From an uncultured Oscillospiraceae bacterium (GTDB lineage Bacteria > Bacillota > Clostridia > Oscillospirales > Oscillospiraceae): a DNA stretch of 64,000 nucleotides. Below, piece after piece: positions 1 to 64,000 of this stretch. Every line of letters begins with the position of its first letter. Positions within the stretch are counted from its first letter, which is position 1. A model generated the notes under the pieces. It was not told where the DNA came from and did no database searches. It worked only from the letters and a program-made list of their open reading frames with translations. The position numbers and the translations under genes were made by a program. The stretch is from NCBI GenBank assembly GCA_947626315.1, contig CANQRQ010000002.1, positions 1-64,000 of the forward strand, given 5' to 3'.

Positions 1-611
1 TCCTCCGGCAGCACGATCCGGATCTGATCCACCACATAGGTGATCTTCCGGGTCAGCACCGTGACCATGAAGATGTCCCCCTCCTCCAGCTGGTCCAGGT
101 CCGTAAACAGCCGGGCGGAGGGCAGGCCCCGGTGGCCGGAGATGGCACAGTGGGTGCTCGCCCCGCCCACGGGGAGGGAGGTCCCCTCCAGGTGCCCGGT
201 GGCCACCTGGAGAATGGCGTCCCCGGTGCCGTGATAGATAGGCAGATAGACCTTAATGGACGGGATCTCCACATAGCCCATGATCCCGTCGCCGTTCACG
301 TCCAGCAGCTGCTGGTACATGGCCCCCTCTTCCTGGCTCAGGGGGAAGTGGACCCCGGTCCGGGCCAGGAGGCTGTTGAAGGCGTCCGCCTGGGCCAGCA
401 TGGCCTCTGCCTCGCCGCTGTCGATGTTCTCCACGGCCTCGATATAAGAGGCCACGGCCCGGGTCTGGTGGAAGCTGTTCCACCAGTCCGCCACCGTGGG
501 GTACAGCAGCAGCCCCAGCCCGGCCAGAAGGATCAGCAGGAGGATGAAGGTGGAAACCTTGCCGCTCCCCTTCTTTTTCGCTCCCTTTTTCACTTTTTCT
601 GTCTTTGCCAT
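1..611 (-). CDS. Class C sortase (pilus-type), C-terminus truncated by window edge
   Basis: My translation of the minus strand from ATG at 611: MAKTEKVKKGAKKKGSGKVSTFILLLILLAGLGLLLYPTVADWWNSFHQTRAV...YVEIPSIKVYLPIYHGTGDAILQVATGHLEGTSLPVGGASTHCAISGHRGLPSARLFTDLDQLEEGDIF; the 'H..G.P.G...TH..I.GHRGLP' block is typical of class C sortases. The ORFs listed in the track here are other frames. Confidence 0.93.
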   Translation of the reverse strand, partial: MAKTEKVKKGAKKKGSGKVSTFILLLILLAGLGLLLYPTVADWWNSFHQTRAVASYIEAVENIDSGEAEAMLAQADAFNSLLARTGVHFPLSQEEGAMYQQLLDVNGDGIMGYVEIPSIKVYLPIYHGTGDAILQVATGHLEGTSLPVGGASTHCAISGHRGLPSARLFTDLDQLEEGDIFMVTVLTRKITYVVDQIRIVLPE

Positions 612-730
612 AGGAAATCCTCAATTTAATTAGGAATTAGGAATGAGGAATTAGGAATGAAGGAATAATAGATTTAAGACCATTAATTCCTAATTCTTAA
701 TTCCTAATTCTTAATTGGAAAGTTTTTTTC

Positions 731-768
731 TTCTCTCTTCTCGCCCTTGCGGGCGAGAAGAGAGAGAA
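731..768 (-). terminator. Stem-loop terminator downstream of backbone pilin gene
   Basis: TTCTCTCTTCTCGCCC-ttgc-GGGCGAGAAGAGAGA inverted repeat, followed on the minus strand by a T-rich tract region. Confidence 0.7.
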
Positions 769-775
769 GGAAAAA

Positions 776-2317
776 TCAGCTTTCTTTGCTCATGCGCTTC
801 TTGGTCACCAGCAGCACCAGGGCCGCGACCACCAGCACGCCGCCCACGGCGTAGAAGATGGTGGTGCCGATGCCGCCGGTCTCAGGCAGCTCAAGACCTT
901 CGTTGTTCTCAACATTCACGACGCCAGCCGCGTCAGAAAGGTCGCCAGTGGTAGTGACGTTCGTGCCCTCGACCGTTATCTCAATGGGCTCCGCGGTGTT
1001 GTAGCCGGGCAGAGGCTTGGTCTCGGTCAGGGTGTAGGTCCCATCGTCCAGACCCTTTACGCTGATCTTGCCCTGTTCGTCCGTGAGGAACTTCATTGCG
1101 TCATCCAGGCTCTTGGTCCAGCCGGTGATCTTGTCGTTGTCATCGACGCCGGAAACATACTCAACATTCTCGCCTACGCCGCGGGAGAGGACAAACTCCA
1201 CGCCTTCCAGGCCCTTTTCAGGAAGCTCTTCCCCGACCTTGTCCTTGCCATCATACTTGAACACGTCGATTTTGTAAGTAAAGACATTGACCTCATCCTT
1301 GGGGGTCCTGCCGGTGCCATCGCTGTGGGGCTCGTTGGAGTACTCCAGGTAGACCTCGTTGGGGTTGGCTGTGAGAATCTCCGCATTGTTATTCAGCTCA
1401 GCCGTATACTGAACAACGATCACGCTGTTGTCATGGGCATCTGGCGCTACCTCTTTCAGGTCTTCGATGGTGACGGTAAAGCTGCCATCGGTCGCAACGA
1501 CGACCTTGAACTGATCCGCCCCAAGAGTAGTAGTACCGTCAACGGTAACGGTGAAAGAGTCCTCGTTGACCGTCAGGCCCTTAGACGGCGTGTCGTGGAA
1601 GACCAGCTTATAGGTGGTATAGTCCCCATAGTGGGTGCCCAGGGTGGCCGTCAGGCGGAACGGAACATCGTCGCCGATATCGTAGTCGGCATCGTCACCC
1701 CAGCCTTCTTTGCCGTCAGCGAGGCGGCTCTCTTCCTGGACCTCTTTCTCCACCGAGGGTTTATCGGCTTTGGGCGTAACGTCCGTTGCGCCGACAACCT
1801 GCACGATGTACTCAGAAGCCGCGGTATACGCGTCGCCATCGGTGACAGAATCGTAGACCACATAGTAGCCGGTGGTAACCGTAGTAGAGTAGTTGTTGCC
1901 TTCACCATTACGAGGGATGGTTATACCGGCTCCTTCCTGGTTATCTGCCACGGCCATGATTTCCGCAACTTTCTGCGCGTCAGCAGCCGTGCTTCCAATC
2001 GCCTTGGCAACGTCGGCAGCGGAAGTGCTAACTGCCTTGAATGCATCAACGAGCGCAATCTTGCCGGCCTCAGAGACGCCGTCGCCCCACTGAATGTCGG
2101 TGAGGATCTCATTTCCGTCTTGCTGGGTCAGGGAGCCCTTAAAGATCTGATACGCGGTATAGCTGTGGTTTGGGTCGGATTCGTTGATCGTGAGGGCGAA
2201 CGAGGCATCCGGGCCTTTTACCGTCGGAGCGCCTTCCGCCGCAAACGCCGTGACCGAGACGCTCATGAGGAGCAGGACGGCCAGGAGCAAGCAGCTCAGT
2301 TTTTTCAGTGCTTTCAT
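776..2317 (-). CDS. LPXTG-anchored isopeptide-forming fimbrial backbone pilin
   Basis: Signal peptide, CnaB-like C-terminal domain (GVEFVLSRG...TDEQGKISVKGLDDGTYTLTETKPLPGYN), LPETGG + TM + KKRMSKES sorting signal; next to a class C sortase. Confidence 0.92.
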   Translation of the reverse strand: MKALKKLSCLLLAVLLLMSVSVTAFAAEGAPTVKGPDASFALTINESDPNHSYTAYQIFKGSLTQQDGNEILTDIQWGDGVSEAGKIALVDAFKAVSTSAADVAKAIGSTAADAQKVAEIMAVADNQEGAGITIPRNGEGNNYSTTVTTGYYVVYDSVTDGDAYTAASEYIVQVVGATDVTPKADKPSVEKEVQEESRLADGKEGWGDDADYDIGDDVPFRLTATLGTHYGDYTTYKLVFHDTPSKGLTVNEDSFTVTVDGTTTLGADQFKVVVATDGSFTVTIEDLKEVAPDAHDNSVIVVQYTAELNNNAEILTANPNEVYLEYSNEPHSDGTGRTPKDEVNVFTYKIDVFKYDGKDKVGEELPEKGLEGVEFVLSRGVGENVEYVSGVDDNDKITGWTKSLDDAMKFLTDEQGKISVKGLDDGTYTLTETKPLPGYNTAEPIEITVEGTNVTTTGDLSDAAGVVNVENNEGLELPETGGIGTTIFYAVGGVLVVAALVLLVTKKRMSKES

Positions 2318-2569
2318 GTTGTCTTTTCTCCTTTAAAAAATTTTTTTAGGGGATTTCGGGGACAATCTATTTGGAAAACCTTCCTCGGTTTTTTCCAACA
2401 AGGGTTTTTACAGGGGTTTTGCTGGGTCCGGCCGGAGAGAAGGGCTGCAGACAAAGCTGCCGGCAGGGTATAGAACTGCAGGGGGAGAGGGCGGAGAGGG
2501 GGCGGGAGCCCCCTTTCGGCGCTCAATCCGCTCTCATCCAAGAGCATTTTTGCATGCTCTTGGGTGAGC

Positions 2570-2604
2570 CTCCAGGTTGAAGACATTTTGTCTTCAACCT
2601 GGAG
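2570..2604 (-). terminator. Strong intercistronic hairpin between tip adhesin and backbone pilin
   Basis: CTCCAGGTTGAAGACA-ttt-TGTCTTCAACCTGGAG: 16-bp perfect stem directly after the stop of the 2611..8337 ORF. Confidence 0.6.
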
Positions 2605-2610
2605 GGCTTT

Positions 2611-5600
2611 TCAGCCCTCGCTCTCCTTCTTTCTGGGCCGGGTGTAGTACAGGGTCAGGCTGGCCAGGATCAGCGCGCCGCCCAGGATGTACAGCTCGCC
2701 GCTGCCGGGTCCGCCGGACTCGGGAAGCTGGAAGGCGTCAGGGGTGTTATAAACCGTGTAGGAGTTGCGCTCGGCGTTCAGGTAGACCACCTCCACGGTC
2801 CAGGTATTCTCTCCGATGGCCACAGTCACCGTCTCGGGGCCGCCCTCGGGTTCCTCACCGGCCCGGAAAACGATGGGCGTGGGATCCAGCTGGTGCCCGT
2901 CGGGAGCCTGGGTCTCCACCAGCATAAAGTAGCTGTCCCGCTCGCTGTCCGTCACCTGGTAGAACGTAACGCCAAGCTGGCCATTATCATCCGGAGTGGC
3001 TCGGGGGATGATCTTGCCTCTCTGTCTTTCGAGAGAAACCGCGGACCCGCCTTCCGGCGTTACAGTGGCGTCGCCGCCGGCTCCGGCCTTGTACAGGTCG
3101 AATTCCGCGCCGTCCAGGAATTTATCCGCGCTGCCGGCCTCCATCTTGTAGAGCCGGAAGGAGGTGTTGCCGGTTACACCGCCGGAGGCTTCCTGAATCT
3201 TGAAGTTGGTCTCCTCCTTGTCGGACAGCGTTTTCTTGCCGTAGAGCGTCACTTCATTCCAAAGGTCATACACCTGATTCAGTGTGCCGTTGACCTTGAC
3301 CCTATACGTGACCTCCAAGCCCAGCTCGTCGGGAACACAGAGGTTGAATTTGTTGGTGCCGTCCGGCGAAGGCTTCAACGTGTAGTTCATGCTGCCGAGA
3401 GTAACCTCTGCTTCGTCGTTCACCCGTTTGAGCTGCACACCACGGGTGCCGTCCTCATTGAGGGCGTACACCTCCACGCTGTTCCAATCCAGGTTCTGCT
3501 CCTTGCTCATCAGGTCCTCTACCACATAGCGTTCCATTTCAACCCGTTCGCCGTTTACATCGCTGTAGGCCAGGTTTGCGCCGCCGGGGTTGATCTTCAG
3601 CGTGTAGAGCATGGTATCTCCCTTCGGATCGACACGCTCACCATTTTTCTCCAGAACACTGGGCAGCAGGGGGACCACCGCATCGTCGGTATAGTCTTCC
3701 TCCCCGTACTTCACATGGGCTTGGTTCAGAAGCTCCATCTCCTCCGGCGTGAACGCGCTTCCCTTGACGCGCAGCTGGTAGACGAAGACGAAGTTGGAGG
3801 GGGAAAGCCCATGATTGGACTCGCTCCTATCCCGCATGCGCCTCAACATAAAGGCTTCCAAGTTCTCTCGATGGCCAAGTCTGTCTCCACTGCTCCCATA
3901 TTCGTGAGCTTTGACATTAAATGCGCTTGCTTTAGCCGTAATAGAGGATTTTTCTCCGTCCACTCCTTCGTGCACCGTGATATTATTAGCCTCATCTCTA
4001 ACCGTATAGGTGCCGCGCTGTTCGTCTGCTTTGAGAGAGCCTTTATAGACATCTACGCGGAGGCTGCCGGGCACGTACTCCAGCCGGCTGTCAAACTCAT
4101 CAAAGAAGGTGAAGTCTTTGACCTCCTGTTCTGTGAACACGTGGATCGGGTAATCGTTCCACTTACCATCTCTTTGTTCGTTCACAGCGTTGCGGAAGAG
4201 GACCCGGTACTCAATGGTCCGGCCGTCGTCCAGGAGCTTGGCGGTCTTGCTGAGCCCCGGCTCATTGGTGGGATAGGAATAGGAAGCCTCGCTTTGCCAG
4301 GTATCCCTGTCCCTATACTTGCCCTTCGCCAGGTTTGTCAGCTTCCGGCCCTGGTCCAGAAGCTCCCGCAGGGTCAGGTCCGTCTGCTCATAGGTGTCGA
4401 CACCGCCAACCTCACCGGCGTCGATCACCAGGCGGGCATCGTCCCGGATGCGGTAGGTGATGGTCAGAGTACAGGGTTTGTCAAAGGTCCAGAGGGAGCG
4501 GTGGTAGTCTCCCGTTTCCTTTGTTGCCAGATAGGAATTGAAGAAAATCTGGAACTCCCGGGCGACGCGGCCGTCCTCGCTGCCAGAGGTGTGGACCACC
4601 TCGTAGGTGTAGCCGCTGTGTCCTTCAGAAAGATCATGGAATTTAATTTCCGAGCCATCCTCAAACTTAGCCACGATGCTGAGGATCTCCGGGTAGTTAT
4701 CCACGAAGAAGCGGCGGGGATCATCCACCATGGCGTCTCCACTGCTGGCTTCGCTGAAGCGCAGCTCGTCTTCGACGTAGAAGTAGCAGTATTCTGTGCC
4801 TCCGTCCTGATATTGGCTCGGATCGGTATGGCCCTTGTCCTGCATCTCCCCCTGCATCTCCAGATAGGAGGGGACAACAAGCTGTGTGCTATAGGTCAGA
4901 TAGCCAGGCTTGCCGTTCTGCCCTTTCTCGTCGCTGACCAGGTACTTTGTGATGCTGCCGTTGCCTACGACGATCTTTCCGTCAACGCCCAGAGGGATGT
5001 CGTTATAGAAGCTGTCGACGCTGTTGGTGTAGGTCTTCTGCTGGCCCTCGGGGATCGGGTCATAGGTGGTATAATACTCGACCTTGATCCAGTCGCCCGG
5101 CTCCCATGTTCTGTCCGCGTCATCGTCCGAGCCGGACCACCAGGTCTCCCCGCCATGATTTTTGGCATACTCGGCGGCTTTTGCCAGGTCCAGATCATAG
5201 GAAGTTCCGTCCTCAGAGACCTTCAAACCCGTGCTGCCGGCCTCGCTCCAGGGGACCTTATATGTCTTAATCGTGTCATCGGTGGAATCCTTCCACTTGA
5301 CCTCCAGCTCCTGCGACTGGTCATATTTCTGGCCGTCGCTAAGGGTATCCGTGAGATTCCAATCGGTCACATCTGTGGAACCGGAGCCGATCTCGATCTC
5401 CCAGTCGATCTTGTCGTTCACGTGGGAGCCGTTCTTTTTGAGCTGCTCGTCGACCACATGGACCTGCTCATCAGCCGGCCATTCTGCCGGGTCTCCTTTT
5501 CCGGGAACATCGGCCGTCAGCACGACCTTGTTGTCCACCGTGAAGTCGAAGCGGTTTTCAACGGCCTTTCCGTCCTCTTCAGCGAATTCAAAGCCGCCTT

Positions 5601-8337
5601 CTTCTGCCAGCGTGTCCAGGTCCACCTGGGCCTTATAGGTGATCACTACCTTCTGCCCCTTGACCAAGGTTTCGGGCAGGCCCTGGGTTTCCCAGCCGTC
5701 TTTCGTTTTCACAAGCGTAGGGGGAGGGTTGGGCGTAATGTCCCGTCCGTCCTCATCGTAGACCTTGATCTCATAATCAGTGGGCTTGCCGTCCTCACTC
5801 AGGACGGAGACGCCCTGCTCCATTGTGTCCTTGAGCTTGGGGTTATTCAGGACGCCCTGTGTGACGTTCACTTCCACCGTGTAGCCCACCGTGTGGGTGG
5901 CCGGGTCATAGTCGCCGGCGGTCTTGGTGACGCCGGCGTTAGAGCCGGTATCCGTCGTGAAATGCTTGCTGGTGCCGCCCGCCCAGGGGAGGTCCAGGCC
6001 TCCCTGGGAGGAGTTTTCCGTAGCCAGGATGCCGAAGCTGAGGTCGATCCCTACGTCATTGTGCTCCTGTAAATAGTCCTCATCGACATAGACGGTCACA
6101 AGGCCGTTTTCATCTATATCAAAGTGCCCTATTCTGTTTCTGTCCGGGTCCGTCAGAGAAACATTTGACTGAGGATCGCACTTGATATTTTCAGGCATCT
6201 GAAAGTACATGGGGTTTTTAAAATCCCCGCCCGAAACGGCGCTCTCGTCAAAGTGGACCTTATAGGTGTACTTGTGGCCAAGCTGGACTTCGCCGCTCTC
6301 GGGGATCTGTTGGTCACCGTCCCAGAGCTCGGCATTCGTCAGAAAGGGCTTCAGGTCCGTCCCGCCGGCCGGGACCTCGGCAGTGAGCGCCGGATCGTTC
6401 TCGCCAATGAGGGCAATGTCCGTCAGGAACGAGGGGAGAAAAAAGCTGAAATCCGAAAAGCTGTCGGTCACGAAGCTGGTGGAGTTGCTGCCGTCCACCG
6501 TGGAGCCGTCCATGGTCGTGACCCCGTCCTTGCCAAAGTGGACCACCTTCACCGGGCTGCCGGTGGGCAGGCCGTTGGCGTCCAGGAACTGGATGGTGAT
6601 GGTCACGGGGGCCAGAGGCTCCACCTCTTCGCCGTCCACGGTGAAGAAGCCGATGTTGTACACCAGCATGGTGGCGCCGGCGCCGGAGCCCTCGCCCAAG
6701 GCGTCCAGGGCGCTCTCCACCCGGTCCTCATACCGGTCGGGGTACTGTTCCGGGGTCACCCGGTAGGCCTGCAGGACCGCGTCCTCCGGCAGCTGGGCCT
6801 CGGCGGTATACCGGGCGGTGATCAGGGTGCTGGCGTCCTTCCAGGTCTTGACAAAGACGCCGTCGGGCACGGCCAGGCAGGAGGCGTCATGCACGTGCTC
6901 CTCCAGGCCGCAGGCGATCTGGCCGTTTTCGTCCAGGCAGGCGTCACTGTGCTGATGCTCCGCCTTGCCGCAGAGGGTCTCATAGGTCTCTTCAGTGAGG
7001 GGCAGGCAGGTGTCGCTGTGGGTGTGCTCCTCCAGACCGCAGACGACTTCGCCGTTTTCGTCCAGGCAGCTGTCGTCATGGGTATGCTCTTCCTTGCCGC
7101 AGAGGTAGACGGGGGCCGCCTCTTCCGCGGGGGCGCCTTCCGCGGTCTCCGCCGCTTCGGCGTTCTCCGGGGTCTCCGCCGTCAGGGAGGCGGAGTAGCA
7201 GCTGTCGTCATGGGTGTGTTCTTCCAGGCCGCAGACGAGCTGGCCGTTTTCGTCCAGGCAGCTGTCGTCATGGGTGTGGGCCGTCTTGCCGCAGGTCAGC
7301 TCCAGGCTGTCCGTCTCAAAGAGCTCCACGAAGAAGAGGCCCTGGCCCTCCGTCCGCTCCTCTATGGTGAAGCAGTCCTCGCCGTGGACGTGCTCCAGCA
7401 GCTCGATCTGCCCGCAGATAGGGTTGCCGGTCCGGTTGCCGGCGCCGTCCAGGACAAAGCAGGCGTCGGTGTGCTCATGCTTCTCCAGCTTGCCGCAGAT
7501 CAGATCCTCGGTGATCTCGTAGCACTCGTCCGTGTGGACATGGCCGCCCTCCGGGATCTGGCCCTCGGGGATCTCGCAGATCAGGGTCTCGGTCCAGGCG
7601 TAGCAGTCGTCCGTATGGGTGTGCTCCGGGATCTCACAGATCAGAGTCTCGTTGACGGTGTAGCACTCCGGGCCGTGGTTGTGGGGCTCGGTGGTCTTGT
7701 CGCAGGTCAGGGTCCGGGTCTCGGTGTAGCAGGCATCAGAATGGGTGTGCGCCTCTCCCTCCTCCTGGCCGCAGGTCAGGTCCCGGCTCACGGTGTAGCA
7801 GGCGTCGGTATGGATATGCTCCTGCTCGGTCTTGTTGCAGGTCAGTACCTCTTCCCGGAGGAAACAGGCGTCCCCGTGGGTGTGCTCGGCCTGGGTGCAG
7901 GTCAGTTCGCCCCGCTCCCGCAGGTAGCACTCGTCCGTGTGCTCGTGGCCTTTGGCTTCCTCCTGGCCGCAGATCAGGGTCTTGACCTCGCCGTAGCAGC
8001 TTTCATCATGGGTATGGGGATAGACCTCCGGCAGAGAGCAGACCAGAGCGCCGTTCTCGTCTAAACAGTCATCGTTATGGATGTGCACCACATAGTCGGC
8101 ATAGCCGCAGATCAGGTTCCCTTCCGCGTCTCTGCACGCGGGCGTGTGCTCATGCACCACCAGCGGGCAGGTCAGCACCTTGACCTTCTGGGTCATGGCG
8201 TGGCCCGTGTAGGTCAGGATGCCCACGGTAGCCGCCGAGACAACCAGCGCAAGGCACAGAAAGACAGCCGTGGCCCTGGCCGCGGTCTTATGCTCCCGGG
8301 CCAGCTCGGCGATCTGCCTGAAAATAGAAGATTCCAT
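2611..8337 (-). CDS. Very large LPXTG-type pilus tip/adhesin-like surface protein with N-terminal HxHxxxC repeats
   Basis: 1908 aa; N-terminal TM/signal, 18 HxHxxxC motifs, long beta-rich adhesin region, SpaA/CnaB-like region (SFRLYKMEAGSADKFLDGAEFDLYKAG), LPESGG-TM-RPRKKESEG sorting signal. Confidence 0.9.
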   Translation of the reverse strand: MESSIFRQIAELAREHKTAARATAVFLCLALVVSAATVGILTYTGHAMTQKVKVLTCPLVVHEHTPACRDAEGNLICGYADYVVHIHNDDCLDENGALVCSLPEVYPHTHDESCYGEVKTLICGQEEAKGHEHTDECYLRERGELTCTQAEHTHGDACFLREEVLTCNKTEQEHIHTDACYTVSRDLTCGQEEGEAHTHSDACYTETRTLTCDKTTEPHNHGPECYTVNETLICEIPEHTHTDDCYAWTETLICEIPEGQIPEGGHVHTDECYEITEDLICGKLEKHEHTDACFVLDGAGNRTGNPICGQIELLEHVHGEDCFTIEERTEGQGLFFVELFETDSLELTCGKTAHTHDDSCLDENGQLVCGLEEHTHDDSCYSASLTAETPENAEAAETAEGAPAEEAAPVYLCGKEEHTHDDSCLDENGEVVCGLEEHTHSDTCLPLTEETYETLCGKAEHQHSDACLDENGQIACGLEEHVHDASCLAVPDGVFVKTWKDASTLITARYTAEAQLPEDAVLQAYRVTPEQYPDRYEDRVESALDALGEGSGAGATMLVYNIGFFTVDGEEVEPLAPVTITIQFLDANGLPTGSPVKVVHFGKDGVTTMDGSTVDGSNSTSFVTDSFSDFSFFLPSFLTDIALIGENDPALTAEVPAGGTDLKPFLTNAELWDGDQQIPESGEVQLGHKYTYKVHFDESAVSGGDFKNPMYFQMPENIKCDPQSNVSLTDPDRNRIGHFDIDENGLVTVYVDEDYLQEHNDVGIDLSFGILATENSSQGGLDLPWAGGTSKHFTTDTGSNAGVTKTAGDYDPATHTVGYTVEVNVTQGVLNNPKLKDTMEQGVSVLSEDGKPTDYEIKVYDEDGRDITPNPPPTLVKTKDGWETQGLPETLVKGQKVVITYKAQVDLDTLAEEGGFEFAEEDGKAVENRFDFTVDNKVVLTADVPGKGDPAEWPADEQVHVVDEQLKKNGSHVNDKIDWEIEIGSGSTDVTDWNLTDTLSDGQKYDQSQELEVKWKDSTDDTIKTYKVPWSEAGSTGLKVSEDGTSYDLDLAKAAEYAKNHGGETWWSGSDDDADRTWEPGDWIKVEYYTTYDPIPEGQQKTYTNSVDSFYNDIPLGVDGKIVVGNGSITKYLVSDEKGQNGKPGYLTYSTQLVVPSYLEMQGEMQDKGHTDPSQYQDGGTEYCYFYVEDELRFSEASSGDAMVDDPRRFFVDNYPEILSIVAKFEDGSEIKFHDLSEGHSGYTYEVVHTSGSEDGRVAREFQIFFNSYLATKETGDYHRSLWTFDKPCTLTITYRIRDDARLVIDAGEVGGVDTYEQTDLTLRELLDQGRKLTNLAKGKYRDRDTWQSEASYSYPTNEPGLSKTAKLLDDGRTIEYRVLFRNAVNEQRDGKWNDYPIHVFTEQEVKDFTFFDEFDSRLEYVPGSLRVDVYKGSLKADEQRGTYTVRDEANNITVHEGVDGEKSSITAKASAFNVKAHEYGSSGDRLGHRENLEAFMLRRMRDRSESNHGLSPSNFVFVYQLRVKGSAFTPEEMELLNQAHVKYGEEDYTDDAVVPLLPSVLEKNGERVDPKGDTMLYTLKINPGGANLAYSDVNGERVEMERYVVEDLMSKEQNLDWNSVEVYALNEDGTRGVQLKRVNDEAEVTLGSMNYTLKPSPDGTNKFNLCVPDELGLEVTYRVKVNGTLNQVYDLWNEVTLYGKKTLSDKEETNFKIQEASGGVTGNTSFRLYKMEAGSADKFLDGAEFDLYKAGAGGDATVTPEGGSAVSLERQRGKIIPRATPDDNGQLGVTFYQVTDSERDSYFMLVETQAPDGHQLDPTPIVFRAGEEPEGGPETVTVAIGENTWTVEVVYLNAERNSYTVYNTPDAFQLPESGGPGSGELYILGGALILASLTLYYTRPRKKESEG
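6885..8170 (-). repeat. Degenerate tandem repeats encoding HxHxxxC(Y/L/F)...(L/I)xCG modules
   Basis: Translation shows 18 HxHxxxC motifs, e.g. HTHDDSCLDENGQLVCGLEEHTHDDSCY. Confidence 0.9.
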
Positions 8338-8693
8338 TGTGCCCTCCTCCTTCTAAAACTCTCTAAGCCGCATAAGGTCCTTTATGCGGTAGTCATACAC
8401 ATTATTCTCTAAGCTCGTATTATACACCAAAGGTCTGCCGGATTTCAATAGTTTGTGCGCAATGAAAAGAAGATTTTCTCTCCCGCTCTCCCCCGGCGAA
8501 GGGCCGGGCGGAGAGCCGTTTTGCCACGTCACCACTGAACCACTTACAGTATAGCAAAGTTACAATCTAAAAAACAGTCTAAAATCAAATAAAAAAAGGG
8601 TAATTTTTTATTTTTTTGATCTCCCGGCGGACAGGCCAGGGGATTTTTTCCAATCCCGGGCGTCCCCGCGGGGCCTTCGCGATCTATTATATG

Positions 8694-8726
8694 CGCGCCG
8701 GGGACCACAGTCCCCGGCGCGCGTAC
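8694..8726 (-). terminator. Terminator-like hairpin downstream of TSUP transporter
   Basis: GCGCGCCGGGGACcacaGTCCCCGGCGCGC. Confidence 0.6.
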
Positions 8727-8728
8727 TC

Positions 8729-9499
8729 TTACGACAGCAGGCCGAACTGCTCCAGCAGGACCCGGATAAAGAAGACCGCCAGCACCGTCAGCATGATGGG
8801 CTTCACGGCCCGCGCGCCCCGGTCCTCGAAGAAGCGGGCGCCCAGCCAGTTGCCGGTGATGCTGAACAGCCCCGCCGTCAGCCCCAGCAGAAACAGCACC
8901 TTGCCGCTGCTCCAGTAGACCGCCAGGGCGGTGATATTGGTGGTCAGGTTGATGGCCTTGGCCACGCCGTTGGCGGGCCGCAGGCCCATGTGGGCCACAG
9001 CCGTCAGCAGCAGAATGAGAAAGGTCCCGGTGCCGGGGCCGTAAAAGCCGTCATAGACGCCGATGCCGAAGGCGATGAGCATGCTGAGCGCCAGGGTCTT
9101 CCCCTGGGAGAAGGGCTCCTTCTCCGCGGCCAAGGCCTTGCTCCGGGTGACGTAGACCGCCGTCAGCGGGAGGATCACCAGCATCAGCAGGCGGAAGATC
9201 CCGTCCTCCAGCAGCAGCGCCAGCTTGGCGCCCAGCCCGGAGCCGGCCAGGGCGCAGACCACGCAGAAGGCCGCCTGCTTCCAAGGGATATAGCCCTTTC
9301 GGGCAAACTGGCCGGTGGCGATGGCGGTGCCCATGCCGGAGCTCAGCTTGTTGGTGCCGATGGCGTAATGCACCGGCAGGCCGGCGATCATATAGGCAGG
9401 CAGGGAGATCAGGCCGCCGCCCCCCGCCACGGCGTCCACAAAGCCCGCCAGGAAAACCAGGGGGCAGATGATCAGATATTGGCTCAATCCAGCGTTCAA
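8729..9499 (-). CDS. TSUP family (TauE/SafE-type) sulfite/anion exporter
   Basis: 256 aa; LAGFVDAVAGGGGLISLPAYMIAGLPVHYAIGTNKLSSGMGTA is a TSUP/TauE signature. Confidence 0.9.
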   Translation of the reverse strand: MNAGLSQYLIICPLVFLAGFVDAVAGGGGLISLPAYMIAGLPVHYAIGTNKLSSGMGTAIATGQFARKGYIPWKQAAFCVVCALAGSGLGAKLALLLEDGIFRLLMLVILPLTAVYVTRSKALAAEKEPFSQGKTLALSMLIAFGIGVYDGFYGPGTGTFLILLLTAVAHMGLRPANGVAKAINLTTNITALAVYWSSGKVLFLLGLTAGLFSITGNWLGARFFEDRGARAVKPIMLTVLAVFFIRVLLEQFGLLS

Positions 9500-9619
9500 G
9501 AAAACGCACCTCCATCAGCGCGCGGGCTCCTCCGGGAGCCGGACCGCCCCCTATTGTAGCGAAAACGCGCGCCAGGTCAAGTACATACTTTCAGGTAAGC
9601 TGCTTTCAGGGTGGAAAGC

Positions 9620-9662
9620 ACAAAAGGGCCCGGGAGCGCGGATACCGCTCCCGGGCCGCAAA
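9620..9662 (-). terminator. Terminator-like hairpin downstream of symporter gene
   Basis: GCCCGGGAGCGcggataCCGCTCCCGGGC. Confidence 0.6.
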
Positions 9663-9700
9663 GGAGTGAAGAGGCTTCTGTGTACCTTATTATAATAGCG

Positions 9701-10921
9701 TTATTTGTTGAAGACGTCCATGTCCATCTTGTCCAGACGGCGGGAGACGATGACCGTGCCGGCCAGGTCGCCGGCGTTGTTCAGCACGGTGTGGGCCGGG
9801 TCGATGGCGGGCCAGATGGCGGCCAGGATGGGGATCAGGGTCAGGGGCATGCCCAGGGTCTCCAGCAGGACGCCGGACATCACCACGCCCGCACCCTTGA
9901 CGCCGGCGGCGCCGATGGAGAGGATCAGGCCCAGGAACACGAACTGGAGGATCCGGGCCGGGGTGATGGCAAAGCCGTACAGGTTGGAGGCGAAGATGCA
10001 GCACATGCCGATGAACAGAGCGAAGCCGATCATGCCGCAGGTGTTGCCCAGGGGCAGGGTAAAGCCGTAGATGTTCTCGGGGATGCCCAGCTCCTCGTCA
10101 GAGATCTTGATGGACACCGGCAGGGTCGCCGCGGAGGAGGAGGTGGAGATGGCGACCAGCAGCGCCGGGGCCACCTTCTTCATAAACTTCAGGGCGCTGA
10201 CCTTGCCCAGCAGCTGAGTGGCCAGCGGAAGCAGGACCAGCAGGATGATGATGGCGCAGACATTGTCCAGCAGGATGAACACGAGGACCTCCCGCATCAT
10301 GGCGGCGCTCATGGTGGAGACCATGGTGGCGACCAGGGACAGAATGCCGAAGGGAGAGAAGCCAATGACGAATTCGGTGATTTTCAGCATCGTCTCGTTG
10401 GCCTGGTCGATCAGCTTCACCAGACCGGACACCCGCTCACCCAGCGCCAGCAGGGCCACGCCCAGGAACAGGGTAAAGACGATGATCTGCAGCAGGTTCG
10501 CGTTGACCATGGACTCCACGATGTTGGTGGGGAACCAGCTCACCACGTTGTCAATGAAGCTGTAGGCCGAGGCCTCCGTGGCCTCCGCGTTGGCCAGGAA
10601 CTCCGTGGTGCCCCGGCCGGGCTGCACGATCAGGGCGGCGATGATGCCGATGATGGCGGCCACAACGGCGGAGGCGGCGATCCAAAGCACGTAGCGCACG
10701 CCTACCTGGCGCAGCTGCTTGACGTTGCCCATCTTGCAGATGCCGCTGGTGATGCTGAAGAAGACCAGGGGGACGATCAGCATTTTCAGCATGTTGAGGA
10801 AGACGGAGCCCAGGGGGGTCAGGGCTTTCGCGGCCGCCGGGGAGGCAAAGCCGATAATCGCGCCCAGAACAACACCCGCCAGGATCTTCGCCCACAGGGG
10901 GATCTTTTTCCAAGTACTCAT
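9701..10921 (-). CDS. Dicarboxylate/amino acid:cation symporter (DAACS family)
   Basis: 406 aa; LGSVFLNMLKMLIVPLVFFSITSGI, AISTSSSAATLPVSIKISDEELGIPENIYGFTLPLGNTCGM motifs. Confidence 0.92.
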   Translation of the reverse strand: MSTWKKIPLWAKILAGVVLGAIIGFASPAAAKALTPLGSVFLNMLKMLIVPLVFFSITSGICKMGNVKQLRQVGVRYVLWIAASAVVAAIIGIIAALIVQPGRGTTEFLANAEATEASAYSFIDNVVSWFPTNIVESMVNANLLQIIVFTLFLGVALLALGERVSGLVKLIDQANETMLKITEFVIGFSPFGILSLVATMVSTMSAAMMREVLVFILLDNVCAIIILLVLLPLATQLLGKVSALKFMKKVAPALLVAISTSSSAATLPVSIKISDEELGIPENIYGFTLPLGNTCGMIGFALFIGMCCIFASNLYGFAITPARILQFVFLGLILSIGAAGVKGAGVVMSGVLLETLGMPLTLIPILAAIWPAIDPAHTVLNNAGDLAGTVIVSRRLDKMDMDVFNK

Positions 10922-10962
10922 GGTGTTTTCCTCTCTTTCTTTTTGATACTATAGAAGCGCTC

Positions 10963-12258
10963 TCAGGCGTACTTCTTCGCGATTTCCGCCGTCACCTTCA
11001 GGAACTGGTCGATGTCCCCGGTGTCGTGGCAGTGCAGCGGGGAGACCCGGATCACCCCGTGATAGAGGCCCAGGGACTCCACAATGCGCTTGGAATACAG
11101 GCTGGAGGGAATCCGCTCAAAGACCGTGATCCCCCGCTTATAGTAGTCGGCCACCACCTGGGTCAGGTCCGCGTTGGGGAAGTCGATGGCGGAGATCAGA
11201 TCCCGGTCCAGATCATCGGCGCTGTCCAGGCAGACCTTCACGCCGGGGATGTGCCGCAGGCCGGGGACGGCCTCGGTGCCCTCCATCATGTGCAGCAGCA
11301 GGGAGTGCTCCTGCAGGTGGATCCGGTCCATGCCCTCCACGAAGAGGGCGCGGCGGTCAGTGGCCTCGGTAAAGTGGCTGCCCAGCCAGCAGACGTAGTC
11401 CACCACGGCGGTCATGGCCGCGAAGTTGGGGTGCGGGAAGGTGCCCAGCTCCCACTCCTTCTCGGGCTTTGCCAGCAGCTTGTGGTGCTCCATCCTGGCC
11501 ACCCGGTCGGAGACGTAGCCGTAGCCGCAGCCCCGGATGCCGAAGGCCTTATAGGGGGCGAAGTTGCAGCCGTCCAGCTTCAGCTTCTCCACGTCCAGGA
11601 CGCCGTGGGGCATGTGCTGCACCGCGTCGGAGACGATGTAGATATCCGGGTTGATCTTCCGGACCTCCCGCACGATCTCCTCCATGTCGAAGATGTAGCC
11701 GGAGATGTTGGAGGCGCTCATGACGGACAGGAGCGCGGTGTCCTTGTCCACCAGGCGGAGGATCTCCTCCAGGTCCACGCCGCCGGTGGCGGGGTTGGCC
11801 TGGGCCACCCGGAACTCCTTGCCGGTGCGCTTGCAGTACAGCTCCACGCTGTCATGGGCGGAGGGGTGCTCCACGGAGGTGGTGACGGCGTTGGTGCCGG
11901 GGGCGTTCTCCATGATGGTGCGGACGATCTGGAACATGACCTGGGAGGAGGTCAGCTCCGTGACCAGCGCGCCGGAGCCGGGTTTTGCGCCGAAAATGAC
12001 CTCCATAATGTCCCGGATGCCGTCGGCCTTCACCTGCTTGAGCATCATGGACGTGTCGTGTACGCGCTCGGGACAGTCGGGAATGCGCTCCAGGCGGGCC
12101 TTCTCCTCCACCGCGGCTTTCAGACGCAGGGAGCCGCCGGAATTTTCAAAAAACTGCCGGGGGCGGCCCAGGTAATCCTCATTCACATAGTAGAATTTGT
12201 CCTTGATTTCGGCCTGCAGCTCAGGGGAGAAAAAGATTTTTTCCGGGGTGATCTTCAT
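10963..12258 (-). CDS. Class V aminotransferase / cysteine desulfurase-like PLP enzyme
   Basis: 431 aa; TTSVEHPSAHDSVELY...SASNISGYIFDMEEIVREV...VSDAVQHMPHGVLDVEKLKLDGCNFAPYKAFG fits a class-V PLP fold with its Lys region. Confidence 0.88.
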   Translation of the reverse strand: MKITPEKIFFSPELQAEIKDKFYYVNEDYLGRPRQFFENSGGSLRLKAAVEEKARLERIPDCPERVHDTSMMLKQVKADGIRDIMEVIFGAKPGSGALVTELTSSQVMFQIVRTIMENAPGTNAVTTSVEHPSAHDSVELYCKRTGKEFRVAQANPATGGVDLEEILRLVDKDTALLSVMSASNISGYIFDMEEIVREVRKINPDIYIVSDAVQHMPHGVLDVEKLKLDGCNFAPYKAFGIRGCGYGYVSDRVARMEHHKLLAKPEKEWELGTFPHPNFAAMTAVVDYVCWLGSHFTEATDRRALFVEGMDRIHLQEHSLLLHMMEGTEAVPGLRHIPGVKVCLDSADDLDRDLISAIDFPNADLTQVVADYYKRGITVFERIPSSLYSKRIVESLGLYHGVIRVSPLHCHDTGDIDQFLKVTAEIAKKYA

Positions 12259-12374
12259 ACCGAATCTTCCTTTCTCATGTTATTTTCGGGGCGCTCTGGG
12301 TGCTGTATGGAATCCGGTTGTTATTTTTTAAATTATTATAGAAGAAAGCTGCCTGTTTGGGAAATATAAATAAA

Positions 12375-12410
12375 AAACAATGCCATAACAATTAAGTTAT
12401 GACATTGCTG
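12375..12410 (-). terminator. Rho-independent terminator of the LysR gene
   Basis: Minus strand CAATGtCATAACTTAATTGTTATGgCATTGTTTTTTAT: stem plus T-tract. Confidence 0.75.
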
Positions 12411-12430
12411 TTTATAAATGACATTATTCT

Positions 12431-13396
12431 TTATGTTTTATTTGCGTCCCGCTCCATCTGATATTTCACCACAAATTCCCGGAAGAGCCGGGACGCCACC
12501 GGCTGGTTCGCCCCCCGGCGGAAGAAGAGCACCTGCTGCCGGGCGGCCAGAGGGTCGCTCAGCTTGTACAGGTAGAACTTGTAGTTCTTGTCCACGTGCT
12601 CCACCAGCGTGTCGCTGACAAAGGTGGCCCGGTTGACCTGCTCGGCCAGCTGGTAGGCGGTCAGCATCTGCGCCGGTTTCATGGCGAAGATGCGGGGCAC
12701 GAAGCCGGCGTTGTGGCAGATCGCCACGGCGCGCTGGCAGGTGTCGTTCTCCTCGTCCATCAGGATGAACTCCAGATCCTGAAAGGCCGCCATGTCCACC
12801 GCCTTCGCGTCCGCCGCTTTGTGCCGGCCCTCCCGGATCTCCCCGGGCGTGAAGCGGCAGTCTTTCATCCGCTCGTTGACCGGCAGCCCGGCAGGGACCA
12901 CCAGCAGCAGCTCTTCGTCCTTCCAGGCGACGCCGTCCACCTCCTGGGAGATGAAGTTGTTCACCTCCGGGAACATGTCGGCCTCGTCCGTCAGGAGTTT
13001 CTGCACCAGGCCGGTGCGCTCCTCCACCCAGGAGATGTCAATATCCGGGTACTGGCTGTGGAACGCGGCGATGATCGGGGGAAAGATATAGGCCTGGTAA
13101 ATGGCGGCGCCGCACAGGCGGATGCTCAGCTCCCGGCTGTGGGACACACGGGCAAAGTGCTCCTTGGTCTCCCGCTGGATCCGCATGATCTTTTCGGCCT
13201 GCTCGATGTAGTATTCCCCGGCCTCCGTCAGGGTCAGCGGATAGGTGGACCGGTCGAAAAGGGGCATGCCGATCTTGCGCTCCGCCTTTTTCACCATGGA
13301 GCTGAGGGCGGGCTGGGACAGGAACATCTTCTGCGCCGCCTTGGTGAAGCTGCGCTCCTGGTACACCGCGTATACGTACTCCATCTCCCGGAACAT
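12431..13396 (-). CDS. LysR family transcriptional regulator
   Basis: 321 aa; N-terminal HTH MFREMEYVYAVYQERSFTKAAQKMFLSQPALSSMVKKAERKIGMPLFDRS. Confidence 0.95.
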   Translation of the reverse strand: MFREMEYVYAVYQERSFTKAAQKMFLSQPALSSMVKKAERKIGMPLFDRSTYPLTLTEAGEYYIEQAEKIMRIQRETKEHFARVSHSRELSIRLCGAAIYQAYIFPPIIAAFHSQYPDIDISWVEERTGLVQKLLTDEADMFPEVNNFISQEVDGVAWKDEELLLVVPAGLPVNERMKDCRFTPGEIREGRHKAADAKAVDMAAFQDLEFILMDEENDTCQRAVAICHNAGFVPRIFAMKPAQMLTAYQLAEQVNRATFVSDTLVEHVDKNYKFYLYKLSDPLAARQQVLFFRRGANQPVASRLFREFVVKYQMERDANKT

Positions 13397-13480
13397 CCGC
13401 TCTCCCCTCCTTTTGCTTTCTTACAGCACAGTATAGCACAGTTTTTCCGCCGCTTCAAGCTGAGAGCGCCTTAAAAAATG

Positions 13481-13516
13481 CGCCGGGAGCTGCGGAACGC
13501 AGCCTCCCGGCGCTGG
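13481..13516 (-). terminator. Terminator-like hairpin after rnfB
   Basis: GCGCCGGGAGCTGCGgaaCGCAGCCTCCCGGCGC. Confidence 0.65.
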
Positions 13517-13549
13517 TTTCGGAATAAACTTTTCGCTCCCGCCGCGCGG

Positions 13550-14344
13550 TCACCGCATGCGGATGATCTTGGAGGGGCACTTCTCGGCGCACTTGCCGCA
13601 GCCAATGCACTTGGAATAGTCGATGTGGGCCACGTCGTCGGTGAGGGTGATGGCGCCCTGCTCACAGAGGCGGGCACACAGGCCGCAGCCGATGCAGCCC
13701 GCGCCGCAGACCTGCCGCACGATGGGGCCCTTGTCCTTGTTGCTGCACTGGACGGCGTAGGGGGCCTTGTCGGGCACGATCTCGATCAGGTGCTGAGGGC
13801 AGGTGGCCACGCACTTGCCGCAGGCCACGCACTTGGACCTATCCACCTTGGCCACGCCGTCCACCACGTGGATGGCGTCAAACTGGCAGGCGGCCACGCA
13901 GCTGCCGTAGCCCAGGCAGCCGTGGGTGCAGGCCTTGATGCCCTTGCCGGGGATGGTCATGGCCGCCTCGCAGCTCTCGATGCCTACATAGCTGCACTTG
14001 GGCTTCTGCACGTCGCAGGTGCCGGCGCATTTGACGAAGGCCACCTTCTTCTCCCGCTCGGGAGCGGCCACCACGCCCATGACCACGGCGATCTTATCGC
14101 CCACCGGCGCGCCGCCCACGGGGCAGCCGTTCACCGGGGCCTCGCCCTTGACGATGGCCGCCGCCATGGCGTCACAGCCGGCAAAGCCGCAGGCTCCGCA
14201 GTTGTTCCCGGGCAGGCACTCCCGCACCGCCGTCTCCCGGGGGTCCACCTCCACCTTGAAGGTCTCGCTGGCGAACACCAGCAGCAGGCCCATCAGCAGG
14301 CCCACCACGGCCAGCACGATCACCGTTGAAAGAAACATTACCAT
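13550..14344 (-). CDS. rnfB: Rnf electron transport complex subunit B
   Basis: 264 aa; N-terminal TM, CLPGNNCGACGFAGCDAMA Fe-S motif and multiple CxxCxxC clusters. Confidence 0.96.
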   Translation of the reverse strand: MVMFLSTVIVLAVVGLLMGLLLVFASETFKVEVDPRETAVRECLPGNNCGACGFAGCDAMAAAIVKGEAPVNGCPVGGAPVGDKIAVVMGVVAAPEREKKVAFVKCAGTCDVQKPKCSYVGIESCEAAMTIPGKGIKACTHGCLGYGSCVAACQFDAIHVVDGVAKVDRSKCVACGKCVATCPQHLIEIVPDKAPYAVQCSNKDKGPIVRQVCGAGCIGCGLCARLCEQGAITLTDDVAHIDYSKCIGCGKCAEKCPSKIIRMR

Positions 14345-14359
14345 TTCCGGCGCACCTCC

Positions 14360-14941
14360 TTAACCCAGGCTCAATCCGCCGAAACCGTAGAAGGCGATAG
14401 CCATCAGGCAGGCGGACAGCAGAACGATGGGCGCGCCCCGGAAGGGCTTGGGGATGTCGTTGCCCTCGATGCGCTCCCGAATCCCGGCCAGCAGGACGAT
14501 GGCCAGGGTATAGCCCACGGCGGTGCCGAAGCCGGCGAACACGCTCTCAAAGAAGCCGAAGCCGTCGGTCACGTTGTTCAGGGCCACGCCCAGCACCGCG
14601 CAGTTGGTGGTGATCAGGGGCAGGTAGATGCCCAGGGCCTTGTGGATGGCGGGCACCTGCTTTTTCAGGAACATCTCCACCACCTGCACCAGCCCTGCGA
14701 TCACCAGGATGAACACGATGGTCTGCAGGTAATCCAGGCCCAGCCGGTCCAGCACGTAGGTGTAGATCAGGTTGGCCACGCCCGAGGCGATGGTGATGAC
14801 GAAGATCACGGCTCCGCCCAGGCTGGCGGCGGTCTTGATCTGCTTGCTCACCCCCAGGAACGAACACAGGCCGAGGAACTGGCTCAGCACCACGTTGTTG
14901 ACCAGGGCGGTGGTGACGATGACAAGCGCTAAGGACGTCAT
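14360..14941 (-). CDS. rnfA: Rnf electron transport complex subunit A
   Basis: 193 aa; VNNVVLSQFLGLCSFLGVSKQIKTA...LPLITTNCAVLGVAL. Confidence 0.97.
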   Translation of the reverse strand: MTSLALVIVTTALVNNVVLSQFLGLCSFLGVSKQIKTAASLGGAVIFVITIASGVANLIYTYVLDRLGLDYLQTIVFILVIAGLVQVVEMFLKKQVPAIHKALGIYLPLITTNCAVLGVALNNVTDGFGFFESVFAGFGTAVGYTLAIVLLAGIRERIEGNDIPKPFRGAPIVLLSACLMAIAFYGFGGLSLG

Positions 14942-15633
14942 ACCGTGGCCTCCTCTCTCTCAAGCTCTTCCTTGGGGTTTTCGCACTTTTGGGCGCAGGT
15001 GGCGCAGCAGCCGTCGCAGCCCTCCACCTTCTCGTTGGCCTTGTTGCTGATGTGGGCCCCGTTCAGGAAAGCCACGATCAGCGTCAGCACCAGGAAGGCG
15101 CCGGGGGCGCTGGTGAAGATGCCCACCGGCTGATAGAAGGCGGGCATGACCTGGAAGCCGAACACGGTGCCCGCGCCGAAGAGCTCACGGAGGATGCCGA
15201 TGACCGTCAGGCCCAGGGTGAAGCCCAGGCCCATGCCCAGGCCGTCAAAGATGCTCAGCACCGGCGGGTTCTTGCAGGCGTAGGCCTCCGCCCGGCCCAG
15301 AATGATGCAGTTGACCACGATCAGGGGGATGTAGATGCCCAGGGCCGCGTCCAGAAACGGGATGTAGGCCTTGATGAGCAGCTGCACCACCGTCACCAGG
15401 GAGGCCACCACCACGATGTAGGCCGGCAGATGCACTTGATCGGGAATGACCTTGCGCAGCAGGGAGATCATCAGGTTCGAGAGGATCAGCACCGCCATGG
15501 TGGAAACGCCCATGCCGAAGCCGTTCATGGCCGAGGTGGTGACGGCCAGGGTGGGGCACATGCCCAGCATCATGATAAAGGTGGGGTTTTCTTTTACAAT
15601 GCCGTTATACAGCCGTTCCATATTTCCGTTCAT
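14938..15633 (-). CDS. rnfE: Rnf electron transport complex subunit E
   Basis: 231 aa; NPTFIMMLGMCPTLAVTTSAMNGFGMG, GIYIPLIVVNCIILGRAEAYA; C-terminal CDGCCATCAQKC extension. Confidence 0.97.
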   Translation of the reverse strand: MNGNMERLYNGIVKENPTFIMMLGMCPTLAVTTSAMNGFGMGVSTMAVLILSNLMISLLRKVIPDQVHLPAYIVVVASLVTVVQLLIKAYIPFLDAALGIYIPLIVVNCIILGRAEAYACKNPPVLSIFDGLGMGLGFTLGLTVIGILRELFGAGTVFGFQVMPAFYQPVGIFTSAPGAFLVLTLIVAFLNGAHISNKANEKVEGCDGCCATCAQKCENPKEELEREEATV

Positions 15634-15648
15634 GTCTCTGCCCCTCCC

Positions 15649-17154
15649 TTACTTCAAAAATTCGTTGTAGAAGGCCAGCGCCGCGTTCACCGCGCTCACC
15701 ACAGAGCTGGAGCTGACTGTCGCGCCGGAGACGCCGTCGATATCCGTCCCCAGCACGAGAGCGCTGGAGTTGATGCCGGCGAACTGGTCCTTGAAGGCGG
15801 GCTCGTCGCAGAGCATGCCCTTGCCCGGGGTCTCGTTGAGCTCGGTGAAGGCGATGCCCAGGAGCGTCCCGTCCGGCGCGATGCCTACGGAGACGCTGAG
15901 GGTCCCGTCAAAGGCCTGGGAGTTGGTCACGTTGATGGCGCAGCCCACCCGGTTCCCGGCGGCGTCGGTGCCGACCACGGCCTCATTGACGGTGTTGCGG
16001 CCGAACTCCGTGCCGTCCAGGCTCTCCAGAGCCGCGGTGACCTGGTCCTCATAGCCCACTTCCTCAGCCCCCGGCAGCACCGCCAGATAGGAGGCGGCGT
16101 TGGCGGCCAGGGCCTGGGCCTCGATGGCCGGGGCCGTGACCATGTTCACCGCGCCCAGGGCCACGCCGGAAATCAGGGCGATGACCATCAGAGCCAGAGC
16201 GGCCTTGGGGATCTTGGGCTTGGGCTTGCGCTTGTTGTCCCCCAGGCCGAAGGGCTTGGGGATAGCCACCCGGTCGATCAGGGGCACGGCCAGGTTGCAC
16301 AGGAGGATGGAATAGCTCACGTTGTCGGCCGTGCTGCCGTAGATGCGCAGCACCGCCGCCAGCAGGCCCACGATGATGCCGTAGGCCACCTGGCCCCGCA
16401 CCGTCACCGGGCTGGTGACCGGGTCGTTGGCCATGAAGAAGGCCGCCATCAGGATGCCGCCGCCGCAGAGCTCCGCCAGCAGGAACAGGGGGTGGAAGCC
16501 GCCCTCCCCGCCCAGGCCCATGGCCAAGGCAAAGCTGACAAGGACGCTTACGGGGATGTGCCAGGTGATGGTGCCGCAGAGCAGCAGGTAGACGCCGCCG
16601 ATGAGCAGGGCCGCCCCGCTGACGCCGATGACGCCGCCGCCGTAGCCCAGGAACATCTCCAGCACGTCCACGGTCCCGCCGCCGTTGAGGACGGCCAGAG
16701 GCGTGGCAGAGGAGACCCCGTCCACGGCGAAGTTGCTCATAGCGGTGCCAAAGGAGATCATCAGGAAGCAGCGGCCGGCCAGGGCCGGGTTCACCACGTT
16801 CTGCCCCAGGCCGCCGAACAGGCACTTGACGAAGAGGATGGCGAACAGGGCGCCCAGATAGGGCACGTACAGGGGCACGGTGGGGGGCAGGCTCAGGCCC
16901 AGCAGCAGGCCCGTGACCACGGCGGAGCCGTCGCTGAGGGTGTTGGGCTTGTGGCAGAGGAAGTCAAAGACGAACTCCGTGAGCACGGCCGTTACAACGC
17001 TGGCGGCCAGGATCAGAAAGGCGTGGAGCCCGTACAGGTATACGCCGAAGACGGCGGCCGGCAGCAGGGCCAGGATCACGTCATACATCACCTTGCCGGT
17101 GGTGAGCCGGCTGCGGATATGGGGCGCGGAGGAGACGTTCAGCAGTCCGTTCAT
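15649..17154 (-). CDS. Fused RnfD-RnfG electron transport subunit (two putative FMN-attachment motifs)
   Basis: Single 501-aa ORF: RnfD-like N-half (SAPHIRSRLTTGKVMYDVILALLPAAVFGVYLYG...VDGVSSATPLAVL) runs into RnfG-like C-half (KAALALMVIALISGVALGAVNMVTAPAIEAQ...DIDGVSGATVSSSSVVSAVNAAL). Confidence 0.9.
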   Translation of the reverse strand: MNGLLNVSSAPHIRSRLTTGKVMYDVILALLPAAVFGVYLYGLHAFLILAASVVTAVLTEFVFDFLCHKPNTLSDGSAVVTGLLLGLSLPPTVPLYVPYLGALFAILFVKCLFGGLGQNVVNPALAGRCFLMISFGTAMSNFAVDGVSSATPLAVLNGGGTVDVLEMFLGYGGGVIGVSGAALLIGGVYLLLCGTITWHIPVSVLVSFALAMGLGGEGGFHPLFLLAELCGGGILMAAFFMANDPVTSPVTVRGQVAYGIIVGLLAAVLRIYGSTADNVSYSILLCNLAVPLIDRVAIPKPFGLGDNKRKPKPKIPKAALALMVIALISGVALGAVNMVTAPAIEAQALAANAASYLAVLPGAEEVGYEDQVTAALESLDGTEFGRNTVNEAVVGTDAAGNRVGCAINVTNSQAFDGTLSVSVGIAPDGTLLGIAFTELNETPGKGMLCDEPAFKDQFAGINSSALVLGTDIDGVSGATVSSSSVVSAVNAALAFYNEFLK

Positions 17155-18520
17155 ACAGTTGCCGCCTCCTTTTCCGCGTTCTTGGCGGCCTGGACCGCCT
17201 CATTGTGGGCGATGGTGCCCTTGGTGAGCTTGAACAGCTGCATCAGCGGCCGCTTGGCCGGGCAGATATAGGTGCAGGCGCCGCAGCCCAGGCAGTCCAG
17301 CCCGTGGAGCTTGATATAGCGGTCATAGTCCTTCCGCTCGGCGTAGAAGGCCAGCATCTGGGGCACCAGGCCCACCGGGCAGGCCCGGGCGCAGCGGCCG
17401 CAGCGGATGCAGTGGGTCATCTGCCCGTCCGCCTTCTCCACCGGGTCCTCCGTCAGGCAGATGAGGGCGTTGTAGGGCTTGGCCACGGGCCGGTCCAGGT
17501 TGGTGATGGCCATGCCCATCATGGGCCCGCCGATAATGACCTTTTTCGGCTCGGCCTTCAGGCCGCCGGCGGCCTCCAGCAGCTCGCTGAGATTGGTGCC
17601 CAGCTTGACCATGAAGTTGCCGGGGTTGGCCACCGCGTCGCCGGTGACGGTGAAGCCCTTCTCCATCAGGGGCTCGTTCATGCACACCGCGTGGTACACC
17701 GCCGCCAGGGTGGTGACGTTGTTGATGACGCAGCCCAGGTCCTCCGGCCGGTCGTCGGAAGCCATTTTCCGCCCCGTCACCGCGTGGACCAGATTCCGCT
17801 CGCTGCCCTGGGGATACTTTGTCTTCAGAGGCATGACCTGGATCCGGCCGTTGCCCTTGATCTCGCTGCTGATGGCCTCGATGGCGTCTTTTTTATCCGC
17901 CTCGATGGCGATGACGCCCTGGCCTCCGGGAACAGGCGCAGGGCGATCTTCAATCCGCCCACCACCCATTCCGGCCGCTCGGCCATGAGCTGCTCGTCAC
18001 AGGTGATATAGGGCTCGCACTCGGAGCCGTTGGCAATGAAGGAGTCGATGTCCTCCGGGTGCTCCGGGGTCAGCTTCACGTGGGTGGGAACGCCGGTGAT
18101 GCCCTGGCCCAGGCCGATAACGCCGGCATCCATGATCTTTTGGATGATCTGCTTGTCGGTCAGGTCCTGGTAATTGCAGGGGGTCCCGATGCCCTCGGCC
18201 AGGGTGAACTGCCCGTCGTTTTCAATGACGATGCACCTGTCCACCACGCCGGCGGTGGTCATGCGGGCCTCGATGGCTTTCACCCTGCCGGAGCCGGAGC
18301 TGATGATGTTGGCGGAGTCGTAGCCGTCCGCTTTGGCAATCACCTGCCCCGCCAGGACAGGGTCGCCCTTCTTCACCACCGGGACCGCGGGTTTCCCGGT
18401 GTGCTGGCTCAGGGGGAAGACCAGGTCCCCCTTGGGCAGGTAGAACTGAATGGGCTTGCCTCTGGTCAGTTCCTTCCCGCCCGCGGGACGCACGCCTCCC
18501 CGAAAGGATTTCAGTGCCAT
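17151..18520 (-). pseudogene. rnfC: Rnf complex subunit C, split by an apparent 1-nt frameshift near 17916-17924
   Basis: N-part ORF 17825..18520 (MALKSFRGGVRPAGGKELT...GGLKIALRLFPEA) and C-part ORF 17151..17969 (GVIAIEADKKDAIEAI...CIRCGRCARACPVGL...CLGCGACTYICPAKRPL) are adjacent pieces of one RnfC in different frames. Confidence 0.88.
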
Positions 18521-18553
18521 AGTCTCTCCTTTCTATCGCTGGGGCGGTGCAGC

Positions 18554-20626
18554 TTAAAGATGCGCCACGATCTTGGCGGCACGGCGGCCAAAGGTCATGG
18601 TGCGGCCGCAGGCAAGGCCTGTGAACAAGTTGGGATAATTGTTGGCGAAGAAGCCGCCGGAGCAGTCGCCGGTGGCCCAGAGGCCCTCGATAGGTGTGCC
18701 GTCCTCCCGGATCACCTGCATGTCGGTGTTGATGCGGCAACCGTCCAGAGTGGTGAGCTGCCAGGCGGCAGTCCGCACGCCGTAGAAGGGGGCCGTGTCC
18801 ACCGGGGTCATGCGGTGGGGCTCCTTGCCGTAGTCCTCGTCCACGCCCTTGTAGCACAGCTCGTTGTACCGGTTCACCGCGGCCACGAAGTTGTCCACAG
18901 GGATGTTCAGGCCCTCGGCCAGCTCCTCCAGGGTGTCGGCCTTGATGATGTAGCCCTCCTTGATCCGGTCCTCATTATTGGCCCAGACCGCATCGTAGGA
19001 GCGGTTGCTGAGCGCGCCGTTGGGGAACGGGAACAGACGGCAGCAGCCCACTTCCTCGAACTGTTCGGCATATTTCCGGTTGTTGGCGTCGAAAATCGTG
19101 CAGTATGTATGGTTCGGCTGCATGACCATGCTGTGGAGCATGAACTCGTAGGGGCCGGACTCGTTGCAGAAGCGCTTGCCGTTGAGATTGACCTTCAGGA
19201 AGGGCTGCTCGCCGAACCAGAAATACTCGCCCTGGGTCTTGTAGCCTGCGGTCTCGGTGGGCAGGCAGCAGCAGCGGTTGAACATCATACCGGCGTGGGT
19301 GGGGTCCATAGCCGCGCCCGCCCAGAGCATGGCCTTGATGCCGGAGCCGTCGCCGAAGGAGCCGCGCTTGCTGTAGGTCACCTTCATGTCCATGGTCATG
19401 GGCTGGAGGGCCAGCATCATCTGGGTGTTGGTGGAATAGCCGCCGGAGGACATGATGACGCCCTTGGAGGCGTTGATGCGGATATAGTGCTCGTCGTTGC
19501 GGTCCTGGGCGATAATGCCGGTGACCTTTCCGTTGGCGTCCTGCTCCAGCTTGACCATAGCGGTGGAGAAGCGGAAGCTCACGTCGCCGGGGGCCTCTTC
19601 GCAGAACTGGGTGAAGGTTTCGTTCAGCGCGGCGCCGGTGGCGGCAGCCCGGTCGCTTTCCGGCTCTACCTCGGGGAACAGATGGGGGCTGTGACCGGTG
19701 GCATAGGCTTTGTCCCGCCCGTGGCCGGCGCCGGTGCTGTTCTCCAGGAACATCTTCCACTTGCCGGTGCCTTCCATCAGATCGGTGAGCCAGTCCACCA
19801 GCTCGCCGGAGTTATCGATCCAGACCTTGATCAGGTCGGAGTCCACATAGCCGCTGCCGTAGCGGACCAGCTCCTGCAGCGCCTCCATCTTGTCGATGGC
19901 CAGATCCGGGTTCGTCTGATACTCCTCCAGCTGGAGCCGGGAGTTGATAGCGCCGATGTCCTCACGGACGGCGGTGGGGCCCTCGTTCTTCTCCACTACG
20001 ATGACCTTGGCGCCCTCCTCGGCGGCGGTCATGGTGGCAATCCAGCCGCCGGTGCCGCAGCCCACCACCAGGACCTCGGTGTCCAGGGTCTCGGTAATGT
20101 CGCTCTCGGCAATCTCCGGGGCGGTGCCCAGCCAGTCGCTGACCTCGGGCTCCTTCTCCGTCAGCTGCACCGTGGTGCCGGAGGCCTGGGAGATGCAGTC
20201 CGCTGCGGCGGTCTTGATGGCGTCGCTGGTGACAGTGGCGCCGGTGACCCCGTCCACATCCGCGGACTGGGCCTGGAGAATGGCGCTGGCCATCTGGTCG
20301 CCGATCTTGCCGCCCACGTCTGGGGTCTCACTGGAGACGTCGATCTGCACGTCGGTGATGCTCTTCTCGTCAAAGGTCATGGTGACCTTCACATCGCCGC
20401 CGATGCCCTTGGCACTGGCCTCATAGGTGCCGGGGGTGAAGGTCAGGCCGGAGACGGCCTCCGGGGGGACGATGGCGCTGGCAGCGCCGCCGCCCAGGGC
20501 GGGCTTGGCCTTGCTGTCCTGCAGGGAATACTCACAGCCCTGCAGCACGCCCAGGGTCGCCACACTGACGGCGCCGGCGGCGATCCCCTTGATAAACTCT
20601 CTGCGGGTGATTTCCGGTTTTGCCAT
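18554..20626 (-). CDS. Tat-signal FMN-binding/FAD-dependent flavoprotein (fumarate/urocanate reductase-like)
   Basis: 690 aa; Tat motif ITRREFIKGIAAGAVSVATLGVLQGC (also lipobox-like), FMN-binding motif DVDGVTGATVTSDAI, FAD Rossmann motif TEVLVVGCGTGGWIATMTAAEEGAKVIVVEKN. Confidence 0.93.
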   Translation of the reverse strand: MAKPEITRREFIKGIAAGAVSVATLGVLQGCEYSLQDSKAKPALGGGAASAIVPPEAVSGLTFTPGTYEASAKGIGGDVKVTMTFDEKSITDVQIDVSSETPDVGGKIGDQMASAILQAQSADVDGVTGATVTSDAIKTAAADCISQASGTTVQLTEKEPEVSDWLGTAPEIAESDITETLDTEVLVVGCGTGGWIATMTAAEEGAKVIVVEKNEGPTAVREDIGAINSRLQLEEYQTNPDLAIDKMEALQELVRYGSGYVDSDLIKVWIDNSGELVDWLTDLMEGTGKWKMFLENSTGAGHGRDKAYATGHSPHLFPEVEPESDRAAATGAALNETFTQFCEEAPGDVSFRFSTAMVKLEQDANGKVTGIIAQDRNDEHYIRINASKGVIMSSGGYSTNTQMMLALQPMTMDMKVTYSKRGSFGDGSGIKAMLWAGAAMDPTHAGMMFNRCCCLPTETAGYKTQGEYFWFGEQPFLKVNLNGKRFCNESGPYEFMLHSMVMQPNHTYCTIFDANNRKYAEQFEEVGCCRLFPFPNGALSNRSYDAVWANNEDRIKEGYIIKADTLEELAEGLNIPVDNFVAAVNRYNELCYKGVDEDYGKEPHRMTPVDTAPFYGVRTAAWQLTTLDGCRINTDMQVIREDGTPIEGLWATGDCSGGFFANNYPNLFTGLACGRTMTFGRRAAKIVAHL

Positions 20627-20722
20627 AGTTCTTTCTCCTTTTCTCCTTTAAATTTGTTTAATTTATTAAATTAACAACAGGGTTTACATGAAAGCCCGGA
20701 GCGCCGGGGATTCCCCGGCAGC

Positions 20723-21475
20723 TCACGGGCGCTTTTTCCGCCCGAACAAGCGGCTGAGCAGGATGCTCAATTCATACAGGCCGATCATGGGCACCGCCAC
20801 CATCACCTGAGACACCACGTCCGGCGGCGTGATCACCGCGGCCAGCAGGAAGATGACCACGATCATAACCCGGCGGCCCTTCACCATCCACGCCGCCTTC
20901 AGGACGCCCAGCACCGTCAGCAGCACAGAGATCACCGGCAGCTCGAACACCGCCCCGAACACCACGAACACCGTCAGCAGGAAGCTCACATACTGCTGGA
21001 TGCTGATGGAGGCGGACACGCTCACCTGGGCGCTAAACTGGATCAGGAAGCGGAGCATGAAGGGCAGCATGAGGCCGTAGGCGAAGAGCACGCCGCCGCA
21101 GAAGCAGAGCGTGCCGAAAAACAGCGTCCCCAGCATGAAGCTCTTTTCCCGGCGGGTCAGGCCGGGGCTGCAAAAGGCGTAGATATGGTAGGCGATCAGG
21201 GGGAACGCCAGGACCAGCCCTCCGGTCAGGGCGATGGACAGATAAACCATCAGCAGCTCCTGGGGGGCGATGTACACATAGACGTAGCCGTAGCGCAGGC
21301 CCATGTCCGTCAGCAGAGTGACCAGCGCGGGGGCATAGCTCAGGCACAGGGCAAAGCCCGCCGCCAGAACCAGCAGGCAGATCAGGCTCCTGTCCCGCAG
21401 CTCCTTCAGGTGGCCCGACAGGCTCATGCTCCCTTCGGAGCCGGCCTTGGTCCGGCGCTTTTTACTCCTTGCCAT
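20723..21475 (-). CDS. tatC: Twin-arginine translocase subunit TatC
   Basis: 250 aa; MSLSGHLKELRDRSLICLLVLAAGFALC...SPGLTRREKSFMLGTLFFGTLCFCGGVLFAYGLMLPFMLRFL...ITPPDVVSQVMVAVPMIGLYELSI. Confidence 0.97.
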   Translation of the reverse strand: MARSKKRRTKAGSEGSMSLSGHLKELRDRSLICLLVLAAGFALCLSYAPALVTLLTDMGLRYGYVYVYIAPQELLMVYLSIALTGGLVLAFPLIAYHIYAFCSPGLTRREKSFMLGTLFFGTLCFCGGVLFAYGLMLPFMLRFLIQFSAQVSVSASISIQQYVSFLLTVFVVFGAVFELPVISVLLTVLGVLKAAWMVKGRRVMIVVIFLLAAVITPPDVVSQVMVAVPMIGLYELSILLSRLFGRKKRP

Positions 21476-21644
21476 CCTCGCTCTTGGCGTCCTTGTCTTT
21501 GCTCTCTTCCTCCTCGGCCATCCCGTCCTTGAAGCTCTTGACGCTCTTGCCGAACATCTTGGTCAGCTTGGGGATCTGGGTAGGTCCGAAAAGCAGAATG
21601 ACAATGATCAGAATGACGATCAGTTCAGTGGGTCCCAGTTTCAT
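21462..21644 (-). CDS. tatA: Twin-arginine translocase TatA-like subunit
   Basis: 60 aa; MKLGPTELIVILIIVILLFGPTQIPKLTKMFGKSVKSFKDGM: TM, FGP hinge, amphipathic helix. Confidence 0.93.
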   Translation of the reverse strand: MKLGPTELIVILIIVILLFGPTQIPKLTKMFGKSVKSFKDGMAEEEESKDKDAKSEDGKE

Positions 21645-22066
21645 ACATTTTCTCCTTCTGTCTGTTCCGTATTTTCAGCCGCCGGAGCTTCGGGCCCCGC
21701 GGGCAGCTCCTCTTCCGCTTCCGGCTCTGCCGCCCCGGCAGGGGCCGGAGGCTCTTCCGCCGGCGCTTTTTCCGGGGGCTTTGCTTTGCCGATGCTCTTA
21801 AATTCCTTTTCCAGGTCCTTCATGTCCCCCCGCACCTGCTTGTCCAGCTCTTCCAGGGGTTCCAGCGCCTCCCGCAGAGGCTTCTGGGCCTCCTCCAGGG
21901 GCTCGATGACGCTCTCCCGCACGTCCTGGGTCACGTCCTGGGACACCTTGCGGAATTCCCGCAGCGCCTGGCCCAGCTTCTGGGCGTAGGCGGGCAGCTT
22001 ATCCGGCCCGATGGCCAGCAGGGCCACGATAAATATCACCACCAGCTCCATAAAGCCGATTTTCAT
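21641..22066 (-). CDS. TatA/TatB-like translocase subunit with long acidic/proline-rich tail
   Basis: 141 aa; MKIGFMELVVIFIVALLAIGPDKLPAYAQKLGQALREFRK followed by a long charged helix. Confidence 0.88.
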   Translation of the reverse strand: MKIGFMELVVIFIVALLAIGPDKLPAYAQKLGQALREFRKVSQDVTQDVRESVIEPLEEAQKPLREALEPLEELDKQVRGDMKDLEKEFKSIGKAKPPEKAPAEEPPAPAGAAEPEAEEELPAGPEAPAAENTEQTEGENV

Positions 22067-22331
22067 AGGCGTCTCTCCTCCGCTCTCCGCCGCCGGGATC
22101 CTGTAATATATCAGGATTATTTATTAGCGTTAATTATATGGCATAATTTATATTCTTGTCAATCTTTTTTATGCGTTTTGATTCAAAATGCCGAACGGTT
22201 TTTCCTCTCTCAGGGTAAATTTCACAAAAACGCCGGCCGCGCTCTGACGGCGGCGGAAGAAGCCCGAAGAACATTTGCAAAAATCGCCGCTTTGGTGTAT
22301 GATACAGGCACTACGAAAGCGGCGGTGTTTT

Positions 22332-23033
22332 ATGAGCTTTGAAAAAATCTCCGTTCCCTCGGTGCGGGAACAGTTCGTGCGGGACATTGAAAACAAGATC
22401 CTCTCCGGGGAGCTGCAGATCGGCCAGCGCCTGCCCTCGGCCCGGGATCTCTGCGAGCTGATGGGGGTCAGCCTGACCACGGTGAGCACCGGCATCGCGG
22501 AGCTGGCCAGCAAGGGCTTTCTGGACGTAAAGCCCCGGGGCGGGGTCTATGTGGCGGACTATATCCAAAACGGCACGCCGGAGACGCTGTTCGCCATCTT
22601 CCGCTACAACGGCGGGCACCTGAACCCCCACGAGATCCGCTCCTTTACCGAGACCCGGATCGCCATGGACCCCTATGTGGTGAAGCTGGTATCCCAGCGG
22701 GCGCCGGACGAAGCGATCCAGGCCCTGGCGGAGGATGTGGAGAAGATCAAGGCCTGCGCGGAGATCCCGGAGGCCTGCCAGCTGGTGACGGAGTTTTACC
22801 GGAAGCTCTACCAGCTCACGGACAATTCCGTGTTCTCTCTGATCTACAAGACCACGGCGGAGGTCCAGAAGGGGATGTACGCCCTGTACTTTGAGAAAAA
22901 CGGCCTGGATCTGCTGAAAAGCTCCACCGCCGGGCTGTACGAGGCCTTGGTCAGGCGGGACTGGGAGGCTGCCGCCGCCATGGCGGTCAGCTCCATGGAG
23001 AGCGTTCTCTGCGGCCCCAGCGCTATTGTATGA
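22332..23033 (+). CDS. GntR/FadR-type transcriptional regulator
   Basis: MSFEKISVPSVREQFVRDIENKILSGELQIGQRLPSARDLCELMGVSLTTVSTGIAELASKGFLDVKPRGGVYV: GntR winged HTH plus C-terminal helical domain. Start moved to ATG 22332. Confidence 0.93.
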   Translation: MSFEKISVPSVREQFVRDIENKILSGELQIGQRLPSARDLCELMGVSLTTVSTGIAELASKGFLDVKPRGGVYVADYIQNGTPETLFAIFRYNGGHLNPHEIRSFTETRIAMDPYVVKLVSQRAPDEAIQALAEDVEKIKACAEIPEACQLVTEFYRKLYQLTDNSVFSLIYKTTAEVQKGMYALYFEKNGLDLLKSSTAGLYEALVRRDWEAAAAMAVSSMESVLCGPSAIV

Positions 23034-23122
23034 TCAACTTCTCCCGCCGCGGGCTTCTCGCCTGCGGCGGTTCTCTCTGTCTGTTTTACGCTGAAAAATT
23101 TTTTTACAAATGGATAGCATTG

Positions 23123-23155
23123 TGGACAATTGTATGGTATACTGGTGGACAATTG
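23123..23155 (+). promoter_or_regulatory. Direct-repeat operator candidate (TGGACAATTG x2)
   Basis: TGGACAATTG at 23123-23132 and 23146-23155, 23-bp period, flanking TATACT upstream of the 23216 CDS. Confidence 0.45.
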
Positions 23156-23215
23156 AGCCGGAGGGGATAAAACCGGCCGGCCGGAATCCCCGCGCGCTGT
23201 ACAGGAGGCCGCTCC

Positions 23216-23815
23216 ATGGAGATAAAAAGCCTGAAATGGACCCGAGAGCCCACAAGTTATCAGATCCGGCCGGACCGGATCGAGATCACCACCGCGCCCC
23301 ACACCGACCTGTGGCAGAGGACCTATTACCATTTCCGCAACGACAACGCGCCGCTGCTGCAGATGGAGACGGAGGAGCCGTATTTCTCTTTCCTGGTGAA
23401 AACGGATTTCACGGAGAGCTGCCATCGCTTTGACCAGTGCGGCGTGGTGCTGTATCTGGACGCGGAAAACTGGCTGAAGGCCTCAGTGGAGTACGAGAAC
23501 GAGCGCTTCCAGCATCTGGGCTCCGTTGTGACAAACCACGGGTATTCCGACTGGGCCACCACGGCCATTCCGGCCGACGTGAAGACCATGTGGTACCGTC
23601 TCAGCCGGCGGGAGGATGACTACTGCCTGGAGGCCTCTCCGGACGGGAAGGCTTTTACGCAGATCCGGGTCTGCCACCTGTGGGAGGGCAAAGGGAAGAT
23701 CCGCTTCGGTATCTACGCCTGCAGTCCGGAGGACTCCAGCTTCCGGGCGGTGTTCACGAACCTGGAGATCACCGACTGCGCCTGGAAGGCGCACGACGGC
23801 CAGCAGCCGGACTGA
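23216..23815 (+). CDS. DUF1349-like (concanavalin-fold) protein
   Basis: 199 aa; TDLWQRTYYHFRNDNAPLLQMETEEPYFSFLVKTDF...FDQCGVVLYLDAENWLKASVEYEN...WYRLSRREDDYCLEASPDGKAFTQIRVCHL. Confidence 0.85.
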   Translation: MEIKSLKWTREPTSYQIRPDRIEITTAPHTDLWQRTYYHFRNDNAPLLQMETEEPYFSFLVKTDFTESCHRFDQCGVVLYLDAENWLKASVEYENERFQHLGSVVTNHGYSDWATTAIPADVKTMWYRLSRREDDYCLEASPDGKAFTQIRVCHLWEGKGKIRFGIYACSPEDSSFRAVFTNLEITDCAWKAHDGQQPD

Positions 23816-23845
23816 CCTAAAGAAAAAAGAAATGGGGCAGAGAGA

Positions 23846-24826
23846 ATGAAAGACCAACTGTTGCTGAGGAAGCCGATCACCGTCAACCGTCTGACGCTGA
23901 GAAACCGGATCGTTATGCCGCCTATGGCCACCGGGAAGGCGGAGCAGGGCCGGCCCAGTGAGGAGCAGATCGCCCACTACGCCGCCCGGGCCGGAGGAAC
24001 GGCCCTGATCATCGTGGAGCATGCCTATGTCTCTCCCGAGGGCATGGCCCATGACACGCAGCTGTCCATGGCCGACGATTCCCTTGTTCCCGCCTACCGG
24101 GAGCTGACCGGCGCGGTCCACGCCCGGGGCGCCGAAGTTTTTGCCCAGCTCAACCACGCGGGAGCCCGGGCTCAGGGCTCCGGCCTTCCGGCGCTCAGCC
24201 CCAGCGGGATTTCGGTCTGGGAGCAAAGCCCCGTGTCCGGGAGCATGACGGCGGAGGAGATCGGCGTTTTGAAGGACCGTTTTGTGTCCGCCGCCCTGCG
24301 TGCGAAGGAGGCCGGGTTTGACGGCGTGGAGATCCACTGCGCCCACGGCTATCTGCTCAATCAGTTCTACTCGCCCCTCACCAATCACCGCGCGGACGCG
24401 TACAGCGGCTCCACTCTGGAGGGCCGGACGAGGCTGCAGGCAGAGATCCTGCAGGCGGTCCGGGCGGCGGTCGGCGGGGAATACCCCCTGGCCATCCGCT
24501 TTGGGGCGTATGACTACAGGAGCGGCGGCAGCCGTGTGGAGGAGATCCCGGCGGCCTGCCGGGCCTTTCAGGCCGCGGGCGCCGATCTGCTGGATATCTC
24601 CGGCGGCCTCAACGGCTATACGGTGGCAGGCTTCACCGCGCCGGGCTGGTTTGCCGGGCTGAGCTCCCTGGCCCGGGCCAGCGTGGATATCCCGGTCCTG
24701 CTCACCGGCGGCGTCACAACGGCGGAGGAGGCGGAAGCGCTGCTGCAAAGCAGGGCGGCCGACCTGATCGGCGTAGGGCGCGCGATGCTGAAGACACCGG
24801 ACTGGGCGGTCCAGGCGCTCAGATAA
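23846..24826 (+). CDS. NADH:flavin oxidoreductase, old yellow enzyme family
   Basis: 326 aa; LTLRNRIVMPPMATGKAEQGRPSEEQIAHYAARAGGTALIIVEHAYV...GFDGVEIHCAHGYLLNQFYSPLTNHRADAYSGS. Confidence 0.95.
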   Translation: MKDQLLLRKPITVNRLTLRNRIVMPPMATGKAEQGRPSEEQIAHYAARAGGTALIIVEHAYVSPEGMAHDTQLSMADDSLVPAYRELTGAVHARGAEVFAQLNHAGARAQGSGLPALSPSGISVWEQSPVSGSMTAEEIGVLKDRFVSAALRAKEAGFDGVEIHCAHGYLLNQFYSPLTNHRADAYSGSTLEGRTRLQAEILQAVRAAVGGEYPLAIRFGAYDYRSGGSRVEEIPAACRAFQAAGADLLDISGGLNGYTVAGFTAPGWFAGLSSLARASVDIPVLLTGGVTTAEEAEALLQSRAADLIGVGRAMLKTPDWAVQALR

Positions 24827-24879
24827 CAGCCGGCTCCCGGGCGCTGCGCCTGAAAAACGGCAGAAGATAAGTCAAAGAG

Positions 24880-25342
24880 GCTGCAGCAAAACACTTTTTG
24901 CTGCAGCCCTTAATCTGCGAAAAGAGATGCTATTGAAGATAAACGAAAGTTTATAGGAGAAAAGATTACCTTCTCGGCTCTTCTCCTTCGGTCACCAGCG
25001 GGAACAGAGTTTGGTCTCTTGGTGGCTTTGTTCGCTTTCTTTGCCTTGCCGCAAAGAAAGCGAACCGAAAGAAAAGGCACCCGGGGAAGTTTCCCCGGGG
25101 CCCCTCTGGGAGCAGGGTACAGCAGACCCGTTCTCAGGTCGCCCTTAGTCTTTCTTGCAGGTTTACCCCGGTGCAGACACTGGCAGAAGTCGCTCCTGCG
25201 GTTGCACGCACATACCTACAAGGCTCGCCGGGCACTTGTTTCCTTATATAAACTTTCGTTTACCTCAGAAAAAATTTTGCCTTCCTTTCACACAAGAAGG
25301 GGCTGCAGCAAAATGCTACAGCTCCTTCTTGCCTATATTCAT
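24880..25342. repeat. MITE-like element (copy A) with imperfect terminal inverted repeats, each carrying a stem-loop
   Basis: Left end ggctgcagcaaaacactttttgctgcagcc...gataaacgaaagtttata; right end is an imperfect reverse complement (tatataaactttcgtttacc...ggggctgcagcaaaatgctacagctcc); internal hairpin gttcgctttctttgccttgccgcaaagaaagcgaac. Confidence 0.7.
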
Positions 25343-25452
25343 AATTTGTTCAGCAAATTTTCAGTTTCTATTCAGCAAAACGGCTTATACTATGGCCGTA
25401 AGAGAAAAAAGGTCCTCTGACGGGCCCGGTCAATAAAAGGAGCGCGAGAAAA

Positions 25453-26742
25453 ATGAGCGAGAGCTATGAATATCATTTTAAAGCGGAAGACGGGGAGATC
25501 CCTCCCCGGACCGTGAACCCTGAGCCGCCGAAAAAGCGGGGCATCAGCGGGCGGATCATCGCCCTGGTGCTGGTCTGCCTGCTGCTGGGCGGGGCCATCG
25601 GCGCCGGCGGCTACGCCTTGGGCAGCGCTGCGGGGAAGGACCCGGAGGGCAGCAGCACCGTCCAGATGGGCCAGCGGGAGAAAACCGTGATCGACGTGAA
25701 GAGCGTGGATACCGGCAGGCTGATGACCGAGGCGGAGGTCTACGCCACCAACGTCAACTCCACCGTGGGCATCACCACCCTGGTCACCACCAATTTCTGG
25801 GGCTATCAGACCCAGTCCCCCGCCTCCGGCTCCGGCTTTATCCTCACCGAGGACGGCTACATCCTCACCAACTACCATGTGATCGAGGACTCGGACAGCA
25901 TCACCGTCACCCTCTATGACGGCAGCACCTACGACGGCACGGTGATCGGCTACGACGAGAGCAACGACATCGCCGTTTTGAAGGTGGACGCCCAGGGCCT
26001 GAGCCCTGTAATCATCGGGGATTCGGAGAACCTGAACGTGGGCGACCCGGTGGTGGCCATCGGCAACCCCCTGGGTGAGCTGACCTTCTCCCTCACCGGC
26101 GGCCGCATCAGCGCCCTGGACCGGGAGATCACCATGTCCGGCGGCGCCACCATGAACCTGCTGCAGACCGACTGCGCCATCAACGCCGGCAACTCCGGCG
26201 GCGCCCTCTTCAACCTCTACGGCGAGGTGGTGGGCATCACCAACGCCAAATACTCCAGCAGCGGCTCCACCGGCGAGACCTCCATTGACAATATCGGCTT
26301 TGCCATCCCGGTCAATCAGGTGATGAACATCGTCCAGAGCATCATTGAAAAAGGCTACATCACCAAGCCCTATATCGGCGTCAGCGTGATGACCGTCAGC
26401 ACCGAGGCCATCAGCTACGGTCTGCCCGCCGGGGCCTCTGTCCAGAGCGTGACCGAGGACGCGCCCGCCGAGAAGGCCGGCCTGCAGGTCAACGACATTA
26501 TCTACGCCGTGGACGGGCAGGAGATCTCCAGCAGCTCCGATCTGGTGGATATCGTGGGCAAAGCCGCCCCGGGAGATACACTGACTCTCTCCGTGTACCG
26601 CCAGGGAGAGAAGCTGGAGCTGAGCATCCAGGTGGGTGAGCAGACCCAGTCCGCCCTGCCGGAAGAGCAGGAGACCAGCTCCCAGCGGGGCGACCAACAG
26701 CAGCTGCCCTCCGGTATCTTCCCCTGGTTCTTCGGGAACTAA
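25453..26742 (+). CDS. HtrA/DegP-like trypsin-type serine protease with PDZ domain
   Basis: 429 aa; TM, GSGFILTEDGYILTNYHVIEDSDSITV, NDIAVLKVDAQ, TDCAINAGNSGGALFNLYGEVVGI (catalytic GNSGG), C-terminal PDZ. Confidence 0.96.
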   Translation: MSESYEYHFKAEDGEIPPRTVNPEPPKKRGISGRIIALVLVCLLLGGAIGAGGYALGSAAGKDPEGSSTVQMGQREKTVIDVKSVDTGRLMTEAEVYATNVNSTVGITTLVTTNFWGYQTQSPASGSGFILTEDGYILTNYHVIEDSDSITVTLYDGSTYDGTVIGYDESNDIAVLKVDAQGLSPVIIGDSENLNVGDPVVAIGNPLGELTFSLTGGRISALDREITMSGGATMNLLQTDCAINAGNSGGALFNLYGEVVGITNAKYSSSGSTGETSIDNIGFAIPVNQVMNIVQSIIEKGYITKPYIGVSVMTVSTEAISYGLPAGASVQSVTEDAPAEKAGLQVNDIIYAVDGQEISSSSDLVDIVGKAAPGDTLTLSVYRQGEKLELSIQVGEQTQSALPEEQETSSQRGDQQQLPSGIFPWFFGN

Positions 26743-26760
26743 ACGCTGAACCGTTTGTAT

Positions 26761-26797
26761 CTTTTGCCTCCGGGTCCGCAGACCCGGAGGCAAAAAG
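26761..26797. terminator. Hairpin terminator after HtrA-like gene
   Basis: TTTTGCCTCCGGGTCcgcaGACCCGGAGGCAAAA. Confidence 0.8.
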
Positions 26798-26895
26798 CAT
26801 CCGGTTGACGAAAGAGAAAAAAGCTTTTATAATACATAATAGTGTATGCCGTTGTCTGAAGAAACCGTTTTGCCCAAAAACAGAGGAGCTGTGAC

Positions 26896-27672
26896 ATGAC
26901 AAAAAGCCCTGAAAGCGCTGAAAACCGGTGCCAGCCGGAAAAGCAGCCTGTCTCCCGGCTGCGGCGGGCCTATATCGCCCGCCTGGTGGGGCGCTGCCTG
27001 ATTCTGGCGCTGCTGACGCTGGTATGGCTCCTCCGGCCGGAGGAGCTGGACCTGATCTATCCCGGCGCCTTCTTCCGGGGCTTCTCCCCGCTGCATCTGC
27101 TGTGGCTGGTCTGGATGATCGACATGCTGTTTCAGCTGATCCCGGCAAAGGAGCACATCCCCCTGGGCTCCCAGAAGCACCTGCTGCACCGCTTCCGGCC
27201 CATCCGGGAGAAGATCAACACCCAGGCCCTGCGGGACTATGTGATCAGCACCACCAAGGCGGCCTACAAGGTCCTGCTGCTCTGGGCGGCGCTGCTGGCG
27301 GTGCTCGGCCTGCTGTATAACCGGCAGATTCTCGACGAGCGGGCCCTCTTCATGATCAGCGCCCTGTTCTACGTCTGCGACCTGATCTGCGTGCTGATCT
27401 GGTGCCCCTTCCGGCTGATCCTGAAAAACCGCTGCTGCACCACCTGCCGCATCTTCAACTGGGACCATCTGATGATGTTCACCCCCATGATGTTTATTGA
27501 CAGCTTCTTTGCCCGTTCCCTGCTGCTGATGGCCATTGTGGTGTGGCTGGTGTGGGAGCTGTGCGTGATGATGTACCCCGAGCGCTTCTGGGAGCAGTCC
27601 AACGAGGCCCTCAAGTGCTCCTCCTGCACCGACAAGCTCTGCACCCAGTACTGCCGCAAGCTCCGCGGCTGA
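26896..27672 (+). CDS. Conserved-looking multi-TM membrane protein with cysteine clusters, unknown function
   Basis: 258 aa; several TM segments, KNRCCTTCRIFNWDHLMMF and C-terminal LKCSSCTDKLCTQYCRKLRG. Confidence 0.75.
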   Translation: MTKSPESAENRCQPEKQPVSRLRRAYIARLVGRCLILALLTLVWLLRPEELDLIYPGAFFRGFSPLHLLWLVWMIDMLFQLIPAKEHIPLGSQKHLLHRFRPIREKINTQALRDYVISTTKAAYKVLLLWAALLAVLGLLYNRQILDERALFMISALFYVCDLICVLIWCPFRLILKNRCCTTCRIFNWDHLMMFTPMMFIDSFFARSLLLMAIVVWLVWELCVMMYPERFWEQSNEALKCSSCTDKLCTQYCRKLRG

Positions 27673-27683
27673 GAGAAAAGCGA

Positions 27684-27731
27684 TTGACAGCCCCACAATG
27701 TAGTGCTATAATAGCCTTACATTGTGGGGCT
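27684..27731 (+). promoter_or_regulatory. Consensus sigma-A promoter overlapped by a 14-bp perfect inverted repeat
   Basis: TTGACA (27684) - 17 bp - TATAAT (27707); arms AGCCCCACAATGTA (27689-27702) and TACATTGTGGGGCT (27718-27731). Confidence 0.65.
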
Positions 27732-27755
27732 GTTTGCATGCCGCGGGAGGTTGTC

Positions 27756-27937
27756 ATGGAAAAGCTTAAGCCAAGTCCGGGAGCACAGGAGGGACGCACC
27801 CCTGGGCATATTTCCAGGCCTATTACTGCCCGGAGGGGGCGGAGGGGACGGTCACCTTCACCCTCTACGCCGCCAATCCCATGGAGGAGGACTTTTGTCT
27901 GAGCCTTTTGAGCTCCTTCTCCGGGCAAACCCCATAA
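27756..27937 (+). pseudogene. Short, apparently frame-disrupted ORF
   Basis: RBS-like gggagg + ATG at 27756 opens a 48-codon ORF with implausible composition (RRGRRGRSPSPSTPP), while another frame reads THPWAYFQAYYCPEGAEGTVTFTLYAANPMEEDFCLSLLSSFSGQTP* with GC-rich third positions. Confidence 0.4.
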
Positions 27938-27941
27938 AATG

Positions 27942-27977
27942 GTTTCTCGGGCCTGCCGCGCTGCGGCAGGCCCGAGG
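27942..27977. terminator. Bidirectional terminator hairpin
   Basis: CTCGGGCCTGCCGCgctGCGGCAGGCCCGAG. Confidence 0.7.
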
Positions 27978-27997
27978 AATAGAATCTAATATTCTGT

Positions 27998-28870
27998 CTA
28001 TAGCTCTATCGCCGGGACGGGGCGGGCCATCCGGCAGAAGCCGACCTCCTTCTCCAGGACCCGGCAGGCCTCCCGGGCAGCGTCCTCCCGGGTGAACACG
28101 CCGAAGACGGCGGAGCCGGTGCCGGTCATCAGTGTGCCCAGCGCCCCGAAGTCCAACAGGCGGCTTTTGATCCGGGCCACCGTCCGCATCCGCCGGTCGT
28201 CCACGTCCTCAAAGACGTTGTACAGCCGGTGGCACAGCTCCCGCAGCTGCCCCTCCTCCAGCGCCCGGAGCATCCCGGCGGTGTCCGGGTGGCGGCGGAC
28301 AGGCGCGCTGTCCAGCTTTTTGAAGAGCTCCGGCGTGGAGATGGAGAACGCCGGCTTGCAGATCGCAAAGAGGCAGTCCGGCAGGGGCGGCAGGGGCGTG
28401 AGCAGCTCCCCCCGGCCCTTGGCCAGCGCCGTGCCCCCCGCCATGCAGAAGGCCACGTCGGAGCCCACCCCGGCGGCCAGGTCCAGCAGCTCCTCCCGGG
28501 AGAGGCGGCCGCCGAAGAGGGCGTTCATCCCCCGCAGGGCCGCCGCCGCGTCGGCGGAGCCCCCCGCCATGCCCGCGCCCACGGGGATGGTTTTTTTGAT
28601 CTCGATAAACACGCCCCGCTCCGGCTCCCCCACGGCCTCCAGATAGCGCTGGACCGCCCGGACGGCCAGGTTCCGCTGGTCGTTGGGGACAAAGCGCAGA
28701 TTGGAGCTGGCGCGGACCGGGCCGCTGTCCCGGAGGGTGAAGCGCAGCTCGTCGAAGAGGGAGACCGTCTGCATGATCATGACCATCTCGTGATACCCGT
28801 CGCTCCGGCGGCCGGTCACATCCAGGGAGAGATTCAGTTTCGCGTAAGCGCGTTCCAGCACCTGCTTCAT
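27998..28870 (-). CDS. ispE: 4-(cytidine 5'-diphospho)-2-C-methyl-D-erythritol kinase
   Basis: Start at MKQVLERAYAKLNLSLDVTGRRSDGYHEMVMIMQTVSLFDEL; GHMP motif KTIPVGAGMAGGSADAAAALRGMN; LMTGTGSAVFGVF. Confidence 0.96.
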   Translation of the reverse strand: MKQVLERAYAKLNLSLDVTGRRSDGYHEMVMIMQTVSLFDELRFTLRDSGPVRASSNLRFVPNDQRNLAVRAVQRYLEAVGEPERGVFIEIKKTIPVGAGMAGGSADAAAALRGMNALFGGRLSREELLDLAAGVGSDVAFCMAGGTALAKGRGELLTPLPPLPDCLFAICKPAFSISTPELFKKLDSAPVRRHPDTAGMLRALEEGQLRELCHRLYNVFEDVDDRRMRTVARIKSRLLDFGALGTLMTGTGSAVFGVFTREDAAREACRVLEKEVGFCRMARPVPAIEL

Positions 28871-28886
28871 GGGCTCAGACGCTCCT

Positions 28887-30566
28887 TCACTCAAACAGAT
28901 AGACCCGCAGCTCGTAGGGGCGGGTGGTAAAGCCGTTGGCAATGACGAAGTTGAAATCGTAGTTGGACAGGACGTTGGTCCCGGCGGACAGATCGTAGCC
29001 CTCGGGAGCCTCAAAGCGCAGCTGCTCCCGGGTAAAGGAGCAGATCACCAGCAGCCGCACGCCGCCGTAGCGCCGCTCGTACACATAGAGGTTCTTGTCC
29101 TCGGGCATGAACTCCCGGTAGCTGCCGTAGAGCACCACCGGCTGCTTTTTCCGGAAGGCCAGCAGCTTCCGGTAGAACTGCAGGATGGAGTCCTCGTCCT
29201 CCTCCTGGGCCTGCACGTTGATGGTCCGGTAGTTTTCGTTGACGAAGAACCAGGGCTCCGCCTCGCTGAAGCCGGCGTTCTTCTCCGCCGACCACTGCAT
29301 GGGGGTACGGGCGTTCTCCCGGGTGGACTTCTGGATCAGCTTGAGCACCTGGCGCTTGGGCAGGATCCGGGAGGCCACCGCGGCGTTGTTGAAGGTGGCC
29401 ACGTCCCGGTACATGTCCAGGCTGGGCAAGTGGATGTTCAGCATGCCGATCTCCTGCCCCTGGTAGATAAAGGGGGTGCCCTTCTGGAGGATGTACATGG
29501 CGGCCAGCATCTTGCCGCTCTCCTTGTGGTAAAACTCGCTGCCGTAGCGGCTGATGATCCGGGGATGATCGTGGTTTTCTATGTACAGGGCGTTCCAAGC
29601 CTTGCCCTCCAGGGCCGTCTGCCACTGGGAGAAGGCCTTCTTCATCTTCACCAGGCTGAAGGGCCGCTGGATCAGCTCCTGCATGAAGCAGTCCGCCTCC
29701 ATGTGGGAAAAGGCGATCATTTCGTCCAGCACCTTGTCCGGCCCCTCGGAGATATAGCGCAGGGCCACCTCCGGGGTGGTCATCGGGCTCTCGCCCACGG
29801 TGAAGCAGTCGTAGTGGTCCAGCACCTCCCGCCTGAACTCCATCAGGTAGTCGTGGACCTTGGGCTGGTTGGAATAGTGCTGGATCCCGTTGGCGATGGG
29901 CAGCCGGGGGTAGCTGTTGGGCAGGCCGGGGGCCTTGGAGATGAAGGTGATCACATCCTCCCGGAAGCCGTCCACCCCCAGGTCCAGCCAAAAGCGCATG
30001 ATCTCCTTGATCTCCTGCCGCACCCGGGGATTGTCCATGTTCAGGTCCGGCTGTTTTTTCGCGAACAAATGGAGATAATATTCGTCTAAATCCTCGCAGT
30101 ACTCCCAAGCCCCGCCCTCGAAGAGGCTGGTCCAGTTGTTGGGCGGCATCTGCCGCCCGCCGGTCATCCGGCCCCGCCGCCAATAATAGTAGTCGTGGTA
30201 GGGGCTGTTCCGGCTCTTCTTACTCTCCTTGAACCAGCGGTGCTCGTCCGAGGTGTGGTTGATCACCAGGTCCATAAAGACCCGCAGCCCCCGGCGGTGC
30301 GCCTCGTAGAGCAGCTGCTTGAACACCTCCAGATTGCCGTAGTCCGGGTGGATGTCCATGTAGTCGGAGATGTCATAGCCGTAGTCGGCGTTTGGCGAGG
30401 GGTAGAGCGGCGAAAACCAGATGGCGTCCACGTTCAGGCTCTTGATGTAGTCCAGCTTGCTGAGCACGCCCCACAGATCCCCTATGCCGTCTCCGTTGCC
30501 GTCGCAAAAGCTGCGGGGCCAGATCTGATAGACGGCCATCTCCTTGTACCACTGTTTGTCCGCCAT
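28887..30566 (-). CDS. GH13 alpha-glucosidase (oligo-1,6-glucosidase type)
   Basis: MADKQWYKEMAVYQIWPRSFCDGNGDGIGDLWGVLSKLDYIKSLNVDAIWFSPLYPSPNADYGYDISDY; GVDGFREDVI; ENHDHPRIISRYG. Confidence 0.95.
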   Translation of the reverse strand: MADKQWYKEMAVYQIWPRSFCDGNGDGIGDLWGVLSKLDYIKSLNVDAIWFSPLYPSPNADYGYDISDYMDIHPDYGNLEVFKQLLYEAHRRGLRVFMDLVINHTSDEHRWFKESKKSRNSPYHDYYYWRRGRMTGGRQMPPNNWTSLFEGGAWEYCEDLDEYYLHLFAKKQPDLNMDNPRVRQEIKEIMRFWLDLGVDGFREDVITFISKAPGLPNSYPRLPIANGIQHYSNQPKVHDYLMEFRREVLDHYDCFTVGESPMTTPEVALRYISEGPDKVLDEMIAFSHMEADCFMQELIQRPFSLVKMKKAFSQWQTALEGKAWNALYIENHDHPRIISRYGSEFYHKESGKMLAAMYILQKGTPFIYQGQEIGMLNIHLPSLDMYRDVATFNNAAVASRILPKRQVLKLIQKSTRENARTPMQWSAEKNAGFSEAEPWFFVNENYRTINVQAQEEDEDSILQFYRKLLAFRKKQPVVLYGSYREFMPEDKNLYVYERRYGGVRLLVICSFTREQLRFEAPEGYDLSAGTNVLSNYDFNFVIANGFTTRPYELRVYLFE

Positions 30567-30766
30567 TTTTCCTCCCCCTTTTCCGGAAAAATTCTTAAAT
30601 TTTCCCGAAAAAATTTTCTCTTTGCTGTATTGTAACACAGAGTTTCGCCGATCTCAACAGCCAAAACACTATATTTTGCGGTTTCTTTTTCCTTTCTTCC
30701 GCACATATCGGGCTCCCCCGGAAAGGGGCGCGCCGTCTGCCGCCTCCCGGGAAAAGTTTCAAAAGA

Positions 30767-30822
30767 TTGACATTTTGATGAAAATATGGTATACATAAAG
30801 CGGACGTTTCCCGGAAACGTCC
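30767..30822 (+). promoter_or_regulatory. Sigma-A promoter followed by a palindrome at the predicted transcription start
   Basis: TTGACA (30767) -17- TATACA (30790); GGACGTTTCC-c-GGAAACGTCC at 30802-30822. Confidence 0.65.
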
Positions 30823-30840
30823 TGGAAAGGACCATGGCTT

Positions 30841-32481
30841 ATGAAAAAGAGCTTTTTTTCCGCGGCGGCAGCGCTGCTCCTGCTGCTGGCGCTTCAGCCC
30901 GCCGCCCGGGCGGAGATGACCTATCCCTCCCCCCAGGGCGTGGAGGTGGGCAGCGAGCTGGACCATCTGGTGGCCACCGTGTCTGACGATTACAGCGCCA
31001 CCGCCTCCGACGGCACCTTCCCCGAGGGCGTGCAGCTGGAGGTGGAGGAGGCCGACCTGAGCCGGCACCTGGAGAACCTGTACCTGCGGGGTGTGCCCCA
31101 GCAGGTAGGGGATTACCGCTGCGTCATCAATCTGGCCGATGAGGACGGCTCCAGCTTTATTATCTGCCCCATCTCGGTGGCCCCGGAGGCTCCGGCCGTC
31201 ACGGCGGGGGCGCCGGTGCGCTGCTATCTGAACGACAGCGCCCGGGTCAGCGTCACGGCCACGGTGAGCAGCGGCAGCCTGAGCTACCAGTGGTATCTCA
31301 GCACGGCCAACAGCTACACCGGCTCCGCCATTCAGGGGGCAAACCAGCCTGAGTACCGGGTGAACACCTCTGCCCTGGGCACCAGCTATTACTACTGTAT
31401 TGTCACCAACACCTCCGGCAGTCAAACCCGGGCGGTCACCTCCGGCATCATTCCGGTGACGGTGGAGGAGCTGGCCGTCACCTCCCTGGCGGTGGAGACC
31501 TTTCCGGCCAAAACCGTCTATACCGTGGGCGATGTGCTGGACCCTGCCGGGCTCTCCCTCCGGGTAGGGGACGCCAACGGCGGCAGCCGGGTCCTGTCGG
31601 ACACCGGCGCCTTCAGCTTCTACCCCACCCGTCTGGAGACGGCCGGCACCCAGAACATCGAGGTCGGCTATCAGGGCCTCAGCTGCACCTTCCAGGTGAC
31701 TGTGCAGCCGGGGGCGGAGCAGATCCAGGGGATCGGCGTCCTCACCCTGCCCACCAAGCGGGACTACCAGGTGGGGGACACGCTGGACCCTGCCGGGCTC
31801 TCCATCCGGGTCTACACCAACAACGGCCAGCGGGACGTGACGGAGGGCTTTATCTGCTCCCCCATGGCCTTTGACCGGGCGGGCACCCAGACCGTCACCG
31901 TGAGCTACGAGGGCCTGACCTGCACCTTTACCCTGGAGATCCAGGAGGAGGAGAAGCCGGTGAGCCTGGTGGTTGCCACCCTGCCCACCAAGCGGGAGTA
32001 CCAGGTGGGGGACACGCTGGACACCAGCGGCATGGTCCTCCAGCTGATCACCAACCGGAACAACAGCCAGACGCTCACCGCCGACTATATCTGCACGCCT
32101 ACCGTGCTGGAGACCGCCGGCCGCCAGGAGATCAGCGTGTTCTACAAGAACCTGAGCACCAGCTTCAGCGTCACGGTGAAGCAGCCTCTCCAGACCAGCC
32201 CGCCGCCCACCAGCACCACCCAGCCCTTTACGCCGGTCCCGGTCTCGCCCAGCGTCTCCGCCGCGCCCAGCGCCCCGGTGAGCCCGGCCCCCACCTCCCA
32301 CGTGATCGAGCACCAGTCCCACAGCACCGGGGCCAGCAGCGCCCTGCTGGTGGTGATCATGGTGGCGGCCCTGCTGGGCCTGGGCAGCATCGGTGCCTAT
32401 GTGTTCATCATGAACCGGGGCGGGATGGACGGCCTGTCCGAGCAGCTGAAGAGCTTCCTAGACCGCTTCCGGAAAAAGTAA
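30841..32481 (+). CDS. Cell-surface protein with repeated bacterial Ig-like domains and C-terminal TM anchor
   Basis: 546 aa; signal peptide; repeats VETFPAKTVYTVGDVLDPAGLSLRV / VLTLPTKRDYQVGDTLDPAGLSIRV / VATLPTKREYQVGDTLDTSGMVLQL; P/S/T-rich linker; C-terminal TM and basic tail. Confidence 0.88.
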   Translation: MKKSFFSAAAALLLLLALQPAARAEMTYPSPQGVEVGSELDHLVATVSDDYSATASDGTFPEGVQLEVEEADLSRHLENLYLRGVPQQVGDYRCVINLADEDGSSFIICPISVAPEAPAVTAGAPVRCYLNDSARVSVTATVSSGSLSYQWYLSTANSYTGSAIQGANQPEYRVNTSALGTSYYYCIVTNTSGSQTRAVTSGIIPVTVEELAVTSLAVETFPAKTVYTVGDVLDPAGLSLRVGDANGGSRVLSDTGAFSFYPTRLETAGTQNIEVGYQGLSCTFQVTVQPGAEQIQGIGVLTLPTKRDYQVGDTLDPAGLSIRVYTNNGQRDVTEGFICSPMAFDRAGTQTVTVSYEGLTCTFTLEIQEEEKPVSLVVATLPTKREYQVGDTLDTSGMVLQLITNRNNSQTLTADYICTPTVLETAGRQEISVFYKNLSTSFSVTVKQPLQTSPPPTSTTQPFTPVPVSPSVSAAPSAPVSPAPTSHVIEHQSHSTGASSALLVVIMVAALLGLGSIGAYVFIMNRGGMDGLSEQLKSFLDRFRKK

Positions 32482-32497
32482 ATATAACCGCATATCA

Positions 32498-32537
32498 AAA
32501 ACGGACGAAAGGCAAACGCTTTTCGTCCGTTTTCGCG
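32498..32537. terminator. Terminator hairpin between Ig-like protein and adenosyltransferase genes
   Basis: AAAACGGACGAAAggcaaacgcTTTTCGTCCGTTTT. Confidence 0.75.
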
Positions 32538-32559
32538 CGTGTCGATAAAGCCGATACGC

Positions 32560-33102
32560 TTAGTAATTCCGGCTGATGAACTCGATCTCCTCCACTCCCG
32601 CGTTCTCATTAAGGGCCAAAGCCAGATAGAAGAAGTACCCGGAGAGCAGATTGGCCAGGTCCAGCAGTCTGGGCTCCGCCGGATGCCCCTGGCGGGCATG
32701 GCGGTACAGCAGCCGGACCAGTTCCTTGGCGCGCACCCGCAGCACATGGGCCAGGCAGGCGCTCTCACAGCCCTGGGTGAGGACAAAGCGGCCGCACCGG
32801 CCGCCGCAGCGCTGCCGCAGGCGCTCCACCGCCTCCAGCAGCCGGGCGGTCTCCTCCTCCGTCACCTTCAGCGGCGTCCGCAAGGCCGGGTTCATGTGGT
32901 AAATCAGTTCGCAGACCCACAAAAGCTCCGCCCTCAGCGCCGGGTCCTCCACCTTGGCGCGCAGCAGGCCCGTAAGGCTGGCCAGGCCGTCGGTCATCAG
33001 CTCAAAATCGCAGCGCAGATCCTCCGCCGCGTCGCTCAAAAAGGGGTAGGCCTCGTAAGGGCTTCTGTACAGCTCCACGGTCATCCTCCTGTTCTCTCCC
33101 AT
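32560..33102 (-). CDS. PduO-type cob(I)alamin adenosyltransferase-like protein
   Basis: 180 aa helical protein; RVRAKELVRLLYRHARQGHPAEPRLLDLANLLSGYFFYLALALNENAGVEEIEF; position in a cobalamin-riboswitch operon supports the call. Confidence 0.75.
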   Translation of the reverse strand: MGENRRMTVELYRSPYEAYPFLSDAAEDLRCDFELMTDGLASLTGLLRAKVEDPALRAELLWVCELIYHMNPALRTPLKVTEEETARLLEAVERLRQRCGGRCGRFVLTQGCESACLAHVLRVRAKELVRLLYRHARQGHPAEPRLLDLANLLSGYFFYLALALNENAGVEEIEFISRNY

Positions 33103-33848
33103 CTCTCCCGGGAGGCACGCATATAGGCCGGCACGTCCACCTCAAACACCCGGCTCAGCAGGGCGCTGTCCAGTCCGGCCGCGCTCCCCTGATACACCGC
33201 CCTGCCCCGGTCCAGCAGCAGCACCGTGTCCGCGAAGGACAGCGCCAGGTCCAGGTCGTGAAAGACGCCCACGGCGGCCCGGCCGGGCCCGGCGGTCCAG
33301 CTTTTCAGCTGCTCCACCAGCTCGATCTGATACTTGAGGTCCAGGTGGTTCGTGGGCTCGTCCAGAAAGATAATGCCCGGCGTCTGGGCAAAGGTCCGGG
33401 CCAGCAGCACCCGCTGGAGCTGGCCGCCGGAGAGCTCCGTAATGGGCCGGTTCCGCTCCGGCCACAGGTTCAGCCCCTTCAGGCAGTCCTCCGCGATGCG
33501 CCGGTCCTCCGGGGAGGGGGTGGAAAACACGCCCCGGCCCATGTGGGGATAGCGGCCCATGAGCACCGTCTCCCAAACGGTGAAGGCAAAGCCGGCCGTG
33601 TTCATCTGGCTGAGCATGGCCAGCTTCCGGCCCCGCTCCCGGGGGGACAGGGAGCGCAGGTCCCGCCCCTCCAGCTCCAGCAGGCCGGAGGAGGGCAGCA
33701 CGCCGGTGAGGGCCCGGAGGAGGGTCGTCTTTCCGCTGCCGTTGGGGCCCAGGATCACCAGGCGCTCCCCCGGAGAGAGGGTCAGGCTGATCTCCCGGAC
33801 CACCGGCTCGCCGCCGTAGCCGCAGGAGAGCTTTTCTGCCTTCAGCAT
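33081..33848 (-). CDS. Corrinoid/iron-complex ABC transporter ATP-binding protein (BtuD/FecE-like)
   Basis: 255 aa; LGPNGSGKTTLLRAL Walker A, LSGGQLQRVLLARTFAQTPGIIFLDEPTNHLD. Confidence 0.95.
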   Translation of the reverse strand: MLKAEKLSCGYGGEPVVREISLTLSPGERLVILGPNGSGKTTLLRALTGVLPSSGLLELEGRDLRSLSPRERGRKLAMLSQMNTAGFAFTVWETVLMGRYPHMGRGVFSTPSPEDRRIAEDCLKGLNLWPERNRPITELSGGQLQRVLLARTFAQTPGIIFLDEPTNHLDLKYQIELVEQLKSWTAGPGRAAVGVFHDLDLALSFADTVLLLDRGRAVYQGSAAGLDSALLSRVFEVDVPAYMRASRERWERTGG

Positions 33849-34843
33849 CCCGCCGCCCCCTTTCTTTTAAAGAAAATCAGCATGAAGAAGGGCGCGCCCA
33901 GCAGCGCCGTGACGGCGCCCACCGGGATTTCCCGGGGGGCGGCCAGGGTTCGGGAGGCCAGGTCGCACAGTACCATGAAGCTCCCGCCCAGCAGCGCCGC
34001 GGCGGGCAGCGTCCGCCGGTGGGAGGCGCCGAACAGGCGCCGCGCCACGTGGGGCGCCACCAGGTCCACAAAGCCGATGATGCCGGAGAAGGCCACCGCC
34101 GCGCCGGTGAGCACCGCCACCAGGGCGATGAAAAAGCGGCGGGCGCGCCGGGGGTCCAGCCCCATGGTCTGGGCCTGCTCGTCCCCGAAGCTGAGGAGGT
34201 CCAGCTCTCTGGCCCGGCTGAGAAAGACGCCCAGGCACAGCAGCAGCACCGGCAGGAGCACCCATACGCCCTGCCAGCCCTTGGCCGCAAAGCTCCCCAT
34301 CTGCCACAGGCCGATCCGCTGGGCGTAGTCCGGGTTCATGGCGGCCATCAGATCCAGGATGGCGGAGAAGAAGAGGGAGAGCACCATCCCCGTCAACACC
34401 ACCGTGACCCCGGAGAGCCGGGCGTCAAAGGCCCGGGCCAGGGCCAGGGCCAGCAGCACCGTCCCCAGGCCGCCCGCGAAGCCCGCCGCCGGCAGGGCCA
34501 CGGCCCCCAGGGCGCCGCTGACGCCCAGCACCATGACCGCGCTGGCCCCCAGCCCCGCCCCGGCGGAGACGCCCAGGCCGAAGGGGGAAGCCAGCGGATT
34601 CTCCAGGGCCGACTGCATCACCGTCCCGCCGGCGGAGAGGGCCGCGCCGGTGAGAAAGGCCAGCGTCACCCGGGGCAGCCGGAGCCCCAGGACGAGGGCA
34701 CGGGTGCCCTCGTCCCCGCCGCCCAGCAGGGCGGTCAGGATGCTGCCCGGCGAGAGGGAGACGCTCCCCAGGCCCACGCTCAGCAGGAGCGCGGCCAGGG
34801 TGAAAAGCCCCAGCGCCAGGAAGCTCCCCCCGGCCTTACGCAC
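33842..34843 (-). CDS. FecCD-family ABC transporter permease (BtuC-like)
   Basis: 333 aa; LRLPRVTLAFLTGAALSAGGTVMQSALENPLASPFGLGVSAGAGLGA; GFVDLVAPHVARRLFGASHRRTLPAAALLGG. Confidence 0.95.
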   Translation of the reverse strand: MRKAGGSFLALGLFTLAALLLSVGLGSVSLSPGSILTALLGGGDEGTRALVLGLRLPRVTLAFLTGAALSAGGTVMQSALENPLASPFGLGVSAGAGLGASAVMVLGVSGALGAVALPAAGFAGGLGTVLLALALARAFDARLSGVTVVLTGMVLSLFFSAILDLMAAMNPDYAQRIGLWQMGSFAAKGWQGVWVLLPVLLLCLGVFLSRARELDLLSFGDEQAQTMGLDPRRARRFFIALVAVLTGAAVAFSGIIGFVDLVAPHVARRLFGASHRRTLPAAALLGGSFMVLCDLASRTLAAPREIPVGAVTALLGAPFFMLIFFKRKGAAGC

Positions 34844-35813
34844 CGTAGGCCTCCGGGTAGACGGCCCGGGCCATCTCCAGCATGGCCTTGACCACGTTCT
34901 GGTCCGGCACGGAGGAGGTCATGTTGTCAATGGAATAGACCGCGCCCTCCTTCACGGCCGTCACGGCCTCCCAGCCGGGCCGGGCCATGATCTCGCCAAC
35001 GGGGTCGTCGATATAATTGACGTTGGTGAGGATCACGTCCGGATCGGCGGCCACCACGCTCTCCTCCGTGACGCTTAGCCAGCCCTCTTCCGCGCCCAGG
35101 ATGTTCTCCGCGCCGATCAGCCTGAGCATCTCGTCCAGAAACACGCCGGAGCCGAAGCTGTACAGATAGGGAGCGGCGGAAATCTCAAAGTACACGGATT
35201 TCTTCTCCGTGATGCCCGCGCCGATGGCGGCGATCCGGTCCACCTCCGCCTGCATGGCGTCCACGATCTCCTGCCCCTTCTCCTCCTCTCCGAAGAGGGA
35301 GGCCACAAAGGCGATGTCGCTCTCGATGTCCGCGAGGCTGTCGCTGGTGGGCACGCAGGCCACGCACACGCCCAGGTCAACGAGCCCCCGGTAGGGGTCC
35401 TCCTGGTCATAGAGGGACATGTTCGTTACCAGAAGCAGGTCCGGCCGGAGGGCCGTCAGCTGCTCCATGTCCGGGTTCGACAGGTCCAGCACCGGCACGT
35501 CCGTGGGCAGGCCCTCCAGCCCCAGGCTGGAGCTGTCATAGGCCACGATTTCCTCTCCGTGCCCCAGCGCGGTCACCATCTCCGCCAGGGACGGGGCCAG
35601 GACGGCCACGGTTTTGATCTCCGCCGGGACGGCGATCTCCGCGCCGCTGGGGTCAGTGAGGGTGCGGGGCGCGGCGTCTGACGGTCCGGCGCCCCCGCAG
35701 CCGGCGAGGCCCAGGAGCAGTACCAGGGCCAGAAGCAGGGAGAGGCTTCTTGTTCTCTTGTTCATAGTCTTTCTTCCTTTCTGCCCGGCAAAAAAGAACA
35801 CCCCTCCACACAC
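34836..35813 (-). CDS. ABC transporter periplasmic-type substrate-binding lipoprotein (BtuF-like)
   Basis: 325 aa; lipobox LLGLAGCGG; KTVAVLAPSLAEMVTALGHGEEIVAYDSSS...DLLLVTNMS. Confidence 0.93.
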   Translation of the reverse strand: MCGGVFFFAGQKGRKTMNKRTRSLSLLLALVLLLGLAGCGGAGPSDAAPRTLTDPSGAEIAVPAEIKTVAVLAPSLAEMVTALGHGEEIVAYDSSSLGLEGLPTDVPVLDLSNPDMEQLTALRPDLLLVTNMSLYDQEDPYRGLVDLGVCVACVPTSDSLADIESDIAFVASLFGEEEKGQEIVDAMQAEVDRIAAIGAGITEKKSVYFEISAAPYLYSFGSGVFLDEMLRLIGAENILGAEEGWLSVTEESVVAADPDVILTNVNYIDDPVGEIMARPGWEAVTAVKEGAVYSIDNMTSSVPDQNVVKAMLEMARAVYPEAYGA

Positions 35814-35828
35814 AAAGGGGTGTTTTTG
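35800..35828 (-). terminator. Riboswitch expression-platform terminator
   Basis: Minus strand AACACCCCTTTgtgtgtggAGGGGTGTTCTTTTTT: stem plus U-tract just downstream of the aptamer. Confidence 0.8.
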
Positions 35829-35869
35829 CCGTCAGAAACCGGCCGCAGAAAAGCCTTCTGCGGCGGGCA

Positions 35870-36058
35870 CAAAAACAGGCACATGCCCATTCATCGTGAG
35901 CGTGTGCAGGACAGACTCAGCATTCTGGCTGAACACCCAAAGGCGTATCACAGTGGCGGGACCGTGCGGGATTTGCACCCGGCTTTCCTGAATAATTGCC
36001 TGCCCCTTGGTCGGAGCGTATTCTGTTTTCCCGGAGAATTCACCCGAAACCGGGTGTG
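35870..36058 (-). ncRNA. Cobalamin riboswitch
   Basis: Minus strand GCCGGGTGCAAATCCCGCACGGTCCCGCCACTGTGATACGC matches the conserved B12-box core; located upstream of the BtuFCD-like operon. Confidence 0.93.
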
Positions 36059-36063
36059 CTGCC

Positions 36064-36092
36064 AGTATAGCAAAAATAAGCCTGTCTGTCAA
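36064..36092 (-). promoter_or_regulatory. Sigma-A promoter for the riboswitch/corrinoid transport operon
   Basis: Minus strand TTGACA-gacaggcttatttttgc(17)-TATACT. Confidence 0.75.
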
Positions 36093-36141
36093 TTTATACC
36101 GGTTCCCGCCGCTCATTGTCAATCTGTGTTTTCTGTTTCGG

Positions 36142-36170
36142 TTGACAATCTTTCCCGTGCCGGGTAGAAT
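36142..36170 (+). promoter_or_regulatory. Sigma-A promoter for birA
   Basis: TTGACA-17 bp-TAGAAT about 35 nt upstream of the CDS start. Confidence 0.7.
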
Positions 36171-36203
36171 AGGGGCAAGAAAGCGGAAGGAAGGATACGC
36201 CGG

Positions 36204-37178
36204 ATGATCAAGGACAGGGTTTTGGCGCTTTTATGGGAGAACACGGACCGGGCCCTCTCCGGCGCGGAGCTGGCCCGGCAGCTCTCCGTGAGCCGGACCG
36301 CCGTCTGGAAGGCGGTGGAGCAGCTGCGGGGAGAGGGCTACCCTATCCAATCCGCCCCCCGTCGGGGCTACCGCCTCTCCCCGGACAGCGACGTGCTCAG
36401 CGAGGCGGGCATCCGGCGCTATCTCCGCCATCAGGAGCTGGCGGTCCGGATCTTTCCCGTGCTCAGCTCCACCAACACCGTTTTGAAGGACCTGGCTGCC
36501 CAGGGCGCCCCGGAGGGGACGGTCCTGGTGGCCGGGGAACAGACCGCGGGCCGGGGCCGGCTGGGCCGGAGCTTTTACTCCCCGGCGGGCACGGGCCTGT
36601 ACATGAGCCTTCTGCTGCGCCCGGCGCTGAGCGCCCCGGAGGCGGCCGGTATGACCGCCTGCGCCGCCGTGGCGGTGGCCGGGGCGATCGAGGAGCTGGC
36701 CGGGGTCCCCGCCGGGATCAAATGGGTCAACGACGTGCTGGTGGCGGGGAAAAAGGTCTGCGGGATCCTCACGGAGGCCTCCCTCGACTGCGAGAACGGC
36801 CTGGTAAACTACGCGGTGGTGGGAATCGGGATCAACACCCGGCTCCCCGCGGCGGACTTCCCGGAGCCGCTGCGGGACATTGCCGGCGCCGTTTTTGAGG
36901 GGAAAGATCTCCCGGAGCTGCGCTGCCGGCTGGCGGCGGCGGTTCTGGACCGGTTTCTGGACGATTACCGGCAGCTGGGAGAGAAGCCCTTTTATGAGGA
37001 CTACCGGCGGCGGTCCCTGGTCCTGGGCCGGGAGATCCTGCTCCTTTCCCCGGGCCGGGACCCGGTTCCGGCAAAGGCCCTGGACATTGACCGGGATTTC
37101 GCCCTGCTGGCAGAGCTGGAGGACGGCAGTCTCCGCCGGGTCAACGCCGGAGAGGTGAGCATCCGGGCAGCGAAATAA
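36204..37178 (+). CDS. birA: Bifunctional biotin operon repressor / biotin-[acetyl-CoA-carboxylase] ligase
   Basis: 324 aa; N-terminal HTH (LSGAELARQLSVSRTAVWKAVEQLRGEGYPIQS), ligase motif GEQTAGRGRLGRSFYSPAGTGLYMS, KWVNDVLVAGKKVCGILTE. Confidence 0.97.
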   Translation: MIKDRVLALLWENTDRALSGAELARQLSVSRTAVWKAVEQLRGEGYPIQSAPRRGYRLSPDSDVLSEAGIRRYLRHQELAVRIFPVLSSTNTVLKDLAAQGAPEGTVLVAGEQTAGRGRLGRSFYSPAGTGLYMSLLLRPALSAPEAAGMTACAAVAVAGAIEELAGVPAGIKWVNDVLVAGKKVCGILTEASLDCENGLVNYAVVGIGINTRLPAADFPEPLRDIAGAVFEGKDLPELRCRLAAAVLDRFLDDYRQLGEKPFYEDYRRRSLVLGREILLLSPGRDPVPAKALDIDRDFALLAELEDGSLRRVNAGEVSIRAAK

Positions 37179-37204
37179 GAAAACGGGGCAGACCTTCAGG
37201 CCTG

Positions 37205-37415
37205 CCCCGGCAGACTGTAGACAAATCTTCATTGCCTTCGCCGCAGAGCGACGAAGAAAGAATTAAAATCGTTTTTGAGGCAGCTTTGCCGCCTCAAAAA
37301 CTCCCTAAGGCGAGCAAAGCGAGCCCTCGCGCCGACCAAACGGGGCGAAGCCCCTGCGATCAGCGCGAGTGCCTCAAATGCGAGCCCAACGAAGTGGGTC
37401 GCATTTGAAGCTTTT
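37205..37415. repeat. Intergenic block of tiled hairpins
   Basis: gtttttgaggcagctttgccgcctcaaaaac; ctcgcgc...gcgcgag; caaatgcgagccc...gggtcgcatttg. Confidence 0.55.
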
Positions 37416-37418
37416 CTC

Positions 37419-37817
37419 TCACTTGAAAATCACGAATTTACTGGCAATGTAGTTGAGGATGATGACAAGCACATTGGAGAGCAGCTTCCACAGATCGGCG
37501 TTATAGCCCAGCTTGTCCACCGCGATCCACATGATGACCACGTCAAGGACCCCGGTCAGGATCCGCGCGGTGAAGAAGGAGACGGCCTCCCTGGTGAGCA
37601 CGTCCCTTTGAAAGGACTTGCTGTGAAATACCCACAGCTTGTTTGTGATAAAGGCGAAGAGCACCGCCAGCAGCCACGCGATGCAGGTGGACGGGACATT
37701 GGGGATCTCCAGGCTGCTGTAGCAGACCTTGTACACGACCCAGTTGATCACCGTGGTCAGGACCCCGAAAATCCCGTAGGGAATAAGATCCTTATATTTC
37801 TCATAGAGCGCTTTCAT
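37419..37817 (-). CDS. GtrA-like membrane protein
   Basis: MKALYEKYKDLIPYGIFGVLTTVINWVVYKVCYSSLEIPNVPSTCIAWLLAVLFAFITNKLWVFHSKSF, typical GtrA. Confidence 0.93.
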   Translation of the reverse strand: MKALYEKYKDLIPYGIFGVLTTVINWVVYKVCYSSLEIPNVPSTCIAWLLAVLFAFITNKLWVFHSKSFQRDVLTREAVSFFTARILTGVLDVVIMWIAVDKLGYNADLWKLLSNVLVIILNYIASKFVIFK

Positions 37818-37923
37818 CCTGCCGCCTCCTGCGCAAATGCAATCTGTTCCCAGCCGGTCACTCAGCATATCACAAAACCGCGGACCGGGCAACCGTTTTT
37901 TCACAGGCGTCCCGGGGAAAAAT

Positions 37924-37950
37924 TTAGCACTCTTCCTGCAAGAGTGCTAA
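37924..37950 (+). promoter_or_regulatory. CIRCE operator (HrcA-binding site)
   Basis: TTAGCACTC-ttcctgcaa-GAGTGCTAA: exact consensus with N9 spacer, upstream of ftsH. Confidence 0.95.
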
Positions 37951-38022
37951 ATTCACGCCCTGTTCATGCTTTTTCCTCGGAGGAGTGTAAAATATCAGAT
38001 ATAAAGACGGGAGGGAACACAA

Positions 38023-39840
38023 ATGCAAGAGGTCAAAACACCTAAGAAACCCCTGATTTTCTATTACTGTATCGCGCTGCTGCTGGTGGTGCTGTTCAAT
38101 GCCCTGGTCACCCCCTGGCTGACCAGGCGGCAGGTGCAGGAGGTGGATTACGGCACCTTCATGAGCATGACCGAGAACAAGGAGATCGGCCTGGTGGAGG
38201 TGCAGGAGCAGGAAAACCAGATCATCTTCACCGATAAGGACAAAACCGCCGTCTACAAGACCGGCATGATGCCCGATCAGGGCCTGACGGAGCGGCTGTA
38301 CGCCGCCGGGGCGGAGTTCTCCGGGGAGATCATGGAGCAGGCCAGCCCGCTCCTGAGCGCCCTCTTGAGCTGGGTGCTGCCGATCGCCCTGTTCATCGGC
38401 CTGGGCCAGCTGCTGAACCGGCAGATGATGAAGAGCATGGGCGGACCCAACTCCATGATGTTCGGCATGGGCAAGAGCAGCGCCAAGATCTACGTGAAGT
38501 CCTCCGAGGGCATCCATTTCTCCGACGTGGCCGGGGAGGACGAGGCCAAGGAGAATCTCAGCGAGATCGTGGACTACCTCCACGACCCGGGCAAGTACCA
38601 GGAGATCGGCGCCTCCATGCCCAAGGGCATTTTGCTGGTGGGCCCTCCGGGCACCGGCAAGACCATGCTGGCCAAGGCGGTGGCCGGCGAGAGCAACGTG
38701 CCCTTCTTCTCCATGTCCGGCTCAGAGTTTGTGGAGATGTTCGTAGGCATGGGTGCCTCCAAGGTCCGGGACCTGTTTAAGCAGGCCAAGGAGAAGGCTC
38801 CCTGCATCGTGTTCATCGACGAGATCGACGCCATCGGCAAGAAGCGGGACAGCCGCATGGGCGGCAATGACGAGCGGGAGCAGACCCTGAACCAGCTGCT
38901 CACCGAGATGGACGGCTTTGAGGGCAACAACGGCGTGGTCATTCTGGCCGCCACCAACCGGCCCGAGTCCCTGGACCCGGCCCTCACCCGCCCCGGCCGC
39001 TTTGACCGGCGGGTGCCCGTGGAACTGCCGGATCTGAAGGGCCGGGAGGACATCCTGAAGGTCCACGCCAAGAAGATCAAGGCCGCCGAGGATGTGGATT
39101 TCGAGAAGATCGCCCGCATGGCCTCCGGCGCCTCCGGGGCGGAGCTGGCCAACATTGTCAACGAGGCGGCCCTGCGGGCCGTCCGGGACGGGCGGCGCTT
39201 CGCCGCTCAGGCGGACTTTGAGGAGAGCATCGAGGTGGTCATTGCCGGCTACCAGAAGAAAAACGCCATCCTCACCGACCAGGAGAAGTGGGCCGTGGCC
39301 TACCACGAGATCGGCCACGCTCTGGTGGCGGCCCGGCAGACCCATTCCGCTCCGGTGCAGAAAATCACCATCATCCCCCGCACCTCCGGTGCCCTGGGCT
39401 ACACCATGCAGGTGGAGGAGGGCAACCACTATCTCATGACCAAGGAGGAGCTGGAGAACAAGATCGCCACCCTGACCGGCGGCCGGGCGGCGGAGGAGAT
39501 CCAGTTTGGCGCCGTGTCCACCGGGGCGGCCAACGACATCGAGCAGGCCACCAAGCTGGCCCGGGCCATGGTCACCCGCTACGGCATGAGCAGCGATTTT
39601 GACATGGTGGCCCTGGAGACGGTGACCGACCCCTATCTGGGCGGGGACACTTCCCTGGCCTGCTCCCCGGAGACCCAGGCGGAGGTGGACCGGCAGGTGG
39701 TGGAGCTGGTGAAGAAGCAGCACGCCAAGGCGCTGGACATTCTGGAAAACGACCGGGCCATGCTGGACAAGCTGGCCAAGGCCCTCTACGAGAAGGAGAC
39801 CATCACCGGCGAAGAGTTCATGGCCATTCTGAACGCCTGA
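38023..39840 (+). CDS. ftsH: ATP-dependent zinc metalloprotease FtsH
   Basis: 605 aa; two TMs, [17 protein letters not shown] Walker [10 protein letters not shown] Walker B, SRH, zinc motif HEIGH. Confidence 0.97.
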
Positions 39841-39865
39841 TTCTCCCCGCCGGCTTACCCCGCGA

Positions 39866-39901
39866 AAAAACAGGGCTGCGTGTCAAAACAGCCCTGTTTT
39901 T
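39866..39901. terminator. Bidirectional terminator between ftsH and PIG-L gene
   Basis: AAAAAACAGGGCTGcgtgtcaaaaCAGCCCTGTTTTTT. Confidence 0.85.
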
Positions 39902-41823
39902 TCTATCAGCATCTGAAGCTTGATGCGCAAGGTGGTATGGCAGAGCTTTGGCAGTTCGTAGCGCCAGAAGACTTCCATAGGCTGGCCCAGCCGGCGGATA
40001 AATCCGGGGTTTGAGATCAGCACACTGTCGGACAAGCTGCCGTCCGCGCTCTCCACCGTCACCACACAGCTGCGCAGGAAGGGGCAGGACACCTGCAGCG
40101 TCCCGTCCTCTATCCGGGCGGTGCAGCCCTCCCCCTGGACGCTGACCCGGTAATTCTCCTCCGTCAGCTCCGCCGGAGCGCCCATCGCGTACAGGCGGAA
40201 GGAGGCCCGGCCGTTCAGGGGCGTATAGTAGTCATAGGCAAAGCTGCCCTCCGCGTCCTGGAGCTTGATGAAACGCAGGTCCGGGTCCGGCTGCCGGTCG
40301 TAGACCTCCAGCTCCGTCAGCCCGGCCCGCTCGCCCTCCGTCTCCAGCAGGCGGACCGTCAGGCTATGGACAGACTTCTTGGCCATGGAGATCTCCGTGG
40401 CCGTCCCCATAGGGTCCAGCGGCCCGGTATGGAGCTCGGTCCCATCGTCAAAGCGGATCAGCGCGTCCAGCACATTGTCCTCCTCAGAGGGATTGTCGTA
40501 CAGGCGCAGGCAGACCAGATCTGCCTCCCTGTCCAAGGTCAGGACGGCGCTCCGCTCCGTATCCCCCGGCTCCGGCACCCAGGCCCCGTCATAAGGCGGC
40601 CCCCAGCTCAGCAGATCTTCTGAATCAGCCAGCTTGAAGTCCTTGAGCCGCTCCGCCTGCCCGGAGCTGGCGCTGACCTGGGCGGTATAGCTCAGAGAGC
40701 CGGTAGGCCGGAACCAGTAGACCTTGTCGGCGTTGATGATGCCGAAGGCCTGGTCCAGAACGCCGTATTGGAGGGGATACAGCTTCAAGGTCAGATAGGT
40801 CCCGGCATTTTCCATGGAGCGGGACAGGGTGGAGGCGGCCACCGGCAGGCGGATGCGGTCCGACCAGCGGTAGAAGTTGTTCTCTTTCATATGCTCCGTG
40901 CCGTACGGGTTCAGGGTGGAGGCCATGTTCAGCCGGTAGAAATCGTTGGGGTTATAGTATGAGGTGCTGTAGGCAAAGCCCTTGAGCACCAGAGGCCGGT
41001 AATCGGGGCTTTGGGCCAGGACCTGGCCCAAAGCCTCCTCAAAAAACAGAGAGCAGGCCTTGTGGTCCAGGTGGTCGTCCAGATCGCAGGCGAAAATGAC
41101 CTCCGGCCGCAGCTCCTGAAGAACGCTTTCCAGGTCCTCCAGCAGATGGCGGCGGGTGTACGGATTGCCGTCGTGATAGGCGGGGTGCCCCTCAATGCCG
41201 TAGGTCTCGGTATAGCCGGCGGCGGAGGTCATGGGCTCGTCCGGCCCGGCGTTGTAGATATGAGGGGAGCCCTGGGCCCACTGGTCCCCGTAGCCCAGGA
41301 AGATCACATGCTCCTCCGGCACGCCCAGAGACTCCATCACGTGCACGGACTCCTGCATCCGGCCGGGCCCCGCAAGGCCCTTATCCCCGTTGGTGAGGAA
41401 GACCGCGTACACCTGGCTGCCATAACGGACATATTCCTCCAGCACCCCGGCCATCAGGTTCTGATCGTCGTCCTCATGAGGGACCAGCAGCATCACCTTT
41501 TTTCCGGCGTAGAGGGCGGCTTTTCCCTGGTCCACCTGGCGGTAGACGGCCCCGGGCAGAAAGGCCCGCCACAGCAGCACCCCTGCCGCAATCAGCAGCG
41601 CGCAGACGGCGGGGAGGGCCGCCGCGCAGAACCAGCGGAGGCGGTCCGGCAGCCGCAAAAGGAAGAGGAGCGTGAACAGCGCCGTGAACAGGGCCGCCAG
41701 CCGGAACCCGGAGTTGAGCCAGTCCGCCAATGTGAAGGCGATATCCGCCAGGACGCAGAGTTCCCCGGCCAGAAGGACGCTGCCCAGCAGCCGGCCGGCA
41801 ATAGACCTTTTCGCTTTTTTCAT
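39883..41823 (-). CDS. PIG-L/LmbE family deacetylase domain membrane protein
   Basis: 646 aa; N-terminal TMs; KVMLLVPHEDDDQNLMAGVLEEYVRYGSQVYAVFLTNGDKG...DLDDHLDHKA. Confidence 0.9.
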   Translation of the reverse strand: MKKAKRSIAGRLLGSVLLAGELCVLADIAFTLADWLNSGFRLAALFTALFTLLFLLRLPDRLRWFCAAALPAVCALLIAAGVLLWRAFLPGAVYRQVDQGKAALYAGKKVMLLVPHEDDDQNLMAGVLEEYVRYGSQVYAVFLTNGDKGLAGPGRMQESVHVMESLGVPEEHVIFLGYGDQWAQGSPHIYNAGPDEPMTSAAGYTETYGIEGHPAYHDGNPYTRRHLLEDLESVLQELRPEVIFACDLDDHLDHKACSLFFEEALGQVLAQSPDYRPLVLKGFAYSTSYYNPNDFYRLNMASTLNPYGTEHMKENNFYRWSDRIRLPVAASTLSRSMENAGTYLTLKLYPLQYGVLDQAFGIINADKVYWFRPTGSLSYTAQVSASSGQAERLKDFKLADSEDLLSWGPPYDGAWVPEPGDTERSAVLTLDREADLVCLRLYDNPSEEDNVLDALIRFDDGTELHTGPLDPMGTATEISMAKKSVHSLTVRLLETEGERAGLTELEVYDRQPDPDLRFIKLQDAEGSFAYDYYTPLNGRASFRLYAMGAPAELTEENYRVSVQGEGCTARIEDGTLQVSCPFLRSCVVTVESADGSLSDSVLISNPGFIRRLGQPMEVFWRYELPKLCHTTLRIKLQMLIEKTGLF

Positions 41824-41897
41824 CCCGCCTTCACTTCCGTTCCTTTAAGAAATCACGCCGGACGGAAAGCCCGGCGCGCAAAACAAGCCCGTATCCA

Positions 41898-42166
41898 TTC
41901 CGCGCCCGGCGGTCTCGCCGGGCGCGGAACAGCTTGCCAAAAAAGCCTCGCAGAGTTTCGCGCCCGCAGGCGCGAAAGCAGTTTGATCGTTTTTTCCGGC
42001 GGCATGTACGTCGGAAAAAACTCTTCTCAGCCCGCAAACGTGCGCGAACCCCGTCTTTAATGGGGTTCGTCGTGCGCTGCAGCGGGCTGCAGCTCTCTTG
42101 TCAAAAAAGGGCTACAGCCCTTTTTTGACAGTCTCTTCCGCGCCCGGCGGTCTCGCCGGGCGCGGA
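41898..42166. repeat. Hairpin-tiled intergenic block bounded by a 31-bp direct repeat
   Basis: ttccgcgcccggcggtctcgccgggcgcgga at 41898-41928 and 42136-42166, with several further hairpins between, including TGTCAAAAAAGGGCTacAGCCCTTTTTTGACA. Confidence 0.8.
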
Positions 42167-42195
42167 GCTTGGCCTTATACAATTCAGAGAGAAGC

Positions 42196-42567
42196 TTACT
42201 TGATCTCGACGGTGGCGCCGACGGCTTCCAGCTGGGCCTTGAGGGCCTCGGCATCTTCCTTGGAAACGCCTTCCTTGATCTTGGCGGGGACGCCCTCGAC
42301 CAGGCCCTTGGCCTCGGCCAGGCCCAGACCGGTGATCCCGCGGACTTCCTTGATGACCTTGATCTTCTGATCGCCGAAGGAGGTCATGACCACATCAAAC
42401 TCGGTCTTCTCTTCCTCGACAGGGGCGGCGGCGCCGCCGGCAGCGGGAGCGGCGACAGCGGCAGCGGAGACACCGAAGGTGTCCTCCAGGGCATGGACCA
42501 GCTCAGAGAGCTCCAGAACGGAAAGGCCCTTGATCTCTTCGATCAGAGCGGTGATTTTTTCACTCAT
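42196..42567 (-). CDS. rplL: 50S ribosomal protein L7/L12
   Basis: 123 aa; [73 protein letters not shown]. Confidence 0.99.
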
Positions 42568-42607
42568 CGTAAATTTCCTCCATTAATAATCTTTCTTTGT
42601 TTTCCGC

Positions 42608-43135
42608 TTATTCAGCGGCTTCGGCGGGCTCGACAGAGCCGCCCTTCTGCTCGAGAATCTGGCCCAGGCAGACGGCCAGGCTGGTGATGGGAGCGATCAT
42701 GGTGCCCAGGACCTTGGCGTACAGCGCGTCCTTGGAAGGCAGCGCCGCCATCTCCGCGATCTCCGCCTCGTTCAGGACCTTGCCCTCCATGAAGGCGGCC
42801 TTGATGTTGAAGCGGTCACCCAGCTTCTTGCTGTAGTCGCTGACGATCCGGAAAGGCGCGATGGGGTCCTTGACCGAGGTAGCCAGAGAGGTGGTGCCGT
42901 TGAGAACATGGTCCAACTCGTTCATGCCCAGCTTGTCCAGGGCCTTGCGGGTCAGGGTGTTCTTGACGACGGTGTAGTTGACCTCCTCCTTGCGCAGCTC
43001 GGTGCGCAGAGCGGTGTCCTCCGCCACGGTGATCCCCTTGTAGTCGATGAGGATGCCGGCGTCAGCGCTCTTGATGCGCTCGGCCAGAGCGTCAACGATC
43101 GCCTGTTTCTCGCTGAGAACCTTTGCGTTTGGCAT
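42608..43135 (-). CDS. rplJ: 50S ribosomal protein L10
   Basis: 175 aa; MPNAKVLSEKQAIVDALAERIKSADAGILIDYKGITVAEDTALRTELRKEEVNYTVVKNTLTRKAL. Confidence 0.98.
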   Translation of the reverse strand: MPNAKVLSEKQAIVDALAERIKSADAGILIDYKGITVAEDTALRTELRKEEVNYTVVKNTLTRKALDKLGMNELDHVLNGTTSLATSVKDPIAPFRIVSDYSKKLGDRFNIKAAFMEGKVLNEAEIAEMAALPSKDALYAKVLGTMIAPITSLAVCLGQILEQKGGSVEPAEAAE

Positions 43136-43139
43136 ATGC

Positions 43140-43282
43140 GTGTTTCACCTCCGTGAGATGTAATCTGCGCCCAAAAAGAAAGCTCCGCGCATAAAGACGC
43201 GGAGGCACAAAAACAATCAAAAAATCATGTTGATGTCCTCGGCAGGATTTACGGCCTGAGCCACCTGCTGTCTTCGGAGCGC
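43140..43282 (-). ncRNA. Ribosomal protein L10 leader with attenuator hairpin
   Basis: Minus strand gaagacagcaggtggc...cctgccgaggac...GCCTCCGCGTCtttatGCGCGGAGctttcttttt upstream of rplJ; layout fits Firmicutes L10 leaders. Confidence 0.75.
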
Positions 43283-43288
43283 TCAATT

Positions 43289-43317
43289 AATATACTCCCG
43301 GAATGGCCTTTTGTCAA
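43289..43317 (-). promoter_or_regulatory. Sigma-A promoter of rplJL
   Basis: Minus strand TTGACA-aaaggccattccgggag(17)-TATATT. Confidence 0.75.
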
Positions 43318-43452
43318 GCCCTTTTTCCCGGAAACCGCGCGCTTTCCTGCCCCACCGCCGATACGGACCGTCCTGCCGTCCCGTATCAAATTTCCCGGGC
43401 CGGGAAATAATAACCACACGCTTTCGGAGCGAAGCAAAAGGAGTGTGGTTGG

Positions 43453-44229
43453 ATGCAGGGAAAGGTAGAGATCTGCGGGGTGAACACGGCCAACCTGCCG
43501 GTGCTGAAGAGCGGCGAGACCCGCCGCCTGCTGGAGCAGGCCCATGCGGGCAGCGCCGCCGCCCGGGAGGAGCTGATCTCCGGGAATCTGCGGCTGGTGC
43601 TCTCGGTGGTGCAGAAATTTGCCGGCCGGGGCGAGAGCATGGACGACCTGTTCCAGGTGGGCGTCATCGGCCTGATCAAGGCGGTGGACTGCTTTGACCT
43701 GAGCCAGAACGTGCAGTTTTCCACCTACGGGGTCCCCATGATCGCCGGTGAGCTGCGGCGCTTTTTGCGGGACCACAGCGCCGTGCGGGTGTCCCGCTCC
43801 ATGCGGGATACCGCCTACCGGGTGCTCCAGGTCAAGGAAAAGCTCACCGCCGAGACCGGCCGGGAGCCGGACATCGAGACGATCTCCAAGGCGCTGGATA
43901 TCCCCCGCCAGGAGGTGGTGTTCGCTCTGGAGGCCATCTGCGACCCGGTGTCCCTCTACGACCCGGTGTACAGCGACGGCGGAGAAAGCGCCTGCGTGAT
44001 GGACCAGATCGGGGACCCCCGGAACACCGACGAGCACTGGCTGGAGCAGATCGCCCTGGAGGAGGCCATGCGCCGCCTGAACGCCCGGGAGAAGCGGATC
44101 CTGGCTCTGCGCTTTTACGACGGCCGGACCCAGATGGAGGTGGCCAAAGAGGTGGGCATCTCCCAGGCGCAGGTCTCCCGCCTGGAGAAAAATGCCATCC
44201 GGCAGATCAAGAAAAACATCACGGCCTAG
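43453..44229 (+). CDS. sigG: RNA polymerase sporulation sigma factor SigG
   Basis: 258 aa; MQGKVEICGVNTANLPVLKSGETRRLLEQAHAGSAAAREELISGNLRLVLSVVQKF; the N-terminal VEICGVNT block is SigG-specific. Confidence 0.96.
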   Translation: MQGKVEICGVNTANLPVLKSGETRRLLEQAHAGSAAAREELISGNLRLVLSVVQKFAGRGESMDDLFQVGVIGLIKAVDCFDLSQNVQFSTYGVPMIAGELRRFLRDHSAVRVSRSMRDTAYRVLQVKEKLTAETGREPDIETISKALDIPRQEVVFALEAICDPVSLYDPVYSDGGESACVMDQIGDPRNTDEHWLEQIALEEAMRRLNAREKRILALRFYDGRTQMEVAKEVGISQAQVSRLEKNAIRQIKKNITA

Positions 44230-44235
44230 CGCCAT

Positions 44236-44284
44236 AAAAAGTCCGTCCCTCTGCTGGTTGGCAGAGGGACGGATCTTCTGTTTT
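44236..44284. terminator. Bidirectional terminator between sigG and ricT
   Basis: AAGTCCGTCCCTCTGCtggttgGCAGAGGGACGGAtctt. Confidence 0.7.
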
Positions 44285-45597
44285 TATGCCTGTTTGTTTT
44301 CTCCGCCGGAGCGGGACCGGGGCCGCCCCCGGTAATAGCTGCGGCGCCGGCTCTTCTGGCCCGCGTTGTCCGCCTTGGGGCTGGTGTTCTCCCGGTGCGC
44401 GGGCGAGGGGGATTTGGGGGGCTTTGCCTCCTGCCGGGGCCGGGCCTCGCCGCGGGGCTTGTTCTCCCCCTTGGCCTTCTGGGCGCCTTTGCCCTTCTGC
44501 CCGCGGCCGCTCTTCTCCTGGGCCTGGGGCTGGGCCTTGCGCTCCTTGGGCTGGACGGGCACGGCGGCGCTCTCCGCCTTGCCCTTGCCCTTCTGGCCGC
44601 CCCGGCGGTTGTTCCGCCGCTTGCGGACCACCGCCTCCGCCGTGGTCTCCTTGGGCGTCTCGGGCACCGCGTCGGAAACCAGCATCATGGGGATGGCCCA
44701 CTCGTCCTCCTTTTCCTCTTCCTCCTCCGGCTCGGGGGGGACATAGTGGAGCACAGAGGGCGGCGTCTCCCCGTCCTTGGGACGTCCGCCGGGGACAGCG
44801 GCCAGCTCGTTGGCCTTGAAGGTCTTCAGCGTGTCGTCGCTGTCACCGTCCAGCTTGACCTTGACGGTCTGGCGCAGCAGGTTCACCTGCATGGCGGTGC
44901 CGTAGCCGTCCTTGGTCTCCACAAAGGCCCCCTGCTTGGGCACCTTTTTCACCAGGTCCTCATAGGCCGCCTGCTCATAGCGCAGGCAGCACATCAGCCG
45001 GCCGCAGCTGCCGGAGATTTTGGCCGGGTTCAGAGACAGGGACTGCACCTTGGCCATCTTGGTGGACACGGGCTGAAAATCGTCCAGAAACTGGCTGCAG
45101 CAGTAGGGGCGGCCGCATATGCCGATGCCGCCGATCATCTTGGCCTCGTCCCGCACGCCGATCTGCCGCAGCTCGATCCGGCTGCGGAAGACCCCGGCCA
45201 GATCCTTTACCAACTCCCGGAAATCCACCCGGCCGTCGGAGGTGAAAAAGAAGGTGATCTTACTGCCCTCAAAATTGCACTCCACATCTACCAGCTTCAT
45301 GTCCAGCCCGTGCTGGGCAATTTTTTTCTGGCAGACCTCAAAGGCGTCCTTTTCCCGGCGCTTGTTGATCTGGGCCACCCGCAGATCCTCGGAGGTGGCG
45401 ATCCGGGCCACCGGCCGCAGGGGCTGGACCACGGCGCTGTCCTCCACCGGGTGACAGCCCCGGACACAGTCGGCAATCTCCAGGCCCTTGGCCGTCTCCA
45501 CGATCACCTTGTCCCCGGTCTTGACGTCAAACCCATTCGGGGCGAAGGAATAGCACTTGCCCCGGTTTTTAAATTTTACGCTTACTATGTCTGTCAA
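44284..45597 (-). CDS. PSP1-domain protein (RicT/YaaT-like) with long basic, low-complexity C-terminal tail
   Basis: Likely TTG start at 45597: (M)TDIVSVKFKNRGKCYSFAPNGFDVKTGDKVIVETAKGLEIADCV...GGIGICGRPYCCSQFLDDFQPVSTKMAKVQSLSLNPAKISGSCGRLMCCLRYEQ. Confidence 0.93.
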   Translation of the reverse strand: MTDIVSVKFKNRGKCYSFAPNGFDVKTGDKVIVETAKGLEIADCVRGCHPVEDSAVVQPLRPVARIATSEDLRVAQINKRREKDAFEVCQKKIAQHGLDMKLVDVECNFEGSKITFFFTSDGRVDFRELVKDLAGVFRSRIELRQIGVRDEAKMIGGIGICGRPYCCSQFLDDFQPVSTKMAKVQSLSLNPAKISGSCGRLMCCLRYEQAAYEDLVKKVPKQGAFVETKDGYGTAMQVNLLRQTVKVKLDGDSDDTLKTFKANELAAVPGGRPKDGETPPSVLHYVPPEPEEEEEKEDEWAIPMMLVSDAVPETPKETTAEAVVRKRRNNRRGGQKGKGKAESAAVPVQPKERKAQPQAQEKSGRGQKGKGAQKAKGENKPRGEARPRQEAKPPKSPSPAHRENTSPKADNAGQKSRRRSYYRGRPRSRSGGENKQA

Positions 45598-46415
45598 TGC
45601 TCTCGTCCTCTGTTTCCGGCCCGGGCGGGAGCGTGTACCGCCATCAGGCCAAATATATGTTTTACGCCTACGTTTGCCCGGAGATAGGCCTCGCAGCGGC
45701 TGTTGAGTTCCGCCAGGTCCGCCAGCCGGGCCCGGCTGAACCCCAGGCTGTCCCGCCGGGCGCACAGCATGTCCCCCAGCAGCTGCTCCACACAGCCGGT
45801 GAAGGCGGCGGCGCCGGCGCTGTCCATCCCCTCGTTGGCGGCGCACCAGGCGAAGAGCCGCGCCGGGTCCCCCGCGGCGGCGGCGCGGAGATAGGCCTCC
45901 GCCAACTGAAGGCTGCGCTCGTCCGCCTCGCTCCGCCCCCCGCTGAGCGTGCGCTCGGCGCAGCGGGAGCGCACCGTGGGCAGAAGCAGCTCCACGTTGG
46001 AGGCCGTCAGGAAAAACAGGGCCCCGGCGGGGGGCTCCTCCAGGAGCTTCAGCGCCGCGTTCTGGGCCTGGGCATTCATGGTGTCCGCCTCTTCGATGAT
46101 ATAGACCTTCCGGGCCGCCTCGTTAGGCAGGATCACCGCGTCCGCCGCGATCCTGCGGATCTGGTCCACGCCGATCTCCCGTTTCTGCCGCCCCTTATCG
46201 TCCGTCAGGCGGCGGACGCTGATCACATCCGGGTGGATGCCCGCGGCGATTTTCCGGCAGTGCCGGCAGCGGCCGCAGGGCGAGGCCCCGCCCTGCTCGC
46301 ACAAGGCGGCGGCCGCCATCAGCCGGGCCTGGCGCAGGCTCTCTTCCCGGTCGGGGGAGGAGAGGATGACGGCGTGGGCCGCCGGCCGGGCGTTCATTGT
46401 CAGCGGTTCATCCAT
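45594..46415 (-). CDS. holB: DNA polymerase III delta' subunit-like protein
   Basis: 273 aa; CGRCRHCRKIAAGIHPDVISVRR...QIRRIAADAVILPNEAARKVYIIEEADTMNAQAQNAALKLLEEPPAGALFFLTASN. Confidence 0.93.
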   Translation of the reverse strand: MDEPLTMNARPAAHAVILSSPDREESLRQARLMAAAALCEQGGASPCGRCRHCRKIAAGIHPDVISVRRLTDDKGRQKREIGVDQIRRIAADAVILPNEAARKVYIIEEADTMNAQAQNAALKLLEEPPAGALFFLTASNVELLLPTVRSRCAERTLSGGRSEADERSLQLAEAYLRAAAAGDPARLFAWCAANEGMDSAGAAAFTGCVEQLLGDMLCARRDSLGFSRARLADLAELNSRCEAYLRANVGVKHIFGLMAVHAPARAGNRGREH

Positions 46416-46510
46416 AGGGGCCTCCGGATCAAAGGTTCTTATACTTATTATAACTACCTAACTTTATATTTTACAATTTTAGGCCGGACTAGTCAACAAA
46501 AATTCCCGTT

Positions 46511-46711
46511 TTATTTCCCCCGCCGGTTGGCCGCGGCCAGGGCCGCCCCCGCGGCGACGGAGCAGAGGCAGCACAGGCAGATCAGCACCAGGGCGGGTTT
46601 CCCCTGGAGGAAGCCTGCCCGGGGGTTAAACTCGTTGAGGATGCCCAGCACCAGCAGCGCCAGAGACAGCGCGATGCTCAGGTGGGGCAGCAGCGCCTTG
46701 AAATGCCTCAT
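46511..46711 (-). CDS. Small two-TM membrane protein
   Basis: 66 aa with two hydrophobic segments; start overlaps the stop of the upstream gene (46708). Confidence 0.7.
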   Translation of the reverse strand: MRHFKALLPHLSIALSLALLVLGILNEFNPRAGFLQGKPALVLICLCCLCSVAAGAALAAANRRGK

Positions 46712-47715
46712 TCCTCGATCTCCTTTATCAGCAGAATGTCGCCCAGCTCACGGTCCGCGCCGTTGCTCTGCCGGCTGTAGCGCTCATGGTTAAAGAGCAT
46801 CAGGGCCGAGCCGCCCCCGTCCAGATTGTAGGCGCTGACGCAGCCCAGATCCTGAAAGACCTGCGCCAGCTCCGGGATGGTCATGCCCTTGGAGTACTCC
46901 TCCTGCCGGCCGTCCACCACCACGAAGCAATAGTGCCCCGGCTCATAGTAGCCCAGCGCGCTGCGGGGGTTGGGAAAGCTCACCGCGGTGCTGACGCTGT
47001 AACTCTCGTAAGGCTGGCCGTTTTCGTCCAGCAGGGAGGGGCCGAAATTCCAGACCTGCACAGCCCCCTGCTCCAGCAGCTCGTCCACGTTGTAGCTGTC
47101 CGGGCGGTACATCTCGATCCGGCCGTCGTCAAACAGCACGCAGATATCGCAGTAGGCGTAGCCCTTTTTATAGACCTGGCCGTTTCGCACCAGAAAGCCG
47201 TTGCCCTGATAGGAATACTGGTCCCCGCTGATGGACACGATGGCGCCGGAGTCCCGGTCCATCTCCATGGCGTCCTGGACAGAGTAGTAGCGGAGCTCGT
47301 TGTTGGCGGTGTAGGTGCAGAAATTCTCCGGAGAGGCCACATAGATATCCGCCACATGGTAGACGATCTGATTCCGCCCCTCGCCCACCGTCACTGTCTC
47401 CAGGGTGACGGAGACGTTGGGGCTGGTGTAGCTGTGGTCCGTGCGGACCGTCTCCTCCGTGAAATGCTCCGCAAAGCGGATCTGCCAGGGGTTCCTGTTG
47501 TCCTCCTCCGGGGGCGGCGTCTCCTGAGAGACGGGGGCCTGGGTGGGGGCCGAAACCGTGGGGCTTGGCTGAACCGGGGGCGCGGGGCGCAGAGCCGGAA
47601 GCCCGTACTGGAAGAAAGCATAGACCAGCAGGATCAGCAGTGCCAGCAGCAGATCCAGCAGCGCCAACAGCGCCGGGTGCGGCCGGAAGCCGTTTCCATC
47701 GCCTGTTTTTTTCAT
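46708..47715 (-). CDS. Phosphodiester glycosidase (NAGPA-domain) family membrane-anchored protein
   Basis: 335 aa; N-terminal TM; RSALGYYEPGHYCFVVVDGRQEEYSKGMTIPELAQVFQDLGCVSAYNLDGGGSALMLFN. Confidence 0.92.
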   Translation of the reverse strand: MKKTGDGNGFRPHPALLALLDLLLALLILLVYAFFQYGLPALRPAPPVQPSPTVSAPTQAPVSQETPPPEEDNRNPWQIRFAEHFTEETVRTDHSYTSPNVSVTLETVTVGEGRNQIVYHVADIYVASPENFCTYTANNELRYYSVQDAMEMDRDSGAIVSISGDQYSYQGNGFLVRNGQVYKKGYAYCDICVLFDDGRIEMYRPDSYNVDELLEQGAVQVWNFGPSLLDENGQPYESYSVSTAVSFPNPRSALGYYEPGHYCFVVVDGRQEEYSKGMTIPELAQVFQDLGCVSAYNLDGGGSALMLFNHERYSRQSNGADRELGDILLIKEIEE

Positions 47716-47935
47716 TTACCGGCGCCTCCCTCCTGCCTCTGCACGCGCAGCGGCAGCGTGATCCCGCCCGCGGACAGGCAGAAGAGCCCTGTTTAGGCCT
47801 GTGCGCGGGGCAAAATCTTTTTTGATTATAAAGCATGTGCTTCATCCTGTCAAATCCTGTTGTGTTTGCCGGGAAATTCTGTTAGAATACGGTACATGAC
47901 ATAAACCCCTTGCCGGGGTCTTTCCGGAGAGAACC

Positions 47936-50329
47936 ATGGTAAAGAAGAGCACCCTCCTTACGGCCTGCGCGGCCGCGGCCATCCTGCTGTTGGCCGCGGC
48001 GCTCCTTCTGCGCCCTTCGGCGGCGGAGACAGCTCCCCCGTCCCCGGCGGCGGAGCCCTCGCCCGCTGCGGAGCTCCCCCCGCTGCGCATCTCCGAGCTG
48101 ATGAGCAAAAACCGGGCCACCCTGCTGGACGGCGAGGGTCTTTTTTCCGACTGGATCGAGCTGGAGAACCTGGGCACGGAGCCGGTGGAGCTGAGCGGCT
48201 GGACCCTCTCCGACCGGGAGGACAGCCCCAAGTATACGCTGCCCCAGGGGCAGCTGGGTCCCGGGGACTTTCTGCTGATTTTCTGCGGAGACGGGGAGGG
48301 GGAGCTCCGGGCGCCCTTTTCGCTCTCGGAGGGGGAGACGGTCTGCCTCCGGGCCCCCTCCGGCGCTCTGGCCAGCCAGGTCCTCTGCACCGCCGTGGAG
48401 GCGGACCGATCCCTTGCGCTGGGGGAGGACGGGGAATACGCCGAGTGCCGTTGGCCCAGCCCGGGCTACCCCAACACGCCCCAGGGCTATGACGCCTTCT
48501 GCGCCGCCTCCCCCGCCGCCGGGCCTCTGGTGCTCAACGAGGTGATGGTGGCCAATAAGCGCCTGGTCCTCCAGGCGGACCAGGATCCGGAGGACTGGGT
48601 CGAGCTGAAAAACATCTCCGACGAGCCGGTGTCCCTCAAGGGCTGGCACCTGTCCGACGATCGGAATGACTATGCCCTTTTCCCGCTCCCGGACAGAAAG
48701 CTCAAGCCCGGGGAGAGTCTTCTGATCTTCTGCGCGGAGGATACCGGCCCCTCTCTCCCCGGATCCTGCCGGGCGAATTTTGCCCTGAACGCCGTCTCGG
48801 AGGAGCTGTACCTCACTGACCCCCAGGGGAAGCTGGCGGACTATGCCGCCCTGCACGATATCCCCGTCAACGGCAGCATGGGCCGGATGGACGGGGAAAA
48901 CGGCTTTTTCTATTTCGCGGAGCCCAGCCCCCGCCGTTCCAATGAAAACGGCGAGCGCCGGATCTCCGACTGTCCCCGGGCCCTGGAGCCGGACGGGATC
49001 TTTGAAGGGCGCTCCTCCGTGACCGTGGAGCTGGAGGCCAAGGGCCGCATCTACTACAGCCTGGACGGCTCCCTCCCCACGGCGGGATCCGGCGTCTACC
49101 AGGAGCCTCTGGTCCTGGACGGCACCGCCGTCGTCCGGGCCGTGGCCGTGGAAGAGGGGGCGCTGCCCAGCCCGCCGGTGACCTACAGCTATTTTCTCAA
49201 CGAGGGGCACAGCCTGCCGGTGCTGAGCCTGGCGGTGGACAGCCCGGTGGCCTTCACTCAGATGTACGGCAGCGGGCAGAAGTACCTGGATCTCCCCGCC
49301 AACGCCGCCCTTTACGACGGAGAACACAGCTTCAACCGGCGCTGCGGCGTGAGCATGAAGGGCTGGACCAGCCTCGGCCTGCCCCGGAAGAGCATGGGCC
49401 TCTCCTTTAGCGGGATGTACGGCGGGGATCTGGACTGCGACGTGTTCGGAAACGGCATCACCCGCTACGGCTCGCTCTCCGTCCGGGGCGGGCAGGATTT
49501 CTATTCCACCATCTTCCGCAACGAGCTGCTCCAGACCCTGGGGCTGGAGCTGTCCGACGGGCTGCTCTGCCAGGAGAGCAAGTACTGCGTGCTGTACGTC
49601 AACGGGGAGTACCGGGGGATCTACTGCCTCAAGGAGGACTATTCCCGCCAGTATTACGCCTCCCGCCGGGGCGTGGACAAGGACAGCGTCACCATGCTCC
49701 GCACGCCCGTAGGACCGGGGTCAGACTTTTGGAAGGAAATTCTGGACTTTTCCTGGTCGGAGAATCTGAACCAGGAGGAAAACTACCGCTATATCGACAG
49801 TCTGGTGGACCTGGACAGTCTGATCGACTGGTTCCTCCTGGAGGGCTATTCCGCCAACACCGACGTGGAGGGCAACGCCCGCGTCTTTCGCTCCACGGAG
49901 ACAGACGGAAAATGGCAGTTTGCCGCCTATGATTTTGACTGGTCCCTCACCGCCACCATGGGGAATTTCAACTCCCTGTTTGAAAACACGAACCGCACCG
50001 GCACCCAGTTTTCCATCCTGCTGCGCAAGCTGCTGAACCGGCCGGACTTTCGGGACCGGGTGCTGCGCCGTTACGCGGAGCTGAGCCAAAGCACCTTCTC
50101 CAACGAGCATGTGTTGGACCTGATCGACCGGTTTCAGGCGCTGCTGGAGCCGGAGATCGCCCGGGACCGGGCCTATTGGGGCCTGAGCGTGGACAAGTGG
50201 AACCAGGAGGTGGACGTGCTTCGCCGCTTCATCGAGGGGAACGACTGGGCCCGGCACAACATCCAGGAACTCAAACGGCTGACCGGCCTCTCCGACGCGG
50301 AGATGGCGGTCTATTTCCCGGAGGAGTGA
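47936..50329 (+). CDS. CotH kinase family protein with two lamin-tail domains
   Basis: 797 aa; LTDs (ISELMSKNRATLLDGEGLFSDWIELENLGTEPVELSGWTLSD; LNEVMVANKRLVLQADQDPEDWVELKNISDEPVSLKGWHLSDD); CotH-like C-half (NRRCGVSMKGWTSLGLPRKSMGLSF...YRGIYCLKEDYS...WQFAAYDFDWSLT). Confidence 0.92.
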   Translation: MVKKSTLLTACAAAAILLLAAALLLRPSAAETAPPSPAAEPSPAAELPPLRISELMSKNRATLLDGEGLFSDWIELENLGTEPVELSGWTLSDREDSPKYTLPQGQLGPGDFLLIFCGDGEGELRAPFSLSEGETVCLRAPSGALASQVLCTAVEADRSLALGEDGEYAECRWPSPGYPNTPQGYDAFCAASPAAGPLVLNEVMVANKRLVLQADQDPEDWVELKNISDEPVSLKGWHLSDDRNDYALFPLPDRKLKPGESLLIFCAEDTGPSLPGSCRANFALNAVSEELYLTDPQGKLADYAALHDIPVNGSMGRMDGENGFFYFAEPSPRRSNENGERRISDCPRALEPDGIFEGRSSVTVELEAKGRIYYSLDGSLPTAGSGVYQEPLVLDGTAVVRAVAVEEGALPSPPVTYSYFLNEGHSLPVLSLAVDSPVAFTQMYGSGQKYLDLPANAALYDGEHSFNRRCGVSMKGWTSLGLPRKSMGLSFSGMYGGDLDCDVFGNGITRYGSLSVRGGQDFYSTIFRNELLQTLGLELSDGLLCQESKYCVLYVNGEYRGIYCLKEDYSRQYYASRRGVDKDSVTMLRTPVGPGSDFWKEILDFSWSENLNQEENYRYIDSLVDLDSLIDWFLLEGYSANTDVEGNARVFRSTETDGKWQFAAYDFDWSLTATMGNFNSLFENTNRTGTQFSILLRKLLNRPDFRDRVLRRYAELSQSTFSNEHVLDLIDRFQALLEPEIARDRAYWGLSVDKWNQEVDVLRRFIEGNDWARHNIQELKRLTGLSDAEMAVYFPEE

Positions 50330-50410
50330 CACGCTAAAGTTTTCCTTGCCTGCCTCAGAACCGGCATGTATAATAATGTAAGAAAAAATAAAAGGAAAGA
50401 GGAATGTTCT

Positions 50411-51106
50411 ATGGAGCTTACCGCGGCCGCCCAGTGGCTGAACACGGCCTTCGCCGGCTTTGACGGCTTTTTCCTGCGCCTGTATCACAGCCTCGCCGAG
50501 GGCGCCGGCGTCGTTCTGACCCCGCTGATGAAGCTGATCACCCTGCTGGGGGAGAAGGGCCTGCTGATGTTTCTGCTGGCTTTTGTGCTGCTGTGCTTTG
50601 CCCGCACCCGCCGCAGCGGCGTGTGCATTTTCGGCGCCGTGTGCTGCGGCGCGCTGATCACCAGCATCATTTTGAAGGACGCCATTGCCCGGCCCCGGCC
50701 CTTTGAGACCCTGGATCTATACCGCTCCTGGTGGGCGGCCGTGGGCTCTCCGGCGGAGGACGGCTTCTCCTTCCCCTCCGGCCACGTGACGGCCCTGACC
50801 GCCGGCATGACGGCCCTGTGGCTGACCCGGGGCAGGCGCTATGTTCTGCCCGCGGCTGTTTCCGTGCTGCTGATGTGTATCTCCCGGAACTATCTCATGG
50901 CCCACTTCCCTTCGGACGTGCTCTTTGCCGCCGTGGTGGGCATGATCTCCGCCCTGGCCGCCTACGCGGTCACCTGCCTGATCTACCGGGTCCTGGAGGC
51001 CTGGGAGGAGCATCCCCTGGCGGCGATGATCCTGGACGAGGACCTGCGCCTGCCCAGGCCGGGCAGCCTTCGGAAAATGGGCTATCACGGCCGGCATGAG
51101 AAGTGA
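50411..51106 (+). CDS. PAP2-family phosphatase
   Basis: MELTAAAQWLNTAFAGFDGFFLRLYH...KDAIARPRPF...SFPSGHVTALTAGMTAL...RNYLMAHFPSDVLFAAVVG. Confidence 0.95.
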   Translation: MELTAAAQWLNTAFAGFDGFFLRLYHSLAEGAGVVLTPLMKLITLLGEKGLLMFLLAFVLLCFARTRRSGVCIFGAVCCGALITSIILKDAIARPRPFETLDLYRSWWAAVGSPAEDGFSFPSGHVTALTAGMTALWLTRGRRYVLPAAVSVLLMCISRNYLMAHFPSDVLFAAVVGMISALAAYAVTCLIYRVLEAWEEHPLAAMILDEDLRLPRPGSLRKMGYHGRHEK

Positions 51107-51115
51107 GGCGCCCCT

Positions 51116-51928
51116 ATGGCCGCTCCCATTGAACTGCGGGACCTGTCCGCCCCGGAGCTGGACGTCTACCGCAGGCTGACAGAGGCCCAGCTGCGAAACC
51201 GCCTGGAGCCGGAGAAGGGGATCTTCATTGCGGAGAGCCCCAAGGTCATCGACGCCGCGCTGGACGCCGGCTGCGAGCCCCTCTCCCTGCTGATGGAGCG
51301 GCGGCAGCTGTCCGGCCAGGGGGCGGCGCTTCTCGCCCGCTGTCCGGTCCCCGTCTATACCGGGGACCGGGAGTTGCTGGCCTCCCTCACGGGCTACACC
51401 CTCAGTCGGGGCATCCTCTGCGCCATGCGCCGCCCCCGGCTTCCGGCCCCGGAAGCCGTTTGCGCCGGCGCCCGGCGGCTGGCGGTGCTGGAGGGGGTGG
51501 TGGACGCCACCAACATCGGGGCAATCTTCCGCTCCGCCGCCGCGCTGGGCATGGACGGGGTGCTCCTCAGCCCCAGCTGCTGCGATCCGCTGAACCGCCG
51601 GGCGGTGCGGGTGAGCATGGGGACCGTGTTCAAAATCCCCTGGGCCTTTCTGCCCGGCTGGCCCGGCGAGGGTCTGGCCCTGCTCCGGGAGCAGGGCTTT
51701 CAGACCGCCGCCCTGGCCCTGCGCAGCGACGCCGTCTTGATCGACGATCCACGGCTGATGGCCGTGGATCGCCTGGCGCTGGTGCTGGGCACAGAGGGGG
51801 ACGGCCTGGCGGACAGCACCGTGGCCGCCTGCGGCTATACCGTGCGCATCCCCATGGCCCGGGGGGTGGATTCCCTGAACGTGGCCGCCGCCGGAGCCCT
51901 GGCCTTCTGGCAGCTCCGGGTCAGATAG
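51116..51928 (+). CDS. TrmH/SpoU-family RNA methyltransferase
   Basis: 270 aa; VDATNIGAIFRSAAALGMDGVLLSPSCCDPLNRRAVRVSMGTVFKIPW; LVLGTEGDGL; IPMARGVDSLNVAAAGALAFW. Confidence 0.95.
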   Translation: MAAPIELRDLSAPELDVYRRLTEAQLRNRLEPEKGIFIAESPKVIDAALDAGCEPLSLLMERRQLSGQGAALLARCPVPVYTGDRELLASLTGYTLSRGILCAMRRPRLPAPEAVCAGARRLAVLEGVVDATNIGAIFRSAAALGMDGVLLSPSCCDPLNRRAVRVSMGTVFKIPWAFLPGWPGEGLALLREQGFQTAALALRSDAVLIDDPRLMAVDRLALVLGTEGDGLADSTVAACGYTVRIPMARGVDSLNVAAAGALAFWQLRVR

Positions 51929-51960
51929 AAAGAAATAAGTCCATACGGGAGGAACGCTGT

Positions 51961-53136
51961 ATGGTTTTCGGACTTTTGAAAGACAGCAAAAACGGCGAAT
52001 ACCGCACCATTGCTACCCCCGGGGAGATTGCCTCCCTGGTCTCCGACGGGAACACCGTCCTGGTCCAGAGAGGGGCCGGCGAGATGGCCGGTTTCCCCGA
52101 TGAGGCCTACGCCGCCGCCGGGGCCCTGCTGAAGGACCGGGCGGAGGAGCTCTTCGCCGGGGCCGATCTGATCGCCAAGGTCAAGGAGCTGGAGCCCTGG
52201 GAGCTGCCGCTGCTCCGGGAGGGGCAGATGCTCTTCTGCTGCCTGCACCCCGCCGCCCATCCGGCGGAGGTCCGGGCCCTGCTGGACAGCGGCTGCATCG
52301 CCTTCGCCGCCGAGGACAGCCACCGCTACGGCTCCCCCAACTGTGAGGCCGCCGGCAAGCAGGGGGTCCTCTTCGGGCTGGAATCCATGCTCACCATCAA
52401 CGGGGGCAAGGGCAAGTATGTGGGCGGCCTGGCCGGAGCCCCGGCCATGAACGTGCTGGTCCTGGGCTGCGGCAACGTGGGCCGGGCGGCCCTGTCCGTG
52501 CTGGTGGCCCTGGGGGCCCGGGTGACCGTCATGGGCCAGCGGCTGGGACCCCTGCGGGAGCTGGAATTTCAGTACCCCGGCCGGATCGACACCATGATCT
52601 GCACCAAGGAGAACATCGCCGCCCTGCTGCCCCGGACGGATATGGTGCTCAACTGCGTCCGCTGGCCCAAGGAGCGGACGGACCATCTGATCGACCGGTC
52701 CATGCTCCGGCTGATGGAGAAGGGCTCCGTGCTGGTGGATATCAGCTGCGACGAGAACGGGGCGGTGGAGAGCTTCCGGGAGACCAGCCATGAGCAGCCC
52801 CGCTTCATTGAGGAGGGCGTGGTGCACTACTGCGTGCCCAACATCGCCGGGGCTATTGCCAACTCCGCCTCCGTGGCCTTTGCCGCCTCCGTGCTGCCCC
52901 ATTTCCGGGCGCTTTTAAAGCTGGGGGTCCGGGAGGCCTGCGTCCGGGACGGCTATCTCCGCCGCTCCCTCACGGTCTACCGGGGCCGCCTCACCCACGA
53001 GGAGACCAGCGCCCTGCAGGGCTTGCCCTGGATGCGCCCGGAGGACGCCCTGGGCATCGCGGACCGGGCGCTGGACCCGGCGCCCCCCGCCACCGTCACC
53101 CGCTCGGAAAATTTCCTCCCACTGGAGCGGAATTAA
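51961..53136 (+). CDS. Alanine dehydrogenase / PNT-domain dehydrogenase
   Basis: Start ATG 51961: MVFGLLKDSKNGEYRTIATPGEIASLVSDGNTVLVQRGAGEMAGF...VLVLGCGNVGRAALSVLVALGARVTV...HYCVPNIAGAIANSASVAF. The upstream part of the track ORF is out-of-frame read-through. Confidence 0.93.
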   Translation: MVFGLLKDSKNGEYRTIATPGEIASLVSDGNTVLVQRGAGEMAGFPDEAYAAAGALLKDRAEELFAGADLIAKVKELEPWELPLLREGQMLFCCLHPAAHPAEVRALLDSGCIAFAAEDSHRYGSPNCEAAGKQGVLFGLESMLTINGGKGKYVGGLAGAPAMNVLVLGCGNVGRAALSVLVALGARVTVMGQRLGPLRELEFQYPGRIDTMICTKENIAALLPRTDMVLNCVRWPKERTDHLIDRSMLRLMEKGSVLVDISCDENGAVESFRETSHEQPRFIEEGVVHYCVPNIAGAIANSASVAFAASVLPHFRALLKLGVREACVRDGYLRRSLTVYRGRLTHEETSALQGLPWMRPEDALGIADRALDPAPPATVTRSENFLPLERN

Positions 53137-53143
53137 TAGAACT

Positions 53144-53182
53144 CCCAGGCCTGGACTGTCAAAAAACAGTCCAGGCCTGACT
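53144..53182. terminator. Terminator hairpin after alanine dehydrogenase
   Basis: CAGGCCTGGACTGTcaaaaaACAGTCCAGGCCTG. Confidence 0.8.
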
Positions 53183-53215
53183 GCGAAACAATGTCTTTAG
53201 GAAAGGAGAAGAACT

Positions 53216-53590
53216 ATGATCTCTCTGGAATCCGTGGTATTGGAGTGCCGGGACGCGGAAGAGCTGATTTGCTTCTACGCCGGACTTCTGGACTGGCCGG
53301 TGGTGTACCGGGACGAAGAATTTGTCCGCATCCAGTCCCCGGACGGCCGCGCGGGGATCGCGGCCCAGGCCGCGGAGGACTATCTCCCCCCTGTCTGGCC
53401 GTCCGAGGCCGGAAAGCAGCAGATGATGGCCCATCTGGACTTTGCCCTGAGCCGGGCGGAGGCGCCGGCTCTGCTGGAAAAAGCCCTGGCCCTGGGCGCT
53501 CGGCGGGCGCCGGTCCAGTACGGCGGGGACGAGTGGATCACCCTGCTGGACCCGGCGGGGCATCCTTTCTGTCTGGTCTTTGTTGATTGA
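53216..53590 (+). CDS. VOC (glyoxalase/bleomycin-resistance fold) family protein
   Basis: 124 aa; MISLESVVLECRDAEELICFYAGLLDWPVVYRDEEFVRIQSPDG...WITLLDPAGHPFCLVFVD. Confidence 0.92.
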   Translation: MISLESVVLECRDAEELICFYAGLLDWPVVYRDEEFVRIQSPDGRAGIAAQAAEDYLPPVWPSEAGKQQMMAHLDFALSRAEAPALLEKALALGARRAPVQYGGDEWITLLDPAGHPFCLVFVD

Positions 53591-53683
53591 GCGCCCTGCC
53601 GCCGCGGATTTTCTCCTCCGGACCTTGACAGGCGGCCGGGGCGGACTTATACTGTTCCCGCCCTTAGGCCGCCTGAATCTGCT

Positions 53684-55111
53684 GTGAAAAGAGGCAAAGC
53701 CGTGCAAATGACCCGGAAAAAATGGATCCAGCTGTTTCTGATCACAGCCGGCGCGCTGCTGGTGGCCCTGCTGCCGCCTCCCCAGGGGATCGACCGCCGG
53801 GGCATGGTCTTTGCTGGGATCTTTCTCGCCACGCTGGCGCTGATCATTCTGGACACAGTGCCGGACTGGGCCGCCGCCGTCTTCGCCATGGCCGCCTGTC
53901 CCCTGACCGGGGTCTGCACCCTGCCCCAGGCCCTCAGCGGCTTTACCACGGACACCATTCTGCTGATCCTGGCCGGCTATCTGTTCGCCGTCGCCCTGAG
54001 CAAGACCACCGCCATGAAACGGGTGGGGCTGAAGCTCGTCAGCGTCTTCCCGGGGACGGAGCGCTACGGCGGCCGGGTGCTGGCCGTGATGTGCACCAGC
54101 CTGATCCTCTGCCCCCTGTACCCGGATCTTATGAGCAAGATCGGCATCATGGGGCCTATCACCGCCATGATCGACCAGGTGGTGGGGGACGAGAAAAACA
54201 GCCGGCCGGCGCTGGGCCTGTTTTTCGCGGCCTACATCCCCTGCTATATTCTGAGCAACGCCTTCCTGAGCGGGCACACCAACGCCCTGATGCTGATGGG
54301 CTACATGACCGACCCTCTGTCCGCTCCGGTGAAGAGCTGGGGCGGCTGGCTGAGCATGACCTGGCCCTGGGTCCTGGTCCTGCTGGCGGGGAGCTTCTTC
54401 TACGCCGCCGTGCTGTGCCGGCCCAAGGGGGAAACGGCCCCCTTTCCCAAGGCCCTGTTCAGGGAAAAATACGCCGCCCTGGGGAAGGTCCGGGGCCGGG
54501 AGGCACTGACGCTGCTCACGGTGGCCGTCTTCGTGCCGTCCCTGCTGGCCGCCTCCCGGCTGGGCCTGTCGATCCCCCTGCTGTTTTACGGGGCGGATCT
54601 GGTGCTGGCCCTGGGCGGGCTGATCCGCTTTTCAGATCTGAAAAAGGCCGTGCCCTGGCATCTGATCGTCTTTATCTCCATGCTGCTGGCCATTCCGGCC
54701 AATATCTCCCGGCTGGGCTGGGCGGATCTGATCGCCCGGCTGCTCACGCCGGTGCTGGGCCCGCTGGTGACCAATGTGTGGCTGCTGCTGCCGCTGGTCA
54801 TGGGCCTGACCTTTGTTCTGCGCTTTTTCATCCCCTCCCAGCTGACCACGCTGACCATCGTCTTGTCCGTCTTCTCCTCCTTCCTGCCCCAGGCGGGGAT
54901 CAGCCTGGCGGTGGTGGTCTGGGCGGCCTACATGACCGGCAACACCTGGTATCTTCCGGCCTCCAACGCCCTGGCCATGGCCGCCTTCTCCATGAACGGC
55001 GGCTGCGTGGAGGAAAAGGCCTTCTGCAAAAGCTCCTGGCTCTACCTGGCGTTGACCGTTGTCTCCATGATGCTCAGCATCCCCCTTTGGAAATCCCTGG
55101 GGCTCTGCTAG
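53684..55111 (+). CDS. SLC13/DASS-family anion permease
   Basis: 475 aa; GIFLATLALIILDTVPDWAAAVFAMAACPLTGVCTLPQALSGFTTDTILLILAGYLFAVAL...LRFFIPSQLTTLTIVLSVFSSFL. True start may be ATG at about 53708. Confidence 0.88.
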   Translation: MKRGKAVQMTRKKWIQLFLITAGALLVALLPPPQGIDRRGMVFAGIFLATLALIILDTVPDWAAAVFAMAACPLTGVCTLPQALSGFTTDTILLILAGYLFAVALSKTTAMKRVGLKLVSVFPGTERYGGRVLAVMCTSLILCPLYPDLMSKIGIMGPITAMIDQVVGDEKNSRPALGLFFAAYIPCYILSNAFLSGHTNALMLMGYMTDPLSAPVKSWGGWLSMTWPWVLVLLAGSFFYAAVLCRPKGETAPFPKALFREKYAALGKVRGREALTLLTVAVFVPSLLAASRLGLSIPLLFYGADLVLALGGLIRFSDLKKAVPWHLIVFISMLLAIPANISRLGWADLIARLLTPVLGPLVTNVWLLLPLVMGLTFVLRFFIPSQLTTLTIVLSVFSSFLPQAGISLAVVVWAAYMTGNTWYLPASNALAMAAFSMNGGCVEEKAFCKSSWLYLALTVVSMMLSIPLWKSLGLC

Positions 55112-55126
55112 ATTCAAATGCGACCC

Positions 55127-55157
55127 GCCCCGTCAGACGAATGCCTGACGGGGCGTT
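55127..55157. terminator. Terminator hairpin between SLC13 and HAD genes
   Basis: CGCCCCGTCAGacgaatgcCTGACGGGGCG. Confidence 0.8.
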
Positions 55158-55176
55158 ACATATTTATAAGGTCCTT

Positions 55177-56025
55177 TTATACAAGTTCCTCGCCGGCAAG
55201 CAGGCGCCAGATCACCTGGGCGACCCCGGCCTCCTCGTTGCTGCCGGTGATCAGGTCCGCCGCGGCCTTCACCTCTTCGTCCCCGTTGGCCATAGCCACC
55301 CCCAGCCCGGCGGCGCGGACCATGCTCAGGTCGTTGCTGCCGTCCCCAAAGGCCGCCGTCTCCTCCCGCGTCAGGCCCAGGCGCTCCGCCAGGGCCAGCA
55401 GGGCGGGCCCCTTGCCGGCGGTCACGCTGTTGATCTCGATGTTGTTTTTCAGGGAACTGGAGGCCATCAGGTCCGGGAACAGCTCCGGGAGTTTTTGGAT
55501 CTGCTCCCGCCGCAGCTCCATCTGCTCCGGCCGGAAATACATCTGGAGCTTCTGCACCGGCCTTCCCCGCTGCCGGAGAGTCTCCTTCAGCTCCTCCACC
55601 GGCGTGCGGGTTTGGTAGACCAGGGCCAGAATGCCCGGCTCTGTCTGGAAATACGCCTCCAGCCGGTCAAACATGGCTCGGCTGATCCAGCCGTGGTTTT
55701 CCTGATAGCAGTCGTACAGCACCGGCAGCGTGTCCGCGTAGGCGCAGAAGCGCAGCGCCGTCTCCACCGGGATCTCTCCCCGGTAGAGGGTCTTTTCCTC
55801 CCCGGCGTCATACACATAGGCCCCGTTGACGGCGATATAATAGCGGATAAAAGGCAGCTTCCGGACCGCTTCCGGCACCGCCTGCACGATGCGCCCCGTG
55901 GCGGGTACCAGGTGGATCCCCCGCTCCGCCGCGGCCTCCAGCGCCCGCAGGTTCTCCGGCGGGATGCTCTTGTCGTCCCGCAGCAGGGTCCCGTCCAGGT
56001 CAAAGGCGATCAGTTTGCAGCTCAC
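55177..56025 (-). CDS. HAD-superfamily (Cof-type) hydrolase
   Basis: Likely GTG start: (M)SCKLIAFDLDGTLLRDDKSIPPENLRALEAAAERGIHLVPATGR...GKGPALLALAERLGLTREETAAFGDGSNDLSMVRAAGLGVAMANGDEEVKAAADLIT. Confidence 0.95.
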   Translation of the reverse strand: MSCKLIAFDLDGTLLRDDKSIPPENLRALEAAAERGIHLVPATGRIVQAVPEAVRKLPFIRYYIAVNGAYVYDAGEEKTLYRGEIPVETALRFCAYADTLPVLYDCYQENHGWISRAMFDRLEAYFQTEPGILALVYQTRTPVEELKETLRQRGRPVQKLQMYFRPEQMELRREQIQKLPELFPDLMASSSLKNNIEINSVTAGKGPALLALAERLGLTREETAAFGDGSNDLSMVRAAGLGVAMANGDEEVKAAADLITGSNEEAGVAQVIWRLLAGEELV

Positions 56026-56041
56026 AGCGCTCCCCCCTCTT

Positions 56042-56084
56042 TTAGGCGACGGGAGTCGAACCCGGGTCCGACTCCCGTCGCCTT
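56042..56084 (-). repeat. tRNA T-arm-like palindrome
   Basis: Minus strand GGCGACGGGAGTCGGACCCGGGTTCGACTCCCGTCGCC; contains CGGG-TTCGACT-CCCG (T-arm-like) inside a 14-bp hairpin. Confidence 0.5.
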
Positions 56085-56389
56085 CCATTATGCGCCGGCG
56101 CGGCGGTTTTGACAAGGGTTTTCCGCGCTTTCGCCGGCTTGAATTTTTATGCGTCTTTTCGGCATAATTCTGTATATTCTTCTTCTCGGCCCCCTTGATT
56201 TTTGGATTTTATTGAAGTTTGACGGCCATTTTAATGTTTTTTTATACAAAGTCTCGCTTCTATAGTCTCTCTCTTTTGTGCGAAACTCGCAATTTAGTAA
56301 TTTACTCTTGCAAAGTCCGCGGAATGGCGGTATGATAGAAACGCAAAGTAAATAGCGAATTGCAAAATCTCTGCAAGGAGGAGAAAAAA

Positions 56390-57448
56390 ATGAAAAAACT
56401 GATTGCTTTGCTGTTAGCCCTGTGCATGGTCTTCGCTCTGGCCGCCTGCGGCGGAAGTTCCGCCCCCGCTACCGAAGCTCCTGCCACGGAAGCCCCTGCC
56501 GCTGACGCTCCCGCCGCAGAAGCTCCCGCTGAGGCTGAACAGCCTGCCGACCTCTCCAGTGTCAAGCTGGTCATGGGCACCGGCGGTTCCGCCGGCACCT
56601 ATTACGCCTACGGCGGCGTGCTGGCCACGTACCTGAAGCAGGAGACCGGCATGGATATCACCGTGAACGAGACCGGCGGCTCCGCTGCCAACATCACCGG
56701 CATCAATGACCAGACCTACGATCTGGCCACCGTCCAGTCCGACGTTCTGGGTTACGCCTACGGCGGCACCAACACCTTTGCCGAGACCGGCGCGGTGCAG
56801 AGCTTTGTGGCTCTGGGCGCTCTGTACGCCGAGACCGTGCAGTTGGTCACCTGCAACCCCGACATCAAGTCCGTTGCCGACATGAAGGGCAAGAACGTCT
56901 GCGTGGGCGATGTGGGCTCCGGTACCTACTACAACACCGTGGATATCCTGGCCGCCTATGACATGACCCTGGACGACATCAATCCCGTGTACCAGTCCTT
57001 CGGCGACTCCGCCGAGAGCCTGAAGGACGGCAAGATCGACGTGGCCGTGCAGACCGCCGGCGCGCCCACTCCTGCCATCTCCGACCTGGCCGCCTCCAAG
57101 GACGTGTATCTGATCTCCATCGACCAGGAGCACATGGATAAGCTGCTGGCCGATGCTCCCTACTATGCCGCTTACACCATCCCCGCCGGCACCTACAGCG
57201 GCTGCGACGAGGACTGCACCACCATCACCACCAAGGCGACCCTGATCGCCCGGTCCGACATTGACGACGATGTGGCCTACGCCATTGTCTCCACCATCTT
57301 TGAAGGCAAGGACGCCATCACCGCGCTGCACGCCAAGGGCGCTGAGCTGGATCTGACCTTTGCCACCGAAGGCATCGCCGCTCCCTTCTCCCCCGGCGCC
57401 GCCAAGTACTTCGCCGAAAAGGGCATTACGGTCGACACCGCCGCGTAA
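56390..57448 (+). CDS. TAXI-family TRAP transporter solute-binding lipoprotein
   Basis: MKKLIALLLALCMVFALAACGGSS lipobox; A/E/P linker; LVMGTGGSAGTYYAYGGVLATYLKQETGMDITVNETGGSAANI; RBS aaggagg. Confidence 0.96.
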   Translation: MKKLIALLLALCMVFALAACGGSSAPATEAPATEAPAADAPAAEAPAEAEQPADLSSVKLVMGTGGSAGTYYAYGGVLATYLKQETGMDITVNETGGSAANITGINDQTYDLATVQSDVLGYAYGGTNTFAETGAVQSFVALGALYAETVQLVTCNPDIKSVADMKGKNVCVGDVGSGTYYNTVDILAAYDMTLDDINPVYQSFGDSAESLKDGKIDVAVQTAGAPTPAISDLAASKDVYLISIDQEHMDKLLADAPYYAAYTIPAGTYSGCDEDCTTITTKATLIARSDIDDDVAYAIVSTIFEGKDAITALHAKGAELDLTFATEGIAAPFSPGAAKYFAEKGITVDTAA

Positions 57449-57486
57449 TCACGAACCGGCCTGATCAGGCCAAACAGGCACAACGG

Positions 57487-57509
57487 AGTGCCGCGCCTTT
57501 GACGCGGCA
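57487..57509 (+). terminator. Hairpin between TRAP solute-binding protein and permease genes
   Basis: GTGCCGCGcctttgaCGCGGCAC. Confidence 0.6.
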
Positions 57510-57625
57510 CTCCCTGCGTATTTTTCCACCCCTGGCCGGAGGGAGCCGCTGGGTGGGGACGGCTGTCGGTTTACCGCCGCCCCCGCCTTTGTTCCCTTCC
57601 GAATTTCACCACGGAGGGTTTGCCC

Positions 57626-59608
57626 ATGGCTAAAGACAAGAACATCCAGCAAGAGATTGCCGCCCACCGGGCCGAAGAGCATTACTTCGACCAAGCCGCG
57701 GTGGACGAGGTGATGAAAAAATACGACCGGGAGTCCAACACCCGCGTCTGGGAGGGCTGGCAGAAATGGGCCGTGAACATCGTTCTGGCCGCGTTTTCCT
57801 GCTTCTCCATCTATGTGACCCTGTTCGCAACCTGGCTGGATCTGATCCGCTACCCCTCTTTTATGGGCTGCATTATCATTATCGGCTACCTGTGCTTCCC
57901 GGCGAAGAAGGGGGATCACAAGCCCAACCACATGCCCTGGTATGACTGGGTGATCATGATCCTGGGCGCCGCCGCTTTCTTCTATGTTGTCGTCAACGCC
58001 CAGAGCCTGACGGTCCGTCTGGGCACTATGAACATCAAGTCCTATGAGATCGTCATCGGCGTCATCGGCGTCCTGTCGGTGGTGGAGCTCTGCCGGCGGA
58101 GCGTGGGTCTGCCCATCCTCTGCGTGGCGGGCGTCTTCCTGATCTATACGATGTACTACTATTGGTTCGGCCGGGGCTTCGGCCCGGTCCGGGCGATCCG
58201 GCAGGTGACCATCGGTCTGTTTTATCAGACCACAGGCGTGCTCACCACGCCTGTGCAGGTCTGCGCCAAGTTCATTGTGGTGTTCATCATTTTCGGCGCC
58301 TTCCTGGAGCGGACCGGCATTTCTGACTTCTTTATCAACCTGGCCAACTGCGTGGCCGGCTCCTCTTCCGGCGGTCCCGCCAAGGTGGCCGTCATCTCCT
58401 CTGCCCTGTGCGGCATGGTCTCCGGCTCCTCGGTGGGCAACACCGTCACCACCGGCTCCGTCACCATTCCCATGATGAAGAAAACCGGCTACAAAGGGGA
58501 ATTTGCCGGTGCGGTAGAGGCGGCCGCCTCCACCGGCGGGCAGATCATGCCCCCTATTATGGGCGCCGCCGCTTTTCTGATGGCGGAATATGTGGGCGTC
58601 CCCTATTCGGATATTATCGTCCGGGCGATCCTGCCCGCCGTGCTGTATTTTCTGGGCATCTTTATCTGCGTCCATCTGGAGGCCCGGAAGCTGGGGCTTA
58701 AGGGCATTCCCCGCAGCGAGCTGCCCAAGTTCAGCCACCTGATCAAAAAAATCTACCTGCTGCTGCCCCTGATCGTACTGGTGTATCTGGTGTCCAGCGG
58801 CACCCGGACCATGGCCTACGCCGCGGCGGTCTCCATTGTGATCGCTGTCGTGGTGAGCCTGTTCAACAAGGACTGCCGCATGACCCCCGCCACCTTCTTT
58901 GACGCGCTGGCCAGCGGCGCCAAGAGCTGCATCACCGTGGCTGCCGCCTGCGGCATGGCGGGCGTGATCGCCGGCTGCATCAATATGACGGGCCTGGCCT
59001 CCAAGCTCATCACCGCCATTGTCTCCTTCTCCGGCGGGCATCTCTTCATCGCCCTGTTCCTCACCATGCTCTGCTGCATCGTGCTGGGCATGGGCGTGCC
59101 CACTACCGCCAACTACTGCATCATGGCCTCCACCTGCGCCCCCATTCTGATCCAGATGGGCATCCCCCAGATGGCCGCCCATTTCTTCGTGTTCTACTTC
59201 GGCATCGTGGCGGACATCACACCCCCCGTGGCCCTGGCCGCCTATGCCGGCTCCGCCATCGCCAGATCCAAGCCTATGAAGACGGCCTTCAACGCCACCA
59301 AGCTGGCCATTGCCGCCTTTGTGGTCCCCTATATCTTCGCGATGAACCCGGCCATGCTGCTGATCGACACCAATGTGCTGGAGATCGTCCAGATCATCGT
59401 CACCTCCATCTTCGGCATCTTCGGCGTGGCCGCGGCCATGAACGGCTTCATCTTCCGGAAGGCCAACTGGCTGGTCCGCGCCCTGATGTGCGTGGGCGGT
59501 CTGATGATGCTGTATCCCGGCAACATTACGGACTTCGCGGGCATTGCCCTGCTGCTGGTGCTCCTGGCCTGGCAGTATTTCGGCGCCAAGAAGGCCGCAA
59601 AGGCTTAA
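57626..59608 (+). CDS. TRAP transporter fused permease (DctQM-type, TAXI-associated)
   Basis: MAKDKNIQQEIAAHRAEEHYFDQAAVDEVMKKYDRESNTRVWEGWQKW...many TMs; GSSSGGPAKVAVISSALCGMVSGSSVGNTVTTGSVTIPMMKKTGY. Confidence 0.96.
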   Translation: MAKDKNIQQEIAAHRAEEHYFDQAAVDEVMKKYDRESNTRVWEGWQKWAVNIVLAAFSCFSIYVTLFATWLDLIRYPSFMGCIIIIGYLCFPAKKGDHKPNHMPWYDWVIMILGAAAFFYVVVNAQSLTVRLGTMNIKSYEIVIGVIGVLSVVELCRRSVGLPILCVAGVFLIYTMYYYWFGRGFGPVRAIRQVTIGLFYQTTGVLTTPVQVCAKFIVVFIIFGAFLERTGISDFFINLANCVAGSSSGGPAKVAVISSALCGMVSGSSVGNTVTTGSVTIPMMKKTGYKGEFAGAVEAAASTGGQIMPPIMGAAAFLMAEYVGVPYSDIIVRAILPAVLYFLGIFICVHLEARKLGLKGIPRSELPKFSHLIKKIYLLLPLIVLVYLVSSGTRTMAYAAAVSIVIAVVVSLFNKDCRMTPATFFDALASGAKSCITVAAACGMAGVIAGCINMTGLASKLITAIVSFSGGHLFIALFLTMLCCIVLGMGVPTTANYCIMASTCAPILIQMGIPQMAAHFFVFYFGIVADITPPVALAAYAGSAIARSKPMKTAFNATKLAIAAFVVPYIFAMNPAMLLIDTNVLEIVQIIVTSIFGIFGVAAAMNGFIFRKANWLVRALMCVGGLMMLYPGNITDFAGIALLLVLLAWQYFGAKKAAKA

Positions 59609-59673
59609 AGTTTAGGAAAAGCAAAAACCGTCTATACTATGGATAGAAATTCATTGTACAGGCGGTTTTTTCT

Positions 59674-60285
59674 ATGCGTACACAAGGCTTTGACAAGCGT
59701 TTTCACCCCTGGGAGACGGCGGCCCTGCTCGCCCTCTGCCTGGTCCTCTGCTGCGGGGTCTGGGCCCAGGCCCGGCAGAGCGCCATCAGCGCCGGGCTTA
59801 TCCGGCTGCATGTGGTGGCCGTGTCCGACGACGAGGCGGAGCAGGCCTTAAAACTCCGGGTCCGGGACGCGGTGCTGGCGCGGCTCTCCCCCCTGCTGGA
59901 GGGGGCGGCGGACGTGGGAGAGGCGGAGGCCATCCTCCGGGAGAACCTGGCCCAGGTCTCCCAGGCGGCGGAGGCCGCGGCGGAGGGGCGGGCGGTCCGG
60001 GTCAGCCTGGAGGAAGAGCGCTTCCCCACCCGGCAGTACGAGGGCTTTGTCCTGCCCGCCGGGGCGTACAAATCCCTGCGGGTGGTTCTGGGAGAGGGCC
60101 GGGGCCATAATTGGTGGTGCATCGTGTTCCCGCCGCTCTGCGTCTCCGCCGCGGAGGCGGACGGACTCCAGGAGGTGATGAACCAGGAGGACCTGAAGCT
60201 GATCACCGAGAGCGAGGGCTACGAGCTGCGCTTCAAAATCGTGGAGCTCTGGGGCGAACTCAGCAGCTTTCTTCAGGGAAAATAA
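59674..60285 (+). CDS. spoIIR: Stage II sporulation protein R
   Basis: 203 aa; SAGLIRLHVVAVSDDEAEQALKLRVRDAVL...YKSLRVVLGEGRGHNWWCIVFPPLC. Confidence 0.95.
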   Translation: MRTQGFDKRFHPWETAALLALCLVLCCGVWAQARQSAISAGLIRLHVVAVSDDEAEQALKLRVRDAVLARLSPLLEGAADVGEAEAILRENLAQVSQAAEAAAEGRAVRVSLEEERFPTRQYEGFVLPAGAYKSLRVVLGEGRGHNWWCIVFPPLCVSAAEADGLQEVMNQEDLKLITESEGYELRFKIVELWGELSSFLQGK

Positions 60286-60299
60286 GAGCAGGCAAAAAG

Positions 60300-60490
60300 G
60301 GCTGCAGCTTGTCATTTCGGCTTGCTGCAGCCCCTTTGCGCGTTGAAGAAAGGCAAGATCTTTTCCGAAGATAAACGAAAGTTTATCGCAGAAAAGACAC
60401 CTTTCTCATCTCTTCTCCTTCGGTCACCAACGGGAACTGAGTTTGGTCTCTTGGTGACTTTGTTCGCTTTCTTTGCCTTGCCGCAGCTCC
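60300..60490. repeat. Partial copy (B) of the 24880-25342 repeat element
   Basis: ggctgcagc...gctgcagcccc...agataaacgaaagtttatcgcagaaaagac...tctcttctccttcggtcaccaacgggaactgagtttggtctcttggtgactttgttcgctttctttgccttgccgca, near-identical over the shared core. Confidence 0.85.
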
Positions 60491-60665
60491 TTGGCTGGCC
60501 GCCGCTAACCTAATCTGAGCGACAGGACGCCGCCGATCATCCGGCAGCGGTCCTGTCTCTCTGCAGCAGCCGCAGGCTTTCAAGTTTTTATTGAAAAGGC
60601 CGGGGAAGCGCGGTATAATGTTTTGGAATAACCCTTTTGAATTCTTTGGACGCGGGGAGGCTTCC

Positions 60666-61649
60666 ATGGACAACGACAGCTGCAAAATATCCGTCCTCTG
60701 CGCGGCCTATAACCACGAGGACACCGTTGCCGACGCGCTGGAGAGCTTTGTCCGCCAGAAGACGGACTTTGCCTTTGAGGTGCTGGTCAACGACGACGCC
60801 TCTGCCGACGGCACGGCGGCGGTGATCCGCTCCTACGCAGAGCGTTACCCGGAGATCATCCGTCCCTTTTACCAGCCGGTCAATCTCTACTCCCTGCACA
60901 GAAACGTGTACGAGGAGTTCTTCATCCCCAACGCCCGGGGCAAATACCTGGCCTTCTGCGAGGGGGACGACTACTGGACGGACCCGGACAAGCTTCAGCT
61001 CCAGGCGGACTTTCTGGACAGCCACCCGGACTATGCCGCCTGCGTCCACAACACGGTGAGGCACTTCTGCCAGTCCTCCCGGCCGGACGAGCCCTTCGTC
61101 CCCCCCGCCGGGGACCGGGACCTGTCCTTTGCCGACGTGGTGCCGGGCATGGGCCGCGCCTTTCACACCAGTTCTCTGCTGGCCCGGCGGGACATTCTCG
61201 CCCGCCATCCGGATTTTTACCATATCTCCTTCCGCTACGGGGTAGGCGACTATCCGGACGCCCTGTGGCTGTCCCTGAACGGGCCCATCCGCTTTCTGGA
61301 GCGGAGCATGTCCGTCTACCGAGTCTGCAGCAACCCCGGCTCCTGGAGCGCCAATCTGGACGCCCAATACAACAAGTTCAAGGCCTTTGTCCAGGGGGAG
61401 ATCGAGATGTTCACCGCCCTCCGGGCCCATGTGTCCGGGGAGGATCTGGCCTTGGTGGACCGGGAACTGCTGAAGCGGCAGTATGAGCTGCTGGACCTGG
61501 AGGGCCGCTGTGAAGAGCAGCTGCAGCCCCCCTATGATCAGATCTACCGCTCCATGCCCGCCTCCTATAAGTGCAAGCACTTCCTGAAGCGGCATTTTCC
61601 CGGGCTGCACAGCCTGTACCGGCAGAAAATGGGCTACGGCGACTGGTGA
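60666..61649 (+). CDS. Family 2 glycosyltransferase
   Basis: MDNDSCKISVLCAAYNHEDTVADALESFVRQKTDFAFEVLVNDDASADGTAAVIRSYAERYPE...FCEGDDYWTDPDKLQLQ. Confidence 0.95.
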   Translation: MDNDSCKISVLCAAYNHEDTVADALESFVRQKTDFAFEVLVNDDASADGTAAVIRSYAERYPEIIRPFYQPVNLYSLHRNVYEEFFIPNARGKYLAFCEGDDYWTDPDKLQLQADFLDSHPDYAACVHNTVRHFCQSSRPDEPFVPPAGDRDLSFADVVPGMGRAFHTSSLLARRDILARHPDFYHISFRYGVGDYPDALWLSLNGPIRFLERSMSVYRVCSNPGSWSANLDAQYNKFKAFVQGEIEMFTALRAHVSGEDLALVDRELLKRQYELLDLEGRCEEQLQPPYDQIYRSMPASYKCKHFLKRHFPGLHSLYRQKMGYGDW

Positions 61650-61654
61650 GGCCT

Positions 61655-63109
61655 ATGGAAAAGAAACTCACCGTTGTATCCAACCTGATGTGGCGCTTTT
61701 TTGAGCGCTGCGGCGCCCAGCTGGTGTCCTTCGTTGTATCGGTGGTGCTGGCCCGGCTGATCGCGCCGGAGGTCTACGGCCTGGTCTCCATTGTGACGGT
61801 CATCACCTCCATTCTCCTGGTCTTCGCGGACAGCGGCATGGCCAACTCCCTGATCCAAAAGAAGGACCCGGACGATCTGGACTTCTCCTCCGTCTTCTAT
61901 TTCAACCTGGTTTTCTGCGCCCTGCTGTATACGGGCCTGTTTTTCGCCGCCCCGCTGCTGGCCTCCCTCTACCAGCAGCCGGCCCTGACGCCGGTGATCC
62001 GGGTCCTGGGGCTGACGGTGCTGGTCTCCGGGGTCAAGAACGTGCAGCAGGCCTATGTGTCCAAAACCCTGCAGTTCAAGCGCTTCTTCTTCGCCACTTT
62101 GGGCGGGACCCTGCTGGCGGGGCTGGTGGGCATTGTCCTGGCCCTGCGGGGCTTCGGGGTCTGGGCGCTGGTGGCCAAGGAGCTGGTGAACGTCACGGTG
62201 AACACCGCCATTTTGTGGCTGACCGTGGGCTGGCGGCCCAAGCGGATGTTCTCCTTTTCCCGGCTGAAGGGCCTGCTGTCCTACGGCTGGAAGCTGCTGG
62301 TATCCAGCCTGCTGGACACTACCTACAACAAGCTCCAGCAGATCATCATTGGCCTGAAATATTCTCAGTCCGACCTGGCTTTCTACGACCGGGGCAACTC
62401 CCTGCCCAACCTGATCGTGGAGAACGTGAACTCCTCCATCGACAGCGTGCTGCTGCCGGTGCTCTCCACGGAGCAGGACCACCGGGATCAGGTGCGCCGC
62501 ATGACCCGCCGGGCCATCAAGATCAGCACCTACATCATGATGCCCATGATGATGGGCCTGGCCGTCTGCGCCGAGCCGCTGATCCGCCTGCTGCTGACGG
62601 AGAAATGGCTGCCCTGCGTGCCGTATCTGCGGATCTTCTGCTTTTCCTACGCCTTTTACCCCATCCACACCGCCAACCTGAACGCCATCAAGGCCATGGG
62701 CCGGAGCGACCTGTTTTTGCTGCTGGAGATCCTGAAAAAGGGCCTGGGCGTGGCCGCGCTGCTGCTGGCCATGAATTACGGGGTCTACGCCATCGCCCTG
62801 AGCCTGCTGTTCACCACGGTGGCCGCCCTGTTCATCAACTCCTGGCCCAACCGGAAGCTCCTGTCCTACTCGTTTATCAACCAGCTGGCGGATATGACGC
62901 CCGCCATGCTGCTCACCGGGCTGATGGGCCTGGCCGTGTACCTTCTGGGCCGGCTGGGCCTGCGGGACTGGCTGACGCTGCCGCTGCAGGTCCTCACCGG
63001 CGCGGCCCTCTATATCCTGGGCTCCCGGCTCGCCCATATCGACAGCTTTGACTACGTGCTGGGCATTGTGAAAAGAATTCTCTCAAGGAAGAAGGAGGCC
63101 GACTCATGA
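61655..63109 (+). CDS. Polysaccharide flippase (Wzx/oligosaccharide transporter family)
   Basis: MEKKLTVVSNLMWRFFERCGAQLVSFVVSVVLARLIAPEVYGLVSIVTVITSILLVFADSGMANSLIQKKD; multi-TM. Confidence 0.94.
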   Translation: MEKKLTVVSNLMWRFFERCGAQLVSFVVSVVLARLIAPEVYGLVSIVTVITSILLVFADSGMANSLIQKKDPDDLDFSSVFYFNLVFCALLYTGLFFAAPLLASLYQQPALTPVIRVLGLTVLVSGVKNVQQAYVSKTLQFKRFFFATLGGTLLAGLVGIVLALRGFGVWALVAKELVNVTVNTAILWLTVGWRPKRMFSFSRLKGLLSYGWKLLVSSLLDTTYNKLQQIIIGLKYSQSDLAFYDRGNSLPNLIVENVNSSIDSVLLPVLSTEQDHRDQVRRMTRRAIKISTYIMMPMMMGLAVCAEPLIRLLLTEKWLPCVPYLRIFCFSYAFYPIHTANLNAIKAMGRSDLFLLLEILKKGLGVAALLLAMNYGVYAIALSLLFTTVAALFINSWPNRKLLSYSFINQLADMTPAMLLTGLMGLAVYLLGRLGLRDWLTLPLQVLTGAALYILGSRLAHIDSFDYVLGIVKRILSRKKEADS

Positions 63110-63687
63110 GCAGCTTCTATTCGCCGGAGGAACTGGCCGGCCTAGGCCTGAAGGCCTATGGCAGCGACGTGCTGATCAGCCGCAAGGCCAGCCTGTACGG
63201 CGCCGGCCGTATCAGCCTCGGCAATCACGTGCGCATTGACGATTTCTGCGTCCTCAGCGGGGAGATCAGCATCGGCAATCACGTGCATATCGCCGCCGCC
63301 TCCCTGCTCTTTGCCGGGTCCCATGGCATCCGCATCGGGGACTACAGCGGCATCTCCTCCCGCTGCTGCATTTACGCCGAATCCGACGATTACAGCGGGG
63401 AGGCCCTCAGCAACCCCACCGTTCCGGAGAAATACACCGCCATCACCGGGCAGGAGGTCCGCATCGGGCCCCACGCCCAGATCGGCGCCGGCTGCACCCT
63501 GCTGCCCGGCGCGGAGGTGGCGGAGGGCTGCACCCTGGGGGCCATGTCCCTCCTGAGCCGGGACACCAAGCCCTGGGGGACCTATTTCGGCAGCCCGGCC
63601 CGCTGCATGGGGGAACGGAGCAAAAAGCGCCTGGAGCTGGCCCGGCAGCTGGAGGCCGAGGAACAGCGAAACGGAAACGGAGGCTGA
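63106..63687 (+). CDS. Left-handed beta-helix acyltransferase
   Basis: 193 aa; hexapeptide repeats RISLGNHVRIDDFCVLSGEISIGNHVHIAAASLLFAG...IGPHAQIGAGCTLLPGAEVAEGCTLGAMSLLSRDTKPWGTYFGSPAR. Confidence 0.94.
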   Translation: MSSFYSPEELAGLGLKAYGSDVLISRKASLYGAGRISLGNHVRIDDFCVLSGEISIGNHVHIAAASLLFAGSHGIRIGDYSGISSRCCIYAESDDYSGEALSNPTVPEKYTAITGQEVRIGPHAQIGAGCTLLPGAEVAEGCTLGAMSLLSRDTKPWGTYFGSPARCMGERSKKRLELARQLEAEEQRNGNGG

Positions 63688-63693
63688 GCTGTC

Positions 63694-64000
63694 ATGTCCA
63701 ATACTATTAACGTCACCCGCTCCTCTCTGCCGGATTTTGAGGAATTCTGCGGAGAGATCCGGGATATCTGGGACAGCCACTGGCTGACCAACATGGGGGA
63801 GAAGCACCGCCGCCTGGAGGCGGAGCTGGAAAAATACCTGGGCGTGCCCTATGTGGCCCTGTTCACCAACGGGCACCTGGCCCTGGAGGCCCTGATCGAC
63901 GCTTTCTCGCTCCAGGGCGAGGTGATCACGACCCCCTTCACCTTCGCCTCCACCACCCACGCCATCGTCCGCCGGGGCTGCACCCCCGTTTTCTGCGATA
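63694..64000 (+). CDS. DegT/DnrJ/EryC1/StrS-family aminotransferase (truncated at window end)
   Basis: My translation from ATG 63694: MSNTINVTRSSLPDFEEFCGEIRDIWDSHWLTNMGEKHRRLEAELEKYLGVPYVALFTNGHLALEALIDAFSLQGEVITTPFTFASTTHAIVRRGCTPVFCD. Confidence 0.92.
   Translation, partial: MSNTINVTRSSLPDFEEFCGEIRDIWDSHWLTNMGEKHRRLEAELEKYLGVPYVALFTNGHLALEALIDAFSLQGEVITTPFTFASTTHAIVRRGCTPVFCD

What the first reader, a model, noticed from the sequence alone, without database searches (positions are those of the whole stretch)
24880..25342. MITE-like element whose terminal inverted repeats each contain a stem-loop
Both ends share ctgcag-rich stem-loop plus gataaacgaaagttta in opposite orientation (left 24880-24955, right about 25248-25342). 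The ~460-bp interior encodes no convincing protein and holds extra palindromes (gttcgctttctttgccttgccgcaaagaaagcgaac; ccccggggaaacttcccc-like). No transposase, so probably non-autonomous or a structured RNA repeat. It sits directly upstream of the HtrA-like gene and may influence it.
Basis: seen in the sequence. Interest (0 to 1): 0.68.

Follow-up and report, generated by a model that had tools for sequence, protein, structure and literature searches.

The report
Mobile DNA repeat replacing gene terminators
This stretch is one of about 29 copies of a non-coding, mobile-looking DNA repeat in an uncultured gut bacterium's genome; its two ends are hairpins that sit where neighbouring genes normally keep their transcription stop signals, so the repeat appears to swap its own stop signals for the host's.

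Summary
Window 24876-25330 is one of ~29 copies in this genome. Anatomy: outer hairpin, ~25-nt spacer, inner TIR with TAAACGAAAGTTTA, structured interior, then the same inverted. Two other species of the genus carry relatives with the same ends and interior. There is no conserved reading frame, linked transposase or visible target-site duplication.

The new point is where the ends lie. Copies sit tail-to-tail between convergent genes (17/25 by automatic calls, about 20/25 after manual correction; 6/47 in the window). At 14 gene ends the element-free orthologue has an ordinary, different terminator where the element hairpin stands here. In 25 copies, no flank shows an intact element hairpin plus a clear native terminator. 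Some solo hairpins mark places where a relative has the element or another hairpin.

Best explanation: an EFAR-like non-autonomous element that integrates at intrinsic terminators and replaces the host hairpin with its own. The interior hairpin covaries. The mobilising enzyme is unknown. The htrA promoter lies outside the element and is conserved without it.

The parts
24876..24911 (.). left outer hairpin (GGCTGCAGCAAAA/TTTTGCTGCAGCC), intrinsic-terminator-like, about 50 nt after the stop codon of the upstream gene
   Evidence: inverted repeat I6; -22.5 kcal/mol, z -5.9; terminator-like on the - strand; position matches element hairpins of other copies
24912..24936 (+). left spacer (type B end, AATCTGCGAAAAGAGATGCTATTGA)
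   Evidence: conserved inside the hairpin in other copies while sequence outside the hairpin is not
24937..24963 (+). inner terminal inverted repeat, left arm, with the motif TAAACGAAAGTTTA at 24940-24953
   Evidence: 27 nt, 85% complementary to 25239-25265; 54 genome hits, 0 control hits
24964..25238 (+). structured interior without conserved reading frame
   Evidence: 83-93% identical in most other copies; codon-position entropies without a coding pattern
25030..25065 (+). long interior hairpin GTTCGCTTTCTTTGC...GCAAAGAAAGCGAAC
   Evidence: 15 bp perfect; 8 of 15 pairs with changes on both sides, 97.4% of cells paired in 34 distinct sequences of 3 species
25080..25099 (+). G+C-rich interior hairpin CCCGGGG...CCCCGGG
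   Evidence: invariant pairs (no covariation information) in 34 sequences
25239..25265 (-). inner terminal inverted repeat, right arm (TAAACTTTCGTTTA at 25249-25262)
25266..25293 (-). right spacer (type-A-like when read on the - strand)
25294..25330 (.). right outer hairpin AAGAAGGGGCTGCAGC...GCTACAGCTCCTTCTT
   Evidence: -23.6 kcal/mol, z -5.2; outside it, at 25338, homology with the element-free relative begins
60298..60485 (+). second, left-half copy in the window: hairpin, spacer, TIR (60372-60385) and 117 nt of core, broken in the apex of the long hairpin

Best explanation
A non-autonomous, MITE-like element of one Oscillospiraceae genus whose two ends are intrinsic-terminator hairpins. 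It integrates at the terminators of host genes, mostly the shared space between convergent genes. The host stem-loop is lost and an element hairpin stands at each edge, so both neighbouring genes still end in a terminator. Deletion between the two end hairpins (palindromes, hence also direct repeats) can leave one solo hairpin as the new terminator. Shown: multiplicity, ends, position behind stop codons, either/or relation with native terminators, and solo hairpins at element sites of relatives. Inferred: that integration itself removes the host hairpin, and that the hairpins terminate transcription. Unknown: the mobilising enzyme, very likely acting in trans or lost.
For: ~29 copies here; 13 and 19 model hits in two other species; the 329-bp core found by DNA search in only one of 59 relatives. 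The end hairpin belongs to the element: type-A ends have an asymmetric loop and are inverted at the right side of L002 and L014, and the same end occurs in all three species. Sequence is conserved just inside and unrelated (A-rich) just outside the hairpin. Distance from stop codon to inner TIR is mostly 60-113 nt; contexts toward/toward 17/25 automatic, about 20 after correcting miscalls, against 6/47 (binomial 2.5e-10 for 17). At 14 gene ends the relative without the element has a different terminator at that place. Where the native hairpin is kept (L005L, homology runs through it; L006L) the element hairpin is missing; L024R is a native terminator fused to the inner half of an element hairpin. 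L014L: homology with G124 runs exactly to the hairpin stem. Solo hairpins L029 and L030 lie behind genes whose G018 orthologues carry the element; in L031 a hairpin is swapped with both flanks intact. Outer-hairpin pairs change together.
Against: No same-species empty site was available, so replacement at the moment of integration cannot be separated from later loss of the native terminator. No target-site duplication and no linked transposase. A few copies have no hairpin on one side (L009R, L013L, L016L, L018L). About five copies, including this one, are not between convergent genes. Predicted T-tracts are modest and no transcription data exist. L007L may keep a weak native hairpin beside the element's.
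Confidence: 0.66

Rival explanations
1. Ordinary MITE insertion into the harmless space between convergent genes; because the element carries terminators, the native ones became redundant and decayed or were deleted later.
For: Convergent enrichment is known for pneumococcal BOX, RUP, SPRITE and IS elements and explained there by tolerance (PMC3049150). Copies are 77-95% identical to the consensus, so there was time for decay.
Against: No clear flank shows a surviving native terminator beside an intact element hairpin; L024R is a precise native/element hairpin fusion; L031 shows hairpin-for-hairpin exchange with both flanks preserved.
Confidence: 0.22
2. A structured non-coding RNA gene or regulatory RNA family amplified in the genome, its terminal hairpins being its own terminators.
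For: Interior hairpin with covariation; strong fold (z -7.2).
Against: Only one weak promoter-like match in the region, not at the element start; no Rfam family at gathering threshold; interior modules swapped, nested or missing between copies; position tied to neighbouring genes' 3' ends. DNA palindrome correction can also create paired changes.
Confidence: 0.07
3. The outer hairpins are host terminators that merely flank a smaller element (inner TIR to inner TIR).
For: Some copies, and several G124 copies, start at the inner TIR next to a native terminator.
Against: Outer hairpins have near-identical sequence and loop next to unrelated genes, are inverted at the two ends, and are conserved in three species; relatives have different terminators there.
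Confidence: 0.05

Closest known systems
EFAR elements of Enterococcus faecalis (listed as enterococcal MITEs in PMC3733652; Efa-1, a 163-bp pair of adjacent stem-loops, in PMC2267715)
   Same: From memory of the abstract of Venditti et al. 2007, not readable here: modular palindromic elements whose empty sites are unrelated stem-loops, most of the target stem-loop being lost on integration. That is the same behaviour as inferred here.
   Different: No sequence relation was tested or is expected. Here the element is longer (~455 bp), with terminator hairpins at both outer ends, a long interior and solo-hairpin remnants.
SPRITE of Streptococcus pneumoniae (PMC3049150)
   Same: Interspersed repeat resembling an intrinsic terminator, strongly enriched between convergent genes and close to 3' ends of genes; possible co-option as terminator; no TSD found.
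   Different: SPRITE is one AT-rich hairpin with a long T-tract; here two separate hairpins bound a long GC-rich structured interior, and replacement of native terminators is visible by comparison.
BOX elements of S. pneumoniae
   Same: Modular, variable composition, structured, intergenic.
   Different: BOX modules are boxA/B/C; no end terminators, no known terminator replacement.
REP/BIME/REPIN with RAYT (TnpA_REP)
   Same: Inverted pairs of palindromes around a spacer, extragenic.
   Different: No intact RAYT-type (Y1_Tnp) gene found in G000, G018 or G124; elements are far longer.
YPAL of Yersinia
   Same: Targets span or adjoin dyad symmetries (PMC2229807).
   Different: 168 bp, with target-site duplications of 3-26 bp.

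Membership tests
MITE | many dispersed, non-coding copies | tested here: met
   ~29 loci; no coding signal
MITE | terminal inverted repeats | tested here: met
   inner TIR 24937-24963/25239-25265 and inverted outer hairpins
MITE | target-site duplication | tested here: not met
   no direct repeat seen outside hairpins or inner TIRs on inspection of 25 copies; no same-species empty site
MITE | parent IS/transposase with the same ends | tested here: not met
   all own-genome copies of the inner motif belong to element copies or solo ends; only one broken Y1 transposase in G000 and no IS110-type hit there; genome 97.75% complete, other families not searched
EFAR-like behaviour | empty sites are unrelated stem-loops, lost on integration | tested here: met
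   14 gene ends with different terminators in element-free relatives; cross-species, so indirect
EFAR | sequence homology with EFAR | not tested
   no EFAR sequence was at hand
SPRITE-like terminator repeat | terminator-like hairpin enriched at gene 3' ends | tested here: met
   17-20 of 25 convergent, hairpin just after stop codons
REP/REPIN | linked RAYT transposase | tested here: not met
Rfam structured RNA family | match above gathering threshold | tested here: not met
structured interior | base pairs kept by changes on both sides | tested here: met
   8 pairs, 76 cells, covariation score 0.255 against 0.106 shuffled and at most 0.095 slid

The most novel reading that the evidence does not exclude
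A mobile element that spreads by exchanging hairpins: its terminal palindromes recombine with host terminator palindromes (no dedicated transposase), and its loss leaves solo hairpins, so over time it rewrites which terminator sequences a genome uses, terminator by terminator, without harming the neighbouring genes.
Probability: 0.25. Interest if true: 0.72.

Novelty: new variant of a known kind. Interest (0 to 1): 0.5.

Why it matters
It would explain how a selfish repeat can multiply in a compact genome without breaking genes: it lands on terminators and supplies replacements at both ends. It suggests that repeated terminator sequences in a genome can be remnants of mobile elements, much as solo LTRs are. 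Element copies are also candidate joints for rearrangement: G124 joins flanks that lie at two different copies in G000. The prediction is directly testable with same-species strains and 3'-end RNA mapping.

Tried and rejected
Rfam at permissive threshold gave only sub-threshold chance hits. Coding interior: a long open frame exists in some copies but codon-position variation shows no coding signal and indels break frames. RAYT/IS200 as mobiliser: one fragment with a stop in G000, none in relatives. IS110 family: only a weak partial hit in G018. Plasmid or phage origin: no match. Hairpins as pre-existing host terminators: rejected because orthologous gene ends have other terminators and the hairpins are inverted and shared between species. 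Hairpins as target-site duplications containing a terminator: rejected because left and right hairpins of the same copy differ in loop and type-A loops are inverted. The EFAR paper is not in the held library.

Full report
WHAT IS THERE. The unit in the window runs from a hairpin at 24876-24911 to a hairpin at 25294-25330. Inside lie a short spacer, an inner terminal inverted repeat (24937-24963 and 25239-25265, each with TAAACGAAAGTTTA) and a ~275-bp interior with two strong hairpins. The fold is much better than shuffles (-192.5 against -140.5 +/- 7.2 kcal/mol). A search of the whole genome gave 25 near-complete copies plus four truncated or interrupted ones, among them the left half at 60298-60485. 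The inner motif occurs 54 times with up to one mismatch and never as the reversed control. Cores are 77-95% identical to their consensus and mostly 325-332 bp; a longer form of 385-388 bp carries an extra hairpin.

RELATIVES. Among 59 relatives one (G018, identical in contig lengths to the MAG CANRHH01, uncultured Oscillospiraceae bacterium Lapin-032 bin9) has diverged copies, and a further species of the genus (G124) was found by the motif. A covariance model of the interior finds 29 places here, 19 in G124, 13 in G018 and weak, partial matches (long hairpin plus CCCGGGG hairpin) in 21 of the other 99 genomes of the genus. The left end, hairpin GGGRCTGYAGCAAAACGA... plus spacer, is shared by G000, G018 and G124. 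No plasmid or phage record matches.

STRUCTURE. In 34 distinct sequences of three species the long interior hairpin keeps pairing in 97.4% of cells, with 8 of 15 pairs changed on both sides; the covariation score of the whole structure is 0.255 against 0.106 for shuffles and at most 0.095 when slid. L014 has arms of two different types, a broken intermediate. The outer hairpins also keep pairing while changing (G-C to A-T at the base of the stem). This supports selection on, or templated correction of, palindromes; it does not by itself prove an RNA function.

WHERE IT SITS. Reading outward from the inner TIR, the sequence is conserved through the spacer and the hairpin and then becomes unrelated and A-rich directly outside it. 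The stop codon of the neighbouring gene mostly lies 60-113 nt from the inner TIR. Automatic gene calling gives 17 of 25 copies with both neighbours pointing at the element; correcting miscalls (L019R, L023) by the orthologue comparison raises this to about 20 (my estimate, not a separate computation). In the window 6 of 47 neighbouring gene pairs are convergent. The copy in the finding is one of the exceptions: it lies between tandem genes, about 50 nt behind an oxidoreductase gene and ahead of the htrA promoter.

REPLACEMENT OF TERMINATORS. Flanking genes were looked up in G018 and G124. At 14 gene ends the orthologue without the element has an ordinary, different intrinsic terminator immediately behind its stop codon, where the G000 gene has the element hairpin (L002L, L005R, L007R, L008L, L009L, L011R, L014L, L019L, L019R, L021L, L021R, L022R, L023R, L025L; read by eye). 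The reverse also occurs: at L005L homology with G018 runs through the native terminator and the element hairpin is missing, and L006L looks the same. L024R is a native terminator fused to the inner half of an element hairpin; L006R has half a hairpin. At L014L homology with G124 ends exactly at the base of the hairpin stem. So each flank has an element hairpin, a native or other one, or occasionally none; only L007L might hold both.

SOLO HAIRPINS. Six further CTGCAG-type hairpins stand alone in G000. Two (L029, L030) lie behind genes whose G018 orthologues carry the element or a large part of it. At L031 both flanks match G018 and G124 copies of another repeat, and only the hairpin is exchanged. 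Deletion between the two end hairpins is the simplest reading (inference).

REARRANGEMENT. G124 has one copy whose left flank equals the left flank of G000 copy L011 and whose right flank equals the right flank of G000 copy L004, as expected if copies recombine; independent insertions plus rearrangement are not excluded.

MECHANISM AND LIMITS. I judge it most likely that integration happens at terminator stem-loops and consumes them, as I recall being reported for EFAR in E. faecalis (from memory; the held library only confirms that EFAR is classed as a MITE, PMC3733652, and that the Efa-1 family is a double hairpin, PMC2267715). SPRITE is the nearest readable precedent for terminator-like repeats at gene 3' ends (PMC3049150). 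The chief weakness is that the empty sites come from other species. The mobilising enzyme is unknown: no transposase carries these ends in the own genome, and two families were searched and not linked.

HTRA. The promoter region 25338-25450 matches G018, where no element is present; regulation of htrA by the element is therefore not indicated.

Noticed in passing
L026 (G000 C6:17300-18900) about 710-897; L152 (G124 C30) about 1215-1410: The same long palindromic module (GCGTCAGAACTTCATCAACAAGCCATGTGCGCGGCC...) is nested at the same place in the long interior hairpin in two species, suggesting a longer ancestral form or nested insertion.
   Followed up: partly
L154 and L190-L202 (G124): G124 copies carry extra palindromic cassettes in the 3' half (up to ~720 bp between TIRs); the family is mosaic.
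   Followed up: partly
L031 (G000 C3:66200-66800): Another repeat family (CGGCGGCAAAGCCGCCGAAAAGACGTCTCATGCGATTTTCTACGCGC) shared with G018 and G124 ends in a hairpin that was exchanged for a CTGTAG hairpin in G000.
   Followed up: partly
L194 (G124 C57) against L011 and L004 (G000): Flanks of two G000 copies are joined around one copy in G124: possible element-mediated rearrangement.
   Followed up: partly
window 43167-43295 (-) and 35874-36001 (-): Rfam matches above threshold: ribosomal protein L10 leader and cobalamin riboswitch.
   Followed up: no
L220 (G000 C6:108806-109069): Broken IS200/IS605-type transposase gene with an in-frame stop, not linked to the element.
   Followed up: no
L024 (G000 C12) and L197 (G124 C27): Both species have a copy behind the same, apparently RNase-P-RNA-like, locus, each next to a CACCCCCGGAG...CTCCGGGGGTG terminator.
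   Followed up: partly
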